Source: Blastocatellia bacterium
GTDB lineage: Bacteria > Acidobacteriota > Blastocatellia > Chloracidobacteriales > Chloracidobacteriaceae
Direction of reading: 5' to 3'
Length of the DNA: 64,000 nt
Assembly: GCA_019695185.1 (NCBI GenBank)
Contig: JAIBAN010000039.1
Coordinates: forward strand, 1 to 64,000
Shown here: positions 1-64,000 of the stretch, in pieces
How positions within the stretch are numbered: the stretch's first letter is position 1
Layout of the letters: the number at the start of each line of letters is the position of its first letter
The notes under the pieces: generated by a model
The model's input: the letters and a program-made list of their open reading frames with translations, nothing else
The model's database searches: none
What the model was told of the DNA's origin: nothing
Position numbers and translations under genes: made by a program

Positions 1-71
1 TGGCTTCTACGGAGAACCGTTAATTCGAGCCTGCTTTACTTGTTCCAACCTCCAACCTGCCTTGAGCAAAC

Positions 72-134
72 TCAGTCCTCAGTCCTCAGTCCTCAGTCCT
101 GGTTTTACCCCTTCAGTCCTCAGTCCTCAGTCCT
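72..134. repeat. TCAGTCC heptamer tandem array
   Basis: Two direct blocks of the 7-bp unit TCAGTCC (about four copies at 72-100 and three at 113-134) are separated by a short spacer. On the minus strand they start 11 nt after the stop of the small cytochrome c gene, so its transcript would carry GGACTGA repeats right after the coding region. The same unit recurs at 5.9, 10.5, 10.7, 19.4, 19.5 and 20.6 kb. Confidence 0.95.
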
Positions 135-145
135 GAGCTTGCGTT

Positions 146-502
146 CTACTTCTTGAGTGTCCGGACATAGGGAACCAAGGCCGCGCATTTGTCCTTGCCG
201 AGCAAGGCTTCATAGGCCGGCATTTTGTTTTTCCCTTTGAGGATAATCTGCAACAGTTGGGCATCAGTCATTTTCTGGGCCTCGTCCCGCCGCAGGTCTT
301 TGGTGTTGAGTTTTTTGCCGTTGGTGGTGTTGCCGCTGCCGTCCATCCCATGACAGATGGCGCATTTGGCTTTGTAATCACCGGCGGCATCCACAGCCGT
401 GGCGGAAACCGAGAGCGGGGTTGTTATCCAGCCAAACCCTCCGAGCAGTAGCCCTGCACCGGTGAGAATGGCTATCTTCATGCGTTTGGTTCTGGCGTTC
501 AT
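146..502 (-). CDS. secreted mono-heme cytochrome c
   Basis: This 118-residue protein starts at the ATG preceded by GGGAGGAG, not at the longer upstream start that would overlap the barrel gene. Residues 8-36 form a signal peptide. One heme site, CAICH, lies at 47-51, and the KMPAY motif supplies a likely axial Met at 94, as in class I cytochromes c such as the cytochrome_CBB3 family. It should act as a periplasmic electron carrier. It begins only 19 nt after the stop of the outer-membrane barrel gene and is the third gene of a decaheme cytochrome-barrel operon, so it probably passes electrons to or from that conduit. The specific partner is inferred from position only. Confidence 0.88.
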   Translation of the reverse strand: MNARTKRMKIAILTGAGLLLGGFGWITTPLSVSATAVDAAGDYKAKCAICHGMDGSGNTTNGKKLNTKDLRRDEAQKMTDAQLLQIILKGKNKMPAYEALLGKDKCAALVPYVRTLKK

Positions 503-521
503 ACCAAGCTCCTCCCAGCGG

Positions 522-2627
522 TTAGAAAGTAAACCGCACGGTTGTGGCAATGATGTTGGCGCGATAGTCCTGAATCAGACGGTCGCGTTCGTTGTAGCTG
601 TAGTGGCGATACATAAAGTTCCCCGTGATATGGTCGGTGAACCGGTATGCCAAGCGGACTTCGGGGTTATGCCGGGTCAATGGCAAGGCGGTCACGAAAT
701 CGTTGGGACCCAACGATTTGGCATCCGGCGGAGCGCCCAGGTCTTTAGTGAACCGATAGGCCAACAGCAAATCTAGCCGCTTGGTCAGCCCCACCCGCGC
801 ATCAAAGAACATGAAATTCTGCCGCCAGAAGTACCGTGAACGGCCTGTCTGTCTTACGTTGTTGAGGAAGAAAATAATGGACGCATTGGAACTCAGGTAG
901 TTGAAATCATATCCACCCGAAAACCAGAAGCGTGAAGTTGGTTCCCAGAAAGCGGCAAACGACGCCACCCTCGCATTCGAGTCATTGCGCAGGAACCGGG
1001 TTGGATTGGTCCGGTCCGTCGTCGCCAATGACGCGTTGAAGGTCAGTTTATCGGTAAATTTGAGGTTGGTTCGCACCCGGAACCGCCGATATTCCTGCGG
1101 GTCAATGTTGACGAACGTGTTGTTGGCCCGTCCGTCTTCATAATCCACAAAGAAGCTCGCCTGTTTGACTGGGCGAATCCTGACACCCGCCAAAAAAGCC
1201 CAGGTGGTGTCCTGTTCTTTTTCCGCCGGGTTGGTGTTGTCACGCAGGGTCACATCCCGATATTGGGCCCGTGCCCCAACATTGAACGAGAATTTGGGGC
1301 TGGTTGAGTAATTCAACTGGATGGTGTCCCAAAACGTCGCCACCCCGATAAACTCGTTGACTCTGGTATTGGTCAAGGTATCCCGTGGGGAACCCGTGGG
1401 TGGTTGCAGGATGCTCCGGTTGGCGGTATTGAGGCCACCGGCGATCCGATAGTTAAAGAACCGGAACGAGTTGCTGACCGAAAAGCCCTTGCCAATGTCA
1501 AACGTCAGCACTCCGTCAAGGGTCGCGCTGGGACGATGGACATGAGCATTGTCAACCAATGTCCGGCTGACGATTTTATTTCCGGAAAAATCCACGCCTG
1601 ACGTTTGTTCAAATTCCGAGAGGTCCGAATTCTCATTTCCATAGAGACCGCGCAAGACCACATGGGCACGTTCCCCAATTGTTCCGCTGACACTCAATCG
1701 TGAAACGGATGCTCTGGAACGGGTCGGAAATTCCCGGATGAACGAGTTGAGCACCGACAGATTCGTGGTGCTGTTCCCTTTTTGAAGTGAAGTGATGTCC
1801 TCCATGCCGTCATCCCGATAGAGCCGGAACATCTGTTCAAAAAAGATGTCCCATTTCTTAATCGAGGTGTCGAACCCGAAGCGAAAATCATTGGCTTCCC
1901 AGCGGGACCTTCCATTGATGGGAAATTCGTCCCGTTCGTAATCATAGGTGGTGACATACGGTCCTTTGGCCATACTGCGGCCATAGTACAGGTTGACCCG
2001 GAATTTTCGTTGCGGGAACAGTTTCAGATTGAAATCCGAAACCTGTTGGCGGAGGTCAAAATTGTGTTGGTTGAGTGCATACGTCGGTTGTGACTTCCAA
2101 TAGTTAAACCGCCGCACATTCGCGTCAAATTTGTAAGCCCGTGTCTTGTCGGCCCGGAATGAAAAATACTGCCCTTGGTCCCCCCCGGCATTCTGCACAT
2201 CCATCCGCAGAAAATCGAAGAGGGCACCTTTGCCGTCAAGCGAACGCATGTCCATTGAATAATCAAAGACCCGGAACCCTTGCCGGACATTGACATCGGA
2301 AAGATAGGTGGGGAGGCTGCCATTTTGATCAACCCACCGGTACCCAACCTCCAGCGATGTCAGAATTGAGTAGTTTCCCACAATCCGGCCCACCCCCTCA
2401 CCTGACGGTTTGGGAGCACCGGCCTTTTTGGCCACTGCCTCGCGGGCTAGTTGCAGCTCGTCTTCCGAATGCTTGGCCTGCTGGCTGGTGATGGCCTTTT
2501 CCACACTTTGAGCGGCAACCAGACCGAACCATCCGGACACCAGGAGGATGGTGGCCAATCCAGCCAGTCGGGACGCCCAACGGCGCACGACAGGCACGTT
2601 TGCGACATTGTCACGTTTGCTGTTCAT
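522..2627 (-). CDS. MtrB/PioB-like outer-membrane beta-barrel protein
   Basis: The 701-residue protein has a signal peptide (about residues 14-40, ending near VAAQS). It then consists of alternating amphipathic strands rich in Tyr, Phe, Arg and Asn, and it ends in a terminal Phe (TTVRFTF), typical of outer-membrane barrels. Length and strand pattern match MtrB/PioB/DmsF porins, which wrap a decaheme cytochrome and let electrons cross the outer membrane. The gene directly upstream in the operon encodes such a decaheme cytochrome, 21 nt away, which strongly supports the assignment. I do not see the CxxC pair found near the N-terminus of Shewanella MtrB. Family membership is inferred from architecture and context rather than a diagnostic motif. 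Confidence 0.72.
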   Translation of the reverse strand: MNSKRDNVANVPVVRRWASRLAGLATILLVSGWFGLVAAQSVEKAITSQQAKHSEDELQLAREAVAKKAGAPKPSGEGVGRIVGNYSILTSLEVGYRWVDQNGSLPTYLSDVNVRQGFRVFDYSMDMRSLDGKGALFDFLRMDVQNAGGDQGQYFSFRADKTRAYKFDANVRRFNYWKSQPTYALNQHNFDLRQQVSDFNLKLFPQRKFRVNLYYGRSMAKGPYVTTYDYERDEFPINGRSRWEANDFRFGFDTSIKKWDIFFEQMFRLYRDDGMEDITSLQKGNSTTNLSVLNSFIREFPTRSRASVSRLSVSGTIGERAHVVLRGLYGNENSDLSEFEQTSGVDFSGNKIVSRTLVDNAHVHRPSATLDGVLTFDIGKGFSVSNSFRFFNYRIAGGLNTANRSILQPPTGSPRDTLTNTRVNEFIGVATFWDTIQLNYSTSPKFSFNVGARAQYRDVTLRDNTNPAEKEQDTTWAFLAGVRIRPVKQASFFVDYEDGRANNTFVNIDPQEYRRFRVRTNLKFTDKLTFNASLATTDRTNPTRFLRNDSNARVASFAAFWEPTSRFWFSGGYDFNYLSSNASIIFFLNNVRQTGRSRYFWRQNFMFFDARVGLTKRLDLLLAYRFTKDLGAPPDAKSLGPNDFVTALPLTRHNPEVRLAYRFTDHITGNFMYRHYSYNERDRLIQDYRANIIATTVRFTF

Positions 2628-2648
2628 GGCTGTACTCCTTCCTGTGAA

Positions 2649-3713
2649 TTAGCGGAAATAGGTCCGGTTGACGTTGGAACCGTGAATCATCCGGTGGCAG
2701 GTGGTGCAATTCTGGAACCTCGGCAACGCCAGATTATGGAACGACGGAGTGGGAACCCCACCCTGAGGCGGTTCACCTGGCGTGGTCGGAGTGTTGGAAT
2801 GGCATTCCAGACACAGGAAGCGGACTTCGTTGCGGTTGAGCAGGCGCGGATTGGTCGAACCGTGGGGCGTATGGCACGCCTGACAGCCTTCGATTTTCAC
2901 CGGAGCATGCTCATAGACAAAAGGTCCGGATTTATCAGCATGGCATTTGAGACAGGTCACGTCGTTTCCGACCCACGAACGCAGTTGCTTGGATTGGAAC
3001 CCGCCGTGCTGGTTATGACAATCAGAGCATTTCATGGTGCCTTCGGGAACCTTGTGATGGAAGGGCCGGTTGAAGGCCGCTTTCTGGTCCATATGGCATG
3101 AATAGCAAAGATTTGGTTGAGAATCGCGCAACAGGAATTCGGTCCGTTGCGGGGCATGGGAAGAGTGACAATCAAGACAGGAGACCCCGTGCCGACTGTG
3201 CTCGCTGCGGCGGAAGTTAAACCGTTCCTCGCTTCGTCCCTGATGATTTTCATGGCAAGAGAGGCACACAGCGCTGGCTTCCTCCGAAGTAAGCTTATTG
3301 AAATAGCGCAGTTTGGCGGCAGTCGCCTGGGCGGTATCGGCCATCATCGCTTCGGCCTCGGTTGCTTTCCCTTCTTCATAGAGTTTTTGAGTTGTTTTGT
3401 GAAACTCGACATGGAGCTTGGCACCGCCATGGCAGGCTTCACAACCACGTTGGTCAACCGGGAAACTTTCTGACAGGGTTTTCCGATGGGCGGTCACGGA
3501 AAAATGAGCCGATTCATTCGCGTGACATTCGGCACAGGACTCGTTGCCGACATATTTTGACGGATCAACTGGAGTGTTGATCTTGGTTTTTTTGGATTCC
3601 TTATTTGGTGCCGCGCCCTTGGAAGGAGTGGAGCCATAAGGAACGAAGAGGCTGAAGACCCCAACCAGGAAACCAACCATCAGCAGAATCTTAACGACTT
3701 TCGTGGTTCGCAT
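2649..3713 (-). CDS. MtrA/DmsE-type decaheme cytochrome c
   Basis: The 354-residue protein starts at the ATG with AAGGAG 7 nt upstream. A signal anchor or signal peptide spans about residues 7-26. Ten CxxCH motifs follow: the first is CAECH at 60-64, the second CEACH at 91-95, the last CTTCH at 336-340. The C-terminal CHRMIHGSN is characteristic of the DmsE/MtrA/PioA family. These periplasmic decaheme cytochromes form a wire that plugs into an MtrB-type barrel, and that barrel is encoded next. The likely role is moving electrons between the periplasm and an extracellular donor or acceptor. No extracellular MtrC/OmcA-like cytochrome is present in the window, as in the two-component PioAB arrangement. 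Confidence 0.93.
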
Positions 3714-4054
3714 AAGGTTTCTCCTTGAAGCAGGAACGGAAGGGGTTGGGTTCTGGAAGGATGAAGGCCACCCTTCTGCAAACCAGCGGTTGCGAAAACA
3801 GCAAAAAACCACTTCCCAGAGGAAGCAGCCGAAAGGCTCAACCGAAGGCACAAAAAAACCACCTTCAGTTGAGTTGTGAATGAAGGCAGGTGAAACGAGG
3901 TGTGTTGGAAAGGTATTGAAAAAGCAAGTACCGGTAAGCGCCTATCGGGTCCGTTTGTGATGTGGTTTTGTGGATGAAACCTCAACCGGACGGGGAACCG
4001 ACAGGTTGCACCTCGACTTACCAGAAACCTTATTCGGCCAGCAAATTTGCAATT

Positions 4055-4083
4055 CTCATACCAGTTTTAGTAAAAACTGATAA
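4055..4083 (-). promoter_or_regulatory. candidate promoter with a palindromic spacer
   Basis: Read on the minus strand, TTATCA (4078-4083) and an extended -10, TGGTATGAG (hexamer at 4055-4060), are 17 bp apart. The spacer is almost filled by the inverted repeat at 4062-4079 (CAGTTTT, 4-nt loop, AAAACTG). A repressor bound there would block polymerase. The site lies about 340 bp before the decaheme cytochrome start, so a long leader is implied. Based on sequence match only. Confidence 0.4.
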
Positions 4084-4268
4084 GTCACCCACAAAAACAG
4101 CAAAAACGTGTGTTTTTTTACAAATTCATGTGGTTAAACGCGAAAAAACACCACTTGATGAGGATTGGCTGGCTTCGGAAACGGGGGGGCTTTCCACAAG
4201 GTGGGTAAAATTCCCCAACTCCATGTGAGGAGTATCACTGCAATCACATCCTGAAGAAAATTGACCTG

Positions 4269-4308
4269 ACCGGAGGAGCCGGACGAAAGGTGGGAATCCC
4301 CCTCCGGT
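4269..4308 (-). terminator. possible terminator after PstS-OmpA gene
   Basis: An 8-bp inverted repeat (ACCGGAGG/CCTCCGGT) with a 24-nt loop lies 25 nt past the stop codon of the PstS-OmpA gene. On the minus strand it is followed by a short T-rich stretch. The long loop makes it weak. Confidence 0.3.
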
Positions 4309-4332
4309 TGTTCAATCTGAAGGCAATCGGTG

Positions 4333-5670
4333 TCATAGTTCCGACACCCAGATTTCCACCCGCCGGTTCAATTGCCGGCCATCTTCGGTTTGGTTGTCAC
4401 CAATGGGGGAACTGTCCCCCAGCCCGCTGGTTTTGACGGTCAGGCGCGGGCATTTCTTTTGCAGAAGGATTTTGACCGCCTCTGCCCGTTGCAGGGAGAG
4501 GGCTTTGTTTTGTTCGGGTTTTCCCATGGAATCGGCAAATCCGACCAGTTCCACCAGGGTGTTCATCTGAGCGGAATTGCACAGGGTGGTGGAAATAACC
4601 TCCAGGTCGGCCACCGCGAGGTTGTCCAGGTCAAAGCTGCCGGAGTTGAACCGTAAATCCGTGTTGAATTTGCGCCGCTTGCTGCCGGAGGTTTTTCCCG
4701 CTGTGGCAGGAACATTGCCAGCCTCTTCCACCAGCTTGACCCGCATATCCACAAACCCGTACTTGGCCACGACATCCTGCCCTTCATTCAGAGCGTAGGA
4801 CAAAAACTCCTTGACCAGTCCGGTTGGTTCACCCGCCGTATACAAATAGAGTTTGCGCGTCAGCAGATAACTGCGATTGCGGATGGAGGTCGCCGAGGGA
4901 GCTACGGCTTGAGAGTTCTCGGTGGCGGCGATTTTCACGGCCTTATTGCTGCCCACATCATTAAAAGCAATGAAGGAGATGGAACGCGGATCAGTGTGAA
5001 TGCGGTCAGCCAAATCCTTGTTGGCCTTGATGGTTTCGGCTCCGTCAACAAATTTCCCTTCTTTTCCCAGAATGGATTCTTTGAAGACTTCGTAAGCACC
5101 CAAATCGGAAGGCCGCACAATCACGGTGATGGGGCCGCCAGTGCCCCCAACTTTGGCCCAGTCGGTGATTTCTCCGCTGAAAATTCCGCGCAATTGAGCA
5201 ACTGTCATTTGGTTGACAGGATTGGCACCGTTGACGACCACGGCAATCGCGTCAAATCCGACGGTGTGTTCACAAACGGCTGTGGTCAAATCAAGTCCTT
5301 TTTCCCGCGCCTGTTGGATTTCCTTGGCATTCACGGGGCGTGATGCGGCGGCAATGTCGGCTTCCCCTTTGATTAAGGCCGCGACCCCGGCTCCGGTACT
5401 GTTGCCTTCCACCAGCACCCTGGCTTCCGCCTGTTTCCGCATAAAAGCCTGCGCCCAGTCCTTGCCAAAATTGTCGTTGACGGTGGTCGAACCTGCAATC
5501 CGGACCGTGTTTTCCACCCCTGCACTGCTTTTTCCACCTGACTTGGAGCCGGTCAAATATTCCTTAACATCAAATCCAAGCTGCCTTGCACCTGTGTAAA
5601 CCAAAGCCAGCAAAACCAAACCAATCAGAATGACTCCGCCGGGACCTATTTTGACTTTTCCGATTTTCAT
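4333..5670 (-). CDS. PstS-like substrate-binding domain fused to OmpA domain
   Basis: The 445-residue protein has an AGAGGTG ribosome-binding site before its ATG. A single membrane segment spans about residues 11-30. Residues 50-310 resemble the phosphate-binding protein PstS/SphX fold (AGSTTVN near the start, STGAG in the GNSTGAGVA stretch, later SISFIAFND). Residues 340-445 are an OmpA-type peptidoglycan-binding domain (VGFADSMG, LSLQRAEAV, NRRVEIW). The combination suggests a protein held in the inner membrane or at the wall that binds phosphate or another small oxyanion in the periplasm. No pstCAB transporter genes are nearby, so it may sense or buffer ligand rather than feed an ABC transporter. 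The transport role is uncertain; the domain calls are firm. Confidence 0.85.
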   Translation of the reverse strand: MKIGKVKIGPGGVILIGLVLLALVYTGARQLGFDVKEYLTGSKSGGKSSAGVENTVRIAGSTTVNDNFGKDWAQAFMRKQAEARVLVEGNSTGAGVAALIKGEADIAAASRPVNAKEIQQAREKGLDLTTAVCEHTVGFDAIAVVVNGANPVNQMTVAQLRGIFSGEITDWAKVGGTGGPITVIVRPSDLGAYEVFKESILGKEGKFVDGAETIKANKDLADRIHTDPRSISFIAFNDVGSNKAVKIAATENSQAVAPSATSIRNRSYLLTRKLYLYTAGEPTGLVKEFLSYALNEGQDVVAKYGFVDMRVKLVEEAGNVPATAGKTSGSKRRKFNTDLRFNSGSFDLDNLAVADLEVISTTLCNSAQMNTLVELVGFADSMGKPEQNKALSLQRAEAVKILLQKKCPRLTVKTSGLGDSSPIGDNQTEDGRQLNRRVEIWVSEL

Positions 5671-5909
5671 ATTTCACACCTCTTTTTTGCCTGGTATCAA
5701 AGCAGCTTTTGCAACCTTCCATTGTTTTATTGTGCGTCAGCACCCTGTTGCCGTGAAAGAAAAAATCCGGCCAGGGTGTCTGTTTTTTTTTGTTTCAAAG
5801 AACCAAAGCCGCTGGTTTGGGAAATCATGTTCCAGGTTGTTACAAAGCTAGCCAGTTGGTGTTTCCAAAATATGAAGTCGGTATGGCATCGGCGTGTCAA
5901 TTGAAAAAA

Positions 5910-5945
5910 GGACTGAGGGCTGAGGATTGAGGACTGGGAATTGAG
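5910..5945. repeat. degenerate GRAYTGA heptamer array
   Basis: Five consecutive 7-bp units can be read as GGACTGA, GGGCTGA, GGATTGA, GGACTGG and GAATTGA. This links the GGACTGA arrays elsewhere with the GAATTGA array at 30.3 kb, as if the units drift from a common pattern. Unlike most arrays here it does not touch a stop codon. Confidence 0.85.
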
Positions 5946-5989
5946 CGGCAGATGCCAAGTCAAAACCACAGTGCAGAAAAGAGGCTGAG

Positions 5990-6082
5990 AAAAAAACAGG
6001 AACGCCGGAACCTTGCCGGGATGAAGCAATCCGGTTCAGTGAACCGACACACGCACTTCATGCCGACGAGGTTCCGGCGTTC
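5990..6082 (-). terminator. branched terminator after rhodanese gene
   Basis: A perfect 14-bp inverted repeat (6000-6013 with 6069-6082, core GCCGGAACCT/AGGTTCCGGC) encloses a second hairpin (CGGTTC AGT GAACCG). On the minus strand the stem is followed by TGTTTTTTCTC. It begins 20 nt after the rhodanese stop and fits a factor-independent terminator. Confidence 0.8.
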
Positions 6083-6102
6083 AAAACGGTCAACCTCAAG
6101 CC

Positions 6103-6552
6103 CTATTTGTTTTCGACCGGTCCGCCTGCCTGGTTCCAGGCCGGCCAGCCGCCTTTGAGGGCCAGCACGTTGGTATATCCGTTGTCACGCAGGGCCTGGG
6201 CTGCACTCATGGACCCGCCGTCCGAGCCGCAGGAGCAATAGGTCACAATCAGGGTGTCTTTGGGCAGGTCTTTCATCCGGGCTGAAAATTCAGCCACGGG
6301 AATCCGGACCGCGCCTTTGATTTTTTGGGTGCTCGAATCGTAATCACCACCCCGGACATCCAAGACCACAAAATTTGCTTTTTTCTCAAAGCGGGTTTTC
6401 AGTTGTTCAACCGAGATTTTCCCGGCTTCGACCGGAGCAGTCGCAGTGGTGCCGGGGTCTTCGGCCAGAGCGGGCAAGGTAAACGTGGTCAATCCGGTAC
6501 CAAAAACCAACGTAGCAGCCAGAATCAAGGAACGTGAAGATGTGAGTTTCAT
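6103..6552 (-). CDS. secreted rhodanese-like protein
   Basis: The 149-residue protein has a signal peptide at 1-30 (cleavage near PALAED). A single rhodanese domain follows at about 45-145, with LDVRGGDYD early on and the active-site loop YCSCGSDG holding the catalytic Cys106 and a second Cys108. Single-domain periplasmic rhodaneses move sulfane sulfur or act in redox and envelope stress responses; the substrate is unknown. It follows the Spy-like protein and the ECF sigma factor on the same strand, about 107 nt apart, so it could belong to that regulon. It ends at a strong terminator. Confidence 0.88.
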   Translation of the reverse strand: MKLTSSRSLILAATLVFGTGLTTFTLPALAEDPGTTATAPVEAGKISVEQLKTRFEKKANFVVLDVRGGDYDSSTQKIKGAVRIPVAEFSARMKDLPKDTLIVTYCSCGSDGGSMSAAQALRDNGYTNVLALKGGWPAWNQAGGPVENK

Positions 6553-6658
6553 GAAAAAGAATCCTCCGAATGTCAGATGAAAGGTTGTGTGGATGTGGTT
6601 CTCATTTACTGGAAACGGCGGTCAGCTTGATTCGGTTACAGCAGCCGCAAGAATTTTT

Positions 6659-7069
6659 TCAATGAAACACATTGATGGGGCAACTGGAGCAGTTTTCCTG
6701 CACGACAAGCTGGTCAAACCGATGTTGTTGTTCCTTTGAAAGCACAGCCCGGACTGACTCGCGGGTCTGGTTGCGCAACGCATCGTAACGGGGGCGCACC
6801 TCGGCACAGACGTTCGAGTATTCCATGCCAGTGCGATTGAGGATTGTCCGAATCGAGGCGGTCTGAGCCGGCGAAAGCCGCAGTTCACGTTCCAGATGCT
6901 GGAAATACGCCTGCTCGTCACGAAGGGGCGTCACCTGTACGGAGATTGGTCCCGGTTGGGCCTGAATGGCGTACCGGTTGGAAACCACGGCTCCTGTGAT
7001 TGCGCCCAAACCGAACACACAAGCCAGGATGCCAAAGGCCTGCCATTTGATTTTTGTCTGGGTCTTCAT
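6659..7069 (-). CDS. CnrX/Spy-like periplasmic sensor or chaperone
   Basis: The 136-residue protein has a TM or uncleaved signal at about 10-30. A periplasmic all-helical domain follows, with the pattern RELRLSPAQTASIR...LSKEQQHRFDQL, typical of the Metal_resist/CpxP/Spy superfamily, whose two LxxxQ-type helices form a cradle. A CSSC motif (Cys127, Cys130) and C-terminal His suggest metal or redox sensing. It lies downstream of an ECF sigma factor and a one-TM protein in the same direction. This order recalls CnrH-CnrY-CnrX, where CnrX senses metal in the periplasm. A general protein-protecting Spy role is the alternative. Confidence 0.65.
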   Translation of the reverse strand: MKTQTKIKWQAFGILACVFGLGAITGAVVSNRYAIQAQPGPISVQVTPLRDEQAYFQHLERELRLSPAQTASIRTILNRTGMEYSNVCAEVRPRYDALRNQTRESVRAVLSKEQQHRFDQLVVQENCSSCPINVFH

Positions 7070-7170
7070 TGTTTTCCTCTCATTTGTTTGCCATTCGGAA
7101 TTTTTTTCTGATGTGCAATTTGCCGGTTTCGATTTTTTAAGGGCAACACTTGGAATCGACTCTTCTCAAT

Positions 7171-7199
7171 CGCAAATCGTCAATGGAAAATGGCAAATG
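7171..7199. repeat. GCAAATC/GAAAATG heptamer array
   Basis: Four 7-bp units (GCAAATC, GTCAATG, GAAAATG, GCAAATG) end 3 nt before the stop codon of the minus-strand one-TM protein gene, that is, immediately 3' of it in its transcript. The same units occur at 15.9 kb. Confidence 0.8.
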
Positions 7200-7202
7200 T
7201 CT

Positions 7203-7640
7203 TTATCTGGCTGGCTTCACCACAATCGTCAGCACCTCGGACGGAGAAACCGAACAATCCGGGCGGGTTGAAATGGTGCATTCCTGCATCGGCGACAGTC
7301 TGACCAGTTGTTCCTCAACCGGAGGAACAGCGCTTTGACTCGGCGCGGGAACCGGCATGGTTTGGGCCGGCAGGATCCAAACCAGCAGAACGGCACAGGC
7401 TGTCACCAGTCCGAAGGTGGAAAGGGATTGGCTGGCCAGTCCGACAATGGCTTCCCAAATGGAAAGGGAACCTTCGCGGCGGGCTTTTTCCTGGGCAATC
7501 CGGTTCCGGAGCTGGCCAAACGCATTGGGTGCAAGGGCCTCTTCGGAAGCGGTATCCGCTTGCCGTAAAGCCTGCACCAGGGCTTTTCCCACCTGGTCGA
7601 GTTGTTCATCGGTGACTGGTTTTGTTTTTTTGGTAAACAT
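7203..7640 (-). CDS. one-TM protein, candidate anti-sigma factor
   Basis: The 145-residue protein starts at the ATG that overlaps the end of the sigma factor gene by 19 nt (an upstream in-frame start would lie inside that gene). Residues 1-70 are hydrophilic and helical, one membrane segment spans about 75-92, and a short Pro-rich tail with two Cys follows outside. I recognise no named domain. Overlap with an ECF sigma gene and the topology (cytoplasmic N-terminus, single TM, periplasmic C-terminus) fit an anti-sigma factor. The cytoplasmic part lacks an obvious zinc HxxxCxxC motif, so it would be a non-ZAS type. The function is inferred from context. Confidence 0.6.
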   Translation of the reverse strand: MFTKKTKPVTDEQLDQVGKALVQALRQADTASEEALAPNAFGQLRNRIAQEKARREGSLSIWEAIVGLASQSLSTFGLVTACAVLLVWILPAQTMPVPAPSQSAVPPVEEQLVRLSPMQECTISTRPDCSVSPSEVLTIVVKPAR

Positions 7641-7659
7641 GGTTACTGGGTTTCCCCCT

Positions 7660-8298
7660 TTACAGGAACTCACTGAGCATCTCCCGCAACGCTTTGCGGG
7701 CACGAAAGGCACGGACTTTGACTTTTGATTCGCTCCACCCGGTGACGCTGGCGATTTCCGCAACGGAAAGTTCATCGGCATCCAACAGCGTCAGTACCAA
7801 TTGGTCTTCCGGATGCAGCCGGGCGAGCAGTTTGCGGACCAAATCCTGGGAAATGACCAGGGATTCAAGCGAGGGTGCAGCCAGCGCAGCCTGTATCATT
7901 CCGGCAGTCTCGCCGGTTTCCTCAGCGGTCAAGGTGCCAACAGCCTGCTCCGGACGCCGTTTGGCATAACGCAGGTAGTCATAGCAGGAGTTGATGGCAA
8001 TCCTTGAAATCCAGGCGGTAAAGCTGTTCCCCGACCGTTGAGAATATTCCCCCAGGCCAAAATAAATCTTGGTAAAAATGTCCTGGACCAGCTCCTCGAT
8101 TTTTTCCGGGCGGGCACAAAATCTGCCCACCAGCCGGGACAGCCGCCTCCGATGCCGTTCAAACAGCGTTTCAAAGGCAGCTTCCCGACCCTCCATCACC
8201 GCCTGCACCAACGCTTCATCGGCCAGCTCTCCTGCCGCTGCCGGCATTTCAGCGGGAAAATCAAGGTTGTCGGAACATTCCAGAGTATGGTCAGGCAT
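7660..8298 (-). CDS. ECF-type RNA polymerase sigma factor
   Basis: Region 2 (ETLFERHRRRLSRLV, then EELVQDIFTKIYFGL) and region 4 (LSVAEIASVTGWSESKVKVR) are both clear, with no region 3, as in the ECF group. The frame stays open to a TTG at 8442; I chose the ATG at 8298, giving 212 residues, close to usual family length, although its ribosome-binding site is weak and an ATG at 8343 is possible. The final ELSVAEIASVTGW helix-turn-helix should read the -35 element. The overlapping downstream gene probably encodes its regulator, and the periplasmic Spy/CnrX-like gene after it the signal input. Confidence 0.9.
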   Translation of the reverse strand: MPDHTLECSDNLDFPAEMPAAAGELADEALVQAVMEGREAAFETLFERHRRRLSRLVGRFCARPEKIEELVQDIFTKIYFGLGEYSQRSGNSFTAWISRIAINSCYDYLRYAKRRPEQAVGTLTAEETGETAGMIQAALAAPSLESLVISQDLVRKLLARLHPEDQLVLTLLDADELSVAEIASVTGWSESKVKVRAFRARKALREMLSEFL

Positions 8299-8571
8299 CA
8301 GGTGTTTTTTTCGGACTCTTTCCCAAACTCCGGCAGTTTCCATGCCCAGGGCTGTTGGTTGGTCATTTCCGGATTCGAGCGTATTGAGGAATTGGAAAAA
8401 AGTACACGTTTCCCACCCTCTTTGATCACAAACGTCACTCAAACCGGGTTGGTTACACCGGAAACCGGTTTTTTTTCAGTAAAACTGCTGTTGTTCCCGT
8501 TCCGGCTTGACTTTCCCGACCAAGCTTGGCTACAAATCGCGCTTCTAAAATTTTTAACACACAAAGGTTTT

Positions 8572-8650
<79 letters not shown>

Positions 8651-8753
8651 CAAACCACAACAGTTTCAAGTTCCAAAGTTTCACGTTCAAATATCCTTGC
8701 CATTCAAGGAAGGCCGTCAGAAACCTCAGATTTGAAGCCTGAAACGTGAATGT

Positions 8754-9437
8754 ATGCCCCTCTCTGCACTCTTTCTCGTTGGCATAAAGCAAAAAATCAC
8801 CGCCTGGATTACAGCCATGACAACCTGGCTGCTCAGCTTTGGCATTTTTGGCATTTTTGCGGTCACCCTGCTGGATGGAGCCGCCGTGCCGACTGCCGGA
8901 GCCTGTGATGCCGCCCTGGTGCTGTTTGCCATGAACAGCCCGGAAAAATGGTGGATTTTTGCTGTGGCTGCCGCTGTTGGCTCAACGATTGGGAGTCTCA
9001 TGCTGTACTCGATGGTACAGCGGGCCGGAGAGCGGTTTCTGGCTAAAATCAAGCCGGAAAAACGCCAGCGAATTGAAAATCTGTTGGGTCGGTTTGATGT
9101 ATTGACGTTGATTGTCGCCTCGCTTTTGCCTCCCCCATTCCCGTTCAAACCGTTTATTATCTGCGCCAGCGCCCTCAAAATCCAGAAATTGCGTTTTACC
9201 ATCGGGTTGATGATTGGCCGCACGCTGCGCTACGGGATTTTTTCGTATCTGGCAATGCGCTATGGACCGGCAGCCACTGAAATCATCAAACACAACAGCC
9301 TTTGGGTTTTTGCAGGTGCAGGCGTCCTGGCCATTGTCATTTGGCTGGTCCAGCGGAATGCAACTTCCAAAAAGGAGTTGCCCGTAGTGGAGTCTTTGCA
9401 ACCTGAAACCGGTTCTGAATTGAGAGTCGAAGGTTAA
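8754..9437 (+). CDS. DedA/VTT-domain membrane protein
   Basis: The protein is 227 residues from the first ATG; an ATG at 8817 would remove 21 residues and neither has a good ribosome-binding site. Several hydrophobic segments are seen, including a re-entrant-loop-like stretch with LLDGAAVPTAG early in the domain and LPPPFPFKPFIICAS later, which fits the two re-entrant loops of the DedA/VTT (SNARE-associated) family. Members of this family translocate or scramble lipids such as undecaprenyl phosphate and support membrane homeostasis. The substrate here is unknown. It stands alone after tRNA-Pro. Confidence 0.75.
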   Translation: MPLSALFLVGIKQKITAWITAMTTWLLSFGIFGIFAVTLLDGAAVPTAGACDAALVLFAMNSPEKWWIFAVAAAVGSTIGSLMLYSMVQRAGERFLAKIKPEKRQRIENLLGRFDVLTLIVASLLPPPFPFKPFIICASALKIQKLRFTIGLMIGRTLRYGIFSYLAMRYGPAATEIIKHNSLWVFAGAGVLAIVIWLVQRNATSKKELPVVESLQPETGSELRVEG

Positions 9438-9612
9438 AAGTTCGCCCTGGTGCAGCCGAACCCTGGTTCGTGTTCGCTCTTTCTTATTTGCACTTTTACT
9501 TTTTTCCTGCGCAACACGTCTGACCTATCTTGGTTGTCTGCCCCGGACTGATCTTCCCGCCTCGGCTCTCCGTTCTTATTTTCATTCCATCCCAACGGAG
9601 ATACACATTTTT

Positions 9613-10539
9613 ATGCCGAAGAAAATTGGCGTGATGGTCGGACGCGAACGTTCCTTCCCTGATGCGTTTATTGCTGAAGTCAACTCCCGCAACGAGGATA
9701 TCGTGGCGGAATATGCCCTTTTGGGCGGAACGATTGCGGCTGCCCCAAGCGAATACGATGTCATTATTGACCGGATTTCGCACGAAGTACCCTACTACCA
9801 GGCCCACCTCAAACATGCCGCGCTGAATGGTACCGTGGTCATCAACAGCCCGTTCTGGAAACTGGCGGATGACAAGTTTTTTGGCACGGCCCTGGCGGAT
9901 AAACTCGGAGTGGCCGTCCCCAAAACGGTTGCGCTGCCCTCCCATTCCTATATTGACGACATTACGGGCGACAGTCTTTCCAACCTGAAATTCCCGATAG
10001 ATTGGGAGTCCATTCTGGATTACACCGGCCTGCCGGCTTATCTCAAACCACATTGGGGCGGTGGTTGGAAACATATTTACAAGGTCAATTCCCTGCCCGA
10101 ACTCTGGCATGCCTACAATCAGACCAGTACGCTCTGCATGATTTTGCAGGAATCCATCGAATGGGAACAATACGTTCGTTGCATTTGCATCGGCAAAACC
10201 CACGTTCTGATTACCAACTGGGATCCGCGCCGCCCCCACCATCTGCGCTACGATGCCAGCAAGCCGCTGCCACTTGAACCGGAACTGGAAGCCCGCGTCC
10301 GGAAAGACGTGGTAACCCTCTGCACCGCCCTCGGTTATGAGATGAACACGGTGGAATTTGCCGTCCGCGACGGAATTCCCTATGCCATTGACTTTATGAA
10401 CACGGCCCCGGACTTCGCCAAGGAATCCATCGGCGATGTCTATTTCGAATGGGTCATCAATACGATGGCTGATTACGCCATGGAATGCGCCCGCGAAGCC
10501 CCGAAAAAAGTTACCTACCGGTGGGATGCCCTTCTGTAG
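9613..10539 (+). CDS. ATP-grasp ligase, RimK-like
   Basis: The 308-residue protein shows an ATP-grasp pattern. An N-terminal Rossmann-like part covers about 1-100, and KPHWGGGWKHIYKV (about 150-163) has the nucleotide-binding Lys and Gly-rich loop. LQESIEWEQYVRC supplies adenine-side contacts, and VEFAVRDGIPYAIDFMN (about 245-262) has the E-x-D-x-N metal-ligand pattern. Such enzymes join a carboxylate to an amine or thiol using ATP. The substrate is not visible. The TAG stop runs straight into a heptamer array, and the isocitrate dehydrogenase-like gene follows 172 nt on. Confidence 0.8.
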   Translation: MPKKIGVMVGRERSFPDAFIAEVNSRNEDIVAEYALLGGTIAAAPSEYDVIIDRISHEVPYYQAHLKHAALNGTVVINSPFWKLADDKFFGTALADKLGVAVPKTVALPSHSYIDDITGDSLSNLKFPIDWESILDYTGLPAYLKPHWGGGWKHIYKVNSLPELWHAYNQTSTLCMILQESIEWEQYVRCICIGKTHVLITNWDPRRPHHLRYDASKPLPLEPELEARVRKDVVTLCTALGYEMNTVEFAVRDGIPYAIDFMNTAPDFAKESIGDVYFEWVINTMADYAMECAREAPKKVTYRWDALL

Positions 10540-10567
10540 GACTGAGGACTGAGGACTGAGGACTGAG
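10538..10567. repeat. GGACTGA array overlapping a stop codon
   Basis: About four copies of the 7-bp unit begin inside the TAG stop codon of the ATP-grasp gene. The block is a perfect 30-bp inverted repeat of 10673-10702, so the intercistronic RNA can form a stem of up to 30 bp with a loop of about 105 nt. Confidence 0.95.
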
Positions 10568-10672
10568 TTTTGCTTGTTTCAATTGCAGGGTTTCTCCAAA
10601 AATCCGATTTCTGAACAGTTGTCACATTGAAGCTCAGTTCCCGTCCTTCAGTTCTCCGTCCTGGAATATATC

Positions 10673-10702
10673 CTCAGTCCTCAGTCCTCAGTCCTCAGTC
10701 CT
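10673..10702. repeat. TCAGTCC array before the dehydrogenase gene
   Basis: About four tandem copies end 9 nt before the start codon of the isocitrate dehydrogenase-like gene and are the exact inverse complement of 10538-10567. A degenerate stretch with the same flavour (TTCAGTTCTCCGTCC) precedes it at 10633-10662. The array occupies the place where a ribosome-binding site would be expected. Confidence 0.95.
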
Positions 10703-10711
10703 GAAAAAGAT

Positions 10712-11740
10712 ATGAAACATACAGTTACCTTGATTCCCGGCGACGGGATTGGCCCTGAAGTAACCGCTGCGACGGTGCGTGTGATTGCCGCTGCCGGTGT
10801 TGATATCAATTGGGAACGGTACCCGGCAGGTGCCGAAGCCCTGGGCGAATATGGAACTCCGCTTCCGGAAAGCCTGATGACCTCCATCAAGCGCAACCGG
10901 GTGGCCCTCAAAGGACCGGTCACAACTCCGGTGGGAACCGGTTTTACCAGCGTCAACGTGGGGTTGCGGAAGGCATTGGACCTGTACGCCAACCTCCGTC
11001 CGGTCAAATCCATTCCCGGTATCAAATCCCGCTTTGAAAACGTGGATTTGGTGGTGGTGCGCGAAAACACCGAAGACCTGTACTCCGGCCTGGAACACGT
11101 GGTGGTGCCGGGTGTCGTCGAAAGCCTCAAAATCATTACCGAAACGGCTTCCACCCGAATTGCCCGCTTTGCCTGCGACTATGCCCGCAAGCATAAACGG
11201 AAAAAGGTCACGGCGGTCCACAAAGCCAATATCATGAAGCTTTCGGACGGCCTCTTTCTGGATTGTTTCCGCAAAGTCAGCCAGCATTATCCGGAAATTG
11301 CCCCCGAAGACAAAATCGTGGATAACATGTGTATGCAGCTTGTCATGTATCCGGAAAAATATGACGTGTTGTTGATGGAAAACCTCTACGGAGACATCCT
11401 GTCTGACCTTTGTACCGGACTGGTGGGCGGCCTGGGTTTGGTGCCGGGAGCCAACCTGGGTGACAATATCGCCGTTTTTGAAGCCGTTCACGGCAGCGCT
11501 CCGGATATTGCCGGGCAAGGGAAAGCCAACCCCACCGCTTTGATTATGTGTGCGGTGATGATGCTCAACCATCTGGGTGAAACCGATGCGGCTGACCGGA
11601 TTGAAAAGACCCTTTTTGCGGTTTTGGCGGAGGGCAAATATTTGACTTCAGACCTTGGCGGTCATGCCAGTACGGCCCAGTATACGGAAGCCATTGCCAG
11701 CCGGTTGGAAGCCGAACGTGAGGCAGAGGAAGCAAAATAA
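10712..11740 (+). CDS. NAD-type isocitrate/isopropylmalate dehydrogenase
   Basis: The 342-residue protein has the family start LIPGDGIGPEV, the substrate motif VVRENTEDLYSGLEH, the KANIMK motif with catalytic Lys, and the metal-ligand segment LLMENLYGDILSDLCTG, followed by GSAPDIAGQGKANP. The ENTEDLYSGLEH form matches NAD-dependent isocitrate dehydrogenase rather than LeuB, so it probably makes 2-oxoglutarate in the TCA cycle; homoisocitrate or tartrate dehydrogenase activity is less likely. The length is normal. The upstream 40 nt lack a clear Shine-Dalgarno motif because a heptamer array fills the space. Confidence 0.88.
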   Translation: MKHTVTLIPGDGIGPEVTAATVRVIAAAGVDINWERYPAGAEALGEYGTPLPESLMTSIKRNRVALKGPVTTPVGTGFTSVNVGLRKALDLYANLRPVKSIPGIKSRFENVDLVVVRENTEDLYSGLEHVVVPGVVESLKIITETASTRIARFACDYARKHKRKKVTAVHKANIMKLSDGLFLDCFRKVSQHYPEIAPEDKIVDNMCMQLVMYPEKYDVLLMENLYGDILSDLCTGLVGGLGLVPGANLGDNIAVFEAVHGSAPDIAGQGKANPTALIMCAVMMLNHLGETDAADRIEKTLFAVLAEGKYLTSDLGGHASTAQYTEAIASRLEAEREAEEAK

Positions 11741-11741
11741 A

Positions 11742-11825
11742 GGTTTCGGGTTTCGGGTTTCGGATTTTTTGAAGGTTGGAGGTTACCCGTTCTCCAACTC
11801 GCCATTGTTCGAAAATCCGAAACCC
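11742..11825. terminator. GGTTTCG repeats forming a nested hairpin
   Basis: Three GGTTTCG heptamers start 2 nt after the dehydrogenase stop. The segment 11755-11768 pairs perfectly over 14 bp with 11812-11825, and a 7-bp GTTGGAG/CTCCAAC stem is nested inside. It lies between convergent genes and could end transcription from both sides. This is the same array architecture with a different heptamer. Confidence 0.7.
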
Positions 11826-11830
11826 TGCTT

Positions 11831-12304
11831 TCAGACAGTATTCAAATACGCCAGAAACTCCTCTCCGTTGGTTCCCTCAGCGACACATCCTCCTGCATAT
11901 CCATCCCCGCCATACATGATTTTCCATCCTTCCCATTTCACTTGGGGAGAACGGGCAATGGCGACCAGCATTTCCGTTTCTTCGTAGCTGGTGGCAGGCA
12001 GAACATTGTCAACGGAAAGCTCATTGTCACAAACTTCTATCACACCATAGATATAACTATGGCGGGATTCCCACCAGCGGGCAGCTTCAAACTTTTCAAA
12101 GGTATATCGGTCGAGCAGACAAAGATGGCGCTTGCGCCACCGGCGGTTTGAAACGCCGAATTTGGCGTTGACGCGATAGGATTGAGGGTGGTGTTCCCCA
12201 ACCAGATTTATCAACGCCTCGGCAGAATCTTTGGAAAAACGGGCCCAAAAGTAATAATCCGGCCCTTGGCTTCGTTCTATGATAGCCCAGTGCCACTCAC
12301 GCAT
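11831..12304 (-). CDS. hypothetical protein
   Basis: A 157-residue soluble protein (from the ATG at 12304; the frame is open to a TTG at 12364) rich in Trp, Tyr and Arg, with no signal peptide or TM. I recognise no family. It looks like a compact single-domain protein (MREWHWAIIERS, later GWKIMYGGDGYAGG). The stop faces the dehydrogenase gene across a hairpin. It is about 90 nt downstream of a TPR gene on the same strand and may share its transcript. Confidence 0.65.
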   Translation of the reverse strand: MREWHWAIIERSQGPDYYFWARFSKDSAEALINLVGEHHPQSYRVNAKFGVSNRRWRKRHLCLLDRYTFEKFEAARWWESRHSYIYGVIEVCDNELSVDNVLPATSYEETEMLVAIARSPQVKWEGWKIMYGGDGYAGGCVAEGTNGEEFLAYLNTV

Positions 12305-12397
12305 GAGGTAACCTGTTTTACCTTTCAGCCTGGGATTCAAACTCGGTTTGGGAGAGGGGGGCAATGTGCAGCACTCCCAATCAGTTGTGCTGTGTTG

Positions 12398-13324
12398 TTA
12401 GCATAACTGGGCAAACAATTCCCCGTAAATGAATTCCAGCCCAAGCCGTTTGACCTGTTCCAGGGTCCGGTGTTGTAACTCCGGACAGGTGAGTTTTTGG
12501 GTGACGGCTTCAACCATTTCATCCAAATCGGACACCTCTTCCAATTGCCCGAATTCATCTTCCTGGAGTCGTTCAATTTCATCAAGAAGCTGGTTAAAGA
12601 GGGACAGCGCCTTGTCCTCCTGGCCATTCCAGGCATAACAGGCTGCCAGTTGCTCCTGACATTTGAAAGCCCTCCAGGCAGGCCATTCCAGAAACAGCCG
12701 TTCCCGGTCAACCTGTTCATACGCCTGCGCAGCCAGCTCCCAGGCTTCACTGTCAATAAACCTGGCCCAATCAAACGAACAATGGGCCACATAGAGTTGT
12801 GCCATCACAGAGGTGGAATTCCATTCCAGTGCCTGACGAAAAGAGGTCAGGGCTTTTTCCAAATAGTGAATCCGGTCTGATTCATGAGCTGGGTGATGGT
12901 AGTACAAAAGCCCCAGAGAGTAGGCGATTTCACTTTGTTGGGGAGCCAATTCCAGCGCTTTCCGGAAGAACGCCTCGGCTTCCCTGGCAATTTCAAGTCT
13001 TTCATCCATTTCAGGTGTCTGCCGGTCTTCAAACCATGTGAGGGCCGCAATTCCCCAGGAATGATAAACCCAGGGGTTCATGGGGTTGAGCTGAGAGGCA
13101 GCCTGATAAATTTTGTACAAATCAGACCAGCCGGTGGCAAATATTTCATGTTCAAGGCTGATGGCAAGCTCGCGCAGCCTTTCTTCGGCAGGCAATGGAA
13201 TTGAGGAAGTGGCGGCAAGAAACCGTTCCAGCTTGGCCTGAGTGATTGCAATCTCGCCCTTTCCAGCCAAATCTTTGACAGCTTTTTCAAACCAGGATTT
13301 TTGTTTTGGTGAGACCCCGCTCAT
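12398..13324 (-). CDS. TPR-repeat protein
   Basis: The 308-residue protein starts at the ATG with CGGAG upstream; the frame extends to 13474 but with no better start. Helical repeats of about 34 residues show TPR features: YHSWGIAAL, AFFRKALELAPQQSEIAYSLGLLYY, SFRQALEWNSTSVMAQLYVAHCSF and QEQLAACYAWNGQEDKALSLFNQLL. No signal peptide is visible, so it should act as a cytoplasmic protein-binding scaffold. The partner is unknown. Confidence 0.78.
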   Translation of the reverse strand: MSGVSPKQKSWFEKAVKDLAGKGEIAITQAKLERFLAATSSIPLPAEERLRELAISLEHEIFATGWSDLYKIYQAASQLNPMNPWVYHSWGIAALTWFEDRQTPEMDERLEIAREAEAFFRKALELAPQQSEIAYSLGLLYYHHPAHESDRIHYLEKALTSFRQALEWNSTSVMAQLYVAHCSFDWARFIDSEAWELAAQAYEQVDRERLFLEWPAWRAFKCQEQLAACYAWNGQEDKALSLFNQLLDEIERLQEDEFGQLEEVSDLDEMVEAVTQKLTCPELQHRTLEQVKRLGLEFIYGELFAQLC

Positions 13325-13530
13325 ATCTGACAATCTCCGTCTGATGAATCCACAAACCAAAATCAGGCGTTGAACCAAACCGTGCGGCTTTCCATCCGGC
13401 TGGGCTGTGCCCTTCGATGGAATCAATTTGAACGCTTTCGTTTGTGGATGATTCAGAGTGCGATTCACTCTCACTGGAAAAAGCGGGAAAAAAGGGGAAG
13501 TTGGTCTTTGAATTGGTCAGGAAAATTCAA

Positions 13531-13550
13531 GCCGGAGGGGGCACTCCGGC
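13531..13550 (-). terminator. possible terminator after methyltransferase gene
   Basis: GCCGGAG and CTCCGGC form a 7-bp stem with a 6-nt loop, about 95 nt past the stop of the minus-strand methyltransferase gene, followed on that strand by TTGAATTTTCC. The rest of the 13325-13643 gap (319 bp) holds no gene that I can support and includes the TPR gene's upstream region. Confidence 0.4.
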
Positions 13551-13643
13551 CATGACAGTGGAGGACCAGCAGGAAGTACGATGATGGCAGGCTGCCTCAA
13601 GCGGGTGTCTGGCCTGACTGCCGGAACACTAAAAGGCAGGTGG

Positions 13644-14681
13644 TTACTTGGCCCGGTTTCTGAACAAATAATGCGCCACCAGCCATTCATTGCCATCGTG
13701 ATAGCCCCACAACTCGGCGCAAGCCATGTAGAAAACCCTCCAATAGGCCCACCATTTGCGCTCCTGTCCGGCCCCGTAGGTCTGGGCAAAGAGAGGCAGG
13801 ATTTCGCTTTCATTCCGGTCCATGTTGGCCAGCCAGGCTTCGGCGGTTTGGGCGTAATGGTTCCCATTGACCGCCCATTGGTTTTCGATGACCAGATGAT
13901 TTTGGAAATAGAGCAGTAAATCAGCACTGGGCATGATGCCGCCGGTAAAGAAGTATCGGGCCATCCAATCGGTTTCGTCCCGTGCTTCAAAGGGATAGGC
14001 AAATTCCCGATGGGCAAAGATATGAACAAAAAGCTTTCCCTCCGGTTTGAGCCAACGACTGATGAGCTGCATCAGGTGCTCGTAATTTCGCATGTGTTCA
14101 AACATTTCAACCGACACCACCCGGTCAAACCTGGTTTCAATGTCAAACCGGTTGATGTCGCACGTGATGATTTCGAGATTGGGCAGTTCGCGGCGGCGGG
14201 CTTCACGGTCAATAAACTCTTTTTGGGTGTGCGAGTTGGAAACCCCGGTAATCCGGCTGTGAGGATATTTTTCCGCCATCCAGAGCGAGAGCGACCCCCA
14301 TCCGCAACCCAGTTCCAGAATGTGCTGACCATCGGCCAGTTGGGCGCGTTCGCAGGTTAAAGCAAGCATCTGTTCTTCGGCCTCGTCGAGCGTGGTAACG
14401 CCCGCAGGCCACAGCCCGCTGCTGTATTTCAGCCGTTTGCCCAGGCAAAGCTGATAAAACCGGGTGGGAACCTCGTAATGTTGCTCGTTGGCCGCTTTGG
14501 TTTCGATGGCTATCGGACTGCGGCGCAATTCGCCAATCGTTTCCAGCAAAGCCTGCCGTTGGCGCTCCACATCGCCTTTGTTTTCCAACCGGAGCCGTTC
14601 CGCCAGCAGGCGGCGAATGCCCATCCGAATCAGACTGTCGGGCAGGAGATTTTTTTCCAGAATTGAATCAATTGAAATCAT
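13644..14681 (-). CDS. CFA-synthase-like SAM-dependent methyltransferase
   Basis: The 345-residue protein has the SAM-binding motif [15 protein letters not shown], then [13 protein letters not shown] and [10 protein letters not shown] as in the cyclopropane-fatty-acid-synthase superfamily. It is shorter than a full CFA synthase and has a different C-terminus ([19 protein letters not shown]). It probably methylates an unsaturated acyl chain or another lipid. It overlaps the DUF1295 gene by 4 nt and ends the seven-gene lipid cluster. Compared with the CFA synthase at 15.9-17.3 kb it is a distant relative, so the two may act on different intermediates. Confidence 0.82.
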
Positions 14682-15466
14682 ACGTTTTTGGGAAACCAGG
14701 GAACAAAGGCGCTGGTCCGGCGCTGATAGGCCCGATAGGCCTCCCCTTTGGTCTTCACGGCATGTGCCTCAAGCGCCGGAATGCCCGTGACTTTGAGCAG
14801 CAAATAAAGCATCTGGGCCGGACAATAAAAGGAAACCCAGCCGTAAGGAGAACCGAGCGCAAAGGTAAAAAAAGAAACCCAAATCAGCCATTCAAAAAAA
14901 TAGTTGGGATGCCGGGAATATCGCCACAACCCAATTTCACAGATTTTCCCCCGGTTTTCCGGATGTGCCTTAAACCGGCTCAACTGCGCATCAGCCAGCG
15001 TTTCTCCTGCCAGGGCCACCACCCAGAGGCCGACTGCCAGCCACTCTATCCAGTGGATGGCGGGAAACGGGTTACGGCTGGCGAGGAGAAAAGGAACGCT
15101 CAAAAACACCAAAATCACACCTTGAAAAAGAAAAAAGAGCAGCATTTTGCGGTCGGCGGCAGCACCCCATTCTTCTTTAAGAGCATGATAGCGGGCATCC
15201 TCCACCGGATGCAGGGCCTTTACCCGAATAAACAAATAGCCGCCCAAGCGAAGACTCCAGAGCACGGCCATCAGGGCAATGAGGGCTTTTCGCAAGGGAA
15301 AACCGGGAGCATAGAGGGCATACAGAACCGCCACAGGGGAAAATCCCCAGGACCATGCCACATCCACAATACCGGCATTTTTCAGGTGAATGCTGTAGAG
15401 CCAGACCATCACCATCATGAGCGAAATCAGTCCGAGCGCCGTTCCCATGAGCATCCAAAAGTCCAT
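14678..15466 (-). CDS. DUF1295 membrane protein
   Basis: A 262-residue polytopic membrane protein starting at the ATG with AGAGGAA upstream. Several TM helices precede the C-terminal signature [20 protein letters not shown], typical of DUF1295 and the steroid 5-alpha-reductase/ICMT-like superfamily, where this Arg-His-Pro-Asn-Tyr stretch binds the nicotinamide or SAM cofactor. It should reduce or methylate a lipid in the membrane. DUF1295 genes are often found with CFA-synthase genes, as here. The exact reaction is unknown. Confidence 0.85.
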
Positions 15467-15508
15467 TCGGGGTTCCTCTTTTTTCACCACACTCTGTGGT
15501 GAAGAAAA

Positions 15509-15841
15509 TTACTTTTTCCGTAACAGCACCGCTTCCAGCCGGGCATCCGCTGGAACCCGAAAAAGCTGGACCAGCATGTAGGTGGCCATGGCAATGTTTC
15601 CCAACAGCATAATGGCCAAAAACCAGACAATCCGGGCCACGGTTGAAGTTTCCTTGTAGGCCAGCCACAGGTAAAAAGTGAAAAAACCAAAATAGGTGTC
15701 AAACAAGGTGGCGATAAACCAGGGATGCAAAACGACGGACCGGGGTGTTTCCCACAGTGCCACCAGGGAACTGGCCCAGCTTGTAACCGCGAGCATGGAA
15801 ACCAATATCACCAGGAACACAATGCGCAGAAACCAAATCAT
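15509..15841 (-). CDS. small membrane protein, DUF1475-like
   Basis: A 110-residue protein from the ATG preceded by AAAGGTGG. Three hydrophobic segments are seen (FLRIVFLVILVSMLAVTSWA, the DTYFGFFTFYLWLA region, and VWFLAIMLLGNIAMATYMLV). I think it belongs to the DUF1475 family, but only with moderate confidence. It lies between the CFA synthase and DUF1295 genes on the same strand and should work in the lipid cluster, perhaps as a membrane partner of one enzyme. Confidence 0.7.
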   Translation of the reverse strand: MIWFLRIVFLVILVSMLAVTSWASSLVALWETPRSVVLHPWFIATLFDTYFGFFTFYLWLAYKETSTVARIVWFLAIMLLGNIAMATYMLVQLFRVPADARLEAVLLRKK

Positions 15842-15860
15842 AGAAACCACCTTTGGGGGA

Positions 15861-15963
15861 ATTTGCGATTTGCCATTTGCGATTTGCCATTTGCCATTGC
15901 TTCCAAATCAGAATTCCGGTTTTTTTCCGATAATCGCAAATGGAAAATGGCAAATCGCAAATG
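15861..15963. repeat. inverted pair of ATTTGC heptamer arrays
   Basis: GATTTGC and CATTTGC units alternate at 15861-15900, and the inverse units (GCAAATG, GAAAATG, GCAAATC, GCAAATG) lie at 15933-15963. On the minus strand the second block begins 2 nt after the CFA synthase stop and the first ends 20 nt before the next start codon. The intercistronic RNA can form a long hairpin. The arrangement is the same as that of the GGACTGA arrays, with another sequence. Confidence 0.9.
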
Positions 15964-15964
15964 T

Positions 15965-17278
15965 TTAAGGCTCAGTCAAACTGGTGTTGTTGGGTCCGGT
16001 ATACACGGCCTGCACCACACTGATATTCCGAGTGGCAAAAGCAGCCTCACAATAGCTCAGGTAATAGTTCCAGGTGCGGACAAAGGCTTCGTCAAAGCCC
16101 AATTCCCTGACCTGCTCCAGATTCCGGTTAAAAGCTTCACGCCACAGCCGTAGCGTGCGGGCGTAACACAGGCCCATGTCCTGCAATTCAAACAAACTGA
16201 GGTTGCCGGTCCGATTGATGGCCTGGTTGATGCGTCCGATGGAGGGCAACAACGAACCGGGAAAAATATGTTTTTGAATCCAGTCCACGTTTTTGCGCAG
16301 CAGGTCATAGCGCGAATCGGGGCAGGTAATCATCTGCAACCCAACCAGCCCGTTGGGTTTGAGCACTTCCCAGCATTTCCGGAAATAGGTTTCGAAATAG
16401 GCTTCTCCGACGGCTTCAATCATCTCGATTGAAACAATCTTGTCGAACCGGCCTGTGATGTGCCGGTAATCCTCCAACCGGATTTCAATCAGGTGAGCAA
16501 GCCCTTCGCGTTCAATTTTTTGTTTGGCAAAAGCAAACTGGGCTTCGGAAATCGTAACGGTTGTGATTTTACAGCCGTAATTTTTCGCTGCGTAACATGA
16601 AAAGCCGCCCCAACCGCTTCCGATTTCCAGCACATGGTCAGACGGACCCAACCGCAGCTTGCGGCACAGGGCGTCGTATTTGGCAAGCTGGGCGGCTTCC
16701 AGGCTTTGCTCCGGATGGGAAAACAAGGCACAGGAATAGGTCATCGTCCGGTCCAGAAACAGGCTGTAAAAATCATTGCCCAGGTCATAATGCTCCTGAA
16801 TGTTGCGCCGACTGGTTTGCAAACTATTGGGACGGAGCACATGTCTGAGCCGGTTGTAAAAACTGAGCAGATTTGCCCAGCGGTTTTTATTTCTGGCACC
16901 GGAAATCACGGCTGACTGTTCCACGTTGGCAATGGCCCAGGCAATCACCTCGGTTACGTCCGGCGTATCCCAATCGCCGGCGGTGAACGCCTCGCCAAAC
17001 CCAATATCGCCGAATAATACACATTTCCGAAAAAAATCAGCCTTGCGAATCCGAATATGTGCGGCAGGTCTGGCCCCCGCTGTGCCAATTACCTGCGAAC
17101 CCCCTTCAGGAAAATCCAAGTGGAGTGAACCTGCGGTCATGGAGGAAAGCGTGGACATTACAATTTTTCGATAGAAACGCTCCACCAGCGAGGGTTTTCC
17201 GGTTTCCGTGAAAATCCCGGTCCCTTCCTGGTCGGTCTGGTGTTCTTCCAAAACTGGCTGATTGAAATGAGCTGTCAT
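15965..17278 (-). CDS. cfa: cyclopropane-fatty-acyl-phospholipid synthase
   Basis: At 437 residues the length is typical. Seen in order: an N-terminal lipid-associated domain, the EHYDLGNDFYSLFLD motif, MTYSCALF, the SAM-binding VLEIGSGWGGFSCYAA, IVSIEMIEAVGEAYF and the C-terminal FVRTWNYYLSYCEAAF. The enzyme adds a methylene from SAM across a cis double bond of membrane phospholipid acyl chains. The ATG overlaps the DUF1365 stop by 4 nt, so the two are translationally coupled. In related clusters CFA-like proteins make methyl-branched or furan fatty-acid precursors, so the product need not be a plain cyclopropane. Confidence 0.92.
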   Translation of the reverse strand: MTAHFNQPVLEEHQTDQEGTGIFTETGKPSLVERFYRKIVMSTLSSMTAGSLHLDFPEGGSQVIGTAGARPAAHIRIRKADFFRKCVLFGDIGFGEAFTAGDWDTPDVTEVIAWAIANVEQSAVISGARNKNRWANLLSFYNRLRHVLRPNSLQTSRRNIQEHYDLGNDFYSLFLDRTMTYSCALFSHPEQSLEAAQLAKYDALCRKLRLGPSDHVLEIGSGWGGFSCYAAKNYGCKITTVTISEAQFAFAKQKIEREGLAHLIEIRLEDYRHITGRFDKIVSIEMIEAVGEAYFETYFRKCWEVLKPNGLVGLQMITCPDSRYDLLRKNVDWIQKHIFPGSLLPSIGRINQAINRTGNLSLFELQDMGLCYARTLRLWREAFNRNLEQVRELGFDEAFVRTWNYYLSYCEAAFATRNISVVQAVYTGPNNTSLTEP

Positions 17279-18096
17279 GTTTGGTCTCCGGCGATGGAAG
17301 GATGGGGGTGAATCACTTCCCGTTGTAATGAGGGATTGTCGGCTTTGCGATGAAAAGGAATCTTTTTAAGATACAGCCACAGCGCCTGCCAGTGAATGCG
17401 CGCCATGACCAGCAAGGTTGCCAAGGGGGATTTCAAGCTATAAAGCAAAAGGCTGGCGTCACTCAAGTCACGCCTTCGGCCCGTCAGCGAAGCCGTCAGT
17501 GTGCGGTTCGCCCCTTCATAGTCGTCAATAAAAACCGTCAGTGTTTCTTCCGGAACCCGCAGCCGGAAATCAAATTCCACCTCCAGCCCGGAAAAAGGCG
17601 AAACATAGAAAAATTTGGGAGCCCGCAGGCGAAAAACCGAGGACGACAGCTTTCCATCCTCCATTTTTTTCCGGGGAATCAAAAAGGGTTTGGTTTCCTG
17701 GAACGTGTTGTTGACCTCCGCCACGGCACAGAGCGGGGTTCCCTGGGCATCGAAACAAAAGAAAAAGCTGACCGGATTAAAGACATACCCAAACAACCGG
17801 GGCAACGTCAGCAAAGTGACCCGTCCCAGTTCGGCGGTAACGCCTTTTTCGGACAGATACTGCCGCAACGATTCTTTCATGGAATTTCCGGCAAAAGCCG
17901 GATGGTCGTGGTTCCACAGTGAAAAAAGGCTGGGCCGGTTGCACCCAAACAGTTTTAACCGGTGGGAAAGCTGTTCCACCTCGTCCAAATCCAGATAGAA
18001 CATAAACAGCCGATAGGTAAACCGGTGCCGGACGGGATGCAGCCGACTATGGCGCACCACACATTCATACAGGCACGATGACTGGTTCAGTTCCAT
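17275..18096 (-). CDS. DUF1365 protein
   Basis: A 273-residue protein with the DUF1365 signatures: CVVRHSRLHPVRHRFTY at the start, RVTLLTLPRLFGYVFNPVSF in the middle (FNPVSFFF is diagnostic) and AEVNNTF. No catalytic activity is established for this family, but it nearly always sits next to an FAD oxidoreductase and a CFA-like methyltransferase, as here. It overlaps the FAD gene by 10 nt and the CFA gene by 4 nt, which indicates tight coupling. It probably assists acyl-chain modification. Confidence 0.9.
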   Translation of the reverse strand: MELNQSSCLYECVVRHSRLHPVRHRFTYRLFMFYLDLDEVEQLSHRLKLFGCNRPSLFSLWNHDHPAFAGNSMKESLRQYLSEKGVTAELGRVTLLTLPRLFGYVFNPVSFFFCFDAQGTPLCAVAEVNNTFQETKPFLIPRKKMEDGKLSSSVFRLRAPKFFYVSPFSGLEVEFDFRLRVPEETLTVFIDDYEGANRTLTASLTGRRRDLSDASLLLYSLKSPLATLLVMARIHWQALWLYLKKIPFHRKADNPSLQREVIHPHPSIAGDQT

Positions 18097-19361
18097 ATCG
18101 GTCTTCCCAACATGACTTCAGACACATCCACCGCCGAGGCAAATGCGTCTTCGTGAAATCCGTATTTGAAATAGCTTCCGCAGAAATAGGTGGTCTGGGC
18201 AGGTGACTGCCGGTTGAGCCGGGGCAGTTCTTTTTGCGCTTCGACCGCATTGAGGGTAAACAACGGATGCTCGTACTGGATTCGCTTGAGGACCGTGTTT
18301 GGATTCACCTTATCCGCTCCATTGATGGAAACGAAATAGTTTTGTTGTTCGGAAACGCCCTGAAGACTGTTCATCCAGTAAATTGTCATGGGATTCAAGC
18401 TACCGCGCTCATCCTGTTCAATCCGATAGTTCCATGAAGCCCAGCTTAACCGGGTTTTCGGCATCAGGCTGGCATCGGTATGGAGCAGGGCGTCATTCTT
18501 TTGATATTTGAATTCCTGCAACAGGGTTTGCTCCGCTTCGGTTGCATCCGCCAGCATTGCCAGGGTTTGGTTGGCGTGGCTGGCAAAAATCACCTTGTCA
18601 AACCGGGCTTCCTGCCCGTCCGCAGTCCGCAGGCGGACTTTTTCTCTCTCCCGGCGAACCTCCACCACCGGCTGCCGGAGTCGAATCCGGTCGCGGAAGG
18701 TTTTGGTCATTCGCTCCACATAGGATTTGGCCCCGCCTTCCACAGTCAACCAGGGATGCTGCGTATACAGTCCCAGAAATCCATGATTGTGAAAAAAGCG
18801 AAGCAAGGTCCGGGCCGGGAACTGGAGCATTTTTTCCGGTGGTGTGGACCAAACCGCCCCGCTCATGGGAATCAAATACAGATTCAGAAAATCCGCCCCG
18901 TAACCACGGGCCGCCACATACTCAGCCAACGAAATCGAAGCATAGGCCGGGTCAGCCAGTGCTTCCAACGCATCTCCGTTGAACCGGTTGATTTGCGCCA
19001 GCATCCGCCAAAACCGGAAGTTAAACAAATTTTTGCGCTGCGCAAAAAGGTGATTAAGGCTGGTTCCGCAATATTCCAGCCCGGTGGGCCGGTGCTGCGC
19101 ACTGAACGACATTGAGGTAGGTTTGACCGGAACTTCCAATTGTTTGAACAACCGGGTCAGATTCGGATACGTCACCTCGTTGTACACCATAAAACCGGTA
19201 TCAATCGGAACCTCTCGCCCCTGCTCTTCGACTGTAACCGTGTTGGTATGCCCTCCCACATAGTCATTCTGTTCAAACAACGTGAGGTCAAAATCCCGCT
19301 GGAGGAAATAGGCACACCCCAGCCCGGCGATTCCTGTTCCAATAATGGCAAGTGAAGTCAT
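18087..19361 (-). CDS. FAD/NAD(P)-binding amine-oxidase-like protein
   Basis: The 424-residue protein begins MTSLAIIGTGIAGLGCAYFL, giving the dinucleotide-binding GxGxxG at residues 7-12 and the FEQNDYVGGHT acidic end of beta-2. VPIDTGFMVYNEVTYPN follows, typical of the flavin oxidoreductases paired with DUF1365 and CFA genes. In Rhodobacter-type furan fatty acid clusters, flavin or desaturase-like enzymes of comparable context introduce further double bonds; whether this is the role here is a guess. The start was chosen because the longer frame runs into a heptamer array. It is coupled to the DUF1365 gene by a 10-nt overlap. Confidence 0.87.
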   Translation of the reverse strand: MTSLAIIGTGIAGLGCAYFLQRDFDLTLFEQNDYVGGHTNTVTVEEQGREVPIDTGFMVYNEVTYPNLTRLFKQLEVPVKPTSMSFSAQHRPTGLEYCGTSLNHLFAQRKNLFNFRFWRMLAQINRFNGDALEALADPAYASISLAEYVAARGYGADFLNLYLIPMSGAVWSTPPEKMLQFPARTLLRFFHNHGFLGLYTQHPWLTVEGGAKSYVERMTKTFRDRIRLRQPVVEVRREREKVRLRTADGQEARFDKVIFASHANQTLAMLADATEAEQTLLQEFKYQKNDALLHTDASLMPKTRLSWASWNYRIEQDERGSLNPMTIYWMNSLQGVSEQQNYFVSINGADKVNPNTVLKRIQYEHPLFTLNAVEAQKELPRLNRQSPAQTTYFCGSYFKYGFHEDAFASAVDVSEVMLGRPIWN

Positions 19362-19372
19362 GGTTTTAATCA

Positions 19373-19557
19373 GGGACTGAGGACCTTTTTCAGGACTGAG
19401 GACCAACTCAAGGACTGAGGACCAACTCAAGGACTGAGGACTGAGGACTGAGGGCCGAGTTATGAAAACGAGGCATGAGGCACAGGTGGTCTTCTAAAAC
19501 TCAGTCCTCAGTCCTCAGTCCTCAGTCCTTGAAATTGGTCCTCAGTCCTCAGTCCTT
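19373..19557. repeat. large inverted pair of GGACTGA arrays
   Basis: GGACTGA blocks at 19373-19459, partly spaced by ACCAACTCAA, face TCAGTCC blocks at 19499-19557. On the minus strand the second block starts 2 nt after the desaturase stop and the first ends 12 nt before the FAD protein start. The longest interval here (198 nt) is almost wholly repeat, and can fold on itself. Confidence 0.95.
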
Positions 19558-19558
19558 C

Positions 19559-20479
19559 TTATCGGGTTCCCCAAATCACGCCGGTCCAGGACAGCAGCTT
19601 CAGGATGTAAAAGGTAATGTCAATTTCCCACCAGCGGATTCCCTGGCGCATGGTAGTCATGAATTTGTGGTGATTGTTGTGCCAGCCTTCGCCCAAGGTA
19701 ATGAGCGCCAAAATAAAGCTGTTGCGACTGAAATCGGTGGTCTGGAAAGGGCGTTTTCCAATCAGGTGGGCCAATGAATTGATAGAGGCCGTGGCGTGAA
19801 ACAGAATCGTCGTTGAAATGAAAAAGCCCCACACCAGCATTTGCCAGCCTGAGGTACCCCATTCCGGTTTGACGTATCCCAGCAGCCAGCCGAACCCAAA
19901 CAAAAGCAGGGCCAGCACAGTTGGGACCAGCGTATCAAAGCGATTCAAAAAAACGAGTTCCGGATACTTGGCCAGGTCACGGACCCGGCTGTAGTCGGTG
20001 GGAAAATTCTTGGCTGAGGTAATCCACCCGACATGCGCCCACCAAAACCCACGCTGAAGCGGCGAATGCACATCCTCTTCATCATCCGAGTGCCGGTGAT
20101 GGTGCCGGTGATGTCCTGCCCACCATAACGGACCTCGCTGGGCTGCCGAAGCTCCCAAAAGAGCAAATACAAACTGGGCTGCCCGTGAGGTCTGGAATGT
20201 CCGGTGGGAAAAATAACGGTGATAAAAACCGGTGATGGCAAACATCCGGATAAAATACAAGGCCAGGGCGGTCACCACCGCTACCCAGCTCCAACCCACG
20301 AAAAATACACCCAGACAGGCGAGATGAAGACCAATAAAAGGAAGGATCCGCGTCAATTGAACTTTATCGGAAAGTTCGGAAGCGGCCCGGCTGTGAGCCT
20401 TGTATTCGGAATCAAACCATTGAATGAAAGGAGAAAGCCGTTTTCCAAGCGTAGACAAAAAGACAGGTCGTTCAGGCAT
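19559..20479 (-). CDS. acyl-lipid/acyl-CoA desaturase
   Basis: The 306-residue protein has the three histidine boxes of membrane fatty-acid desaturases: HRYFSH (87-92), HHRHHHRH (123-130) and HNNHH in GEGWHNNHHKF near residue 270. Hydrophobic segments lie before box 1 and between boxes 2 and 3. It is a delta-9-type desaturase that uses O2 and a di-iron centre to place a cis double bond in acyl chains. It is the first gene of the lipid cluster and would provide the double bond needed by the CFA-like methyltransferases downstream. Confidence 0.93.
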   Translation of the reverse strand: MPERPVFLSTLGKRLSPFIQWFDSEYKAHSRAASELSDKVQLTRILPFIGLHLACLGVFFVGWSWVAVVTALALYFIRMFAITGFYHRYFSHRTFQTSRAAQFVFALLGASAAQRGPLWWAGHHRHHHRHSDDEEDVHSPLQRGFWWAHVGWITSAKNFPTDYSRVRDLAKYPELVFLNRFDTLVPTVLALLLFGFGWLLGYVKPEWGTSGWQMLVWGFFISTTILFHATASINSLAHLIGKRPFQTTDFSRNSFILALITLGEGWHNNHHKFMTTMRQGIRWWEIDITFYILKLLSWTGVIWGTR

Positions 20480-20599
20480 AACTTCACAGTGCAGTTACAG
20501 GAACAGCTACAAAAAAACCTTTCTTTGGGGGTGAACTGGGGAAGGCCCCGGTTTTATAGCATTACAAGCTGATTTCGTGCCAGCATCTGCACCAGAATT

Positions 20600-20630
20600 C
20601 AGGACTGAGGACTGAGGACTGAGGACTGAG
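20600..20630. repeat. GGACTGA heptamer array
   Basis: About four units; a degenerate inverted partner lies at 20689-20713, just past the stop of the DUF6986 gene on the minus strand. The rest of the 20480-20724 gap holds no gene. Confidence 0.92.
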
Positions 20631-20724
20631 TAAAGCAAATCCCAGGTTGTGGTCCGGGAGCAGCTTCAATATCTTGTGAAAACCCAGTTCCCAGTCCTGA
20701 TTGGATCCTCAGTTTCGCATGTTC

Positions 20725-22176
20725 TTATTGTCGCCGATTTTCCAGGATTTTGACAAACGAACGGCTGCGCAAATCCTCCAGCGTCAAACTGGTCATGGTC
20801 AGCGCTTCGGTTTCCGTGATGGCCCCACAATTGATGGCCCGCAGGAAATAATTCAGCAACCCCTGGCCGGTGGCCGCATCGTCAAAAACATCGCCGACCA
20901 AGGTTGCCTGAGCGGCTTTTTCGACAAAATTCCGGAGTCGTTCGGCAGCGGCATCCAAGCCCTCCAGAAAAAAGGCATAGACGGCGGCATAGCGCGTGGG
21001 GAGTTGTGCCGGATGCAGGTCCCAGCCCTGGTAAAAGGCATTCGTCAGCGAATGCTGAATATGGTCGTAATGGAGTTTCCAGGCACGATGGACAATCTGG
21101 CGGTTTTCCTCCATCTGATGTTCGTTCAAAGGATGTTCCCTGGTCGCTCGATGACGTGGTGTCGGCATCACATTGGTGGCACCGTCCGATAGGAAAATCC
21201 CGGTGTTGGCAAAGGCAACTTTCATCATATGACGGGCAAAATCACAGGCCGCATGAGTCATGTGCTGATGCGCCGCCGTAATGCTGCAACTGGCGGTATA
21301 ATCGTACGTTCCGAAATGCGCGCCCACACAACGGCCACGGGCGGCATTGAGCAATTTGGGCAGGTTCGATTGACCTTCTTCGTTCAAAATGGACTGGGTG
21401 GTTTCAATCATGAGTTCCAGCTTGAGACTTCCGGTTGGCAATCCCAGGTGTGGCTCATACCGGTCAAACAAATCAACCAGCACGGTGACTTGTTCCGGAA
21501 TCGTGACTTTGGGCAACGTAACGACAAAATTGGAGGGCAGTTTGCCCCCGGTTTCCCCAACCAGCGTGGCCAAAAAGATACCCAGCGTCCGCACACTGCG
21601 CTCTTTCAGTTCATCCGTAAAAGGTTTGATGCGAATTCCAATAAACGGCGGCAGGGTTTGTTCCTGCATTCCTTTGGCTACCTCCCGAGCGGCGGCGGCG
21701 GCGTGGCCGTCTTCCTCCGCATCGGGGCGGGCTCCGTACCCGTCTTCAAAATCAATCCGGAAATCTTCGACCGGTTCCCGTTCCAGTTTTTCCACAACCC
21801 TTGTGTAAACCGTGTAGGCCAGCCAGGCCGGGCGGTTGGTATGCTGAACCGAAGCAGGATTTTTTTCGAGTTGGGAATTCAGGTCAGCCAAATCCGCCAC
21901 TTCAAAACCGGAAGTGGGCACGTTTTCGAAACCCGGAAGGTCCAGGGCTTTGCCAAAAACAAGCCAATCCCCTCCGTATTGCTCCAATGACCGCAAGGCC
22001 AAGGCTCCAAGTTTGGGGGTTGAATCCGATTTGAACAAATGAGCCCCGCCATAAACCGTATGAACCGGCTGACGGTTGCCCGATTCTCCGGGGTAACGTT
22101 GGGTAAAGCGTTGATTGGCAAAGTGCAGTTGTTCCAAAAGCTCCTGCACTGCTTCCAGCGGCAAGGGGGTTTTCAT
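20725..22176 (-). CDS. DUF6986/aldolase-citrate-lyase-fold protein
   Basis: The 483-residue protein starts at the ATG with CGGGAG upstream. It resembles the HpcH/HpaI aldolase-citrate lyase superfamily: DFRIDFEDGYG with acidic metal ligands, GIRIKPF with the substrate-binding Arg, LELMIETTQSI with the conserved Glu and GAHFGTYDYTAS. I believe it is the DUF6986 group, long forms with a helical C-terminal extension (LHPAQLPTRYAAVYAFF). Activity should be a carbon-carbon lyase or an enolase-type reaction on a pyruvate-like substrate, but none is proven. It stands alone on the minus strand with a terminator between it and the upstream TPR gene. Confidence 0.8.
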   Translation of the reverse strand: MKTPLPLEAVQELLEQLHFANQRFTQRYPGESGNRQPVHTVYGGAHLFKSDSTPKLGALALRSLEQYGGDWLVFGKALDLPGFENVPTSGFEVADLADLNSQLEKNPASVQHTNRPAWLAYTVYTRVVEKLEREPVEDFRIDFEDGYGARPDAEEDGHAAAAAREVAKGMQEQTLPPFIGIRIKPFTDELKERSVRTLGIFLATLVGETGGKLPSNFVVTLPKVTIPEQVTVLVDLFDRYEPHLGLPTGSLKLELMIETTQSILNEEGQSNLPKLLNAARGRCVGAHFGTYDYTASCSITAAHQHMTHAACDFARHMMKVAFANTGIFLSDGATNVMPTPRHRATREHPLNEHQMEENRQIVHRAWKLHYDHIQHSLTNAFYQGWDLHPAQLPTRYAAVYAFFLEGLDAAAERLRNFVEKAAQATLVGDVFDDAATGQGLLNYFLRAINCGAITETEALTMTSLTLEDLRSRSFVKILENRRQ

Positions 22177-22237
22177 GGCAATACTCCCGAAACTGTCAAA
22201 TGAGGAAAGGAATGAATGAGCTGCTTCCAAAACGGAA

Positions 22238-22263
22238 AGAGTTACGCCTGTTCGCGTAACTCT
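22238..22263 (-). terminator. terminator after the TPR gene
   Basis: A perfect 10-bp stem (AGAGTTACGC/GCGTAACTCT) with a 6-nt loop lies 85 nt past the TPR gene stop, followed on the minus strand by TTCCGTTTTGG. It separates this gene from the DUF6986 gene. Confidence 0.6.
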
Positions 22264-22347
22264 GGTTTGTTATTTTCCTGATTGGTGTTGAAAAAACAAC
22301 CGGGAAGCGATTTTTCTTTCCGGATTCCTGACCACTCCGACTGGAAT

Positions 22348-23604
22348 TTACTTTTTGGCGGCTTCGATGGCAGATTTCAGATTCTCTTTCAGAAAAGCGG
22401 CCACCGCACCGGCCTCAGCCTTGACCTGCGGGTCGTTGGCTTTATCGGCCACCTTGGCATAGAGCGCCAGAGCTTCCTGCTGCTTGACAACATCCTTCAT
22501 TTCCGGGTCCTGGATGGTCAGGATTTTGGCCAACTCAAAGGCGGCTTCCATCAGGTTGGGTTCATTTTTGACCAGTTCGCGCAAGGTTTCGGCTCCATAA
22601 TCGAGCTTGTCGGCAAACCGGTAAGCTTTCCCTAGACCCAACAGACAACGGTTGCGCTCTTTGCCGTTGGGAAACCCCGTGACCGCCTCCTGGAACAGCA
22701 ACACTGCCTTTTGGGCCGATTCCGTTTCGGAGAAATATTCGCCCAGTGTCGTCAAAACTTCGGCCCGGTGCAATTTCAGGCCCGGTGCAGCTTTGGGTCC
22801 GAGGGAACGGCTATCGGTGGCAGCCAGCGAGACAGCCTTTTCCAAAACAGTCGCGGCTTCCTGATAAGCCTGGCGGGCCGCTTCCTTTTTGGCATTGTCA
22901 CGGGCTTTGGTTCCAGCCACCAATTGGTCTCCACCGAGGCTGGTCAACGCGGTTCCCAGGTTTTGATAGACTTCGAAATAACCGCTGTCCGCCACCAATG
23001 CCTGTTTGAAGGTGACGATGGCCTCTTCATACTTTTTCTTGTTGACGAGTGAAACTCCGGTTTCCAGCAGCTTTTTCATCTCGTCAAAGTTACCTTTGCT
23101 ATTCCCCTTTTCAACGTTGACCTTGGTCACTTCGGGTTTGGGCGTTTCCTGGTTGCCAATTCCGCCATTGTTCAAAAAGGCTTCGATTTCCGTTTCCGTC
23201 AAACGTTTTCCATTGCCTGGTTTGAGCTCAAAATTGAGATTGAGGGTCGTGCCGTTCAACGTCAACGGGCCACGGATTTCGGTGGTGCAATTTACCCCGG
23301 ACACAATCACATAATATTGTTTGTAGGGGGTCAGCCCATGTTGGGCGTAGTTACCATCCTTGTCTGCCTTGATGACCCACTTGCCCCGTGGATTAAACCG
23401 TAAAATAACGACCTCACCTTCCTGCACCGGTCCGTTGCCCTTCTCTCCCTTGGCCGAAATGGAACCCAAAATTCCGGCATTTTCCGCTCTAACCGAATTT
23501 ATCCAGCCGCACAGGGCAAAGACCAGCAAGCCTCCCACCAGCGTTTTTCCGGTTGCCTTAACCAAACTGTTGAGAAAGACTCCACATCGGATATTGTTTT
23601 CCAT
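22348..23604 (-). CDS. secreted TPR protein with carboxypeptidase-like domain
   Basis: The 418-residue protein starts at the ATG with GGAGGTG upstream. A signal peptide or anchor covers about 15-40. Residues 45-125 look like a small beta-sandwich (EGEVVILRFNPRGKWVIKAD, then DGNYAQHGLTPYKQYYV), as in CarboxypepD_reg-type domains. About 165-400 is helical with TPR-like units (YEEAIVTFKQALVADSGYFE, YQNLGTALTSLGG). It should work in the periplasm as a scaffold. Repeated TPR genes of this type are common in Acidobacteria, but the role is unknown. Confidence 0.75.
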   Translation of the reverse strand: MENNIRCGVFLNSLVKATGKTLVGGLLVFALCGWINSVRAENAGILGSISAKGEKGNGPVQEGEVVILRFNPRGKWVIKADKDGNYAQHGLTPYKQYYVIVSGVNCTTEIRGPLTLNGTTLNLNFELKPGNGKRLTETEIEAFLNNGGIGNQETPKPEVTKVNVEKGNSKGNFDEMKKLLETGVSLVNKKKYEEAIVTFKQALVADSGYFEVYQNLGTALTSLGGDQLVAGTKARDNAKKEAARQAYQEAATVLEKAVSLAATDSRSLGPKAAPGLKLHRAEVLTTLGEYFSETESAQKAVLLFQEAVTGFPNGKERNRCLLGLGKAYRFADKLDYGAETLRELVKNEPNLMEAAFELAKILTIQDPEMKDVVKQQEALALYAKVADKANDPQVKAEAGAVAAFLKENLKSAIEAAKK

Positions 23605-24099
23605 AGACACCTCCAAAGCAACAAACAAAATGAAAACAGGACGGTGACAAGCCCCAAGGAAAAAACCACATTCCCGGCTTGGAAAAAACCAACCGTTTGA
23701 AAAAAATGAAAGGAATGATGGGATTCCCAAGCCAGCCAGGGCCAACTGGGTAATGGGAAGGTTGGTAAACCAAATCCGAATCCGAAATGGAATTCGGGCT
23801 CCCCAAGCGGAGTGATTTGGTTGATTTACCTGGATGAATTCATCAAAGAAATAAATTTTTTTACAGAAATTTGGATAATCTTTCGACTATACGCTTTCAA
23901 AACCCCCTGCGTCCAATGGATTTTTCTGATGCACCGATTACATAAACTGATAGCGGACTGAAAACATCCCCAAGGCTGGGGATTGCTTCAACATGTAGCC
24001 CCCGGATTTCGTTTGGGGGTGACATCTCTCATTGACTGATGTGGTTTGTGTCAGTCAGGCTCAACACCTGCTTTTCCTTTTTTGACAAGGAGTCCATTC
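23605..24099. other. 495-bp divergent intergenic region
   Basis: No gene is visible. It is AT-rich around 23820-23920 (promoter-like) with a 12-bp palindrome GATGAATTCATC at 23833-23844. At 23966-23983 is a hairpin (ATCCCC, 6-nt loop, GGGGAT) and at about 23999-24020 a CCCCC/GGGGG hairpin. These two together look like a REP-type or leader element in front of the plus-strand gene. Confidence 0.5.
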
Positions 24100-24684
24100 A
24101 TGAATGACGGAACGCTGTGGCAAATCCAAACCCGGTTGGGGACGCACCAGGCAGATGCGGAAACCATCAAGACCGGAATTCTGGCGGGGCGCATCCTCCC
24201 CACCGACAAAGCGAGCCAGGATGGCATCGTCTGGGTGAACATTCAGGACCTTCCGCAATTTCGGGATGCCTGTCTGGTCATGCATCCCGAACCCGGTTAT
24301 TTTCACCCGCCGATTGCCAGCCCTCCACCCTATCAGACCGCCCCGCCACCAGGGTACGACCCTTATGCGCAGCAATCGTTTCACCAGCAATATCCGGGTG
24401 GCATGATGCCTGTTTCAGCCCATAAGCCCATCCAGGTGGCCGGTGGAGCGCATTCGCCGGTCCTGGCCATTGTAGCCAATTTGTTTTGCCTGACAGGACT
24501 GGGGCAGATTTACAACAAACAAACCACCAAAGGGCTGGTCCTGTTTGGGGTGACTGTAGCCAGTGTCATTTTGACGGCTGGTCTGCTGACCCCATTCATC
24601 TGGATAGCTGCGATTGTGGATGCAGCCTTGATTGCCAATCGGCTCAAACGGGGTGAGGCGATTGGGGAATGGCAATGGTTTTAA
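24100..24684 (+). CDS. GYF-like/TM2-like small membrane protein
   Basis: The 194-residue protein starts at the ATG with AAGGAG 8 nt upstream. Residues 4-60 (LWQIQTRLGTHQADAETIK, then GIVWVNIQDLPQF) resemble a GYF_2-type domain. A Pro/Tyr/Gln-rich linker covers about 70-115. Two membrane helices near the C-terminus (ANLFCLTGLGQIYN, LVLFGVTVASVILTAG, FIWIAAIVDAALIANR) recall TM2/DUF5683 proteins. The function is unknown; such proteins may tie a cytoplasmic peptide-binding domain to the membrane. The next gene on the same strand is the first DUF4351-like paralogue, 265 nt away. Confidence 0.72.
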   Translation: MNDGTLWQIQTRLGTHQADAETIKTGILAGRILPTDKASQDGIVWVNIQDLPQFRDACLVMHPEPGYFHPPIASPPPYQTAPPPGYDPYAQQSFHQQYPGGMMPVSAHKPIQVAGGAHSPVLAIVANLFCLTGLGQIYNKQTTKGLVLFGVTVASVILTAGLLTPFIWIAAIVDAALIANRLKRGEAIGEWQWF

Positions 24685-24948
24685 CAGTTCTTTTTGCATT
24701 TTCAAAAAAATTCAGGTACAAGACGTGCAGGATTGTTTCCCTTTTGGAATGTAAGATGGTGATTGAGGAGCGGGGCAGGTTGGCCTCGGCCTGATTGTTT
24801 GAGGTTTTGATCGGCACCACCTTCCACTGTGAATCCTGGAACAGCATCAAAAGCCTGCTACCTTGTGGCTTCGCCTGCTTCCAAAGTCATGCCATCCAGG
24901 GGATGGCCTCCAAATTTTAACCCGATTGTTCCTGTGGAGTGAGAATTT

Positions 24949-26493
24949 ATGTCTTATCGTCGGCGTCTCCCGAAAGTCGAGGAGGTTCCGCTGTCCGAGC
25001 AACTCATCCAGGCGTTGCAAAGTCATTTTGGCAGAATTGAAGGATGGCTGATTAAACGAATAAAAGCCTTGCAACCCGAAAAACTGGAAGAACTGCTCGA
25101 TTTGGTTCCCATGGCGGAAAACCTGGATTACTTTGTCAATCGCATCCCGCAAACCGAAGAAAAAAAACCGGTCAAATCCCACCGTGGAACAGGATTCAAC
25201 GCCAACCAGTCCGGTGAGGACTCCTTTCCCGCCCGTTCCATTACCCCTGCCCCCCCACGCATCCCCAACGACCCGGCGCAACTGGAGATGGCCATTGAAA
25301 TTCTGGCCAACTGGCGGGAAGCCTCGGCTGACCGGAATGTGTGTTTCCGGCTCAAAGGGATTTTGGCCCGATTTCCCCAAAACGTTCCCGAAGCCGCCCA
25401 ATGGTTACAGGTGCTCCGCGCTCATAGAGAACGGCTGGAAAGTCCGAAATTAAAACCTCAGCCGTTGCCCGGCGGATTTGACGGAAGCGGAGAGGAGCCA
25501 GGCACCAGCGAAACCGCCCCCCCGGAACCTTTGCTTGACCAGTCACCCTTTGGTTCTGAACTTACCCAATCGGCTCCTGGACTGGATGGGCCGGCTGAAT
25601 TCCCGGTTGAAAATGTTGTGTCTATGACGATTCCAGAGGTCCGTTCAACTCCAGCCCGTGGCAACGAAGAAAGTGTGGTTGAACTCCAGCCCCGCAATGC
25701 TGTCGGAACCGTTCAGCCAGCGCCCCGGATGGAATTGCCCACACGTGCTGCCGGACGGGATTTGCACCGGCTGACCTTTTCCATTCCAACCACGCCGGCA
25801 GTTGAAATCGGTTTACTGATTAAACTCAACCAGGAGGACCCGGCAGGAAATGGACGGCGGGTGGTTTCGATTCTGGTGGATGTTCCTGCCGACGAGTTTT
25901 CCCATGCCCTGGTGGAGTCAAAACGCGGCCACATGCAGAGTTTGGCCGAACGCGTCCAACACCTGCTGGAAGTATTTTTCAAGGATGCGGAAGGCAAAGC
26001 CGCGTCGGAGGCAGCCCCGCCCGCCGAACCCGAAACCCAATTGACACCGCCACCGACGGTTGCGCCCCCGCCACCGGCAGCCCCAATCGAAGCCCAGCCC
26101 GAACCAGCCCAACCCGCTCCGGCCCCGGCGGCTGTTCCGCATCCGATGGAATCCATTCTGGTCCGAACCGCTTCATTTAGCCGGAACTTCATTGCCGTGA
26201 CCGATATGGTCAAAAGTGAATTCGGCTCAATCGGAAAGCTTTTTGATGAAAAAGCCCAGAAATGGATTTCAAATGGCAGGCTGCAAAATTCCATTCCGCA
26301 GGTGGAAAGCATGCGCTTGTTTTTGGCAACCATGCTCAAACAACCCGCCACGTTTGTGCAGAAAGCCTGGCCCACGATTGAACATCTGGTGGAGGACTAT
26401 CGGATTATTCGCAGTGAAACGGAAAAAACCAGAGAACAGTGGCGGGATGTCAATCAACTCTTTGGTGAATTGAAGAAGCTGGCCGGAATCTAA
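24949..26493 (+). CDS. DUF4351-like modular protein, paralogue A
   Basis: The 514-residue protein has no signal peptide. Four segments align by eye with the protein at 61.6-63.3 kb. First, an N-terminal helical unit (about 15-67, QSHFGRIEGWLIKRI, then LEELLDLVPMAENLDYFV) like the DUF4351 pattern. Second, a helical unit at about 103-145 (AIEILANWREASADRNVCF). Third, a mixed domain at about 265-340 (LHRLTFSIPTTPAVEIGLLI, VVSILVDVPADEF). Fourth, a C-terminal helical domain at about 400-510. Long Pro/Glu-rich linkers separate the last parts. The function is unknown. A strong terminator follows. Confidence 0.75.
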   Translation: MSYRRRLPKVEEVPLSEQLIQALQSHFGRIEGWLIKRIKALQPEKLEELLDLVPMAENLDYFVNRIPQTEEKKPVKSHRGTGFNANQSGEDSFPARSITPAPPRIPNDPAQLEMAIEILANWREASADRNVCFRLKGILARFPQNVPEAAQWLQVLRAHRERLESPKLKPQPLPGGFDGSGEEPGTSETAPPEPLLDQSPFGSELTQSAPGLDGPAEFPVENVVSMTIPEVRSTPARGNEESVVELQPRNAVGTVQPAPRMELPTRAAGRDLHRLTFSIPTTPAVEIGLLIKLNQEDPAGNGRRVVSILVDVPADEFSHALVESKRGHMQSLAERVQHLLEVFFKDAEGKAASEAAPPAEPETQLTPPPTVAPPPPAAPIEAQPEPAQPAPAPAAVPHPMESILVRTASFSRNFIAVTDMVKSEFGSIGKLFDEKAQKWISNGRLQNSIPQVESMRLFLATMLKQPATFVQKAWPTIEHLVEDYRIIRSETEKTREQWRDVNQLFGELKKLAGI

Positions 26494-26550
26494 CCACCAG
26501 CCGGACTTCCGCTCTGATTCGCTCCTGCAATCCCGAATGAACACACCCTC

Positions 26551-26603
26551 AACTGCCTGTTTCGCCCGTTTGCGGGTTCCGAAACAGGCAGTTTGTTTTT
26601 GGC
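26551..26603 (+). terminator. strong terminator after paralogue A
   Basis: A perfect 14-bp stem (AACTGCCTGTTTCG with CGAAACAGGCAGTT), an internal CCCG/CGGG mini-stem and a trailing TGTTTTTGG lie 58 nt past the stop codon. Confidence 0.9.
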
Positions 26604-26771
26604 AGGAAGGCACCGAATTTACCCCCAAGCAGGAATCAGAAAACGGCCTCAAATCCGTCCAAAAGAAAAATGTTGTCATGACAACATTCCCGTATCTCAA
26701 TGTATTTTCAACCAGTTCCAGCGAATAGTTCATTTTCGGGCAGCAATTCTCAGTCTGGTTAGGCTCAAAAG

Positions 26772-26848
26772 AGTCAGAAGCGCCTGCGTCAGCGGGCGGG
26801 GCAGTTTTTTACCGTAAAACCCGCCCGCTGACGCAGGCGCTTCTGACT
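26772..26848. repeat. 29-bp perfect inverted repeat between convergent genes
   Basis: 26772-26800 and 26820-26848 are exact inverse complements over 29 bp (core CGCCTGCGTCAGCGGGCGGG) with a 19-nt loop. It lies 45 nt past the stop of the phosphatase-like gene. It looks like a REP/MITE-like palindrome and could also act as its terminator, since on the minus strand CTTTTGAG follows the stem. The rest of the 399-bp gap 26494-26892 holds only the terminator above. Confidence 0.9.
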
Positions 26849-26892
26849 GAGATAGCCCAAATCAATCGGGGCAACCCGGATACGTTCAGCCT

Positions 26893-27474
26893 TTATTCCG
26901 ATTTCGGGCTCGACTTGACCGAGCGAATGTAATCCAAGGCAAATTGTTTCAGTGCCGGATTGGTCAGCCCCAGGCTGACGGCTTCCGCTTCGGCTTTTTC
27001 CACCGTCCAGCCGTTTTTCACAACCCGGTAAATCAGCCAGAAGGCTCCCACCCGGTTGGCCGAACCACAATGAATCAGCATGGGCTGGTTGGTTTTGTTT
27101 TGCACGGCTGCAAAAAAGACGGGAACCTGCTCCGGGTTTGGAGCGGAGGTCTGGACCGGGATACTGATGTATTTCAGCCCGGCTTTTTCCGCCATTTCCT
27201 GTTCCTGTTTGAGGTCAATCCCTTCGGTTGCCGTGCGGAGATTGATGACGCTTTTGAACCCGTTTTGAGCCAGTTTTTGAAAGGCTGCAAAATTGGGTTG
27301 CCCGGCGGTGGCAACCTGCGGGGTAAGACAGGTCAAATTGGGGATGTCTGCCTGCAATTTCTGTTTCAGGTCTTGCAGGTTGTGGGGTTTGGGAGTTTGG
27401 GCCGCCGCCGGGAAACCGGAAAATCCAAACATCACGAGCACGGAAAGAAAATAAAAGGCGATGGCGTTTTTCAT
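26893..27474 (-). CDS. secreted DUF442-type protein phosphatase-like
   Basis: The protein has 193 residues from the ATG at 27474; another ATG at 27498 would add 8. A signal peptide ends near PAAAQ. The fold pattern is that of DSP-like phosphatases of the DUF442/beta-lactamase-hydrolase-like type: VATAGQPNFAAFQKLAQNGF, SVINLRTATEG and the P-loop HCGSANRVGAFW. The loop is CX4R rather than the canonical CX5R, as usual in the DUF442 group. It should act in the periplasm on a phosphate ester or related substrate; the substrate is unknown. Confidence 0.82.
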   Translation of the reverse strand: MKNAIAFYFLSVLVMFGFSGFPAAAQTPKPHNLQDLKQKLQADIPNLTCLTPQVATAGQPNFAAFQKLAQNGFKSVINLRTATEGIDLKQEQEMAEKAGLKYISIPVQTSAPNPEQVPVFFAAVQNKTNQPMLIHCGSANRVGAFWLIYRVVKNGWTVEKAEAEAVSLGLTNPALKQFALDYIRSVKSSPKSE

Positions 27475-27756
27475 AACAGGAACCTTTTTGATTGGCATAA
27501 ACGGGATGGAACGGTCACGTTCAGATGGCGCTGCACCAGTGCATGAAGTTCAAGTATGCCCACCCATCCAGGCAAAAAGCAAAATCCAATTCAGCTAAAC
27601 CCGGTTTTCCACCACAAACAAGGGGTTCCAGTCCCGTTTGTCAATTCTTTGTATCTCACCACCGACGGTCTGTGTAAGATGCGGGAAATCTCAAAACAGA
27701 GCCACCACGCTTTATCGCCTTGACCTTTTCCGACCACGTGAAACCGGGAGAACCTT

Positions 27757-29781
27757 ATGCCACTTCTGCGTCTGTTGCTGGTTATTCTGCTTTTTACCGC
27801 CCTTTTGCCGGGCCAGTCTGCCGGGAAACGGGGAATTGAGGTTTCCGACCTCAATCGCTCCGTCCAACCATGTTCTGATTTTTACGAATTTGCCAATGGC
27901 AGTTGGCGGGCAGCCAATCCCATCCCCCCCTCCATGCAGCGCTGGAGCCGCCGCTGGGCGGCAGGAGAAACCGCCAAAGACCGCCTGCGCGACATCCTGG
28001 TGGAAATCTCAGCCCGCAAAGACTATCCCAAGGGCAGTGTGGAACAATTGACCGGCGATATGTATTGCGCCTGTATGGACGAAGCCCAGGCCAACCGGCT
28101 GGGCGTCAAACCCGTGCAACCGCTGCTGGCGGAAATTGACCGACTGAAATCGCCCGCTGATGTCCAAAAAATGATAGCCCGGCTGCATGGGCTTTCCATT
28201 CTCGTGCCGTTTGTTTTCACCGCTGATTCCGACAATCACGAACCCCAAAATGTGATTGCCCAGGTCTACGCCGGCGGACTTGGTTTGCCGGACCGCGACT
28301 ATTACCACAAAACCGACAAACGGTTTGAGGAAACCCGCGAAAAATATCTGGCCCATCTGGAAAAAATCTTTCGGCTGGCTGGTTTTACCGAAACCCTCGC
28401 CAAACAAAGCGCCCAAACCGTTTTCAGAATCGAAAAGGACCTGGCCGCCGCCTCGCTTGATAATGTGGCCCTGCGTGACCCCCAGGCCACAGACCACAAA
28501 ATGAAGTTTCAGGAGTTGCAGAAACTGACTCCGAACTTCAATTGGAGCACCTACTACCGGACGTTTGCCATCAAGCCCGGCGACCTGAATGTGGCTGAAC
28601 CCAAATTTATGGAGGAATTCAATCGCCAGCTTACCAAAACATCAGTGGCAGATTGGAAAACCTATTTCAAATGGCATGTGTTGAATTCCGCCGCCTCCCA
28701 TCTTTCGGATGATTTCGTGCAAGCCGATTTTGCTTTTTTTGGAGCCTATCTGAATGGGGCCAGCGAATTGAAACCCCGCTGGAAGCGTTGTGTCGAAAAC
28801 ACCGACCAGCTTTTAGGCGAAGCCCTGGGGAAAAAGTACGTGGAAAAATACTTCCCGCCCGCAGCCAAAAGCCGGATGCAGGAAATGGTGAAAAACCTCC
28901 AACTGGCAATGGAGGAAACCATTCAGGGACTGGACTGGATGAGTCCGGTGACGAAGAAACGGGCATTGGAGAAGCTTTCGACCTTCAATCCAAAAATTGG
29001 TTACCCGGACAAATGGAAGGATTACAGTCGGGTCCCCGTCTCCCGCACCTCAGACTGGGACAACATCCTGGCCGGACGTAAATTCAGAGTTCAGGAAACC
29101 ATGGCCACCATCGGCAAACCAGTGGACCGGGGTCGCTGGGGACTGACCCCACCCACGTCGGATGCCTATTACAATCCACTGCTCAATGAAATCGTGTTTC
29201 CGGCAGGGATTTTGCAGCCTCCGGCCTTTTCGGTGGATGCGGCTGATACGGTCAACTACGGTGCCATCGGAGTGGTCATCGGGCATGAATTCAGCCACGG
29301 GTTTGACGACCAGGGCGCGCAGTTTGACGCCCAGGGCCGCCTCAACAATTGGTGGACGGCTGAGGACCTCAAGAAATTCCAGGAACGGACCGCCTGTGTT
29401 GAAAAGCAATTTGAAGGCTACTTTATTGAACCAGGCATCCACCACAACGGCAAACTGGTGCTGGGCGAAAGCATTGCGGATTTGGCCGGAGCCAAACTGG
29501 CGTACCGGGCGTTGCAGATTTCGCGGCGGGGCAAGGCTCCTTTGCCGGAAATTGACGGGTTTACTCCTGAACAACAGTTTTTCATTGGTTGGGGACAATT
29601 TCGCGGCGATGCGATTCGACCGGAACTGGCCCGCACCATGGTCCAGGGTGACCCGCACCCGATTGCCAAATTCCGAGTCATCGGACCGCTTTCCAATATG
29701 CCCGAATTTTCCAAGGCTTTTTCCTGCCCGGAAGGAGCAGCCATGATTCGGGCCGCCAACCAGCGCTGTGAAGTTTGGTAA
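27757..29781 (+). CDS. M13 family zinc metallopeptidase
   Basis: At 674 residues it is the normal length. Signal peptide at 1-24. The zinc motif HEFSH (510-514) lies in VVIGHEFSHGFDD, and the third ligand Glu571 is in LGESIADLAG. DAYYNPLLNEIVFPAGI corresponds to the NAYY substrate motif with Asp in first place. The C-terminus ends CEVW, matching the C-x-x-W of neprilysin-like enzymes. Secreted M13 peptidases cut short peptides in the periplasm. A ribosome-binding site GGGAGAA precedes the ATG. It stands alone, facing the PII-like gene across a long hairpin. Confidence 0.95.
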   Translation: MPLLRLLLVILLFTALLPGQSAGKRGIEVSDLNRSVQPCSDFYEFANGSWRAANPIPPSMQRWSRRWAAGETAKDRLRDILVEISARKDYPKGSVEQLTGDMYCACMDEAQANRLGVKPVQPLLAEIDRLKSPADVQKMIARLHGLSILVPFVFTADSDNHEPQNVIAQVYAGGLGLPDRDYYHKTDKRFEETREKYLAHLEKIFRLAGFTETLAKQSAQTVFRIEKDLAAASLDNVALRDPQATDHKMKFQELQKLTPNFNWSTYYRTFAIKPGDLNVAEPKFMEEFNRQLTKTSVADWKTYFKWHVLNSAASHLSDDFVQADFAFFGAYLNGASELKPRWKRCVENTDQLLGEALGKKYVEKYFPPAAKSRMQEMVKNLQLAMEETIQGLDWMSPVTKKRALEKLSTFNPKIGYPDKWKDYSRVPVSRTSDWDNILAGRKFRVQETMATIGKPVDRGRWGLTPPTSDAYYNPLLNEIVFPAGILQPPAFSVDAADTVNYGAIGVVIGHEFSHGFDDQGAQFDAQGRLNNWWTAEDLKKFQERTACVEKQFEGYFIEPGIHHNGKLVLGESIADLAGAKLAYRALQISRRGKAPLPEIDGFTPEQQFFIGWGQFRGDAIRPELARTMVQGDPHPIAKFRVIGPLSNMPEFSKAFSCPEGAAMIRAANQRCEVW

Positions 29782-29812
29782 GGGATGATGATTCGACTGA
29801 CTGCCGACTGAT

Positions 29813-29908
29813 TTTTTTCACCGCAGAGGCGCAGAGTTTTCGCAGAGTTTTTCTTTGTTTTTCTCTGCTGGACCTCTGCGCCTCCTCAGCGTCTCTGCGG
29901 TGAAAAAA
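29813..29908. terminator. bidirectional hairpin terminator, REP-like
   Basis: 29813-29828 (TTTTTTCACCGCAGAG) pairs perfectly with 29893-29908 over 16 bp, with A and T runs at both ends. The inner part repeats GCGCAGAG/CTCTGCGC. It sits between convergent M13 and PII-like genes. The CACCGCAGAG-type sequence is known as a dispersed repeat in many bacteria. Confidence 0.85.
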
Positions 29909-29929
29909 CAAAAAAACTGGCTGGGTCCA

Positions 29930-30298
29930 TTATTTTTGACTCAGCGGCAATTCACCGGAAACCGCCGCCTCGCCCTGTTCACCGGTTTTGATACGTGCGG
30001 CAAATTCCACTGGCCAGATAAACACCTTTCCATCTCCCCGATTGCCGGTATGGGCCGCCTGCACAATCACCCTGGCAATCTCTTCCGCCACTTCATCAGC
30101 AGCTACCACTTCAATCCGGACTTTCTGCACATACTCAACGAAATCCTCAATGATTTTATGGCTTGCATTGGCTCCTCTTTCCCGGCCAAATCCTCGCACA
30201 TCCATCACGGTCATGCCCGGAAAGCCGGGGATTTCCTCCAGGGCACGAGTCACTTTGCTCAACATGAAGGGCTGAATCACTGCCATCACAATTTTCAT
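29930..30298 (-). CDS. PII-like protein of the metal-efflux type (PII-NG)
   Basis: A 122-residue ferredoxin-like PII protein (start MKIVMAVIQPFMLSKV, middle VMDVRGFGRERG, then VRIEVVAADEVAEEI and AAHTGNRGDGKVFIWPVE). The last motif, GxxGDGKVF, is the PII C-loop signature. The T-loop is short and lacks the Tyr51 that is uridylylated in GlnB. This matches the PII-NG group, described as neighbours of heavy-metal efflux genes, and here it follows czcCBA on the same strand. It probably controls or senses metal-pump activity through a nucleotide rather than nitrogen status. A 19-copy minisatellite lies between it and czcA. Confidence 0.85.
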   Translation of the reverse strand: MKIVMAVIQPFMLSKVTRALEEIPGFPGMTVMDVRGFGRERGANASHKIIEDFVEYVQKVRIEVVAADEVAEEIARVIVQAAHTGNRGDGKVFIWPVEFAARIKTGEQGEAAVSGELPLSQK

Positions 30299-30340
30299 AA
30301 GTTCATCTCCTCTTCAGCCTTAATGAACATTCAAGCGTTT

Positions 30341-30390
30341 GAGAATTGAGAATTGAGAATTGAGAATTGAGAATTGAGAATTGAGAATTG
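30341..30390. repeat. GAATTGA heptamer array
   Basis: About seven tandem copies of a 7-bp unit, in the czcA-PII interval, 9 nt before the nonamer array. It is related to the GRAYTGA family. On the minus strand it lies about 43 nt before the PII start. Confidence 0.95.
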
Positions 30391-30399
30391 GTTTTAATT

Positions 30400-30570
30400 C
30401 CCCAGACTCCCCAGACTCCCAAGACTCTCAAGACTCCCAAGACTCCCAAGACTCCCAAGACTCCCCAGACTCCCCAGACTCCCAAGACTCCCCAGACTCC
30501 CCAGACTCCCCAGACTCCCAAGACTCCCCAGACTCCCCAGACTCCCAAGACTCCCAAGACTCCCAAGACC
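30400..30570. repeat. 19-unit nonamer minisatellite (CCCAAGACT/CCCCAGACT)
   Basis: 171 bp made of 19 exact-length 9-bp units, mixing CCCCAGACT and CCCAAGACT with one CTCAAGACT and a terminal CCCAAGACC. On the minus strand it starts 2 nt after the czcA stop codon. Open frames through it (PDSQDS or TPKTPQ repeats) are artefacts of its 9-bp period. Confidence 0.98.
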
Positions 30571-30571
30571 T

Positions 30572-33500
30572 TCAATAATCCACCCGTTCCCGCTCAAACC
30601 AGCCATACAGCGTGGGCAGGATGACCAGTGTGAGCAATGTCGAAGTTAACAACCCGCCAATCACAACCGTGGCCAGCGGGCGTTGGACTTCGGCTCCAGC
30701 CGAGGTGGCCACTGCCATTGGGACAAATCCGAGACTGGCCACCAGAGCGGTCATCAAAACCGGACGGAGGCGGGTTTCCGCTCCCAGTCGAACGGCTTCC
30801 GCCACGCTCATCCCTTCATCCCGCAAACTGTTGATATAACTGACCATCACCACGCCGTTGAGCACCGCCACGCCAAACAGGGCAATGAACCCAACCCCCG
30901 CCGAAATCGAAAACGGCATACCGCGTCCAGCCAGGGCAATCACACCGCCCACCACGGCAAAGGGAATTCCGGTATAAATGAGGGTTGCCTGCTTGATGGA
31001 CTGAAAGGTGGAAAACAGCATGATGAAAATCAAAAACAGTGCAATCGGGACCACCACCAGCAATCGTTGCGAAGCCCTTTGCAAATTTTCAAACTGGCCG
31101 CCCCAGGTCAGGTAATAGCCTGCCGGGAGCGGGCTCTGGCGGTCCATCCGGGTTTGGGCTTCTTTGACAAAACTGCCGATGTCGCGCCCCCGCACATTGA
31201 CTTCGACGACAATCCGGCGGCGGGTTCCTTCACGGGAAATCTGAGCCGGTCCTTCCACCAGGGAAACCTCGGCCACGTCAGCCAGCGGAACGCGCAACCC
31301 GTTGGGGCCGCTCACGGGAAGCAGTTTCAACGTTTCCAGCGAACGGCTGGCCGCCTCGTCAAGGCGGACCACCAACCCAAACCGCTGTTCGCCCTCGAAC
31401 ATCTGTCCGGCAGGCCGCCCGGCCACCAGGGATTCAACCACCAGATTGACATCTTCGACATTCAGGCCGTAGCGGGCCAGGGCTGCCCGGTTGGGAATGA
31501 CTTGCAACTGCGGCAAGCCCGTCACCTGTTCGACCTTGACATCAGCCGCGCCGGGAATGGCGGCCACCAACCGGCTGATGCGCTCGGCCTGGGTTTTCAA
31601 GGTATCCATGTCGTCTCCAAAGACCTTGATGGCCACATCCGAACGAACCCCGGCAATCAATTCCGACATGCGCATTTCAATCGGCTGGGAAAACCCAAAG
31701 GCCACATCCGGAACGGCATCGTCCAAAGCCTGCGCCATGGCACCAATCAGAGCTTCCCGGTTGTGAGCGGTCTTCCATTCAGCCGGAGGCTTCAACGTGA
31801 CATAAAAATCGGCGGCATCCACGCTCATCGGGTCGGTGGTGACTTCGGGCCGCCCAATTTTGGTGACGACCTTGACCACTTCCGGGAATTTTTTCAAAAC
31901 TTTTTGAGCGGTGAGATAGGTTTTGGTCGAATGGGCCAGGGACACGCTGGGCAACAGGCGGGCTTCAATCACCAGCGTGCCTTCATCCAGACGGGGAATA
32001 AATTCGGTTCCCAGCCAGGGAAACAGGCTGGCGCTCAGTATCACCAGACCGCCCGCCACCGCCAAAGCCTGCTGCCGGTGAGCGTTGACCCAGGGCAACA
32101 TTTGCCGGTATCCCAGCCGCAGGCGCTGGAGGACACGGTTTTCCGATTCGCGGACTTCCCCCCGCAGCAAGAGGGTGAGCATGGCCGGAACATAGGTCAG
32201 GGACAAAATCAATGACCCCACCAGGGCAAACACGACGGTCAGAGCCATGGGTTTGAACATTTTCCCCTCAACTCCGACCAGGCTGAGAATCGGCAGGTAG
32301 ACCAGAACAATAATTGCCACCGCAAACACCACGGGCCGCCCGACTTCGAGGCAGGCTTCGAGCACGGTTCGTTCGACCGGTTCCCGCGAGCCCGCGTGGC
32401 ACCGTTCGGCGCGGCGGCGGACGGCGTTTTCCACCATGACCACGGCTCCGTCCACAATCAAACCGAAATCGAGTGCCCCCAAACTCATGAGGTTGCCCGA
32501 AACGCCAAAGGCCACCATACATATCACGGCAAAGAGCATCGAAAGCGGAATCATGCTGGCAACCAGCAAGGCCCCCCGCCAGTTTCCCAGCAGCAGGACC
32601 AGGACGATAATGACGAGCAGTGCTCCCTCAACCAGATTCTTGGCAACGGTGTCAATCGTGCGGGAAATCAACTCGGTTCGGTCATAAAAAGGGACCAATC
32701 CAACTCCCGGAGGCAGGGTTTTGCGAATACTGTTGGCCTTTTCCTTGACCCGTTCGACCACCGTCCGGGAATTTTCCCCTTTGAGCATCATGGCAATGCC
32801 CGTCACAATCTCGCCTTCGCCGTCGGCAATCACCGCGCCCTGGCGCAAGGTTGAGCCAACCACAACCTGGGCCACGTCCCGGACGGAAACCGGGACACCG
32901 CCCGCCCGCGTTTGAATCACGATTTTTTCGAGGTCGCCCGTTGTTGCCGCCAATCCGACGCCCCGCACCAGATACTGTTCGTCCCCGTGCTCCACATAGG
33001 CACCGCCCACGTTGGCGTTGTTGCGCATGACGGCTTCCCAGACTTCGCGCAAGCTCAACCCGTAAGAGGCCAGTCGGGCCGGGTCCACCCGAATCTGGAA
33101 CTGTTTTTCAAGCCCGCCGAAACTGTTCACTTCGGTGATGCCCGGCACCCCCAGCAATTGCCTGCGGACATTCCAGTCCTGGATTGTGCGCAACGCCATC
33201 GGGTCCTGACCGCTGCCGGGTGCGGCGGTCAGTTGGTACTGATAGATTTCACCCAGGCCGGTTGTGATGGGACCCATTTGGGGGCTTCCAATACCGGGGG
33301 GAATCTGGTCACGGGCCTGGTTAATCCGTTCCGCCACCAATTGCCGGGCCAGATAAATATTGAGGTCGTCCTCAAAGACCACCGTTACCACTGACAAGCC
33401 GATTTTTGAAACCGAGCGGATTTCGGTGACACCCGGCAGGCCCGACATGGCAACCTCGATGGGAAAGGTGATTTGGCGTTCGATTTCCAGCGGGGAAAGC

Positions 33501-33664
33501 GCCGGGGCCGCCGTAATCACCATCACCTGCACATTGGTCACGTCAGGCACGGCGTCAATCGGCAGCTTTTGAAAACTGTAGATTCCGCCGCCAATCAGGA
33601 GCACGGTTAGCAAAATCACAAGCAATCTTTGCGAAAGCGAAAAGCGAATCAGAGCATTGATCAT
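30572..33664 (-). CDS. czcA: CzcA-type RND heavy-metal efflux pump
   Basis: At 1030 residues, this is a full HME-RND pump with TM1 at about 10-30 and the usual two periplasmic loop domains. The TM4 segment [15 protein letters not shown] (about 398-412) carries D-x5-D-x6-E in the spacing of CzcA D402/D408/E415. That form points to divalent cations (Zn, Co, Cd) and away from the Cu/Ag CusA type, which has AIG-x3-DAA here. RND pumps use the proton gradient to drive ions from the periplasm out. The ATG overlaps the adaptor stop by 4 nt. The substrate is inferred from the motif. Confidence 0.93.
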
Positions 33665-35106
33665 TCTTCTGCTCCAAACTCCGCTTTCAAAAGCCGGGAT
33701 TTCAATATCAAACTGCCCTTGGCGGCGACCCGTTCCCCAACCTGCACCCCCGCCCTGATTTCAACCAGGGGTTCGCGCGTCTGGCCGATTTCCACCTCCC
33801 GCACCGCAAATCTGCCGGGATTCCCAGGCTGGGAAACAAACAGAAGCTGGCGTTCACCCACTTGATGGACGGCTGCGGCAGGAACCACCAGTGCTGTGCG
33901 CAGTTGGCCTGCGGTATCCGCCAATTCCACTTCAGTAAACATCCCAGCCCGCAGCACACCCTCCGGGTTGGCCACGTCAAAGCGGACTTTGGCCGTCCGG
34001 GTGGTTTCATTCAGGTGGGATTCCAAAAAATTGACGGTGCCGGAAAAGGTACGTCCCGGCAGGGCCTGGCAGACGGCCCGAATCGGTTGCCCCAGCCGGA
34101 TATGCGGCAAAAACCGCTCCGGAACGTTGGCCTCGACCCACACCTTGCCCAAATCAACGATGGTAAACAGCTTGTCTCCCGGTTTGAGGCCGGTTCCGGG
34201 ATTGACCAACCGCTCGCTGACCAGGCCGGCAATCGGAGAGCGGACTTCCACTCTGGCCGTATCGGCACTGTGGTCGCTGTGGTCGGCATCGGGAACCGGC
34301 GCGCCGAGGGCTTTCAGTTTGTCCCGGATATGCTTGGCCTCAACTTTGGCGGTTTCCACCAGGGCGCGGGCTTCCTGCACTTCCCGATTGAGCGCCACAT
34401 TGCTTTGGAAATCAAATTCGGCCTTGGCGGTTTTGTAGGCAGTTTCGGCGGCCAGCACATCACGCTGCGAAGCTGCTTCCAATTCGGTCAGACGGCGGGT
34501 CCGGTTGAGATTTTTTTCGGCTTCCTCCAAACGGGCCTGAGCCTGGAGGACCGCCACCCGGTTTTCGGCCAGTTCCACCCGTTTCAGATTTCGCTCGGCA
34601 ATCTCCAGCCGGGTTTCGGAATCGTGGAGGGCGGCATGGACCTCTGCAATTTCAGGGCTGGAAATCACCGTCAGCAGGTCGCCCGCCTTCACCGATTGCC
34701 CCGGCAAAACCAACACCTGCTCCACCCGGCCTGAAACCAGCGGGGTAATCTCCTGGGTCAAGAGTTGGTTGGCTTCGATATTTCCCGTAAACCGGAGCGA
34801 TTCCGCCCAATCCTGCCGGGTGACTTCCGCAAATTCCAGCCGGGACAGGGCTTCGGGTTGAAGGGTTAATTCAGTTGGAGCCGCAGCCGGTTCCGCCATG
34901 GTTGCAGGGGCGGCTTCCTGTGAACGCGCCCGCAACAGGAAAAACAGACTTCCCAGGCCAACCAGAACCGCCAGAATGCCCACAGCCCATCCCCGTTTCA
35001 GGTTCCGGGGAATTGGCCTGCCAGTCGCAGCCGGTTTTGGAACCACTGGATTGGGAGGTGTTTCCAGAAGGCTCGGTTCCGGTTCTTTTTCAGTTAGATT
35101 GAGCAT
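33661..35106 (-). CDS. CzcB/CusB-like periplasmic adaptor
   Basis: A 481-residue membrane-fusion protein from the ATG (a GTG lies 6 codons earlier). It has one N-terminal TM (about 36-55), a barrel-sandwich/lipoyl half motif (GRVEQVLVLPGQSVKAGDLL), a long helical hairpin (about 185-265), a second lipoyl half (GLVSERLVNPGTGLKPGDKL) and a beta-barrel domain ending in FAVREVEIG. No Met-rich N-terminal copper site is seen, in line with a CzcB-type rather than CusB-type adaptor. It links the pump to the TolC-like channel, which is encoded immediately upstream. Confidence 0.9.
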   Translation of the reverse strand: MLNLTEKEPEPSLLETPPNPVVPKPAATGRPIPRNLKRGWAVGILAVLVGLGSLFFLLRARSQEAAPATMAEPAAAPTELTLQPEALSRLEFAEVTRQDWAESLRFTGNIEANQLLTQEITPLVSGRVEQVLVLPGQSVKAGDLLTVISSPEIAEVHAALHDSETRLEIAERNLKRVELAENRVAVLQAQARLEEAEKNLNRTRRLTELEAASQRDVLAAETAYKTAKAEFDFQSNVALNREVQEARALVETAKVEAKHIRDKLKALGAPVPDADHSDHSADTARVEVRSPIAGLVSERLVNPGTGLKPGDKLFTIVDLGKVWVEANVPERFLPHIRLGQPIRAVCQALPGRTFSGTVNFLESHLNETTRTAKVRFDVANPEGVLRAGMFTEVELADTAGQLRTALVVPAAAVHQVGERQLLFVSQPGNPGRFAVREVEIGQTREPLVEIRAGVQVGERVAAKGSLILKSRLLKAEFGAEE

Positions 35107-35137
35107 GATTTTTTGATTTCCCACAGGTTGGGATTTT

Positions 35138-36565
35138 TTATTTTGTCAGGGTGACAAACCCACTGGCCTGATGAAACACAATCAAAGCGCGGTTTTGCTC
35201 GGCCAGAGCCTCGGTGAGTTCCCGTTGGACATCCAGCCAGCGGCGTTGTTCGGCAATCAGTTCCGTCATGCGATAGGCTCCCAAACTGTAAGCCGCCTGC
35301 ATCGCGTGCAGATTGTGCATGGAACGGGTCACCGCCCCCTCGTTCAAGGTCTGAAAAGCATTGTGCGCGGCGCGGAACCGCGCCAGGGCAGTCACAATTT
35401 CATAACGGGCCAGTTTTTCCACCTGCTCCCGGTGTTGCCGCGCCTGTTTGAGAATAATTTCCGCTTCGGCGCGGTTCCCCTGATTCCGATTGAAGAATGG
35501 AAGCGTGACCGACACCCCAAAGGACAATGTGCGCGACAGGTCGGGGATGGCCGCCAGTGGAGCGGGCAGGTCGGTGATACTGCGGGAACTGTTGTAGGTG
35601 GTTTGCAAGGTGACATCCGGCACGGCCTGTGCTGCCGCCAACCGGATGCCAGCCTGCGCAGCTTCTTCAGTCAGGCGGGCCAAACGGACATCCGCCCGGC
35701 GTTCCAGTATGTCAGCCAGGGCCGGCTCCAATCCCGGAGGCGGGTCGGGAACCAAGGGAACAGCCAGATTTTCCCGCAGGGTGAGCGGTTCTTCCGGAGC
35801 CATCCCAACCAGCAGTTTCAGATGTGCCAGCGCGCCCTGGAATTTATTTTCAGCCAGCAGCCGCCGGGCTTGTAACCGTTCGGCCTCAACTTTGAGCAGG
35901 TTGACTTCGAGCGGAGCCAGGTCCCCTTCGTTCACTCTGGCCTGAACCAGTTGCAGGGTCTGCCGGTCCAGTTGCTGAACATTGGTGCCGAAACTGAGTT
36001 CCCGTCCGGCGGCCAGCACCTCGACCACGGCAAGGCGGACTTCGGCAGCCAGTCGGCGCTCGCGGTCAGCGATTTCCGCCTCTGTCACCCGCAGGTTTCG
36101 TTCGGCCACATCCAACCGGCGGGAGCGTTTTCCCCCCAATTCCAAGGGAAGTGAAAAACCGATGGTGGTGCTGCGGTCGCCCACTGTGCCAGTCAATTGG
36201 CCGGTGGACTGACTGACCGAGAGCGAAGGATTGGGACGCGCCCCGGCCTGTCGGAGCTGGGCCTGTGCCCGGTCCAGATGCAAGCGCCAGACGGCCAGTT
36301 CCCCATTGTTTGCCAGAGCTTTGGCAACCAATGCCTCACAGGTTTCCCCTTTGATGGGGTCCAGTGTCGTCATCCAGATGGGCGGGGTTGAGGAGGCTTC
36401 ATTTGGTGGAACCAGAGGTTCAGACAATTTGGTTTGAACCACACCTCCTGCCGATACGGAACTGGGTTCCTGGGTGCGGACGTTGCCCCAGATGGGATTG
36501 GTGCCAGCCATCACAAACAGTGCCGCCAGCCAAGAAAACAACCTGCGTAGAATAAGTAAACCCAT
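35138..36565 (-). CDS. TolC/CzcC-type outer-membrane efflux channel
   Basis: 475 residues from the ATG with AGGGAAAGG upstream; two earlier in-frame ATGs lack a ribosome-binding site. Signal peptide at about 6-28. The OEP repeats are recognisable: LHLDRAQAQLRQAGARPNPSLSV, LDVAERNLRVTEAEIADRER and, in the second half, LARLTEEAAQAGIRLAAAQAVP plus SFGVSVTLPFFNRNQGN. It forms the outer-membrane exit of the pump. It is the first gene of the czcCBA operon. Confidence 0.9.
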   Translation of the reverse strand: MGLLILRRLFSWLAALFVMAGTNPIWGNVRTQEPSSVSAGGVVQTKLSEPLVPPNEASSTPPIWMTTLDPIKGETCEALVAKALANNGELAVWRLHLDRAQAQLRQAGARPNPSLSVSQSTGQLTGTVGDRSTTIGFSLPLELGGKRSRRLDVAERNLRVTEAEIADRERRLAAEVRLAVVEVLAAGRELSFGTNVQQLDRQTLQLVQARVNEGDLAPLEVNLLKVEAERLQARRLLAENKFQGALAHLKLLVGMAPEEPLTLRENLAVPLVPDPPPGLEPALADILERRADVRLARLTEEAAQAGIRLAAAQAVPDVTLQTTYNSSRSITDLPAPLAAIPDLSRTLSFGVSVTLPFFNRNQGNRAEAEIILKQARQHREQVEKLARYEIVTALARFRAAHNAFQTLNEGAVTRSMHNLHAMQAAYSLGAYRMTELIAEQRRWLDVQRELTEALAEQNRALIVFHQASGFVTLTK

Positions 36566-36871
36566 CCTTTCCCTGCTCCTGGATTGCATTTTGAATGCCG
36601 GGAGGATATTCATTCCTACCTAAATGCAGGATAAATGTATTGACAAAAGAGGTCGGTTTTTCTGCTCCGGGAGGAGCAGGTTATGGTAGCCAGGGTGTGG
36701 AGCGGAGCGGAACCCCTGGGAGAGAACGTGAAAAAATCTCTGCGCTCCCGCCGGAGCGCCCAACCAGCTTGTTTTGTCAATCCGGATCAACACAAGGTCT
36801 TGGTCACGGTTCGGCTCAATTCCGTTTTTCAGTCAGTTATTCTGAAAACCGCCTATTCATGAGGTTTACCC
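36566..36871. other. 306-bp divergent promoter region with hairpins
   Basis: No gene. A 7-bp hairpin CTGCTCC/GGAGCAG lies at 36662-36679, and CCAGGG...CCCCTGG at 36690-36719 resembles the REP-like palindromes common in acidobacterial genomes. It must hold promoters for czcC (minus) and trmO (plus), but I cannot pick a clear one. Confidence 0.45.
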
Positions 36872-37330
36872 ATGTTTCCAATGCAGCCCATCGGTTTTGT
36901 CAAAAGTCCCTATCAGGAAACCCGGCAGGTTCCCAAAGGTTGCGGTGCGCGCCATGAGGCGGAAGGCTGGCTGGAAATCCTGCCCGAATTTGCCGCCGGT
37001 CTGACTGACATCGAAGGATTTTCCCATCTGTTTGTGATTTGGGTTTTTGACCGCTCCGCAGGGTTTGAGTTGATGGGTACGCCTCCCACCGATGACCGCC
37101 CGCACGGGGTTTTTGCCACCCGCTCACCGCGTCGCCCGAATCCTTTGGGCCTGACGGTGGTCCGGTTACTGGGGCGGGAAGGCAACCGCCTTTCCGTGGC
37201 CGGGGTTGACATGCTCGATGGGACTCCGATTCTCGACCTCAAACCCTATTTGAGCAGCATCCCCGCCGAGGAACTGCGCCGGGGCTGGCTGGCCGAGGCC
37301 GAGGCACATAAAAGTCAGGCCCCCAGTTGA
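36872..37330 (+). CDS. trmO: tRNA (N6-threonylcarbamoyladenosine37) methyltransferase TrmO
   Basis: The 152-residue protein is a clear TsaA/TrmO: PIGFVKSPY, IEGFSHLFVIWVFDRS, the SAM-site motif GVFATRSPRRPNPLGLTVV and LDGTPILDLKPYL. It methylates t6A37 to m6t6A in threonine tRNAs. The bacterial protein is usually longer because of a C-terminal domain (about 235 residues in E. coli); this is a single-domain short form, like archaeal ones. It overlaps the open frame of the next gene, whose likely true start is 90 nt further on. Confidence 0.93.
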   Translation: MFPMQPIGFVKSPYQETRQVPKGCGARHEAEGWLEILPEFAAGLTDIEGFSHLFVIWVFDRSAGFELMGTPPTDDRPHGVFATRSPRRPNPLGLTVVRLLGREGNRLSVAGVDMLDGTPILDLKPYLSSIPAEELRRGWLAEAEAHKSQAPS

Positions 37331-37419
37331 TTTCCGCCTCCAGGAAATTGAACGGTTTGGTGTATGCTTTGGTAAACCAAGTGAATCACCCTTCTTTCCG
37401 CAAGGAGGCGGCAAGGAAG

Positions 37420-40400
37420 ATGGCTGCTACGTTGCCAGCCCCCAAACCGGGCATCTTGACCCCAATCCAATGGCTGTCTTTGCGGGACTCCATCGCCTGT
37501 CTGGCCATGCTTTTGTTTTTTTTCACCGGCCAGGCTTCCGGCGAAGGGTTGCCTTTAACCACCTACACGACTGCCAACGGACTTTCACAGGACCGGGTGA
37601 AACGGATTAAAACCGATTCGCACGGATTTCTCTGGTTTTGCACCGAAGACAGTTTTTGCCGGTTTGACGGGTACAGCTTCAAAACCTATGGAACGGCCCA
37701 GGGGTTCGGCCCTCATTCCATCAACGATGTCCTGGAAACCAAAGCGGGTACCTATTGGGTGGCTACCAACGGCGAAGGCGTTTTTCGGTTTGACCCGTTT
37801 GCTCCTTGCGTGGAACGTTCCCGCAATGATGCGTGGCTGCAATCTTCCACTCAGCCGCCTCCCTTTTTTACGCGCACTCCGGTGGGTTCGGATAACCGCT
37901 CCAACCGGGTCAACGCCCTGGTGGAAGACAGTCAGGGGAATATCTGGGCGGGAACTGACAACGGTTTGTATGTCTGTGCTCCCAAAGGCAATCAGTTTTC
38001 CTTTGAACGGGTGGAGTTACCTTTTCCCGGACCTCCCGAAAGCTATACCGAAGTGATGAACCTGTTGGCGGAACCCGATGGACGGCTGTGGGTTTCCACC
38101 ACCAAAGGGTTGCTTCAGCGGACGCTCACCGGAGCACTGGAGCTGTATCCGCTCCTGGGGCCGGGCAAAACCTATTTGGCTTCAGCATTGTACAAGGACC
38201 GAAACGGGAAATTGTGGGTTGGCTATCAGGAGGGAATTCTGGTCCTTGACCCGGCACAAAATGCACCAGTGGCCCCGGTTTTTGCCTTGGGTCCCACGGG
38301 AAAGACGGATAGCAACGAGTTCCGGGATATTGTCCAGTCGTTTGACGGGCATCTGTGGGTGGCTTCCATCAACGGTTTGCTGGAATTTGAGGGAACGACG
38401 CTGTTGCGGACCTATACGACCGAAAACGGGCTGAGTGACAATGTGGTGTTCTCCGTTGCCCAAGACACAGCCGGCAATATCTGGTTGGGGACCAATGCCG
38501 GAGGAGCCCAGAAAATTTCCCGTAACGGGTTTCGCACCCTCAAACAGGTTGATGGCCTGACCAATTTATCGGTTCATTCCTTTTTTGAAGACAAAGACGG
38601 GGAGTTGTACATTGTCAGTGGCCCGACCAGAGTGCATCGGGTCAGTCAACCGAAACTGGTGCCGCTTGCGCCTCCCCAGAAAGAAGCCGATTTTGTTCTG
38701 CTCCATTGGAACCGGTTTCGCGCGCACAATGTGTTGCAGGACCACAACGGGGAATGGTGGATTGGCTCCGACCAAAACCTGACCCGCTTTCCGGCAGTTT
38801 CTTTTGACCAATTGGGCAAAGCACATCCCGTGAAAGTGTATGGAGACACTGAGGGGTTTGGGAAAAAAAGCATTGTGGATGTGTTTGAAACCAGACAGGG
38901 TGATATTTGGGTGTTACGCCGGGGAAAAGCCGCCCTCAGCCGTTGGGACCGAAAAGCGGATGTCTGGACGCATTTCACCGGAGCCGATGGCGTCCCCACC
39001 GGCAGCAGTCCCTTTGCCTTTGCCGAAGACCGGAGTGGAAATGTGTGGATTGGGCTGCGGGATGCCGGGCTGCTTCGGTTTCACCAGGGAAAATTTGAAC
39101 ACTTTACCCAACCGGCGGAAGTGCTGGGGGGCAAGGTGTTCACCCTTTTGGTTGACCATTCCGGGCGATTGTGGGTGGGTGGCAGCCTGGGCCTGAGTTT
39201 GATTGAAAACCCGGCGGCCAAGGTTCCGCTGGCCTTGCCTTTCCTGCCAGCCAAAGGCTTTTCCAGCCAATATATAATTGGCCTGACCGAAGACCGGCTG
39301 GGGTTTCTGTATGTGGCCACCGCCCGTGGCATTGACCGGCTCGACCCGCACACCGGCAGTATTTTGCAATACACCATGGCGGACGGTTTGAGTGCCAACG
39401 AAGCCTGGAATCTTTACTGTGACCGAAAAGGAAGGGTTTGGGTGGGAACCGTGCGGGGAGCTTCCTGGATTCTGCCGCAAAATAACACCACCGCCAACCC
39501 GCCCTCCATTTTCATCTCCGGTCTGCGCATCGCCGGCATTCAATATCCGGTTTCAGACCTGGGAGAATCCAGTCTGCCCGCCATCCAACTGGAGGCCGGG
39601 CAAAACCGCATCCAGATTGATTTTTTCGGCTTGAGCTTTCAGTCGGGAGATGTCCTGAAATACGAATACCGGTTTCGGGACCGGGAGGCCGATTGGAACC
39701 TGACCACCCAGCGCACGGTCAATCTGGCCAGTTTGGCTCCGGGAACCTACTATTTCGAAGTCCGGGCCGTGAATTCACGGGGTACGGTCAGCGCCCAGCC
39801 CGCTTCGGTGACACTGGTCATCTGGCCGCCCCTGTGGCAACGCTGGTGGTTTCTGACGTTGGTGACGGCGGGAACCGGCGGCCTGCTTTTTGGTTTCTAC
39901 CGGTCACGCATCCGGCGGCTGCTGGAACGGGAGCGGCTGCGGATGCGGATTGCCGCAGACTTGCACGACGATATTGGTTCCACTCTTTCCCATGTTTCCA
40001 TTTTGAGCGCCGTGGCCACTCAGGCCGTGGGTGAAGGCGACACCCAGGTTACCCAATTGCTCGCCCGGATTTCACAATCCTGTTCGGATGCCATGGATTC
40101 CATGAGCGATATTGTCTGGGCCATCAATCCGAAAAAAGACAATCTGCGGGATTTGACCCGCCGGATGCGCGCCTTTGCCATGGAATTGCTGACCGCCCGC
40201 ACCATCAATTGCACCCTGGTCTTTCCTGACACCGGGCTGGAAACCCGCTTGAACGCCGAAACCCGCAAACATTTCTTTCTGATTTTCAAGGAATGCACCA
40301 ACAACGTTGCCAAACATTCCAAGGCCACCCATTTTGAAGCAACCCTCAGATTGGACCGGACCTGGCTGGAATTGCTGATAAAGGACAACGGGCAGGGGTT

Positions 40401-40551
40401 TGACCTGGAAACCGAACGGGATGGAAACGGCCTGATGACCATGCAGAAACGGGCCGCCGCCATTGGCGGAACCCTTGCCATTGAAAGCCGGGAGGGACAG
40501 GGAACCACCGTTCGGTTGCGGGTTCCAACCACTTCCTCACATTGGTTTTGA
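37420..40551 (+). CDS. propeller-type membrane histidine kinase (HisKA_3)
   Basis: The protein has 1043 residues from the ATG with AAGGA upstream; the frame is open from a TTG overlapping trmO. An N-terminal signal-like segment is at about 26-43. Repeated two-component propeller units (WFCTEDSFCRFDGYSF, NIWAGTDNGLYVC, GRLWVSTTKGL, NIWLGTNAGGAQK, NVWIGLRDAGLLRF) fill about 50-700. A Y_Y_Y domain comes next, then a TM near 812-832. The DHp box DLHDDIGSTLSH has the phospho-His near 849, and a HATPase ends with DNGQGFDL. It senses an extracellular ligand with the propeller and phosphorylates an unlinked response regulator. No receiver gene is adjacent. Confidence 0.9.
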   Translation: MAATLPAPKPGILTPIQWLSLRDSIACLAMLLFFFTGQASGEGLPLTTYTTANGLSQDRVKRIKTDSHGFLWFCTEDSFCRFDGYSFKTYGTAQGFGPHSINDVLETKAGTYWVATNGEGVFRFDPFAPCVERSRNDAWLQSSTQPPPFFTRTPVGSDNRSNRVNALVEDSQGNIWAGTDNGLYVCAPKGNQFSFERVELPFPGPPESYTEVMNLLAEPDGRLWVSTTKGLLQRTLTGALELYPLLGPGKTYLASALYKDRNGKLWVGYQEGILVLDPAQNAPVAPVFALGPTGKTDSNEFRDIVQSFDGHLWVASINGLLEFEGTTLLRTYTTENGLSDNVVFSVAQDTAGNIWLGTNAGGAQKISRNGFRTLKQVDGLTNLSVHSFFEDKDGELYIVSGPTRVHRVSQPKLVPLAPPQKEADFVLLHWNRFRAHNVLQDHNGEWWIGSDQNLTRFPAVSFDQLGKAHPVKVYGDTEGFGKKSIVDVFETRQGDIWVLRRGKAALSRWDRKADVWTHFTGADGVPTGSSPFAFAEDRSGNVWIGLRDAGLLRFHQGKFEHFTQPAEVLGGKVFTLLVDHSGRLWVGGSLGLSLIENPAAKVPLALPFLPAKGFSSQYIIGLTEDRLGFLYVATARGIDRLDPHTGSILQYTMADGLSANEAWNLYCDRKGRVWVGTVRGASWILPQNNTTANPPSIFISGLRIAGIQYPVSDLGESSLPAIQLEAGQNRIQIDFFGLSFQSGDVLKYEYRFRDREADWNLTTQRTVNLASLAPGTYYFEVRAVNSRGTVSAQPASVTLVIWPPLWQRWWFLTLVTAGTGGLLFGFYRSRIRRLLERERLRMRIAADLHDDIGSTLSHVSILSAVATQAVGEGDTQVTQLLARISQSCSDAMDSMSDIVWAINPKKDNLRDLTRRMRAFAMELLTARTINCTLVFPDTGLETRLNAETRKHFFLIFKECTNNVAKHSKATHFEATLRLDRTWLELLIKDNGQGFDLETERDGNGLMTMQKRAAAIGGTLAIESREGQGTTVRLRVPTTSSHWF

Positions 40552-40576
40552 GGGTTTCAATCTGATGGGGAGGATG

Positions 40577-41551
40577 TCAGCAACCGGTTTCTATCCATTG
40601 GGCCAAAGCCAAGCCCAAATTCCGGATACGGTCCCGCTGCACCAATTGCGCCACCAAATGAGTCGGAATGGCTGTTATTCCGAGGCGGGCACCCATGAGC
40701 CCTCCCACAATTGCACCCAATGTATCCACGTCACCACCCAATTGAATAGCTGCCGCCACTGCTTCCTCCCAATGACAGGGATGCCTGAGCACACACCACA
40801 GGGCTGCCAATACAGTCGGGATGACAAAAGGCGTGATAATGGGTTGGTGAAATTCAGGGTACCGCATCCCAGCCCAGGCTATCTGTTCCATGGCCACAGA
40901 AGCCTTCCGGCCAACCCACTCAGGCAGCGCACAAAGATATTGGGAAAAATCAGGTTCAATGGGCCGAATGGATTCCGCCACCAAGTGGCAAAATTCAAAG
41001 GGGTCGGGCTTGTCATCCCGGAGCAACAGAAAGGCAGCCTGGGCAATGGCAACGCCTCCGGCAATACTCCGCGCATCCTGGTGCGTGATGAGGGAGATAT
41101 CGGTCACGCCCGGAACCAATACCTGTGGGGTTTTGCTGTAACAAAGCCCCAGGATGGCCGTCCGCATGGCCGCGCCATTCCCGGCGTTCCCAGGCGGGGC
41201 TCCGCAGGTTGTCCAGTCGGGGGTGGCGAAATACCGGCGCGCTGCCTGACTGCATGCACCACCGGGACCAATCACACCCTCTGTTCGCCACAGGGAAAAA
41301 ATGGAACGGGCAATATCCGCCGGATTGAGTGACCGACACCGCAGAATGGATTCGACTGTTGCCAGGGTCAGTTGGGTGTCATCAGTGTATTGTCCGGTGG
41401 GGAAACCTTCATACAGAGCGTAACCGGCCAGCAGTTCGTCTTTTTCAGGAATTGTTTCTGCCCATAATCCTTCAAACGGAGCCCCCAGCGCATCTCCTAC
41501 AGCCCCGCCAACCAGGCACCCAACTACTTTGGATTCAAATCTCTTTTCCAT
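40577..41551 (-). CDS. ADP-ribosylglycohydrolase family protein
   Basis: The 324-residue protein starts at the ATG with GAGGGAAA upstream. Conserved motifs: GGAVGDALGAPFEG, QYTDDTQLTLATVES (metal-binding D-D) and GGDVDTLGAIVGGLMGARLG with the second metal-binding Asp pair. Two Mg ions hydrolyse ADP-ribose from a modified protein or metabolite; the DraG-like and ARH3-like variants share this pattern. The substrate is not visible and no ADP-ribosyltransferase gene lies in the window. It is divergent from norB. Confidence 0.9.
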   Translation of the reverse strand: MEKRFESKVVGCLVGGAVGDALGAPFEGLWAETIPEKDELLAGYALYEGFPTGQYTDDTQLTLATVESILRCRSLNPADIARSIFSLWRTEGVIGPGGACSQAARRYFATPDWTTCGAPPGNAGNGAAMRTAILGLCYSKTPQVLVPGVTDISLITHQDARSIAGGVAIAQAAFLLLRDDKPDPFEFCHLVAESIRPIEPDFSQYLCALPEWVGRKASVAMEQIAWAGMRYPEFHQPIITPFVIPTVLAALWCVLRHPCHWEEAVAAAIQLGGDVDTLGAIVGGLMGARLGITAIPTHLVAQLVQRDRIRNLGLALAQWIETGC

Positions 41552-41600
41552 CCGTTTCCCTCTTTCCTTCAAGAAAAGTGCTTATAAAAGAAATCCCCTC

Positions 41601-41614
41601 GTGATGTAAGTCAC
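41601..41614 (+). promoter_or_regulatory. CRP/FNR-family palindrome upstream of norB
   Basis: GTGATGTAAGTCAC is GTGA-N6-TCAC, the half-sites of the CRP/FNR/DNR superfamily. A -10-like hexamer TACACT is at 41637-41642, which would place the start near 41649 and the palindrome centre at -41.5, the class II activator position. No convincing -35 is needed. The site is 207 nt before the norB ATG. Sequence match only. Confidence 0.55.
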
Positions 41615-41820
41615 TTTCAACCAAGCCTCGCCCGTTTACACTGCCATCATTCAGAAACCAGTTGGGAAACAGGTTTGGTGAGCATTCTTTTTTACTTCCA
41701 GCAGTCGTTCCCCGTGGAAGTATGCTCGTCCAAGCCCAGCCTTCCTTCCCTGCCCCGCCAGGAGGAAATCAGGGAAGGCACTCCTTTTTTTAGAAACCTG
41801 GGGGGAAAGGAACAGGAAAA

Positions 41821-44070
41821 ATGAAACGTCTGTGGTTAATCCTGCTTGCTATTTTTGTCTTTTCATTTGGGATTCTGGGCTGGGTCGGAACTGAAATCTT
41901 CCGCCAGGCCCCACCGATTCCCAAACAGGTGGTGACAACCGATGGAACCACGGTGATTGGGCCGGAAGAAATCCAAAACGGTCAAAATGTCTGGCAGGCC
42001 ATGGGTGGCATGCAGGTTGGTTCCATTTGGGGCCATGGCAGCTATGTGGCTCCGGACTGGTCAGCGGATTATCTGCACCGGGAAGCGCTCTTCCTCTTAA
42101 ATGCCTGGGGCAAAAGTGAATTCACCCAAACCTATGACCAGCTTCCGAGCGAACAACAGGCGGTTTTACGGCAGCGGTTGCAAAATACCGTGCGCACCAA
42201 CCGGTATGACCCGGCCACCGGAACCCTGGTGATTGAACCGCTCCGGCAGCAGGCTTTCGAGGCCAACCTGCACTACTATGCCGACATTTTTTCCAATGGG
42301 AACAAAAACTTTGCCATTGCCAAGGGGGCCCAAGCCGACCCGGTCAAATTGCGGCAGCTCAATTCGTTCTTTTTTTGGACAGCCTGGGCCTCAGCCGCCA
42401 ATCGTCCGGGTCACACCATTTCCTATACGAGCAATTTTCCCTCCGAACCACTGGTCGGCAACCATCCAACCAGCAATACGATTGTCTGGACCGGTGTCAG
42501 TGTGATTATGCTGCTCGCCGGAACCGGAGCCATGATTTGGTTTTATGCCAAACGCAAGCGGGAATCCGAGTTGGATGATGTCCCTGAACGTGACCCGTTC
42601 CTCAATCTGGTGCTGACCCCATCCCAGAAGGCCACAGTCAAATATTTCCTGATTGTTTCCCTCCTGTTTCTGCTGCAAATCGTGATGGGCATCATTACCG
42701 CCCATTACGGGGTGGAAGGCGGTGGCTTTTATGGGATTCCGCTGGCCGAGATTTTACCTTATGTGGTAACCCGGACCTGGCATACGCAACTCGGAATTTT
42801 CTGGATTGCCACCTCCTGGCTGGCAGCCGGCTTGTTCATTGGCCCCATGATTTGCGGATTTGAACCAAAGGGCCAGAAACTGGGTGTGGATGTGCTCTTT
42901 GGTGCCCTGCTGGTGGTGGTGCTGGGCTCCATGGCTGGCCAATGGATGTCGGTCATGCACAAGCTGCCGGGCACGCTGTGGTTTTGGGTGGGGCATCAGG
43001 GCTACGAATACGTTGACCTGGGGCGGTTGTGGCAGGTGGCCCTGTTGGTGGGCCTGCTGCTCTGGCTCTTTCTGGTCGCCCGGACCGCGTTGCCCGCGCT
43101 CAAAGTCAAAGATACACCCAAATCCCTGGTCACCTTGTATCTCTTTACCACCGCCGGCATTGCCCTGTTTTACAGCCCCGGACTGTTTTGGGGGATGCGG
43201 TCCCATATCACGGTCGTCGAATATTGGCGCTGGTGGGTGGTCCACCTGTGGGTGGAAGGGTTCTTTGAGGTTTTTGCCACAGTTGTGATTGCGTTTCTGT
43301 TTGCCAAGCTGCGCGTGATTCGGGCGGAAAGCGCCGCAGAGGCGTCCCTCATGTCGGGTGCCATCTACCTCAGCGGCGGCATCATCGGAACCTTGCACCA
43401 TTTGTATTTTGCCGGGACTCCCACGATTGCCCTCGCATTTGGTTCAGTGTTCAGCGCCCTGGAAATCGTCCCCTTGCTGCTGGTGGGCTATGAAGCCGTG
43501 GAAAACATCCGGCTTTCAAAAGTCCGCCCCTGGCTGGCGCAGTATAAGTGGGTCGTCATGTTTTTTGTGGCGGTGGCGTTCTGGAATCTGGTGGGAGCCG
43601 GTATCTTTGGCTTTATGATCAATCCGCCGATTGCGCTGTATTACATGCAGGGACTCAACACCACCGCCGTCCATGCCCACGGAGCCCTCTACGGAGTGTA
43701 TGGAACACTGGGTTTGGGGCTGATGCTTTTTTGCTTGCGGGCCATGAAGCCGGATTTGAAATGGAACGAACGGACCATTGCCCTGGCGTTCTGGACCCTC
43801 AATATCGGACTTTTCCTGGAACTCATTCTGAGCCTGTTGCCGATTGGATTGCTGCAAACCTATCAATCCGTCCAGACCGGCTATTGGTTTGCCCGCAGCC
43901 CTGAATTTATGCAAACCGACCTGATGCAGGCACTGCGGTGGCTGCGGGTGTTGGGCGATACGGTGTTCGCCGTGGGGGCCGTGATTTTGGTTTATTTCTC
44001 AATCAATCTGATGCGCCGGCAGCCCAAAACTGAACCCGAAACCGTCGCAGATCTGGCTGAAGTGCTTTGA
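41821..44070 (+). CDS. norB: quinol-dependent nitric oxide reductase (qNOR)
   Basis: At 749 residues it has the N-terminal quinol-type extension and about 14 TM helices, the form called NorZ/qNOR. VVHLWVEGFFEVFA (about 473-486) provides a His ligand of FeB with the nearby Glu, GTLHHLYFAG (about 523-532) gives two more, and VHAHGALYGVYG (about 617-628) carries the heme ligands. The N-terminal part has WQAMGGMQVGSIWGHGSYVAPDWS. It reduces two NO to N2O with electrons from quinol in the inner membrane. As no other denitrification gene is present in the window, it may serve NO detoxification. A perfect 26-bp hairpin follows. Confidence 0.95.
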   Translation: MKRLWLILLAIFVFSFGILGWVGTEIFRQAPPIPKQVVTTDGTTVIGPEEIQNGQNVWQAMGGMQVGSIWGHGSYVAPDWSADYLHREALFLLNAWGKSEFTQTYDQLPSEQQAVLRQRLQNTVRTNRYDPATGTLVIEPLRQQAFEANLHYYADIFSNGNKNFAIAKGAQADPVKLRQLNSFFFWTAWASAANRPGHTISYTSNFPSEPLVGNHPTSNTIVWTGVSVIMLLAGTGAMIWFYAKRKRESELDDVPERDPFLNLVLTPSQKATVKYFLIVSLLFLLQIVMGIITAHYGVEGGGFYGIPLAEILPYVVTRTWHTQLGIFWIATSWLAAGLFIGPMICGFEPKGQKLGVDVLFGALLVVVLGSMAGQWMSVMHKLPGTLWFWVGHQGYEYVDLGRLWQVALLVGLLLWLFLVARTALPALKVKDTPKSLVTLYLFTTAGIALFYSPGLFWGMRSHITVVEYWRWWVVHLWVEGFFEVFATVVIAFLFAKLRVIRAESAAEASLMSGAIYLSGGIIGTLHHLYFAGTPTIALAFGSVFSALEIVPLLLVGYEAVENIRLSKVRPWLAQYKWVVMFFVAVAFWNLVGAGIFGFMINPPIALYYMQGLNTTAVHAHGALYGVYGTLGLGLMLFCLRAMKPDLKWNERTIALAFWTLNIGLFLELILSLLPIGLLQTYQSVQTGYWFARSPEFMQTDLMQALRWLRVLGDTVFAVGAVILVYFSINLMRRQPKTEPETVADLAEVL

Positions 44071-44072
44071 AC

Positions 44073-44134
44073 GCCTTGGGATGTTTGTTTTGAGTTCCGC
44101 CATCAGGTGGAACTCAAAACAAACATCCCAAGGC
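44073..44134. terminator. 26-bp perfect bidirectional terminator
   Basis: 44073-44098 pairs exactly with 44109-44134 (26 bp, 10-nt loop), 2 nt past the norB stop and 14 nt before the stop of the convergent hybrid kinase gene. The arms contain GTTTGTTTTGAG/CTCAAAACAAAC, so U-rich RNA is available on both strands. Confidence 0.9.
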
Positions 44135-44147
44135 AGGAACTGAAACT

Positions 44148-47100
44148 CTATTTTTCCTGGACATCCAGAATTTCCCGCACTTTTCCAGCCAGTTCTTCCG
44201 GGGCAAAGGGTTTTTGCAGAAAATAACTTGAGGCTTCCCTGATGCCATGCCGCACCACGGCATCATCCGTGTAACCGCTCATGAATAATACCTTCAAGTG
44301 CTTGTGAGCGGGCGGAAGCTGTTCCACCAGTTCCCTTCCGCTCATAACCGGCATCACCACATCTGTCACCAAAAGATCAATTGGATGAGGTGAGGCCACC
44401 AGCAGAGTCAAGGCTTCCTGCCCGTTTTGGGCTTCCAGCACCTGATACCCATGCTCCTCCAAACTGATTTTGATGATTTCCCGGACTGTTGGTTCATCCT
44501 CAACCACCAGAATGGTTTCTTTGCCGACCGGGGTGGAAATTTTGCTTGAAGGTTCAATTGGTTTGTTTTCCACGATGGCCGGAAACAATAAAGTAAACCG
44601 GGTTCCTTCTCCCACTTCGCTCCACACCTCGATCTGGCCTCCGCTTTGCTGCACAATTCCAAAGACGGTCGCCAACCCCAGCCCGGTTCCTTTGCCCGGT
44701 TCCTTGGTCGTGAAAAACGGTTCGAAAATATGGGCTTTCACCTCCGGCGGCATTCCAATTCCAGTATCACTGAGCGTGAGGGAAACATACGCACCGGGTT
44801 TTCCAACCAGCGGGCGCAGCCGATTTTCCGGTTTGATCTCCAGATTTTCAGTTTCAATGGTGAGCATGCCCCCTCTGGGCATGGCATCGCGGGCATTCAC
44901 TGCCAGATTGATGATGACTTGTTCAATCTGTCCTGGGTCCACCTTGATGTGCTGTAAATTGGGCTGGAGGACCGTGACCAGCAACACATCTTCACCAATC
45001 AACCGACGAAGCAGCTTTTCCACATTGCCGACCACTTGATTGAGGTCCAACACCTGAGGTGAAAGGGCCTGTTTGCGACTGAAAGCCAGCAGTTGGCGGG
45101 TCAGATTGGCTGCCCGCTGACCGGCGTCCCGAATATTGGCCACCATTTTCCGTTTGAGGTCATTGGGGGGCAGTTTCTGCAGGAGGGTATCGCTATATCC
45201 TGAAATCACCATCAACAGGTTGTTAAAATCATGGGCCACTCCGGCAGCCAATTGACCGATGGCCTCCATTTTCTGACTCTGGAACAATTGGGCTTCCAGA
45301 TTTTTTCGCTCAGTAATATCCCGCTCGATAGCCACCCAATGGGTAAACCAGCCTTTGGCATCGGCCAGAGGAACAATATCCAGTTCAATCCAGAATTCCT
45401 CGCCTGATTTTTTATAGTTCATGAGCTGGGCCCGCACGGGTTGCCAGGTTTTCAGAGCCTGGCGAACCCGGTCCAGTTCCTCCCGCTGGGTTTTTGGCCC
45501 TTGTAATATGCGCGGACTTTTGCCCAAAACTTCCTCCCGGCTGTATCCGGTGATTTTTTCAAAGGCGTCATTTACAAACAGAATTTTCGGTCCCGGTTCT
45601 GAAACCGGCTCCGCCTCGGTAATCATGACAATATCATTGAGGCGGGTGACGGCTGCCTCCAGCAGGCGCAATTGTTCCCGGTTTTGCCGTTCCTGGGTGA
45701 TGTCCCGGAAAAAGGTGGTCAAACCATCCGGTGAAGGATAGACATCCACGCCAAACCATTTCCCCAATGGTTCATAAAATCTTTCAAAGGAAACCGGCTC
45801 TCCGGTTTTCATGGCTTGGTGATAGAGGTCAAAGGATTCACTATCAGGGCTCTCCGGGAATAGCTCCCACTTGCTTTGGCCGAGCATTTCTTTCCTGGGA
45901 ATTTGAGTGAGCGTTTCAGCTTTTGAATTCACATAGGTAAATCGCCAGTCGCGGTCCAGTGTGAAAAATCCGTCAGCAATGCTTTCCAGGGTGGCCTGCA
46001 AACGGTTGGCCAAGGCGGTGGCTTCCTCTTCAAGCCGCTTGGTATTATGGATGTCAATCCCCGTGGCATAACATTTTACGAGCTTGTCGTTGGGGTCAAA
46101 AATCGGTTGCATCTGAATTTGAAACCAGCGATAGGTTCCATTGCCCCCGCTGCGAATTCGGACTTCCATCTCAGAATGTTTTCCTGATTTGGCCCAGGGA
46201 ATACAGAGATCCCGGATGTGCGGCAGATCATCCGGATGCGCCAGATTGGACCAGATAATTAAATCCGGTTCAGCCTGACTGACCCCCGTATATTCGGAAA
46301 AAACATGGTTGATAAAATCCACCTTTCCCTCCGGCGTGGTCGTCCAGACAAACATGGGCATGGATTCAGCCAGTTCATGAAACCGGGCTTCACTGGCAGC
46401 CAAAGTGGTTTCGGCTTCTTTCCGGTCGGTGATGTCCTGCAAGGCACCATGAACCTTGATGATCTCACCTTTTTCATCTTTGACGGCTTCGGCAATGATG
46501 CGAACCCAAGCCAAACGCCCCTGGAGGGTACAAATTTGGCTTTCCTCTTCAATCGGGGTTCCCAACCGGTAACAGTTTTCCAGAGTTGATTTGAGGCGTG
46601 CCCCATCAGAGCCAAAAAAGACCAGAAACTCATCAACCGTTGGTTTGGAACCGGGATTCAAATCGAAAATAGTTCGAATCTGTTCCGACCATTCCACCTC
46701 ACCCCAGGGCGGTTCCACGCTCCAGGCCCCGAGTTTGCCAATTTTTGAGGCAATTTGCAGCATTGCCTCCCGTTGCCGAAGGGCTTCCTCTTGCCCTTTG
46801 CGCTCGGTGATGTCACGTTCAATGGAAACCAGGTGGGTGACATGGCCTTGGGTGTCCGCCAAGGGAACAATATCCATTTCCACCCAGAATTCCTCGCCGG
46901 TTTTCTTATAGTTAATTAGTTCGCAACTGACCGGTTGTTGGTTGAGCACTGCTGCCCGGATGCGGTCCAGTTCCTGCCGTTGGGTTTTCGGGCCTTGCAG
47001 GAACCGTGGATTCCGCCCCAGCGCTTCAGCCCGGCTGTAGCCGGTAATCCGTTCAAAGGCATCGTTCACAAACAGGATGCGGGGGCCTGGTTCTTCAAAA

Positions 47101-49598
47101 GGCTCTGCCTCGGTGATCAGGATGATATCTTTCAGGCGGGCCACACAGGCGCTCAATAAACGGAGTTCCCGGTTTTTACGGTCATGTTCCAGGGCAATCC
47201 GCACCACATTCACGGTTCGGTTGATGAGTTCAATGTCCTGGATTGAAGGTGATTTTGGCTCCCGGTAATAAAGGGCAAAGGTGGCCAGCACCTCTTGCTG
47301 CAAATCCAGAATGGGAAGGGACCAACAGGCTGCCAAACCAAATTGATTGGCCAAGTCACGAAAATCAGTCCACAAAGGGTCGGTTTGGATGTCAGTCACA
47401 AACACAGGTTCTTTTCGATGCACAGCCGTCCCACAGGAACCAGCCTGCGGCCCCACGGTTATGCCGTCTATCGCCTGCACGTAAGCTTGAGGAAGATGAG
47501 GCCCCGCCCCATGCCGTAAATGGTTTCTGTCTTTTTCATCCACCAGCAGAATGGAACTAATGCAATGGGGAATCAGGTCCTCCACCCCGAGTGTGATTTT
47601 CACCAACAATTCCGACAACGGCAACCCTTCCGAAATGGCCTCCAAAATGGAATTTTCCCAAATCTGCAAGCGTTCCCTCAGTTTCCGCTCTGTGATGTCG
47701 CGGGTCACGCTCAAAATCGACGTGATGACATTTTCAGCATCCCGCAACGGAGTGGAATAGCTTTCCACCCAGCGTTCGGTTCCTTTGAGGGTAGTGATTC
47801 GATATTGCAATTGGCCAGGTTTCCCCTCAATCGAGTCCAGATGTAATTGCTGAAAAGCCGCCCGGTCCAGGGGATGAACCAGATCAAAAACCGAATTTCC
47901 TCGCAAACTGGCTGAGGGGTCAGCCTCCAACAACTTGAACCCAGCCGGATTCATTTCCAGCAAAGTACCATCCAACGAGACCACTTTGACACACTCCGGC
48001 TCGTTTTCAAAAATGGCCCGCAGCCACAAATTTCTTTGCCGCAATTCGGCGGTCCGCCCTGTGATTTGCCTTTCCAACGCCACATTCAGTTCATGCAGCC
48101 GTTGCCGGTCCTGTCGTTCCTGAGCCACATCACGGAACACCAAAACCGTTCCCAAAATGGTCTGGCCGGGCCCCTGAATCGGTGCCAGACTGTAGGAAAT
48201 GGGCCAGGTCGAGCCGGTTTTGGTGACCAGCAAGGGAGCTTCATGGGTTTTGGCGATTTTCGCAGCGGGTACCCTATCCGCCAGCAGGGTCAGGGGCTGA
48301 AGGGTGGTTTCATCCACCAAAACCACAACCGTTTCAAATTTTTGCCCGATTGCTTCAGCCGGAGTCCAGTCAGTCAGCCGGGCAGCCACCTGGTTGAATT
48401 GGGTAATCTTGCCTTGAATGTCAAAAGTGACCACGGCCTCCGCAATGGACTGCAAGGTAGCCGCCAGACTGAGTTCACTCTGGGTGAGACTGGCGTTGGC
48501 CTGAGCCAGTTTTTTCGTTCGCTGGGTTACTTTCGCTGTCAGTACCCGTTCCCGTTGTTCAATATTCTGAAGAAAAGCCAGCCCAGCCAATGTAACCCCA
48601 AATCCAACAACCAGGAGGAAAATGGGCCAGACCGCACTGTGACGGGAGACAAAAGCAGGTCCCGGAGAAACCACCGCCAGCCATTTCCGGTTCCCCACCG
48701 GGAGGTGATAGGTCAAAGCATAAAACGAAGCTTCTTGAGGTGGAGAGGAAACCTGATTGCTTTGAGTTGCAGCCGGATAGGCAGCCAGCCATTTCCCTTG
48801 ACTGGACTCATCAAACAGATTTAATTCCAGACCGGCCTGTTCAAATGGATGGAGACTGTTTTTGATCAAAAGAGACGGTTCCGTGACGGCCAGGCAAAAT
48901 CCCAAAAGGGCTTGGTGGGATGGTTGTTCCTGATTACCGGATAGGTCAGTTTGGAAAACCGGAACCACAAAGACCAATCCCTTTTTTTGGGAAGCCGCCG
49001 GCAAGAGCGGGACCACCCCACTGATGATCGTAAAATCCCCTTTTTTAGCCTCTTCCAGCAGTCCCTTACCGGTCGAATCAAACCCGAAATCCAGCCCCAG
49101 CAATTCCTGGCTGTAGGTGGCAGGTTCAACAAATTGCAACGGGAAATATTCAGCTCTGGTTCCCGCCACAATCGGCTTGCCCGTGGCGTCGGGTTCCCTG
49201 ATCCGGTAACCTGGAAAACCGTCAGCCTGCATCTTCTGCTCATGAATGCTTCGTTCTGCTTTCAGAACCAACGGGTGCCATTCCAATCGCTGAAAACCGG
49301 TATTTTCTTCCAGCAGGTGTTGAGCCAGGCGGTGGAACTGTTTTTCATTCCAGCCGCCGGTGACTTCCGGAAAGGCCGCCAGCGTCTGCAGGTCGGCTTG
49401 GGTCAGTCGAATATCCTCCCGCAGAAACAGGACCTGCTCTTCACTCTGTCGGTGTAATTCCTTTTGAAATGACCAGCGGGCCAGATATTGGGCCAGAGTG
49501 AAAACCGTCACCGAGAAAATGACACCCCAAAACCCAACCCAGACCTGTCGTCGAAGCGGACGATCAAACAATGGATTTTGAGTGGAGGGTTTCATCAT
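44148..49598 (-). CDS. large CHASE-PAS-GAF hybrid histidine kinase
   Basis: About 1816 residues from the chosen ATG (49646 is possible; neither has a clear ribosome-binding site). Order: TM near 20, a CHASE-type periplasmic domain (about 50-310), TM at about 325-345, PAS (about 380-490), PAS (535-655), GAF (665-815, LLVDEKDRNHLRHGAG), a LOV-like PAS (820-940), two or three more PAS, a second LOV-like PAS (1315-1435), DHp (GVAHDFNNLLMVISGY, His near 1460), HATPase and a C-terminal receiver with VTDVVMPVMSG. It integrates outside and inside signals. The two LOV-like PAS have GRNPRFLQG and GKSPRILQG: the photoactive Cys of LOV is Pro in both. Confidence 0.9.
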   Translation of the reverse strand: MMKPSTQNPLFDRPLRRQVWVGFWGVIFSVTVFTLAQYLARWSFQKELHRQSEEQVLFLREDIRLTQADLQTLAAFPEVTGGWNEKQFHRLAQHLLEENTGFQRLEWHPLVLKAERSIHEQKMQADGFPGYRIREPDATGKPIVAGTRAEYFPLQFVEPATYSQELLGLDFGFDSTGKGLLEEAKKGDFTIISGVVPLLPAASQKKGLVFVVPVFQTDLSGNQEQPSHQALLGFCLAVTEPSLLIKNSLHPFEQAGLELNLFDESSQGKWLAAYPAATQSNQVSSPPQEASFYALTYHLPVGNRKWLAVVSPGPAFVSRHSAVWPIFLLVVGFGVTLAGLAFLQNIEQRERVLTAKVTQRTKKLAQANASLTQSELSLAATLQSIAEAVVTFDIQGKITQFNQVAARLTDWTPAEAIGQKFETVVVLVDETTLQPLTLLADRVPAAKIAKTHEAPLLVTKTGSTWPISYSLAPIQGPGQTILGTVLVFRDVAQERQDRQRLHELNVALERQITGRTAELRQRNLWLRAIFENEPECVKVVSLDGTLLEMNPAGFKLLEADPSASLRGNSVFDLVHPLDRAAFQQLHLDSIEGKPGQLQYRITTLKGTERWVESYSTPLRDAENVITSILSVTRDITERKLRERLQIWENSILEAISEGLPLSELLVKITLGVEDLIPHCISSILLVDEKDRNHLRHGAGPHLPQAYVQAIDGITVGPQAGSCGTAVHRKEPVFVTDIQTDPLWTDFRDLANQFGLAACWSLPILDLQQEVLATFALYYREPKSPSIQDIELINRTVNVVRIALEHDRKNRELRLLSACVARLKDIILITEAEPFEEPGPRILFVNDAFERITGYSRAEALGRNPRFLQGPKTQRQELDRIRAAVLNQQPVSCELINYKKTGEEFWVEMDIVPLADTQGHVTHLVSIERDITERKGQEEALRQREAMLQIASKIGKLGAWSVEPPWGEVEWSEQIRTIFDLNPGSKPTVDEFLVFFGSDGARLKSTLENCYRLGTPIEEESQICTLQGRLAWVRIIAEAVKDEKGEIIKVHGALQDITDRKEAETTLAASEARFHELAESMPMFVWTTTPEGKVDFINHVFSEYTGVSQAEPDLIIWSNLAHPDDLPHIRDLCIPWAKSGKHSEMEVRIRSGGNGTYRWFQIQMQPIFDPNDKLVKCYATGIDIHNTKRLEEEATALANRLQATLESIADGFFTLDRDWRFTYVNSKAETLTQIPRKEMLGQSKWELFPESPDSESFDLYHQAMKTGEPVSFERFYEPLGKWFGVDVYPSPDGLTTFFRDITQERQNREQLRLLEAAVTRLNDIVMITEAEPVSEPGPKILFVNDAFEKITGYSREEVLGKSPRILQGPKTQREELDRVRQALKTWQPVRAQLMNYKKSGEEFWIELDIVPLADAKGWFTHWVAIERDITERKNLEAQLFQSQKMEAIGQLAAGVAHDFNNLLMVISGYSDTLLQKLPPNDLKRKMVANIRDAGQRAANLTRQLLAFSRKQALSPQVLDLNQVVGNVEKLLRRLIGEDVLLVTVLQPNLQHIKVDPGQIEQVIINLAVNARDAMPRGGMLTIETENLEIKPENRLRPLVGKPGAYVSLTLSDTGIGMPPEVKAHIFEPFFTTKEPGKGTGLGLATVFGIVQQSGGQIEVWSEVGEGTRFTLLFPAIVENKPIEPSSKISTPVGKETILVVEDEPTVREIIKISLEEHGYQVLEAQNGQEALTLLVASPHPIDLLVTDVVMPVMSGRELVEQLPPAHKHLKVLFMSGYTDDAVVRHGIREASSYFLQKPFAPEELAGKVREILDVQEK

Positions 49599-49833
49599 GA
49601 GAAAATCCAAGTTTGAGATAAGGGAAGTCCCGTGGCGGCCTGCCATCGGAAACAGTTTATAACCAAAGACAGAGAGAACTATGGAGCGGTGTCGGCTGAA
49701 AACTCAGCGAGAGGTAAGAGGGTTGATGCTACTCTGACAATGAATAAAAATCCAGTTCAGGCTCTTTTTTTCAGCATCCCTGGCATTTTAGGCGGCTTGC
49801 TTTCCTGGCTGAAAACTCCAGCCCTCGCACCAG

Positions 49834-51771
49834 TCAGGCAGTTGCACCAGGCTCATCCAACACCCGCCGGATGGTTTTGACCAAATAGCTCATGGAAAAG
49901 GGCTTTTCCAGGTAGGTAATCTGGCTGGCCAGTGGGTGGCTCTTATCGTCCGGTTCCAGATACCCGCTCATCAGAAACACTTTCATATGCGGGTATATGC
50001 GGAAAAGCTGTTCCGCCAGCTCCAGACCGTTAATACCGGGCATGACCCGGTCTGTCAAAACCAGGTCGAGGTCTGGTTTTTCGCGTTCCACCAGGAGAAG
50101 GGCCTCGTTGCCGCTGGCCGCTTCATAAACGGTGAATCCCTGGTTGCGCAACGTTTCCGCTGTCATTTCCCGGACTGTGTTTTCATCCTCAACCAACAAA
50201 ATGATTTCCCGACAGGCGGGTATTTCTTCACTTTCGTGACTGGTGGGAAGAGTCTCAAAATGATTCAACTGGGCCTCCGCTGAACCGGGCAGATAAACTG
50301 TAAAGGTGGTGCCTTGACCGATGACGCTGCGTACCGCAACAAAGCCATTATACATCTCGACGATTTGGAGAACGGTGGAAAGGCCAAGTCCGGTTCCTTT
50401 TTCCGGCCCTTTGGTGGTAAAAAACGGTTGAAACATTTTTTTGATGGTTTCGGGGTCCAGTCCCACACCGGTATCCTGAACCGAGATACAGACATAATCC
50501 CCAGGGGCAAACGAACCAAACGTATGTTCCGGTGGCTGATTGAGATGCCTGGCGGCGGTCTGGACCTGGAGCGAACCGCCCTCAGGCATGGCATCGCGGG
50601 CATTGACCACCAGATTCATGACGATTTGCTGCATTTGGATGGGGTTGGATTTGATGTTCCGGGTGGGAATCTCGTGTTGAATGGTGAGGAGGATATCCTC
50701 TCCAATCAGCCGGGTCAGCAGCGGCTCCAGATCATTGATCAATGATGCAATGGAAAAAACCTCGGTTTTGTTTTCATCCTTGCGGCTGAAAATCAAGAGC
50801 TGGCGAGTCAGTTCGGAAGCACGGCTGACGACTTTTTTGATGGCTTCCACTTTGAGATGAGGAGACGTGCCAGTTCCCAGTTCCCGTAACAGCATATCGC
50901 AATACCCGCGCATTACGGTGAGCAGGTTATTATAATCATGGGCCACACTACCGGAAAAACGACCCAGAATTTCCATTTTCTGGACTTGTAAAAACCGATT
51001 TTGCTGGGCTTGCCGTTCGGACACATCCCGCATCACCACTGAAAAAAATGATCGCTCCCCGGTTTGGTGGATTGTTACTTTGGCCTCAATCGGAAAGGCC
51101 TCGCCATTGGCTCGGAAAGCAATCAGTTCGTTGGCCGGCCATCCAAAATGTTGCCGGGCATTATCATTCCGAGTGAACTCCGCAGCCCGTTTCAGGGAAA
51201 GCCCCTGCAAAGCAAAAGGCAGAAACCGTTCCAGCGACTGGCCCCTGACGCCTGCTGCCGAGCAAAGAAACATGTCCTCGGCAGCCTGGTTGAACCACAC
51301 CACCCGTTGCCGGTCATCCAAGACCACAACCGCATCCATGGTGGCATTCATGGTTTTTTCAAGAACGTCAGCCGCACGGCTCAATTGGCGGTTTTCCATT
51401 TCCAAGCGGTGGTTTTGCTGAATGCGCTGGACCAGAAACGGAAGGGCTTCAAAGGGAAAGCCGGCGGCTGTCCACACCAGGTCAGACCCAGCCTCATACA
51501 GGAGTTTTCCCGATTCCGGATTCCGGTCATGGGCAAATACCATGAGGCAGGTTTGGGGGTGTTTTTTCCGAATGCGGGTCAAAGCCTCCAAAAAGACCTG
51601 AGCCACTTCCTCCACTTCACATAAGACCATATCAACTGGGATTTCCTGAAAAGCCCTGGTCAACTGTTCCAAGGACATTTCCACAACCTGTGCCACAGGC
51701 AGGTATTTTCCAATCACCCGTTGGGCCGATGCAAAGGACATTGCTGAAAGACCGCTCAAAACAACCTTCAT
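49834..51771 (-). CDS. hybrid histidine kinase, pseudo-receiver-PAS-REC
   Basis: The protein has 645 residues, starting at the ATG with AGAGGTGTGG upstream; longer frames run to 52017 but with poorer sites. Residues 1-130 resemble a receiver fold (KVVLSGLSAMSFASAQRV, VDMVLCEVEEVAQVFL) without a clear phospho-Asp. A PAS domain follows at about 145-265 (MDAVVVLDDRQRVVWFNQAA), then DHp (GSVAHDYNNLLTVMRGY), HATPase (NPIQMQQIVMNLVVNARDAM) and a C-terminal receiver (LDLVLTDRVMPGINGLELAE). It has no TM, so it is a cytosolic sensor. It resembles the larger kinase next door in its catalytic part, and both may come from one ancestral gene. Confidence 0.88.
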   Translation of the reverse strand: MKVVLSGLSAMSFASAQRVIGKYLPVAQVVEMSLEQLTRAFQEIPVDMVLCEVEEVAQVFLEALTRIRKKHPQTCLMVFAHDRNPESGKLLYEAGSDLVWTAAGFPFEALPFLVQRIQQNHRLEMENRQLSRAADVLEKTMNATMDAVVVLDDRQRVVWFNQAAEDMFLCSAAGVRGQSLERFLPFALQGLSLKRAAEFTRNDNARQHFGWPANELIAFRANGEAFPIEAKVTIHQTGERSFFSVVMRDVSERQAQQNRFLQVQKMEILGRFSGSVAHDYNNLLTVMRGYCDMLLRELGTGTSPHLKVEAIKKVVSRASELTRQLLIFSRKDENKTEVFSIASLINDLEPLLTRLIGEDILLTIQHEIPTRNIKSNPIQMQQIVMNLVVNARDAMPEGGSLQVQTAARHLNQPPEHTFGSFAPGDYVCISVQDTGVGLDPETIKKMFQPFFTTKGPEKGTGLGLSTVLQIVEMYNGFVAVRSVIGQGTTFTVYLPGSAEAQLNHFETLPTSHESEEIPACREIILLVEDENTVREMTAETLRNQGFTVYEAASGNEALLLVEREKPDLDLVLTDRVMPGINGLELAEQLFRIYPHMKVFLMSGYLEPDDKSHPLASQITYLEKPFSMSYLVKTIRRVLDEPGATA

Positions 51772-51979
51772 GCCACACCTCTGGCAAGGAAAATGAACAT
51801 TGGTCAAGGGATTGATGGCAAGAGGTTGTTTCATGGCTGTTTCCCGCGAGTTGGCAACTGGGTTGCCGCGCCTTGTTGCTCTGCACCATCGCATCACCTT
51901 GTAAAGGCAGTGACAGCACGGAAAACTAAACAACCGGAAACAAATCCCCCTGCACCAAATCTTTGAGTGGTATCCAGCC

Positions 51980-52032
51980 ACCCCAGCCAAGGCCCCCCCT
52001 TGGCTGGGGTCTGGCAACTCCGTTGCCAGACC
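51980..52032. repeat. tandem hairpin element (REP-like)
   Basis: Stem 1 pairs ACCCCAGCCAAGG with CCTTGGCTGGGGT (13 bp, 5-nt loop, 51980-52010). Stem 2 pairs GGTCTGGCAA with TTGCCAGACC (10 bp, 5-nt loop, 52008-52032). The two overlap by about 3 nt, so they compete in RNA. It sits between divergent genes, so it is not a terminator for either; REP-type repeats of this kind are widespread. Confidence 0.85.
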
Positions 52033-52294
52033 GTCTCACACCCAATGTTCCGCTCTTTTCGATTGCAACAGACGGGCTGTTGCGCTTTTCTTACAACAAG
52101 GAAAAAAACACCTTGTCAAGGCCGATGATTGATTCTTGTTTTTAGGTCCGCCCTGTGGCTGAAAGTCTGAAATCTAGAATTCAGATTGGATTTTCAGACA
52201 ACGCGAACTGTTGGATTCAGGGAAAAAACCGGTCCGGCCAAGATAACCTATTGCAAAACAATGCCCAAACGGGTGCCTGGAGTTTATCCAAGTC

Positions 52295-52310
52295 CGGCAC
52301 ATCATTTGCC
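52295..52310 (+). promoter_or_regulatory. candidate sigma-54 promoter
   Basis: CGGCACATCATTTGCC matches the -24/-12 consensus TGGCAC-N5-TTGCW, with GG and GC exactly 10 nt apart. The inferred start near 52320 is about 40 nt before the kinase start codon. The operon it would drive ends in a sigma-54 activator gene, which suggests autoregulation. Mismatches are C for T at the first position and C for W at the last. Confidence 0.6.
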
Positions 52311-52360
52311 CCCGGTTATGCTATTCAAATCCCAAACCAAACCATTTGTGAGGTCCTTGA

Positions 52361-53449
52361 GTGCCACAGAATCAATTCACTGAAAATATGGTCAATTTGG
52401 TTCCCCCGGCGTGGGATGGGCAATCTTTGTTGTTGCAGCACGTCAGCGGCGCTCTGGCTGTCTGCTCACTGGAGGGGGATTTACTTGGGGCAACCAATGC
52501 GGCCCGCGCCTTACTCGGTCGATTTCAGATGGATACCCAGGCACCGGTTTTTTCCTTGCCTCCCGCCTTGTGGCAGGAACTGTCGCTGACCCCCTTGGGC
52601 GAATCCCTCCAATGGCGACCTGCCGGAGTTGAAAAAGGTCCCAAGCTGGGCTGCACCCGCTATCGACTGGGTGACCGGCACCTGTTGCTGGTTATGCGGG
52701 AGCTTTCCGACCAACACGCAGACCTTTCCAAAAGACTGCATGAGCAGCGGTTGGAAGTGACCGGGCGGTTGGTGGCAGCCATTGCCCACGACCTCCGGAC
52801 CCCGCTTGCCAGCATCATTTACAATACTGATTTCGTCATTTCCCGACATGACCAATTGAGCCGGGACTTGGTTTTGGATAGTTTGGCAGAGGTCAAAATT
52901 GCCTGCCAGCGCATGAAGCGTTCCATTGACGGATTTCTCGATTTTGCCCGTTTGGGAGTACCACATACCAGTAATGTTTCCCTGCGCGAGGTCTGTGACC
53001 GGGTCATGAGCCTGTTGCGCCCAACCTTCCGCGACGGAGGTCATTCCCTGTCCGTGTCCCTGCCTGAGGAAGCCGCCTGGGTCCAAGCCAATCCCATCAC
53101 CCTGGAGCAGATTCTGGTCAATCTGGTTCTGAATGCCATTGAATCCGCCCCCCGGCGGGTCCAGGTTGTGATTCATAGTAAACTGGCTCCGGAACGGACT
53201 GGCCCGCAGGGGCAACCGATGATAGGAATCTTTGTCCAGGATAATGGCGATGGCATCGTTGAGGAAATCCGAGGAAAGATTTTTGAACCCTTTTTCAGTT
53301 CCAAGGCCAACGCCATCGGGCTGGGATTGACTATGGCCCGAGAAGCAGTGGCCGAATTGGGGGGGCTGATGTCCTGTGAATCCACTCCCGGCAAAGGAAC
53401 TCAAATGGCGCTTTACCTGATTGCAGGAGCCGCCGCCTCTGATGAATGA
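52361..53449 (+). CDS. cytosolic histidine kinase (HK-A of the operon)
   Basis: The 362-residue protein starts at GTG with GAGG upstream (an ATG lies nine codons on). Residues 20-110 are a short PAS-like sensor, with no TM. The DHp box is AIAHDLRTPLASIIYN (His near 146), the N box QILVNLVLNAIESA, then VQDNGDGI and a G2 box GLGLTMARE. It lacks its own receiver; the response regulator is encoded next, 35 nt downstream. It is the first gene of the apparent sigma-54-controlled operon. Confidence 0.9.
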   Translation: MPQNQFTENMVNLVPPAWDGQSLLLQHVSGALAVCSLEGDLLGATNAARALLGRFQMDTQAPVFSLPPALWQELSLTPLGESLQWRPAGVEKGPKLGCTRYRLGDRHLLLVMRELSDQHADLSKRLHEQRLEVTGRLVAAIAHDLRTPLASIIYNTDFVISRHDQLSRDLVLDSLAEVKIACQRMKRSIDGFLDFARLGVPHTSNVSLREVCDRVMSLLRPTFRDGGHSLSVSLPEEAAWVQANPITLEQILVNLVLNAIESAPRRVQVVIHSKLAPERTGPQGQPMIGIFVQDNGDGIVEEIRGKIFEPFFSSKANAIGLGLTMAREAVAELGGLMSCESTPGKGTQMALYLIAGAAASDE

Positions 53450-53484
53450 TGGGCAGCCCTACAAAACCAAAAAGGAGTGGGTGT

Positions 53485-54621
53485 GTGACTTCAATACTTG
53501 TGGTGGAAGATGACCTTCAATTTCGAACCGCCCTTGTCCGGGACCTCAATGTCCAAGGCTACCAGGTTTCGGTCGCCCAATCAGTTGAGGAAGCGGTTCA
53601 TTTACTGGCCGGACCGGCACCTGACATTTTATTGACCGATTTGCGGATGGGGGAACGCGATGGGATTGATTTATTGGAACAGTTGTGCCGCCTGGCACCC
53701 AACACCAGAGCCATTTTGATGAGCGCCTTTGCAACCGCCAAAGACCATCAGCGGGCAACCGAACTGGGGGCGGTGCGGGTTTTATGCAAACCGTTTTCCT
53801 CGGCGGAACTGACCCAGGCACTGGAACAGGCGATTGATTGCGGCACAGGATTCCGGGGCAGCATCCATGGATTGTCTTTGATTGACATGTTGCAGATGTT
53901 TCACTTTGGCAGACGGTCCATCACGTTGGTGATTGGAGGGGCGGCACCCGGCTCCATCCATTTTCAGGGTGGGGAAGTCATTCATGCCCAGTGCGGGCCG
54001 AAACAGGGCGAAGAAGCCTTGCAGATATTGCTCAACACGCCTTCCGGCTCGGTTCAAACCTCGACCTTTCAACCGGTTCCCCAAACCATCCATCGTCCCT
54101 TTGACTCCCTGTTGCTTGATGTTTTGCGGGTGATTGATGAAGAAGGCACCTGGGATTCGGACGAATTTTCAGCTCAACCCGTTCAAACGAATGGAAATTC
54201 GGCGGGTCCGGGGCCTGTTCCGCCAGCGACCGGCACCAACCTGAACGAATTTATTTCCGAAAAATGGAAACTGGTCTGTCAGGCGATTGGAAAAACCACC
54301 GAAAACATGCTGGTCGTGGCGTTTACCACCAACCACCCCGAACCTCTGATTATTCAGGGGGAGATTCCTTCCGAATCCCTGCGTGAATCGCTGTTTGGGT
54401 TACTGGAACCGATTGCGGCCTTATGCCCGGATTCTCCCATTGGGGTCGTTGAGTATGTTAGCGGCAACCTGGGCCTGGGTATGCTGTGGGAGGTCAACCA
54501 GGGGTTTATCATCCTGCTGTCGGAAAACACCCCAACCCCCAGTGCCACGGTGTGGTTTCGCCAACACCTGGCTACGATGGCCCGGATTTTCCTTCCCTCC
54601 AACGGGAATTCCACCAGTTGA
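53485..54621 (+). CDS. response regulator with DUF4388 and roadblock-like domains
   Basis: The 378-residue protein starts at GTG with AAAGGAG 7 nt upstream; an earlier ATG overlapping the kinase stop would add 13 residues. The receiver (ILVVEDDLQF, LLTDLRMGERDG, MSAF, LCKPF) has its phospho-Asp at 52. A DUF4388 domain follows at about 120-220 (GSIHGLSLIDMLQMFHFGRR, then GGEVIHAQCG). The C-terminal part (about 255-375) looks roadblock/LC7-like (LVVAFTTNHPEPLIIQ, SPIGVVEYVSGNLGLGMLWE). No DNA-binding domain is present, so its output is probably protein-protein, perhaps GTPase-linked. Confidence 0.85.
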   Translation: MTSILVVEDDLQFRTALVRDLNVQGYQVSVAQSVEEAVHLLAGPAPDILLTDLRMGERDGIDLLEQLCRLAPNTRAILMSAFATAKDHQRATELGAVRVLCKPFSSAELTQALEQAIDCGTGFRGSIHGLSLIDMLQMFHFGRRSITLVIGGAAPGSIHFQGGEVIHAQCGPKQGEEALQILLNTPSGSVQTSTFQPVPQTIHRPFDSLLLDVLRVIDEEGTWDSDEFSAQPVQTNGNSAGPGPVPPATGTNLNEFISEKWKLVCQAIGKTTENMLVVAFTTNHPEPLIIQGEIPSESLRESLFGLLEPIAALCPDSPIGVVEYVSGNLGLGMLWEVNQGFIILLSENTPTPSATVWFRQHLATMARIFLPSNGNSTS

Positions 54622-54681
54622 ACCCAACCGAACGGCAACCACATTCCGTGGCAAGCTTGATGTTGAAAGAAGGGCACCAAG

Positions 54682-56157
54682 GTGCAAGCACAGTACAACA
54701 CAGGAAATGCAAACTGGCTGGCTGGAATCCTGATGGGTCTGGGTGACCGAATCGTGGTCCTCGACCAGTCCGGTACAGTGCTCTTTTCCAACCGGGAGGC
54801 GGCAGCCGTTTTTCCGGAACTCCAGGCCGGAGTCAACCTGATTTCCCTGTGGCAGCCGAATCCCCTGGATGAAATCCAGTCATTGCTGGCAGGCATTCAA
54901 TCCGTTCGGACAGGATCGACCGACCAGATTGAAATTGAATTGTGCCATCGCGCCCAATCCCAACAGGTTTGGTTCGAAGCCCGGATCAGCCGGTTTGAAC
55001 CAGGTGAAACCGGTTTTGTCCTGCTGGTGTTGCGTGAGATCACCACCCGGAAACGACAGGATATTCAACAACTGTCCTTTCGCCAGAATGTCCAGAAAGT
55101 GGCTACCGAATGGTATCGGACTTTTGATTCGATCCTGATGCCCATATTTATTGTGGACGCGGCAGGACACCTCGTCAGGCTGAATCAGTCTGCCCTGCAA
55201 CTCTTCCCTTTTTCCCGTTTCCAGGATGCCATTGGACACCCCTTTACCACCATTGCGACCGCCGAAAATTCAACCCAACTGGACCAGCTTTTTCGGCAAA
55301 CCCTGGTTGGAGCCGGTCCCCAAAAACAGAAAATTACCAACCCCTTGCAAAACAAGATCTGGGAGGTCACAACCTCACTTTGTGACAACCGCGAGACCGA
55401 AGACACGTGTGTCATTTTCGTGTTCCATGATGTCACCCAACTTGTGCATTTGCAGGAATCACTTCAGGAAAATCAGCATTTGGCCGCTCTGGGACGGGTA
55501 ATTTCCGGACTGGCACATCAGGTGCGCAACCCGTTGTTTGCCATTTCCGCCACGCTGGATGCCTTTGAGGCCAGATTTGGCCGCCAGGAGGATGCCCGGC
55601 GGTATGTCAACGTTCTGCATGAAGAAATCAACCGGGTCAATCAACTCATGCATGAACTGGTCGAGTTTGGCAGTCCCATCAAGCTCTCCCTGGTGGAAAG
55701 TCAGTTGGGCTCGGTGGTGGACAAAGCCATGATTGATTGCCAGCCGATTGCAACCGCGATTGGTGTCATTTTGGAAAAGAAAGTCATGGGGGTCCTTCCC
55801 AAAGTCCTGATTGATCCGGACAAATTCACTGAGGTCTTTTGCAATCTGCTGGATAACGCCCTCCAATACTCGACCCCGCAGGGCCATGTCGTGGTTGAAC
55901 TTTCCCAGGTTTCATCCCAAGCACAGACCTTTGTTCACTGTCGGGTCTGTGATTCGGGTCCAGGATTTCCCGCAGAAGACCTGGATCGTGTTTTTGATCC
56001 GTTTTATACTCGCCGCTTTGGTAAAATTGGCCTCGGCTTGGCTTCGGTCCACCGGGTGGTGACGGCTCATGGAGGCAGGATTTCAGCCGCTAACGCCCCA
56101 AACCAAGGCGGGGTTATATCAATTTGGTTGCCGGTCCCACCAAGCAACCCGAATTGA
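54682..56157 (+). CDS. double-PAS histidine kinase (HK-B of the operon)
   Basis: 491 residues from a GTG with GAAGGG upstream; an ATG lies 17 codons on. Two PAS domains (about 20-130, RIVVLDQSGTVLFSNREAA; and 150-265, IFIVDAAGHLVRLNQSALQ) precede a DHp with ISGLAHQVRNPLFAI, then the N box FCNLLDNALQYS and G boxes (DSGPGFP, GLGLASV). Its sequence closely follows the NtrB-type kinase pattern, and the NtrC-type activator encoded next is its likely partner. Cytosolic. Confidence 0.9.
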   Translation: MQAQYNTGNANWLAGILMGLGDRIVVLDQSGTVLFSNREAAAVFPELQAGVNLISLWQPNPLDEIQSLLAGIQSVRTGSTDQIEIELCHRAQSQQVWFEARISRFEPGETGFVLLVLREITTRKRQDIQQLSFRQNVQKVATEWYRTFDSILMPIFIVDAAGHLVRLNQSALQLFPFSRFQDAIGHPFTTIATAENSTQLDQLFRQTLVGAGPQKQKITNPLQNKIWEVTTSLCDNRETEDTCVIFVFHDVTQLVHLQESLQENQHLAALGRVISGLAHQVRNPLFAISATLDAFEARFGRQEDARRYVNVLHEEINRVNQLMHELVEFGSPIKLSLVESQLGSVVDKAMIDCQPIATAIGVILEKKVMGVLPKVLIDPDKFTEVFCNLLDNALQYSTPQGHVVVELSQVSSQAQTFVHCRVCDSGPGFPAEDLDRVFDPFYTRRFGKIGLGLASVHRVVTAHGGRISAANAPNQGGVISIWLPVPPSNPN

Positions 56158-56268
56158 GGGATTTGGAAATTCTGCCTGCCTGGAACAATTCAGCTTTGCA
56201 AAGCCTGAAACGAAACCCGAACGCAACAACTCAATCTTCGATGTTTCCACGAACAAGGAGGCTCGGCC

Positions 56269-57615
56269 TTGCACAAAAATACAATTCTCCTGGTTGACGA
56301 TGAGCCCGGCATCCGCTTTGGGATTCGGAACTTTTTGGAAGCCCTCGATTATGCAGTAGTTGAAGCAGGAAGCTGCCGTGAAGCAGAAGAGCAATGCCGA
56401 ACCCACCGGCTGGATGCAGCAATTTTGGATTATTCCCTGCCGGATGGAAATGCCATCAGCCTGCTGGCCCGGATTAAGGAAATCATTCCTTTGCCGATTG
56501 TCATTCTAACCGGGTACGGAACCATTGAACTGGCAGTCCAGGCTATTAAGGACGGAGCCGAGCATTTCCTCACCAAGCCGGTTGAACTCCCCGCCCTGTC
56601 AATCATTCTCCAACGCATGATTGACAATCAGCGGCATCGCCGGGCGAATTTGGCCGGAAAATCGCGTCAGGACCGCAAAGGTGTGCATCCTTTCCGGGGG
56701 AGCAGCCGCGCTATCCAAAACCTGGCTCAACAAGCAGAAAAAGTGGCCGCTACGGACAGCCCCGTTTTGATTCAGGGTGAAACCGGAACCGGGAAAGGTG
56801 TGCTGGCAGCCTGGCTTCATGCCAACAGTGCCCGCAACGAGGAGCCTTTTGTTGACCTGAACTGCGCCGGACTTTCCAGCGAATTTCTGGAAACCGAATT
56901 GTTTGGTCATGAAAAGGGAGCCTTTACCAGTGCAGTAGCTCAAAAACAAGGACTGTTGGAAGTGGCTCACCGGGGAACCGTTTTTCTGGATGAAATCGGC
57001 GACATGGATCCACAGGTGCAACCCAAACTGCTGAAGGTACTGGAGGAAAAGAAGTTTCGCCGCCTGGGCGAAATCCGGGACCGGCAGGTTGATATCCGGT
57101 TGATTGCGGCCACCCATCAAGACCTCAACCGAGCGGTTCGGGAAAAGCGGTTCCGCAGCGATTTATATTTTCGCATCAGCACCATTCCCCTGGTGGTTCC
57201 CCCATTGCGGGAACGGCGCGAGGACATCCCGGAACTGGCCCGATTTTTTCTGGCTGGTTTTACGACGGATTTAGGCCGCCCGAAAGTGGAATTTACGCCG
57301 GAGGCACTGGAAGGGCTCTGCGCCTATCACTGGCCGGGAAATATCAGGGAATTGCGCAATGTGGTGGAACGGGCAGTGTTACTGGGAGACCGAAACCGTT
57401 TGGGGGTCCGGGATTTGATGTTTGACCACGCCGACCAGGCTGTTCCGCCAGACAATACGGTTCATTTTACCCTGGAAGAACTGGAGCACTATCACATCCA
57501 GCGGATTTTAAAACTGGAAAACAATCGGGTGGAGCAGGCGGCGGCACGGCTGGGGATTCCCCGGAGCACCCTTTACCAAAAAATCAAAAAGCTCCAGCTC
57601 CCAAATTCAAATTGA
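56269..57615 (+). CDS. sigma-54-dependent NtrC-type activator
   Basis: The 448-residue protein starts at TTG with AAGGAGG ideally placed. Receiver: LLVDDEPG, phospho-Asp54 in ILDYSLPDG, LTGYG, Lys in FLTKPVE. AAA+ domain: Walker A GETGTGKG near 170, the sigma-54-contact loop GAFTSA at about 217-222 (usual GAFTGA), Walker B TVFLDEIGDM, then LLKVLEEKKFRRLGE and WPGNIRELRNVVERA. A Fis-type helix-turn-helix (VEQAAARLGIPRSTLYQK) ends it. It opens sigma-54 promoters by ATP hydrolysis. It is the last gene of the kinase operon. Confidence 0.95.
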   Translation: MHKNTILLVDDEPGIRFGIRNFLEALDYAVVEAGSCREAEEQCRTHRLDAAILDYSLPDGNAISLLARIKEIIPLPIVILTGYGTIELAVQAIKDGAEHFLTKPVELPALSIILQRMIDNQRHRRANLAGKSRQDRKGVHPFRGSSRAIQNLAQQAEKVAATDSPVLIQGETGTGKGVLAAWLHANSARNEEPFVDLNCAGLSSEFLETELFGHEKGAFTSAVAQKQGLLEVAHRGTVFLDEIGDMDPQVQPKLLKVLEEKKFRRLGEIRDRQVDIRLIAATHQDLNRAVREKRFRSDLYFRISTIPLVVPPLRERREDIPELARFFLAGFTTDLGRPKVEFTPEALEGLCAYHWPGNIRELRNVVERAVLLGDRNRLGVRDLMFDHADQAVPPDNTVHFTLEELEHYHIQRILKLENNRVEQAAARLGIPRSTLYQKIKKLQLPNSN

Positions 57616-57738
57616 GGGGCCAGACGGCGGCAAAACCAATAAAAAACCGATTCCCAGGCTGGTTCCCACTTGCTGGCAGGAATTTGTTTCATAGAGTCCC
57701 CCTGCGTGTGCGGTTGTGGAGACGTGGCTGACGCCCAT

Positions 57739-58590
57739 TTAGGAATTGACCGGGGCTTCCATCCTGGGGCGGCACTTGCGTAATATCCTCAGCAACCGTT
57801 GCTGGACCTGATGCACTTCGGGTTTCCTTAAAATCACCTGTTCCAGCGAGGCGCGAAAATCAAGTTTTTCAATATCCTCCTGGGTCAACCGCAACAGAAG
57901 CGATTGCTCCAAAGCGTCCACATAGGTTTCCACTGCCGCGGGAAACCGCTGGTACTCTTCCACCCGTTTCAAAATGGCGTAACCAATGGTTGGTATTTTA
58001 CTGCCTGAACCAATATCGTCGTCCAAATACCAGTAGGTCACCTGGTCCCAGCCCAAAGCAAAATTACTCGGATGGACATCAAGAACCACCTCCTGGCGCG
58101 CCGTCAATAACAGGGACCGCACGACAGCGCGGGCGAATATCTCCAGGGCTTCCGCCAGCAAGAGGGGCTGGTCCTGTGCCTCGGCCAGAGCCATTTGCCC
58201 CCGCAGAGTTTGAAACCAAGGCGTAATCGTCCATAACCATCCCCCACCTGCCGGGTCATTCTGCAAGCATAAAACTGTTTTTTCAGGCAGCAACGGCCCT
58301 AACCTGCTTTTGCGGCGGGCCAAATCAATCAGCCGCAGCCGACCTTCATCCAAATCACCAAAAAACCGCCGTGCGGAGGTTTTCAAGCACCAGGAACCAG
58401 CTTGATACAGCAGCAGGTCAGTGGTTCCACTTCCTTCCAGTCGTCCCTGTTTTCCCACCAAATCTGAGCGCGAAATGATGTTGGCGATCTCAATTTCCCG
58501 GAGTAACTCCCGGCCAGTTACGACCGGCCAAATAAAACCGGAAGGAACGTTGGAATTGGGAAGGGGGGGGATTTTTTCGTGTTCCACCAT
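57739..58590 (-). CDS. hypothetical, divergent protein-kinase-fold candidate
   Basis: A 283-residue protein without TM and no named family that I recognise. Three spaced motifs hint at a protein-kinase-like fold: a Lys in SWCLKTS near residue 70, VVLDVHPSNF near 168 (compare HxDxxxxN catalytic loops such as GDLHPGN) and WYLDDDIG near 188 (in the DFG position). WLWTITPWF would be the hinge. Length fits small bacterial kinases (APH, RIO, Fic-unrelated). The roadblock gene precedes it on the same strand, 106 nt away. The fold is a hypothesis from pattern spacing only. Confidence 0.55.
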   Translation of the reverse strand: MVEHEKIPPLPNSNVPSGFIWPVVTGRELLREIEIANIISRSDLVGKQGRLEGSGTTDLLLYQAGSWCLKTSARRFFGDLDEGRLRLIDLARRKSRLGPLLPEKTVLCLQNDPAGGGWLWTITPWFQTLRGQMALAEAQDQPLLLAEALEIFARAVVRSLLLTARQEVVLDVHPSNFALGWDQVTYWYLDDDIGSGSKIPTIGYAILKRVEEYQRFPAAVETYVDALEQSLLLRLTQEDIEKLDFRASLEQVILRKPEVHQVQQRLLRILRKCRPRMEAPVNS

Positions 58591-58696
58591 AGTTTGGATT
58601 GGTTTGGTTCGGCTTGAAGGCCGTCAGAACCCCAGAGGGAAGGGGCCGTGCGGGGTATCCCCCACCCCCTGAGGTACTTCCCCAGTTCTGAAACGA

Positions 58697-59104
58697 CTAG
58701 GGAAGTAACGGTTCGAGGGTGGGAAGAACCGACTTGAGCATGGCCCACCCCATCCCAATATTAGTGGTTTTCTTGGTGACCAACATCACCACGGCACGAC
58801 CGTCTTTTAACGTTTTGGCAAAATGATAGTTATGGGCCGAAGTGACATGAATTTCCTGAAAATAATGCTCTCCATTCTCAGAAAGTCCCCGATGAGCCCG
58901 GACCATCTGCTCGATGCGGCCAATGTTACTGCCCCGAAACAGGTCCATAGTTGCAGCCGCAACAATCTCATTTAAGGTTTGGGTATATTGCGCAGTGTTG
59001 TGAATCCCCAACAACATGCCGGATTCAAGATCCACTACGCCACATGCAATTGACCCATCAACTTTGTTGACAATCTCACGGCAGGCGTCATCAATCTTTC
59101 CCAT
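58697..59104 (-). CDS. roadblock/LC7-domain protein
   Basis: A 135-residue single-domain protein starting at the ATG with AAAGGA upstream; the frame runs further to 59194 without a site. DGSIACGVVDLESGMLLGIH is the roadblock beta-strand pattern, and the C-terminal half (HVTSAHNYHFAKTLKDG, VVMLVTKKTTNIGMGW) completes the fold. In bacteria such proteins form platforms for small GTPases (MglB-type) or for polarity and gliding. No MglA GTPase is in the window. The gene next to it encodes a possible kinase-like protein. Confidence 0.8.
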   Translation of the reverse strand: MGKIDDACREIVNKVDGSIACGVVDLESGMLLGIHNTAQYTQTLNEIVAAATMDLFRGSNIGRIEQMVRAHRGLSENGEHYFQEIHVTSAHNYHFAKTLKDGRAVVMLVTKKTTNIGMGWAMLKSVLPTLEPLLP

Positions 59105-59419
59105 ATAATACAAGTCCTTTCGGTTTTTCAGGGTATTTTCCGTGTATGCTGAGACACGGAGAGAACTGTTTGAGTCGTCCGTCACAGGCTCCACGGACTT
59201 GCCAGTTGCTGTCTGGCCGAGCCTTGTTTTTGTCTCAACAATTCCTGTGCCAGTCCCTGCCAGGAACCGCTATCTGACTTTAACCATTGAAGAATCAGTG
59301 CCAAACACAGCCGTAAAAAGCAAAACACCCTTTGGTGAAGGGTGTTTTTGTCTGAAATCGAGACGTGCTTTCTGAAATTGGGAAACCTCACCCCAAAATA
59401 CCGGCGGCCAGCTCTCAAC
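59105..59419. other. 315-bp intergenic region
   Basis: No gene. It holds the thioredoxin-gene terminator at 59322-59348 and the upstream region of the roadblock gene. A near-match to a sigma-54 site on the minus strand is at 59238-59253, but its -12 element is GT rather than GC. Confidence 0.55.
59322..59348 (-). terminator. terminator after the thioredoxin-like gene
   Basis: A perfect 11-bp stem (AAAACACCCTT with AAGGGTGTTTT) and a 5-nt loop, with TTTTGCTTTTTA following on the minus strand, 72 nt past the stop codon. Confidence 0.85.
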
Positions 59420-59914
59420 TTATTTGCGACGGGGAGCCCAGGTCTGCAAAAAAGCCGAATATTTGGCTAAATCATAGGATTTCCCTGATTCGAGGTCCCC
59501 TGTGTTTTGCGAATGGAGCAGTTTTCCATGCTCATCTAAAACGAAAAGGTGGGGATACCCCGCCACTTTGGGATATTTTGACAGCACTTTTTCGTTTTTG
59601 TTTTCTTCACTGAAATTGATTTTTACCCAAATAAAGTTTTTATCCCGCAACTCCTGCAACGCAGGGTTTTCCGCAAAAAAGCTGTCAGTGCGGCGGCACC
59701 AGACACACCATTCACCACCCACATCAAGCAAAATGCGGCGATGGGTGCGGCGGGCTTCCTGAATGGCTGACTGAATGTCCTGAGCAGCATCCCGGGCCGG
59801 ATCAAATTTGGCTGCCTGACGGATGACTGTGGATTTGCCTGGTTGTGTGAAACCTGGTTGCGATCCCGTCAGGATGAAAACAAGCAGCAGAACGACAAGT
59901 TTGAGATTGGTCAT
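59420..59914 (-). CDS. secreted thioredoxin-like protein (Thioredoxin_7)
   Basis: 164 residues starting at the ATG with AAGGGAAAC upstream; an earlier start would add 11. Signal peptide at 1-24. Domain: LLDVGGEWCVWCRRTDSFF gives the CVWC redox pair (Cys70, Cys73) in the style of Thioredoxin_7/DUF255 proteins. NFIWVKINFSEENKNEK and GYPHLFVLDEHGKLLH complete the fold, with the cis-Pro in GYPH. It should reduce disulfides in the periplasm, perhaps in cytochrome c maturation. It is divergent from the ATP-grasp gene. Confidence 0.88.
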   Translation of the reverse strand: MTNLKLVVLLLVFILTGSQPGFTQPGKSTVIRQAAKFDPARDAAQDIQSAIQEARRTHRRILLDVGGEWCVWCRRTDSFFAENPALQELRDKNFIWVKINFSEENKNEKVLSKYPKVAGYPHLFVLDEHGKLLHSQNTGDLESGKSYDLAKYSAFLQTWAPRRK

Positions 59915-60129
59915 AAGTTTCCCTTTTCTGATAGTTTGAAATTGCACTCAATGTACCCAAAGATGAGCGGTTCTTCCAGTTGTGGGAGCCAGCATTGCGG
60001 CGGTTCCCCCCTTGGATTTTGATGTCACAGTCGCCCTTTTGATTTTTTCGTGCAGCAATCTTTGGCTGCTTCAGGTATCCTGGAACAGTTTTCAACCCCC
60101 AAACCTGTTGTTGGAGGCGGGCCACCATC

Positions 60130-61482
60130 ATGGCTTCTGCACCTTTACAAGCTGCCCTCGCTTGGCTGGAAAATCGCATTCACCAGGGGACGGACATTGG
60201 TCCGGCTCTGTTTGAGCGTCTCTTAAAGGCGGAACGGGAACAAGGTTTACTGCATGAGAACCGTCCCTTATGTCCGTTTTTGCGACCACATATCCTCACC
60301 CGCTCTCAGTATGACGAAATTTGCCGGGCTGCCACCACGTTGGCTTTTGCTTTTGAAAGGCTGGTTTCCGCCGCTTTCACCCATGACCAGGTGTTGCACG
60401 AATTGGGACTCACCGCCGCCGAATACGAGATGGCCCGGATTGACCCCGGCTATCCAAGGTTGTGTGTCACCAGTCGGCTGGATTCCTTCAATACTGCCAC
60501 CGGGTTTTCCTTTATCGAATACAATGCGGAAACGCCCGCCGGGATTCCCGACCAGGCCTTAATGGAAGAGATTTTTTATCATTTGCCCCATATGCAGGAA
60601 TTTCTGGGACGGTTTCCCCATTGGATTCCCCATCCTGAACCTAAATTATTGGAAACCATGCTTGAAACCTATCGTGCCTGGGGCGGGACCAGGGATTATC
60701 CCCACATCGCCATCGTTGACTGGAAGGGGGTGGCAACTGAGAGTGAATTTGAAGTGTTGCGAAATTATTTCAGTTCAAAAGGTTCCCCCACCATCATTGC
60801 CGACCCGCACGAACTGGAATATGACGGCTCCCGGTTGCGGGCAGGGGATTTTGAAATCGATATTTTTTATAAACGGGTTATCATTCATGAATTTCTGGCA
60901 AAATTTGATGCCAACCATCCCCTGGTTCAGGCGTATGCAGACCACAATGTCTGCATGATTAATTCATTTCGTTCCAAAATGGCACATAAAAAGGCAGGTT
61001 TCGCCATTTTGAGCGACCCCTTGTATGCCGACATTTTTACGCCGCATCAACAGGAGGTCATCGCCCGCCATATTCCCTGGACGAGACGGGTCAAAAATTG
61101 TGTAACCTCCCACCACAACGCCCAGGTGGACCTTCCCGAATTTATCCGCACCCAGCAGCAGCAACTGGTTCTGAAACCAAATGATGAATATGGAGGGCAC
61201 GGAGTCGTCCTGGGTTGGGAGACCAGTGCTGCTGATTGGGATGCCGCGCTCGACCATGCTCTGAAACATGATTACGTTGTGCAGGAGCGGGTACCCACCC
61301 AAAAAATCACCATGCCCATGTTTACCAATCAGCTTGAGCATCACGAATTATGGGTGGATTTCAACCCCTTTTTATTTAACAACCAAGTGGAAGGAGCCAT
61401 GGTTCGGTTGTCTGCCTCCGCTTTGGTCAACATTTCGGCTGGAGGAGGAGAAACGGCCCTGCTGATTTTGGAAAATTGTTGA
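60130..61482 (+). CDS. circularly permuted ATP-grasp-like protein
   Basis: A 450-residue protein without TM. DSFNTATGFSFIEYNAETPAG (about 120-140) resembles the substrate/ATP region of glutathionylspermidine synthase and circularly permuted type 2 ATP-grasp proteins, and LVLKPNDEYGGHGVVLG (about 344-360) has the Lys and Gly-rich loop. It may form a peptide or amide bond on an unknown substrate. The downstream gene (168 nt from stop to start) is the second DUF4351-like paralogue. The start is the ATG at 60130; no strong ribosome-binding site. Confidence 0.68.
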   Translation: MASAPLQAALAWLENRIHQGTDIGPALFERLLKAEREQGLLHENRPLCPFLRPHILTRSQYDEICRAATTLAFAFERLVSAAFTHDQVLHELGLTAAEYEMARIDPGYPRLCVTSRLDSFNTATGFSFIEYNAETPAGIPDQALMEEIFYHLPHMQEFLGRFPHWIPHPEPKLLETMLETYRAWGGTRDYPHIAIVDWKGVATESEFEVLRNYFSSKGSPTIIADPHELEYDGSRLRAGDFEIDIFYKRVIIHEFLAKFDANHPLVQAYADHNVCMINSFRSKMAHKKAGFAILSDPLYADIFTPHQQEVIARHIPWTRRVKNCVTSHHNAQVDLPEFIRTQQQQLVLKPNDEYGGHGVVLGWETSAADWDAALDHALKHDYVVQERVPTQKITMPMFTNQLEHHELWVDFNPFLFNNQVEGAMVRLSASALVNISAGGGETALLILENC

Positions 61483-61649
61483 ATCTTTCCCCCCAAAAGT
61501 CTTGCCAAATAGTTCCTCAGGGTCTATATGATTACCTGGGCGGAAGTCCTTACAAAAATAACGCCGCTTTTGACTCTCATCTCACGCAGAGGGGTGATTC
61601 CTTATTCTCAATTGAAGAGGAACTCAACCCCAAAGGAAATTCCAGTCAC

Positions 61650-63332
61650 ATGAAAAAAAATGATGTTGCTCTCCCGTTCACCTATCGGGCGGGTCGCAAA
61701 CCTGTATCCCATTTTACCGAACGGTTGGGGATGCACATGCGACACAATCCGGATGACGACCCCCCGCTCACACCTTTTCAAAATCTGATGGCTGCCATCC
61801 GCAAGCGCTTCGGAACCATTCCCAACACTGAAACTCAACGTATCAAACGGTTGGATGATGAACAGCAGGAGCATTTGCTGGATGTGGTGGTCCAGGCTGA
61901 ATCCCTCGAATTTTTCCTGGCCCAAATACCTGTCCCGGAGCCTCCGGCCAGTGGCGGTGGAAATCAGCGCGGGAGCCGTTCAAACGCTTTCGCGCCATTT
62001 AACGAACCGCCTTTAATACCGGCAGACAACCAAACTCTGGCCCAGGCCATTGAAATGCTCAGTTCCTGGAGAGAGATTTCCAGTGACCGTCAGGTTCGCT
62101 GGCGGCTGAAGGCTTTGTTATCCCGTTTCCCTGAAAATAATTATCAGGCTGGCCTGTGGTTCCAACACCTGAAGGAAATTCAGGCGGGACGCGAACGGGC
62201 CTTGCTCCCTGTCGCGGAACCAGAGCCCGAAACCGAAGCCGGAGCGGAGCGTGAACCTGCCGATTTGGTCAGCGAACGTGCGGCTGAACCAGTTTGGTTC
62301 CAACCGGAGGAAACTCCTGCCACCCCGATGATTGAAATGGAAATGAGTGAATCTATGGCTGCCAAATCCGAAATTGAAACCGTGTTTGAACGCATCACGG
62401 ACGAACCGTCGGTTCGCCCACTTCCCACGCCTGACTTGGTTGTGACTCCGGTTGAAGGAGACGCCGGGCTGCAGGTGAAATCCAACCTTGTGTTTACCGT
62501 CCCATTGGGACACCCCTTCTCAGCCGAACTGAGGGTTATGCACACTCGTTCAGCCAGTGTGGAGGGTAAGCGGCGCATGGTGCTGGTCCTCGATGTGCCG
62601 GAAGAAGACCTGCATTTTGCTCAGGGTGTGGCTCGCAGAGTTGATGGCTTTGTTAGTTTGGAAGACCGGTTAAAAGACACAATTACCAGCTATTTCCTGG
62701 ATGCGGAACATGCCCTCACGGTGCGGCCTGCGCCCGTCCAAACACCGCCTCCAGCCCCTACCATCCAGGCTGTGGCGGAGTCTTACCCCTCCCTGGAACC
62801 CCAAGGGGAAAGAGTGAAGACCACCATTTCCCCCAAAGCACCCTCACTGGTTGAACCAGCCCGCCCAGGTCGAGGCCGTCCCAGAAATCCCATTCTGGTG
62901 AAAAAGAGTGGTGAAACCATTGCGATTTCACCATCCAGCTCTAACCAGCCTGAACCAAATGCTACCGCACGGCGCACCTACCAGTCTCGCAAACCAGCCG
63001 AATTGAAAGCGGCTGAAACGCGATTCCGAAAAAATTTCAAGGTTTTAACCCAGGCAATTAAAACCCATTGTGGGTCAGTGCGACGGGCCTTCACTCCGAC
63101 CTCTGATTATCTGGTCAAATCAATTCTCAAGGGCACGACCATTCCCCAACCTCCCAACTTTCTCAAAATCCTGAAGGATTTGGCCACCCTGCCAGCGGAA
63201 CAACGTCAGGGAATCCGACCGGAATTGACCCAAATCATTGAGGATTATCAGGCTGTTCGCGGAGGAGTGGAATCATATGCGACTGTTAAAGGAGAATTGG
63301 ACGCCCTGATTTCAGCCCTTGCTGCCAAATAG
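61650..63332 (+). CDS. DUF4351-like modular protein, paralogue B
   Basis: 560 residues from the ATG with AAAGG upstream; the frame is open from 61476. It aligns by eye with paralogue A at 24.9 kb: N-terminal unit (AAIRKRFGTIPNTETQRIKR, then HLLDVVVQAESLEFFLAQIP), helical unit (AIEMLSSWREISSDRQVRW, LLSRFPENNYQAGLWFQ), mixed domain (NLVFTVPLGHPFSAELRV, MVLVLDVPEEDLHFA) and C-terminal helical domain (FRKNFKVLTQAIKTHCGSV). Only the Pro/Glu-rich linkers differ in length. RFGTIP with the following helices is the DUF4351 pattern. Function unknown; a scaffold role is possible. Confidence 0.72.
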   Translation: MKKNDVALPFTYRAGRKPVSHFTERLGMHMRHNPDDDPPLTPFQNLMAAIRKRFGTIPNTETQRIKRLDDEQQEHLLDVVVQAESLEFFLAQIPVPEPPASGGGNQRGSRSNAFAPFNEPPLIPADNQTLAQAIEMLSSWREISSDRQVRWRLKALLSRFPENNYQAGLWFQHLKEIQAGRERALLPVAEPEPETEAGAEREPADLVSERAAEPVWFQPEETPATPMIEMEMSESMAAKSEIETVFERITDEPSVRPLPTPDLVVTPVEGDAGLQVKSNLVFTVPLGHPFSAELRVMHTRSASVEGKRRMVLVLDVPEEDLHFAQGVARRVDGFVSLEDRLKDTITSYFLDAEHALTVRPAPVQTPPPAPTIQAVAESYPSLEPQGERVKTTISPKAPSLVEPARPGRGRPRNPILVKKSGETIAISPSSSNQPEPNATARRTYQSRKPAELKAAETRFRKNFKVLTQAIKTHCGSVRRAFTPTSDYLVKSILKGTTIPQPPNFLKILKDLATLPAEQRQGIRPELTQIIEDYQAVRGGVESYATVKGELDALISALAAK

Positions 63333-63630
63333 GCTTGGAATTCCTTTCCAACTCCAACAAACTGACTGAACCAAAGGGAGGCAAACCGGCATGGCCACCA
63401 CCTGCTGCTTCCGCTTCCCTCGTTCAGGTTTGGTCCCTTCTCTTTGCACTTCCCATTTGTAAAATCCGATGGGAGAGAAAGTCCCACAGGGCAATTTGGT
63501 CGCAACCCGAAACTTCCGATAAAGGTCCTAACGGGAATCAATTTTGACCACAATGAGCTTTAACCCCCAGTGTGGGCTGCCTCATTCCTCATTTTCCCAA
63601 GGATGCGGAGGGAACGTCATTGACTTTGGT

Positions 63631-64000
63631 TTATTTCTGTTTTTTGGGTTGGGTTTGATTGAGGAACCGTTCCAGGTATGCTTTCCAGACCACGGCTTTC
63701 GTATGAGTTCCATGACCTACCGTCGTCCCATCCTGGGGAATCACCATTGCCTGGCCCATTTTAACCTGTTTTATTCGGGTTTCCAGAATTCGCAACTCAG
63801 GCGGGTTGATCAGGTCATCAGCAAAATTGATGGCCAACAAGGGAACCTGGATTTTTCCCAGGCCAGGACCAGGATCATAGTCAAATGAACTTTCAATGGC
63901 ATACAAGAGATCATTGGCATCCATGGCGGCAGCCATTGCGGTTACGGACTTAGCAAAAACCTCATCCGCTTCTTTCAAGGTGGGTCCCTGCTGTTGGCGG
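63631..64000 (-). CDS. partial MetX-like alpha/beta hydrolase (C-terminus)
   Basis: The frame is open through the right edge of the window, so only the last 122 or so residues are seen. PLLAINFADDLINPPE carries the Asp of the catalytic triad and GHGTHTKAVVWKAYLERFL its His, typical of homoserine acetyltransferase-like and related alpha/beta hydrolases. The nucleophile and start lie beyond the window. The substrate cannot be judged. The preceding 63333-63630 gap (298 bp) holds nothing I can support. Confidence 0.72.
   Translation of the reverse strand, partial: RQQQGPTLKEADEVFAKSVTAMAAAMDANDLLYAIESSFDYDPGPGLGKIQVPLLAINFADDLINPPELRILETRIKQVKMGQAMVIPQDGTTVGHGTHTKAVVWKAYLERFLNQTQPKKQK

Follow-up and report, generated by a model that had tools for sequence, protein, structure and literature searches.

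The Mto system of Sideroxydans lithotrophicus ES-1 comprises MtoA, MtoB, MtoD and CymA/ImoA (PMC4412085, PMC13390432), with PmcA as a further cytochrome. MtoD is a bis-His cytochrome with a potential of +155 mV (PMC4412085). This high-potential protein shows no interaction with tetraheme ImoA, whereas the low-potential PmcA does interact (PMC13390432). The barrels of such systems, MtrB, PioB and MtoB, are reported to have 26 strands (PMC10654088). In Acidobacteriia, both MtrCAB (PMC8805035) and homologues of PioA/MtoA (PMC10654088) have been reported, and porin–cytochrome clusters have been described in Holophaga (PMC7399161). The direction of electron flow cannot be read from sequence, a point on which a survey of MtrCAB agrees (PMC8805035).

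Here, we analyzed a window of 64,000 nucleotides from a Blastocatellia bacterium, corresponding to bases 1–64000 of contig C187 in a genome of 8.33 Mb (222 contigs, 99.7% complete). Three genes on the minus strand form a tight operon: a decaheme c-type cytochrome (2649–3713), an outer-membrane β-barrel of 701 aa (522–2627) and an exported mono-heme cytochrome c (146–502). The spacers are short, 21 bp (2628–2648) and 19 bp (503–521), and hold the ribosome-binding sites of the barrel and cytochrome c genes, respectively; a GGAG-type site lies at the start of each of the three genes. The three genes span the coordinates given in the first-pass annotation of this DNA. The operon very likely encodes an outer-membrane electron conduit, a distant cousin of the metal-breathing conduit of Shewanella. 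This reading builds on gene content and spacing, heme motifs, the fold predicted for the barrel and its kinship with MtrB, and the co-inheritance of decaheme and barrel.

In the proposed arrangement, the decaheme would thread the 26-strand barrel as a wire of hemes, and the mono-heme cytochrome would serve as a periplasmic electron shuttle. A tetraheme NapC/NrfH-type protein, encoded by the putative next gene on contig C6, would link the wire to the quinone pool. The search for a further cytochrome on the outer surface found none, so the decaheme would contact its partner directly at its outer end.

Operon composition and its proposed continuation on a second contig

The decaheme protein (354 aa) has exactly ten CXXCH motifs and an IHGSN signature near the C-terminus. 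With the DmsE-family model TIGR03508 it reaches 247.6 bits, above the curated cut-off of 192.2, in keeping with its initial description as a decaheme MtrA/DmsE-type protein with a C-terminal IHGSN. Among PDB entries it best matches chain A of the Mtr complex (6r2q_A, E 1.9e-32), for which the depositors' molecule name is evidently wrong, and it is 28% identical to the MtrA of a Photobacterium MtrCAB-like cluster. Across 24 homologues the ten heme histidines are invariant or nearly so, each being present in at least 23. Nine of the ten candidate distal histidines are likewise kept in 23–24 of 24, and His326 is kept in 17. The structure model of the decaheme is poor (mean pLDDT 67.2). The nearest named loci belong to Blastocatellia or unclassified Acidobacteria MAGs.

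The mono-heme protein (118 aa) is a class-I cytochrome c (PF13442, E 2.1e-11). Its Met94 is shared by 10 of 11 homologues, suggesting His/Met ligation. Of 43 distinct loci, we counted 11 in which a gene of this type comes immediately after the barrel gene.

The window begins at base 1 of its contig, and only 145 bp (1–145) remain beyond the cytochrome c stop codon. This edge carries a CAGTCCT heptamer array (∼71–137) whose position coincides with the end of the contig. The heptamer array is dispersed, with 94 matches across the genome, some nearby copies lying in the opposite orientation. In three relatives (L030, L034 and L070), the cytochrome c gene is followed by one for a 209-aa tetraheme NapC/NrfH-type protein and then by one for an apparent two-helix membrane protein of 65–70 aa. 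A search of the source genome with the relatives' tetraheme gave a single match, 60% identical, at bases 22–624 of contig C6, in a frame that is open from base 1. This gene (locus L105, 1–627) encodes three CXXCH motifs plus a CX4CH as the fourth, and its product scores 28.8 bits against Pfam NapC/NirT (PF03264; cut-off 24.1). A small membrane gene of 75 aa follows at about 624–850. Because the sole tetraheme orthologue sits at base 1 of C6 with the same small gene next to it as in relatives, we infer that C6 continues the operon; the join is made without sequence overlap, and other genes could sit in the gap.

The operon is thus severed 145 bp past the cytochrome c gene, and neither a two-component composition nor the lack of an outer-surface cytochrome can be read from contig C187 alone. 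The first of these, proposed in the first-pass annotation, is most likely an artefact of assembly, with the tetraheme and small membrane genes lying at the edge of C6. The second, a claim that no outer-surface MtrC-like cytochrome is present, was beyond what the contig could show, yet the genome gives it some backing. A whole-genome search for the MtrC/OmcA family (TIGR03507) returned nothing over the cut-off and one weak match, whose surroundings hold NrfA- and NrfH-like genes of an NrfAH-type nitrite reductase. An outer-surface cytochrome of an unusual type could have escaped this family search. We conclude that the three-gene set is real and probably works as a conduit operon, one absent member of which appears to have been recovered from another contig. 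The case illustrates that an operon interrupted at a contig end may look less complex than it is.

By gene content, the operon with the tetraheme included is more akin to the Sideroxydans Mto set than to PioAB. As in Mto, a decaheme, a barrel, a mono-heme cytochrome c and a tetraheme NapC-type quinone protein would lie in one cluster, given the proposed join, and MtrC is missing (PMC4412085, PMC13390432, PMC8805035). The two differ in several respects beyond phylum. The acidobacterial barrel falls below recognition by the MtrB_PioB family model; Met94 of the cytochrome c is conserved, in contrast to the bis-His MtoD (PMC4412085); and the tetraheme has a CX4CH as its fourth motif and is followed by an extra small membrane gene. 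PioABC of Rhodopseudomonas also combines a decaheme and a barrel without MtrC, but a search for HiPIP/PioC (PF01355) found no match anywhere in the acidobacterial genome, and a tetraheme quinone protein is present instead. The original comparison with PioAB was therefore only loosely right. MtrCAB of Shewanella (6r2q) and the MtrCAB-like cluster of Photobacterium (L111) share with this locus an MtrA-like decaheme and the 26-strand MtrB fold. Unlike them, the acidobacterial operon lacks MtrC, no protein of the genome exceeding the threshold of that family, and its barrel contains no cysteine at all and hence no CXXC motif.

Fold and family of the barrel

The 701-aa barrel has no match among Pfam or NCBIfam models or PDB sequences. 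Pfam MtrB_PioB (PF11854) gave nothing over its gathering cut-off for this protein, for the whole genome or for 23 aligned members of the barrel family. Whether the 701-residue protein is a barrel was checked by structure prediction, which gave an MtrB-like barrel: in the AlphaFold2 model (mean pLDDT 75.8), we counted 26 main strands within residues 86–700 from the secondary-structure list. This lends support to the early proposal of a porin–cytochrome conduit outside the Proteobacteria. Foldseek ranked MtrB (6r2q_B) first, with TM scores of 0.61/0.65. VIA-align superposed the model on the same chain over 555 residues (Z 25.2, rmsd 3.8); the second-ranked chain reached Z 15.6. Identity to MtrB in the structure alignments is only 10–12%.

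Profiles were also compared, one built from 18 barrel homologues and the other from 13 MtrB_PioB-type proteins. The hhalign match was nearly full length, with a probability of 99.6% and E 1.4e-24, versus a probability of 4–8% for a null in which the same profiles were reversed. The fold and profile matches, in the absence of any MtrB_PioB hit, indicate that the barrel, as modeled, is a remote relative of MtrB that lies outside the reach of the curated family.

N-terminal to the first strand, a low-confidence part of the model (residues 39–60) carries an SVEK-x-TSQQ-like motif that is kept in close relatives. It is a possible periplasmic contact.

Pairing and distribution of decaheme and barrel

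The decaheme gene lies directly before the barrel gene in all 20 relatives from the class. A second collection was scanned with a decaheme alignment, so its hits are biased towards close relatives; there, decaheme and barrel occur together in all Acidobacteriota loci with more than 1 kb of contig beyond the decaheme, though the barrel match is weak in one (L099). Recurrence in 20 of 20 class relatives and in the second collection shows that the pairing is not due to chance.

In a decaheme tree of 73 rows, partners of the new barrel and partners of MtrB_PioB are split by a branch with 100/100 support, although selection by search favors a split of this kind. The sole mixed label reflects one protein entered twice (L033_8192 and L130_224). 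A split by barrel family is what a co-evolving matched complex would predict. One relative (G026) carries a classical MtrB_PioB pair and a new-type pair in tandem (L033, 5998–12885).

Among 396 sampled Acidobacteriota genomes, the barrel profile matches 88, representing 62 of 210 genera. MtrB_PioB is found in 90 of the 396, from 71 genera, and overlaps only partially with the new barrel. One protein, in genome G052 (C6, ∼13.4–13.9 kb), is matched by both the barrel profile and MtrB_PioB and is possibly an intermediate between the two families.

We found no description of this barrel family in the literature searched, which was incomplete in coverage. It would probably go unnoticed in surveys that detect conduits with porin models of the MtrB/PioB or Geobacter type. 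Acidobacteriota are abundant in soils, and the capacity of the phylum for extracellular electron transfer may thus be undercounted.

Neighboring genes and direction of electron flow

Genes next to the same pair in relatives are of several kinds. Some loci (for example L028, L029 and L037) have a Rieske protein, a cytochrome b and a nine-heme protein; others (for example L043, L080 and L083) have b561-fused multiheme proteins together with NrfH-like ones. In the relatives examined, no oxidase genes were recognized next to the pair. The nine-heme partner was not found in the source genome, in a search run without a positive control.

These quinol-linked neighbors tilt our interpretation toward net outward flow, from quinol to an external acceptor. 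We regard this direction as somewhat more likely than inward flow and give it slightly better than even odds, the direction being read only from neighbors in relatives. A bolder extension is that Acidobacteriota harbor a conduit branch of their own. It would consist of a matched decaheme–barrel pair that evolves apart from MtrAB, placed on exchangeable quinol modules that include the Rieske/cytochrome b/nine-heme set, such that extracellular electron transfer could couple to bc-type proton translocation. We offer this tentatively, as a minority expectation.

The strongest competitor is an inward conduit, as proposed for Mto: an extracellular donor, for instance Fe(II), would feed electrons to the mono-heme cytochrome and on to an oxidase, and via the tetraheme to quinone. 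The gene content is like that of the Mto set (PMC4412085, PMC13390432), the conserved Met94 would suit a high-potential acceptor, and no MtrC/OmcA-family protein exceeds the cut-off. Yet the pair in relatives is flanked by quinol-linked modules rather than by recognizable oxidase genes, and MtoD, being bis-His (PMC4412085), is unlike the acidobacterial cytochrome c. Modules of the NapC and bc types, moreover, are able to serve both directions. On balance, inward flow seems rather unlikely, though it keeps a real share of the probability.

A conduit that feeds an extracellular terminal reductase, as DmsE/DmsF do in DMSO reduction, is improbable. The decaheme does score above the DmsE-family cut-off, a feature in common with Shewanella DmsEF, but neither the operon nor the DNA directly upstream shows a molybdopterin reductase gene, and no DmsAB-type reductase is seen beside it. 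The DmsE-family name, moreover, extends to MtrA-like proteins in general. Least probable, and already largely refuted, is that the barrel belongs to the outer-membrane proteins unrelated to MtrB, such as TonB-dependent receptors, and adjoins a periplasmic decaheme by chance: its lack of Pfam and NCBIfam matches and its low identity to MtrB would fit such a protein, but the 26 main strands, MtrB as the clear top fold match, the hhalign result against its reversed null and the constant pairing with the decaheme all argue against it. The conduit itself is our preferred reading; the confidence we place in it does not extend to its direction.

Multiheme proteins elsewhere in the genome were gathered by family searches; the CXXCH pattern matches at least 100 places. 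Judged by sequence, those seen resemble a subunit of alternative complex III, a bc-like complex, an octaheme protein and a fusion of FHA and multiheme parts. On contig C138 (L050, 5701–16203), genes for a Rieske protein, a cytochrome b and a seven-heme cytochrome lie beside genes for large iron–sulfur subunits resembling those of alternative complex III. On contig C221 (L052, 7993–11505), a protein of 1170 aa apparently combines an FHA-like start, eight CXXCH motifs, and ferredoxin-like and FAD oxidoreductase-like parts. Within the window itself, positions 41821–44070 encode a membrane protein of 749 aa, a putative nitric oxide reductase of the quinol-dependent kind.
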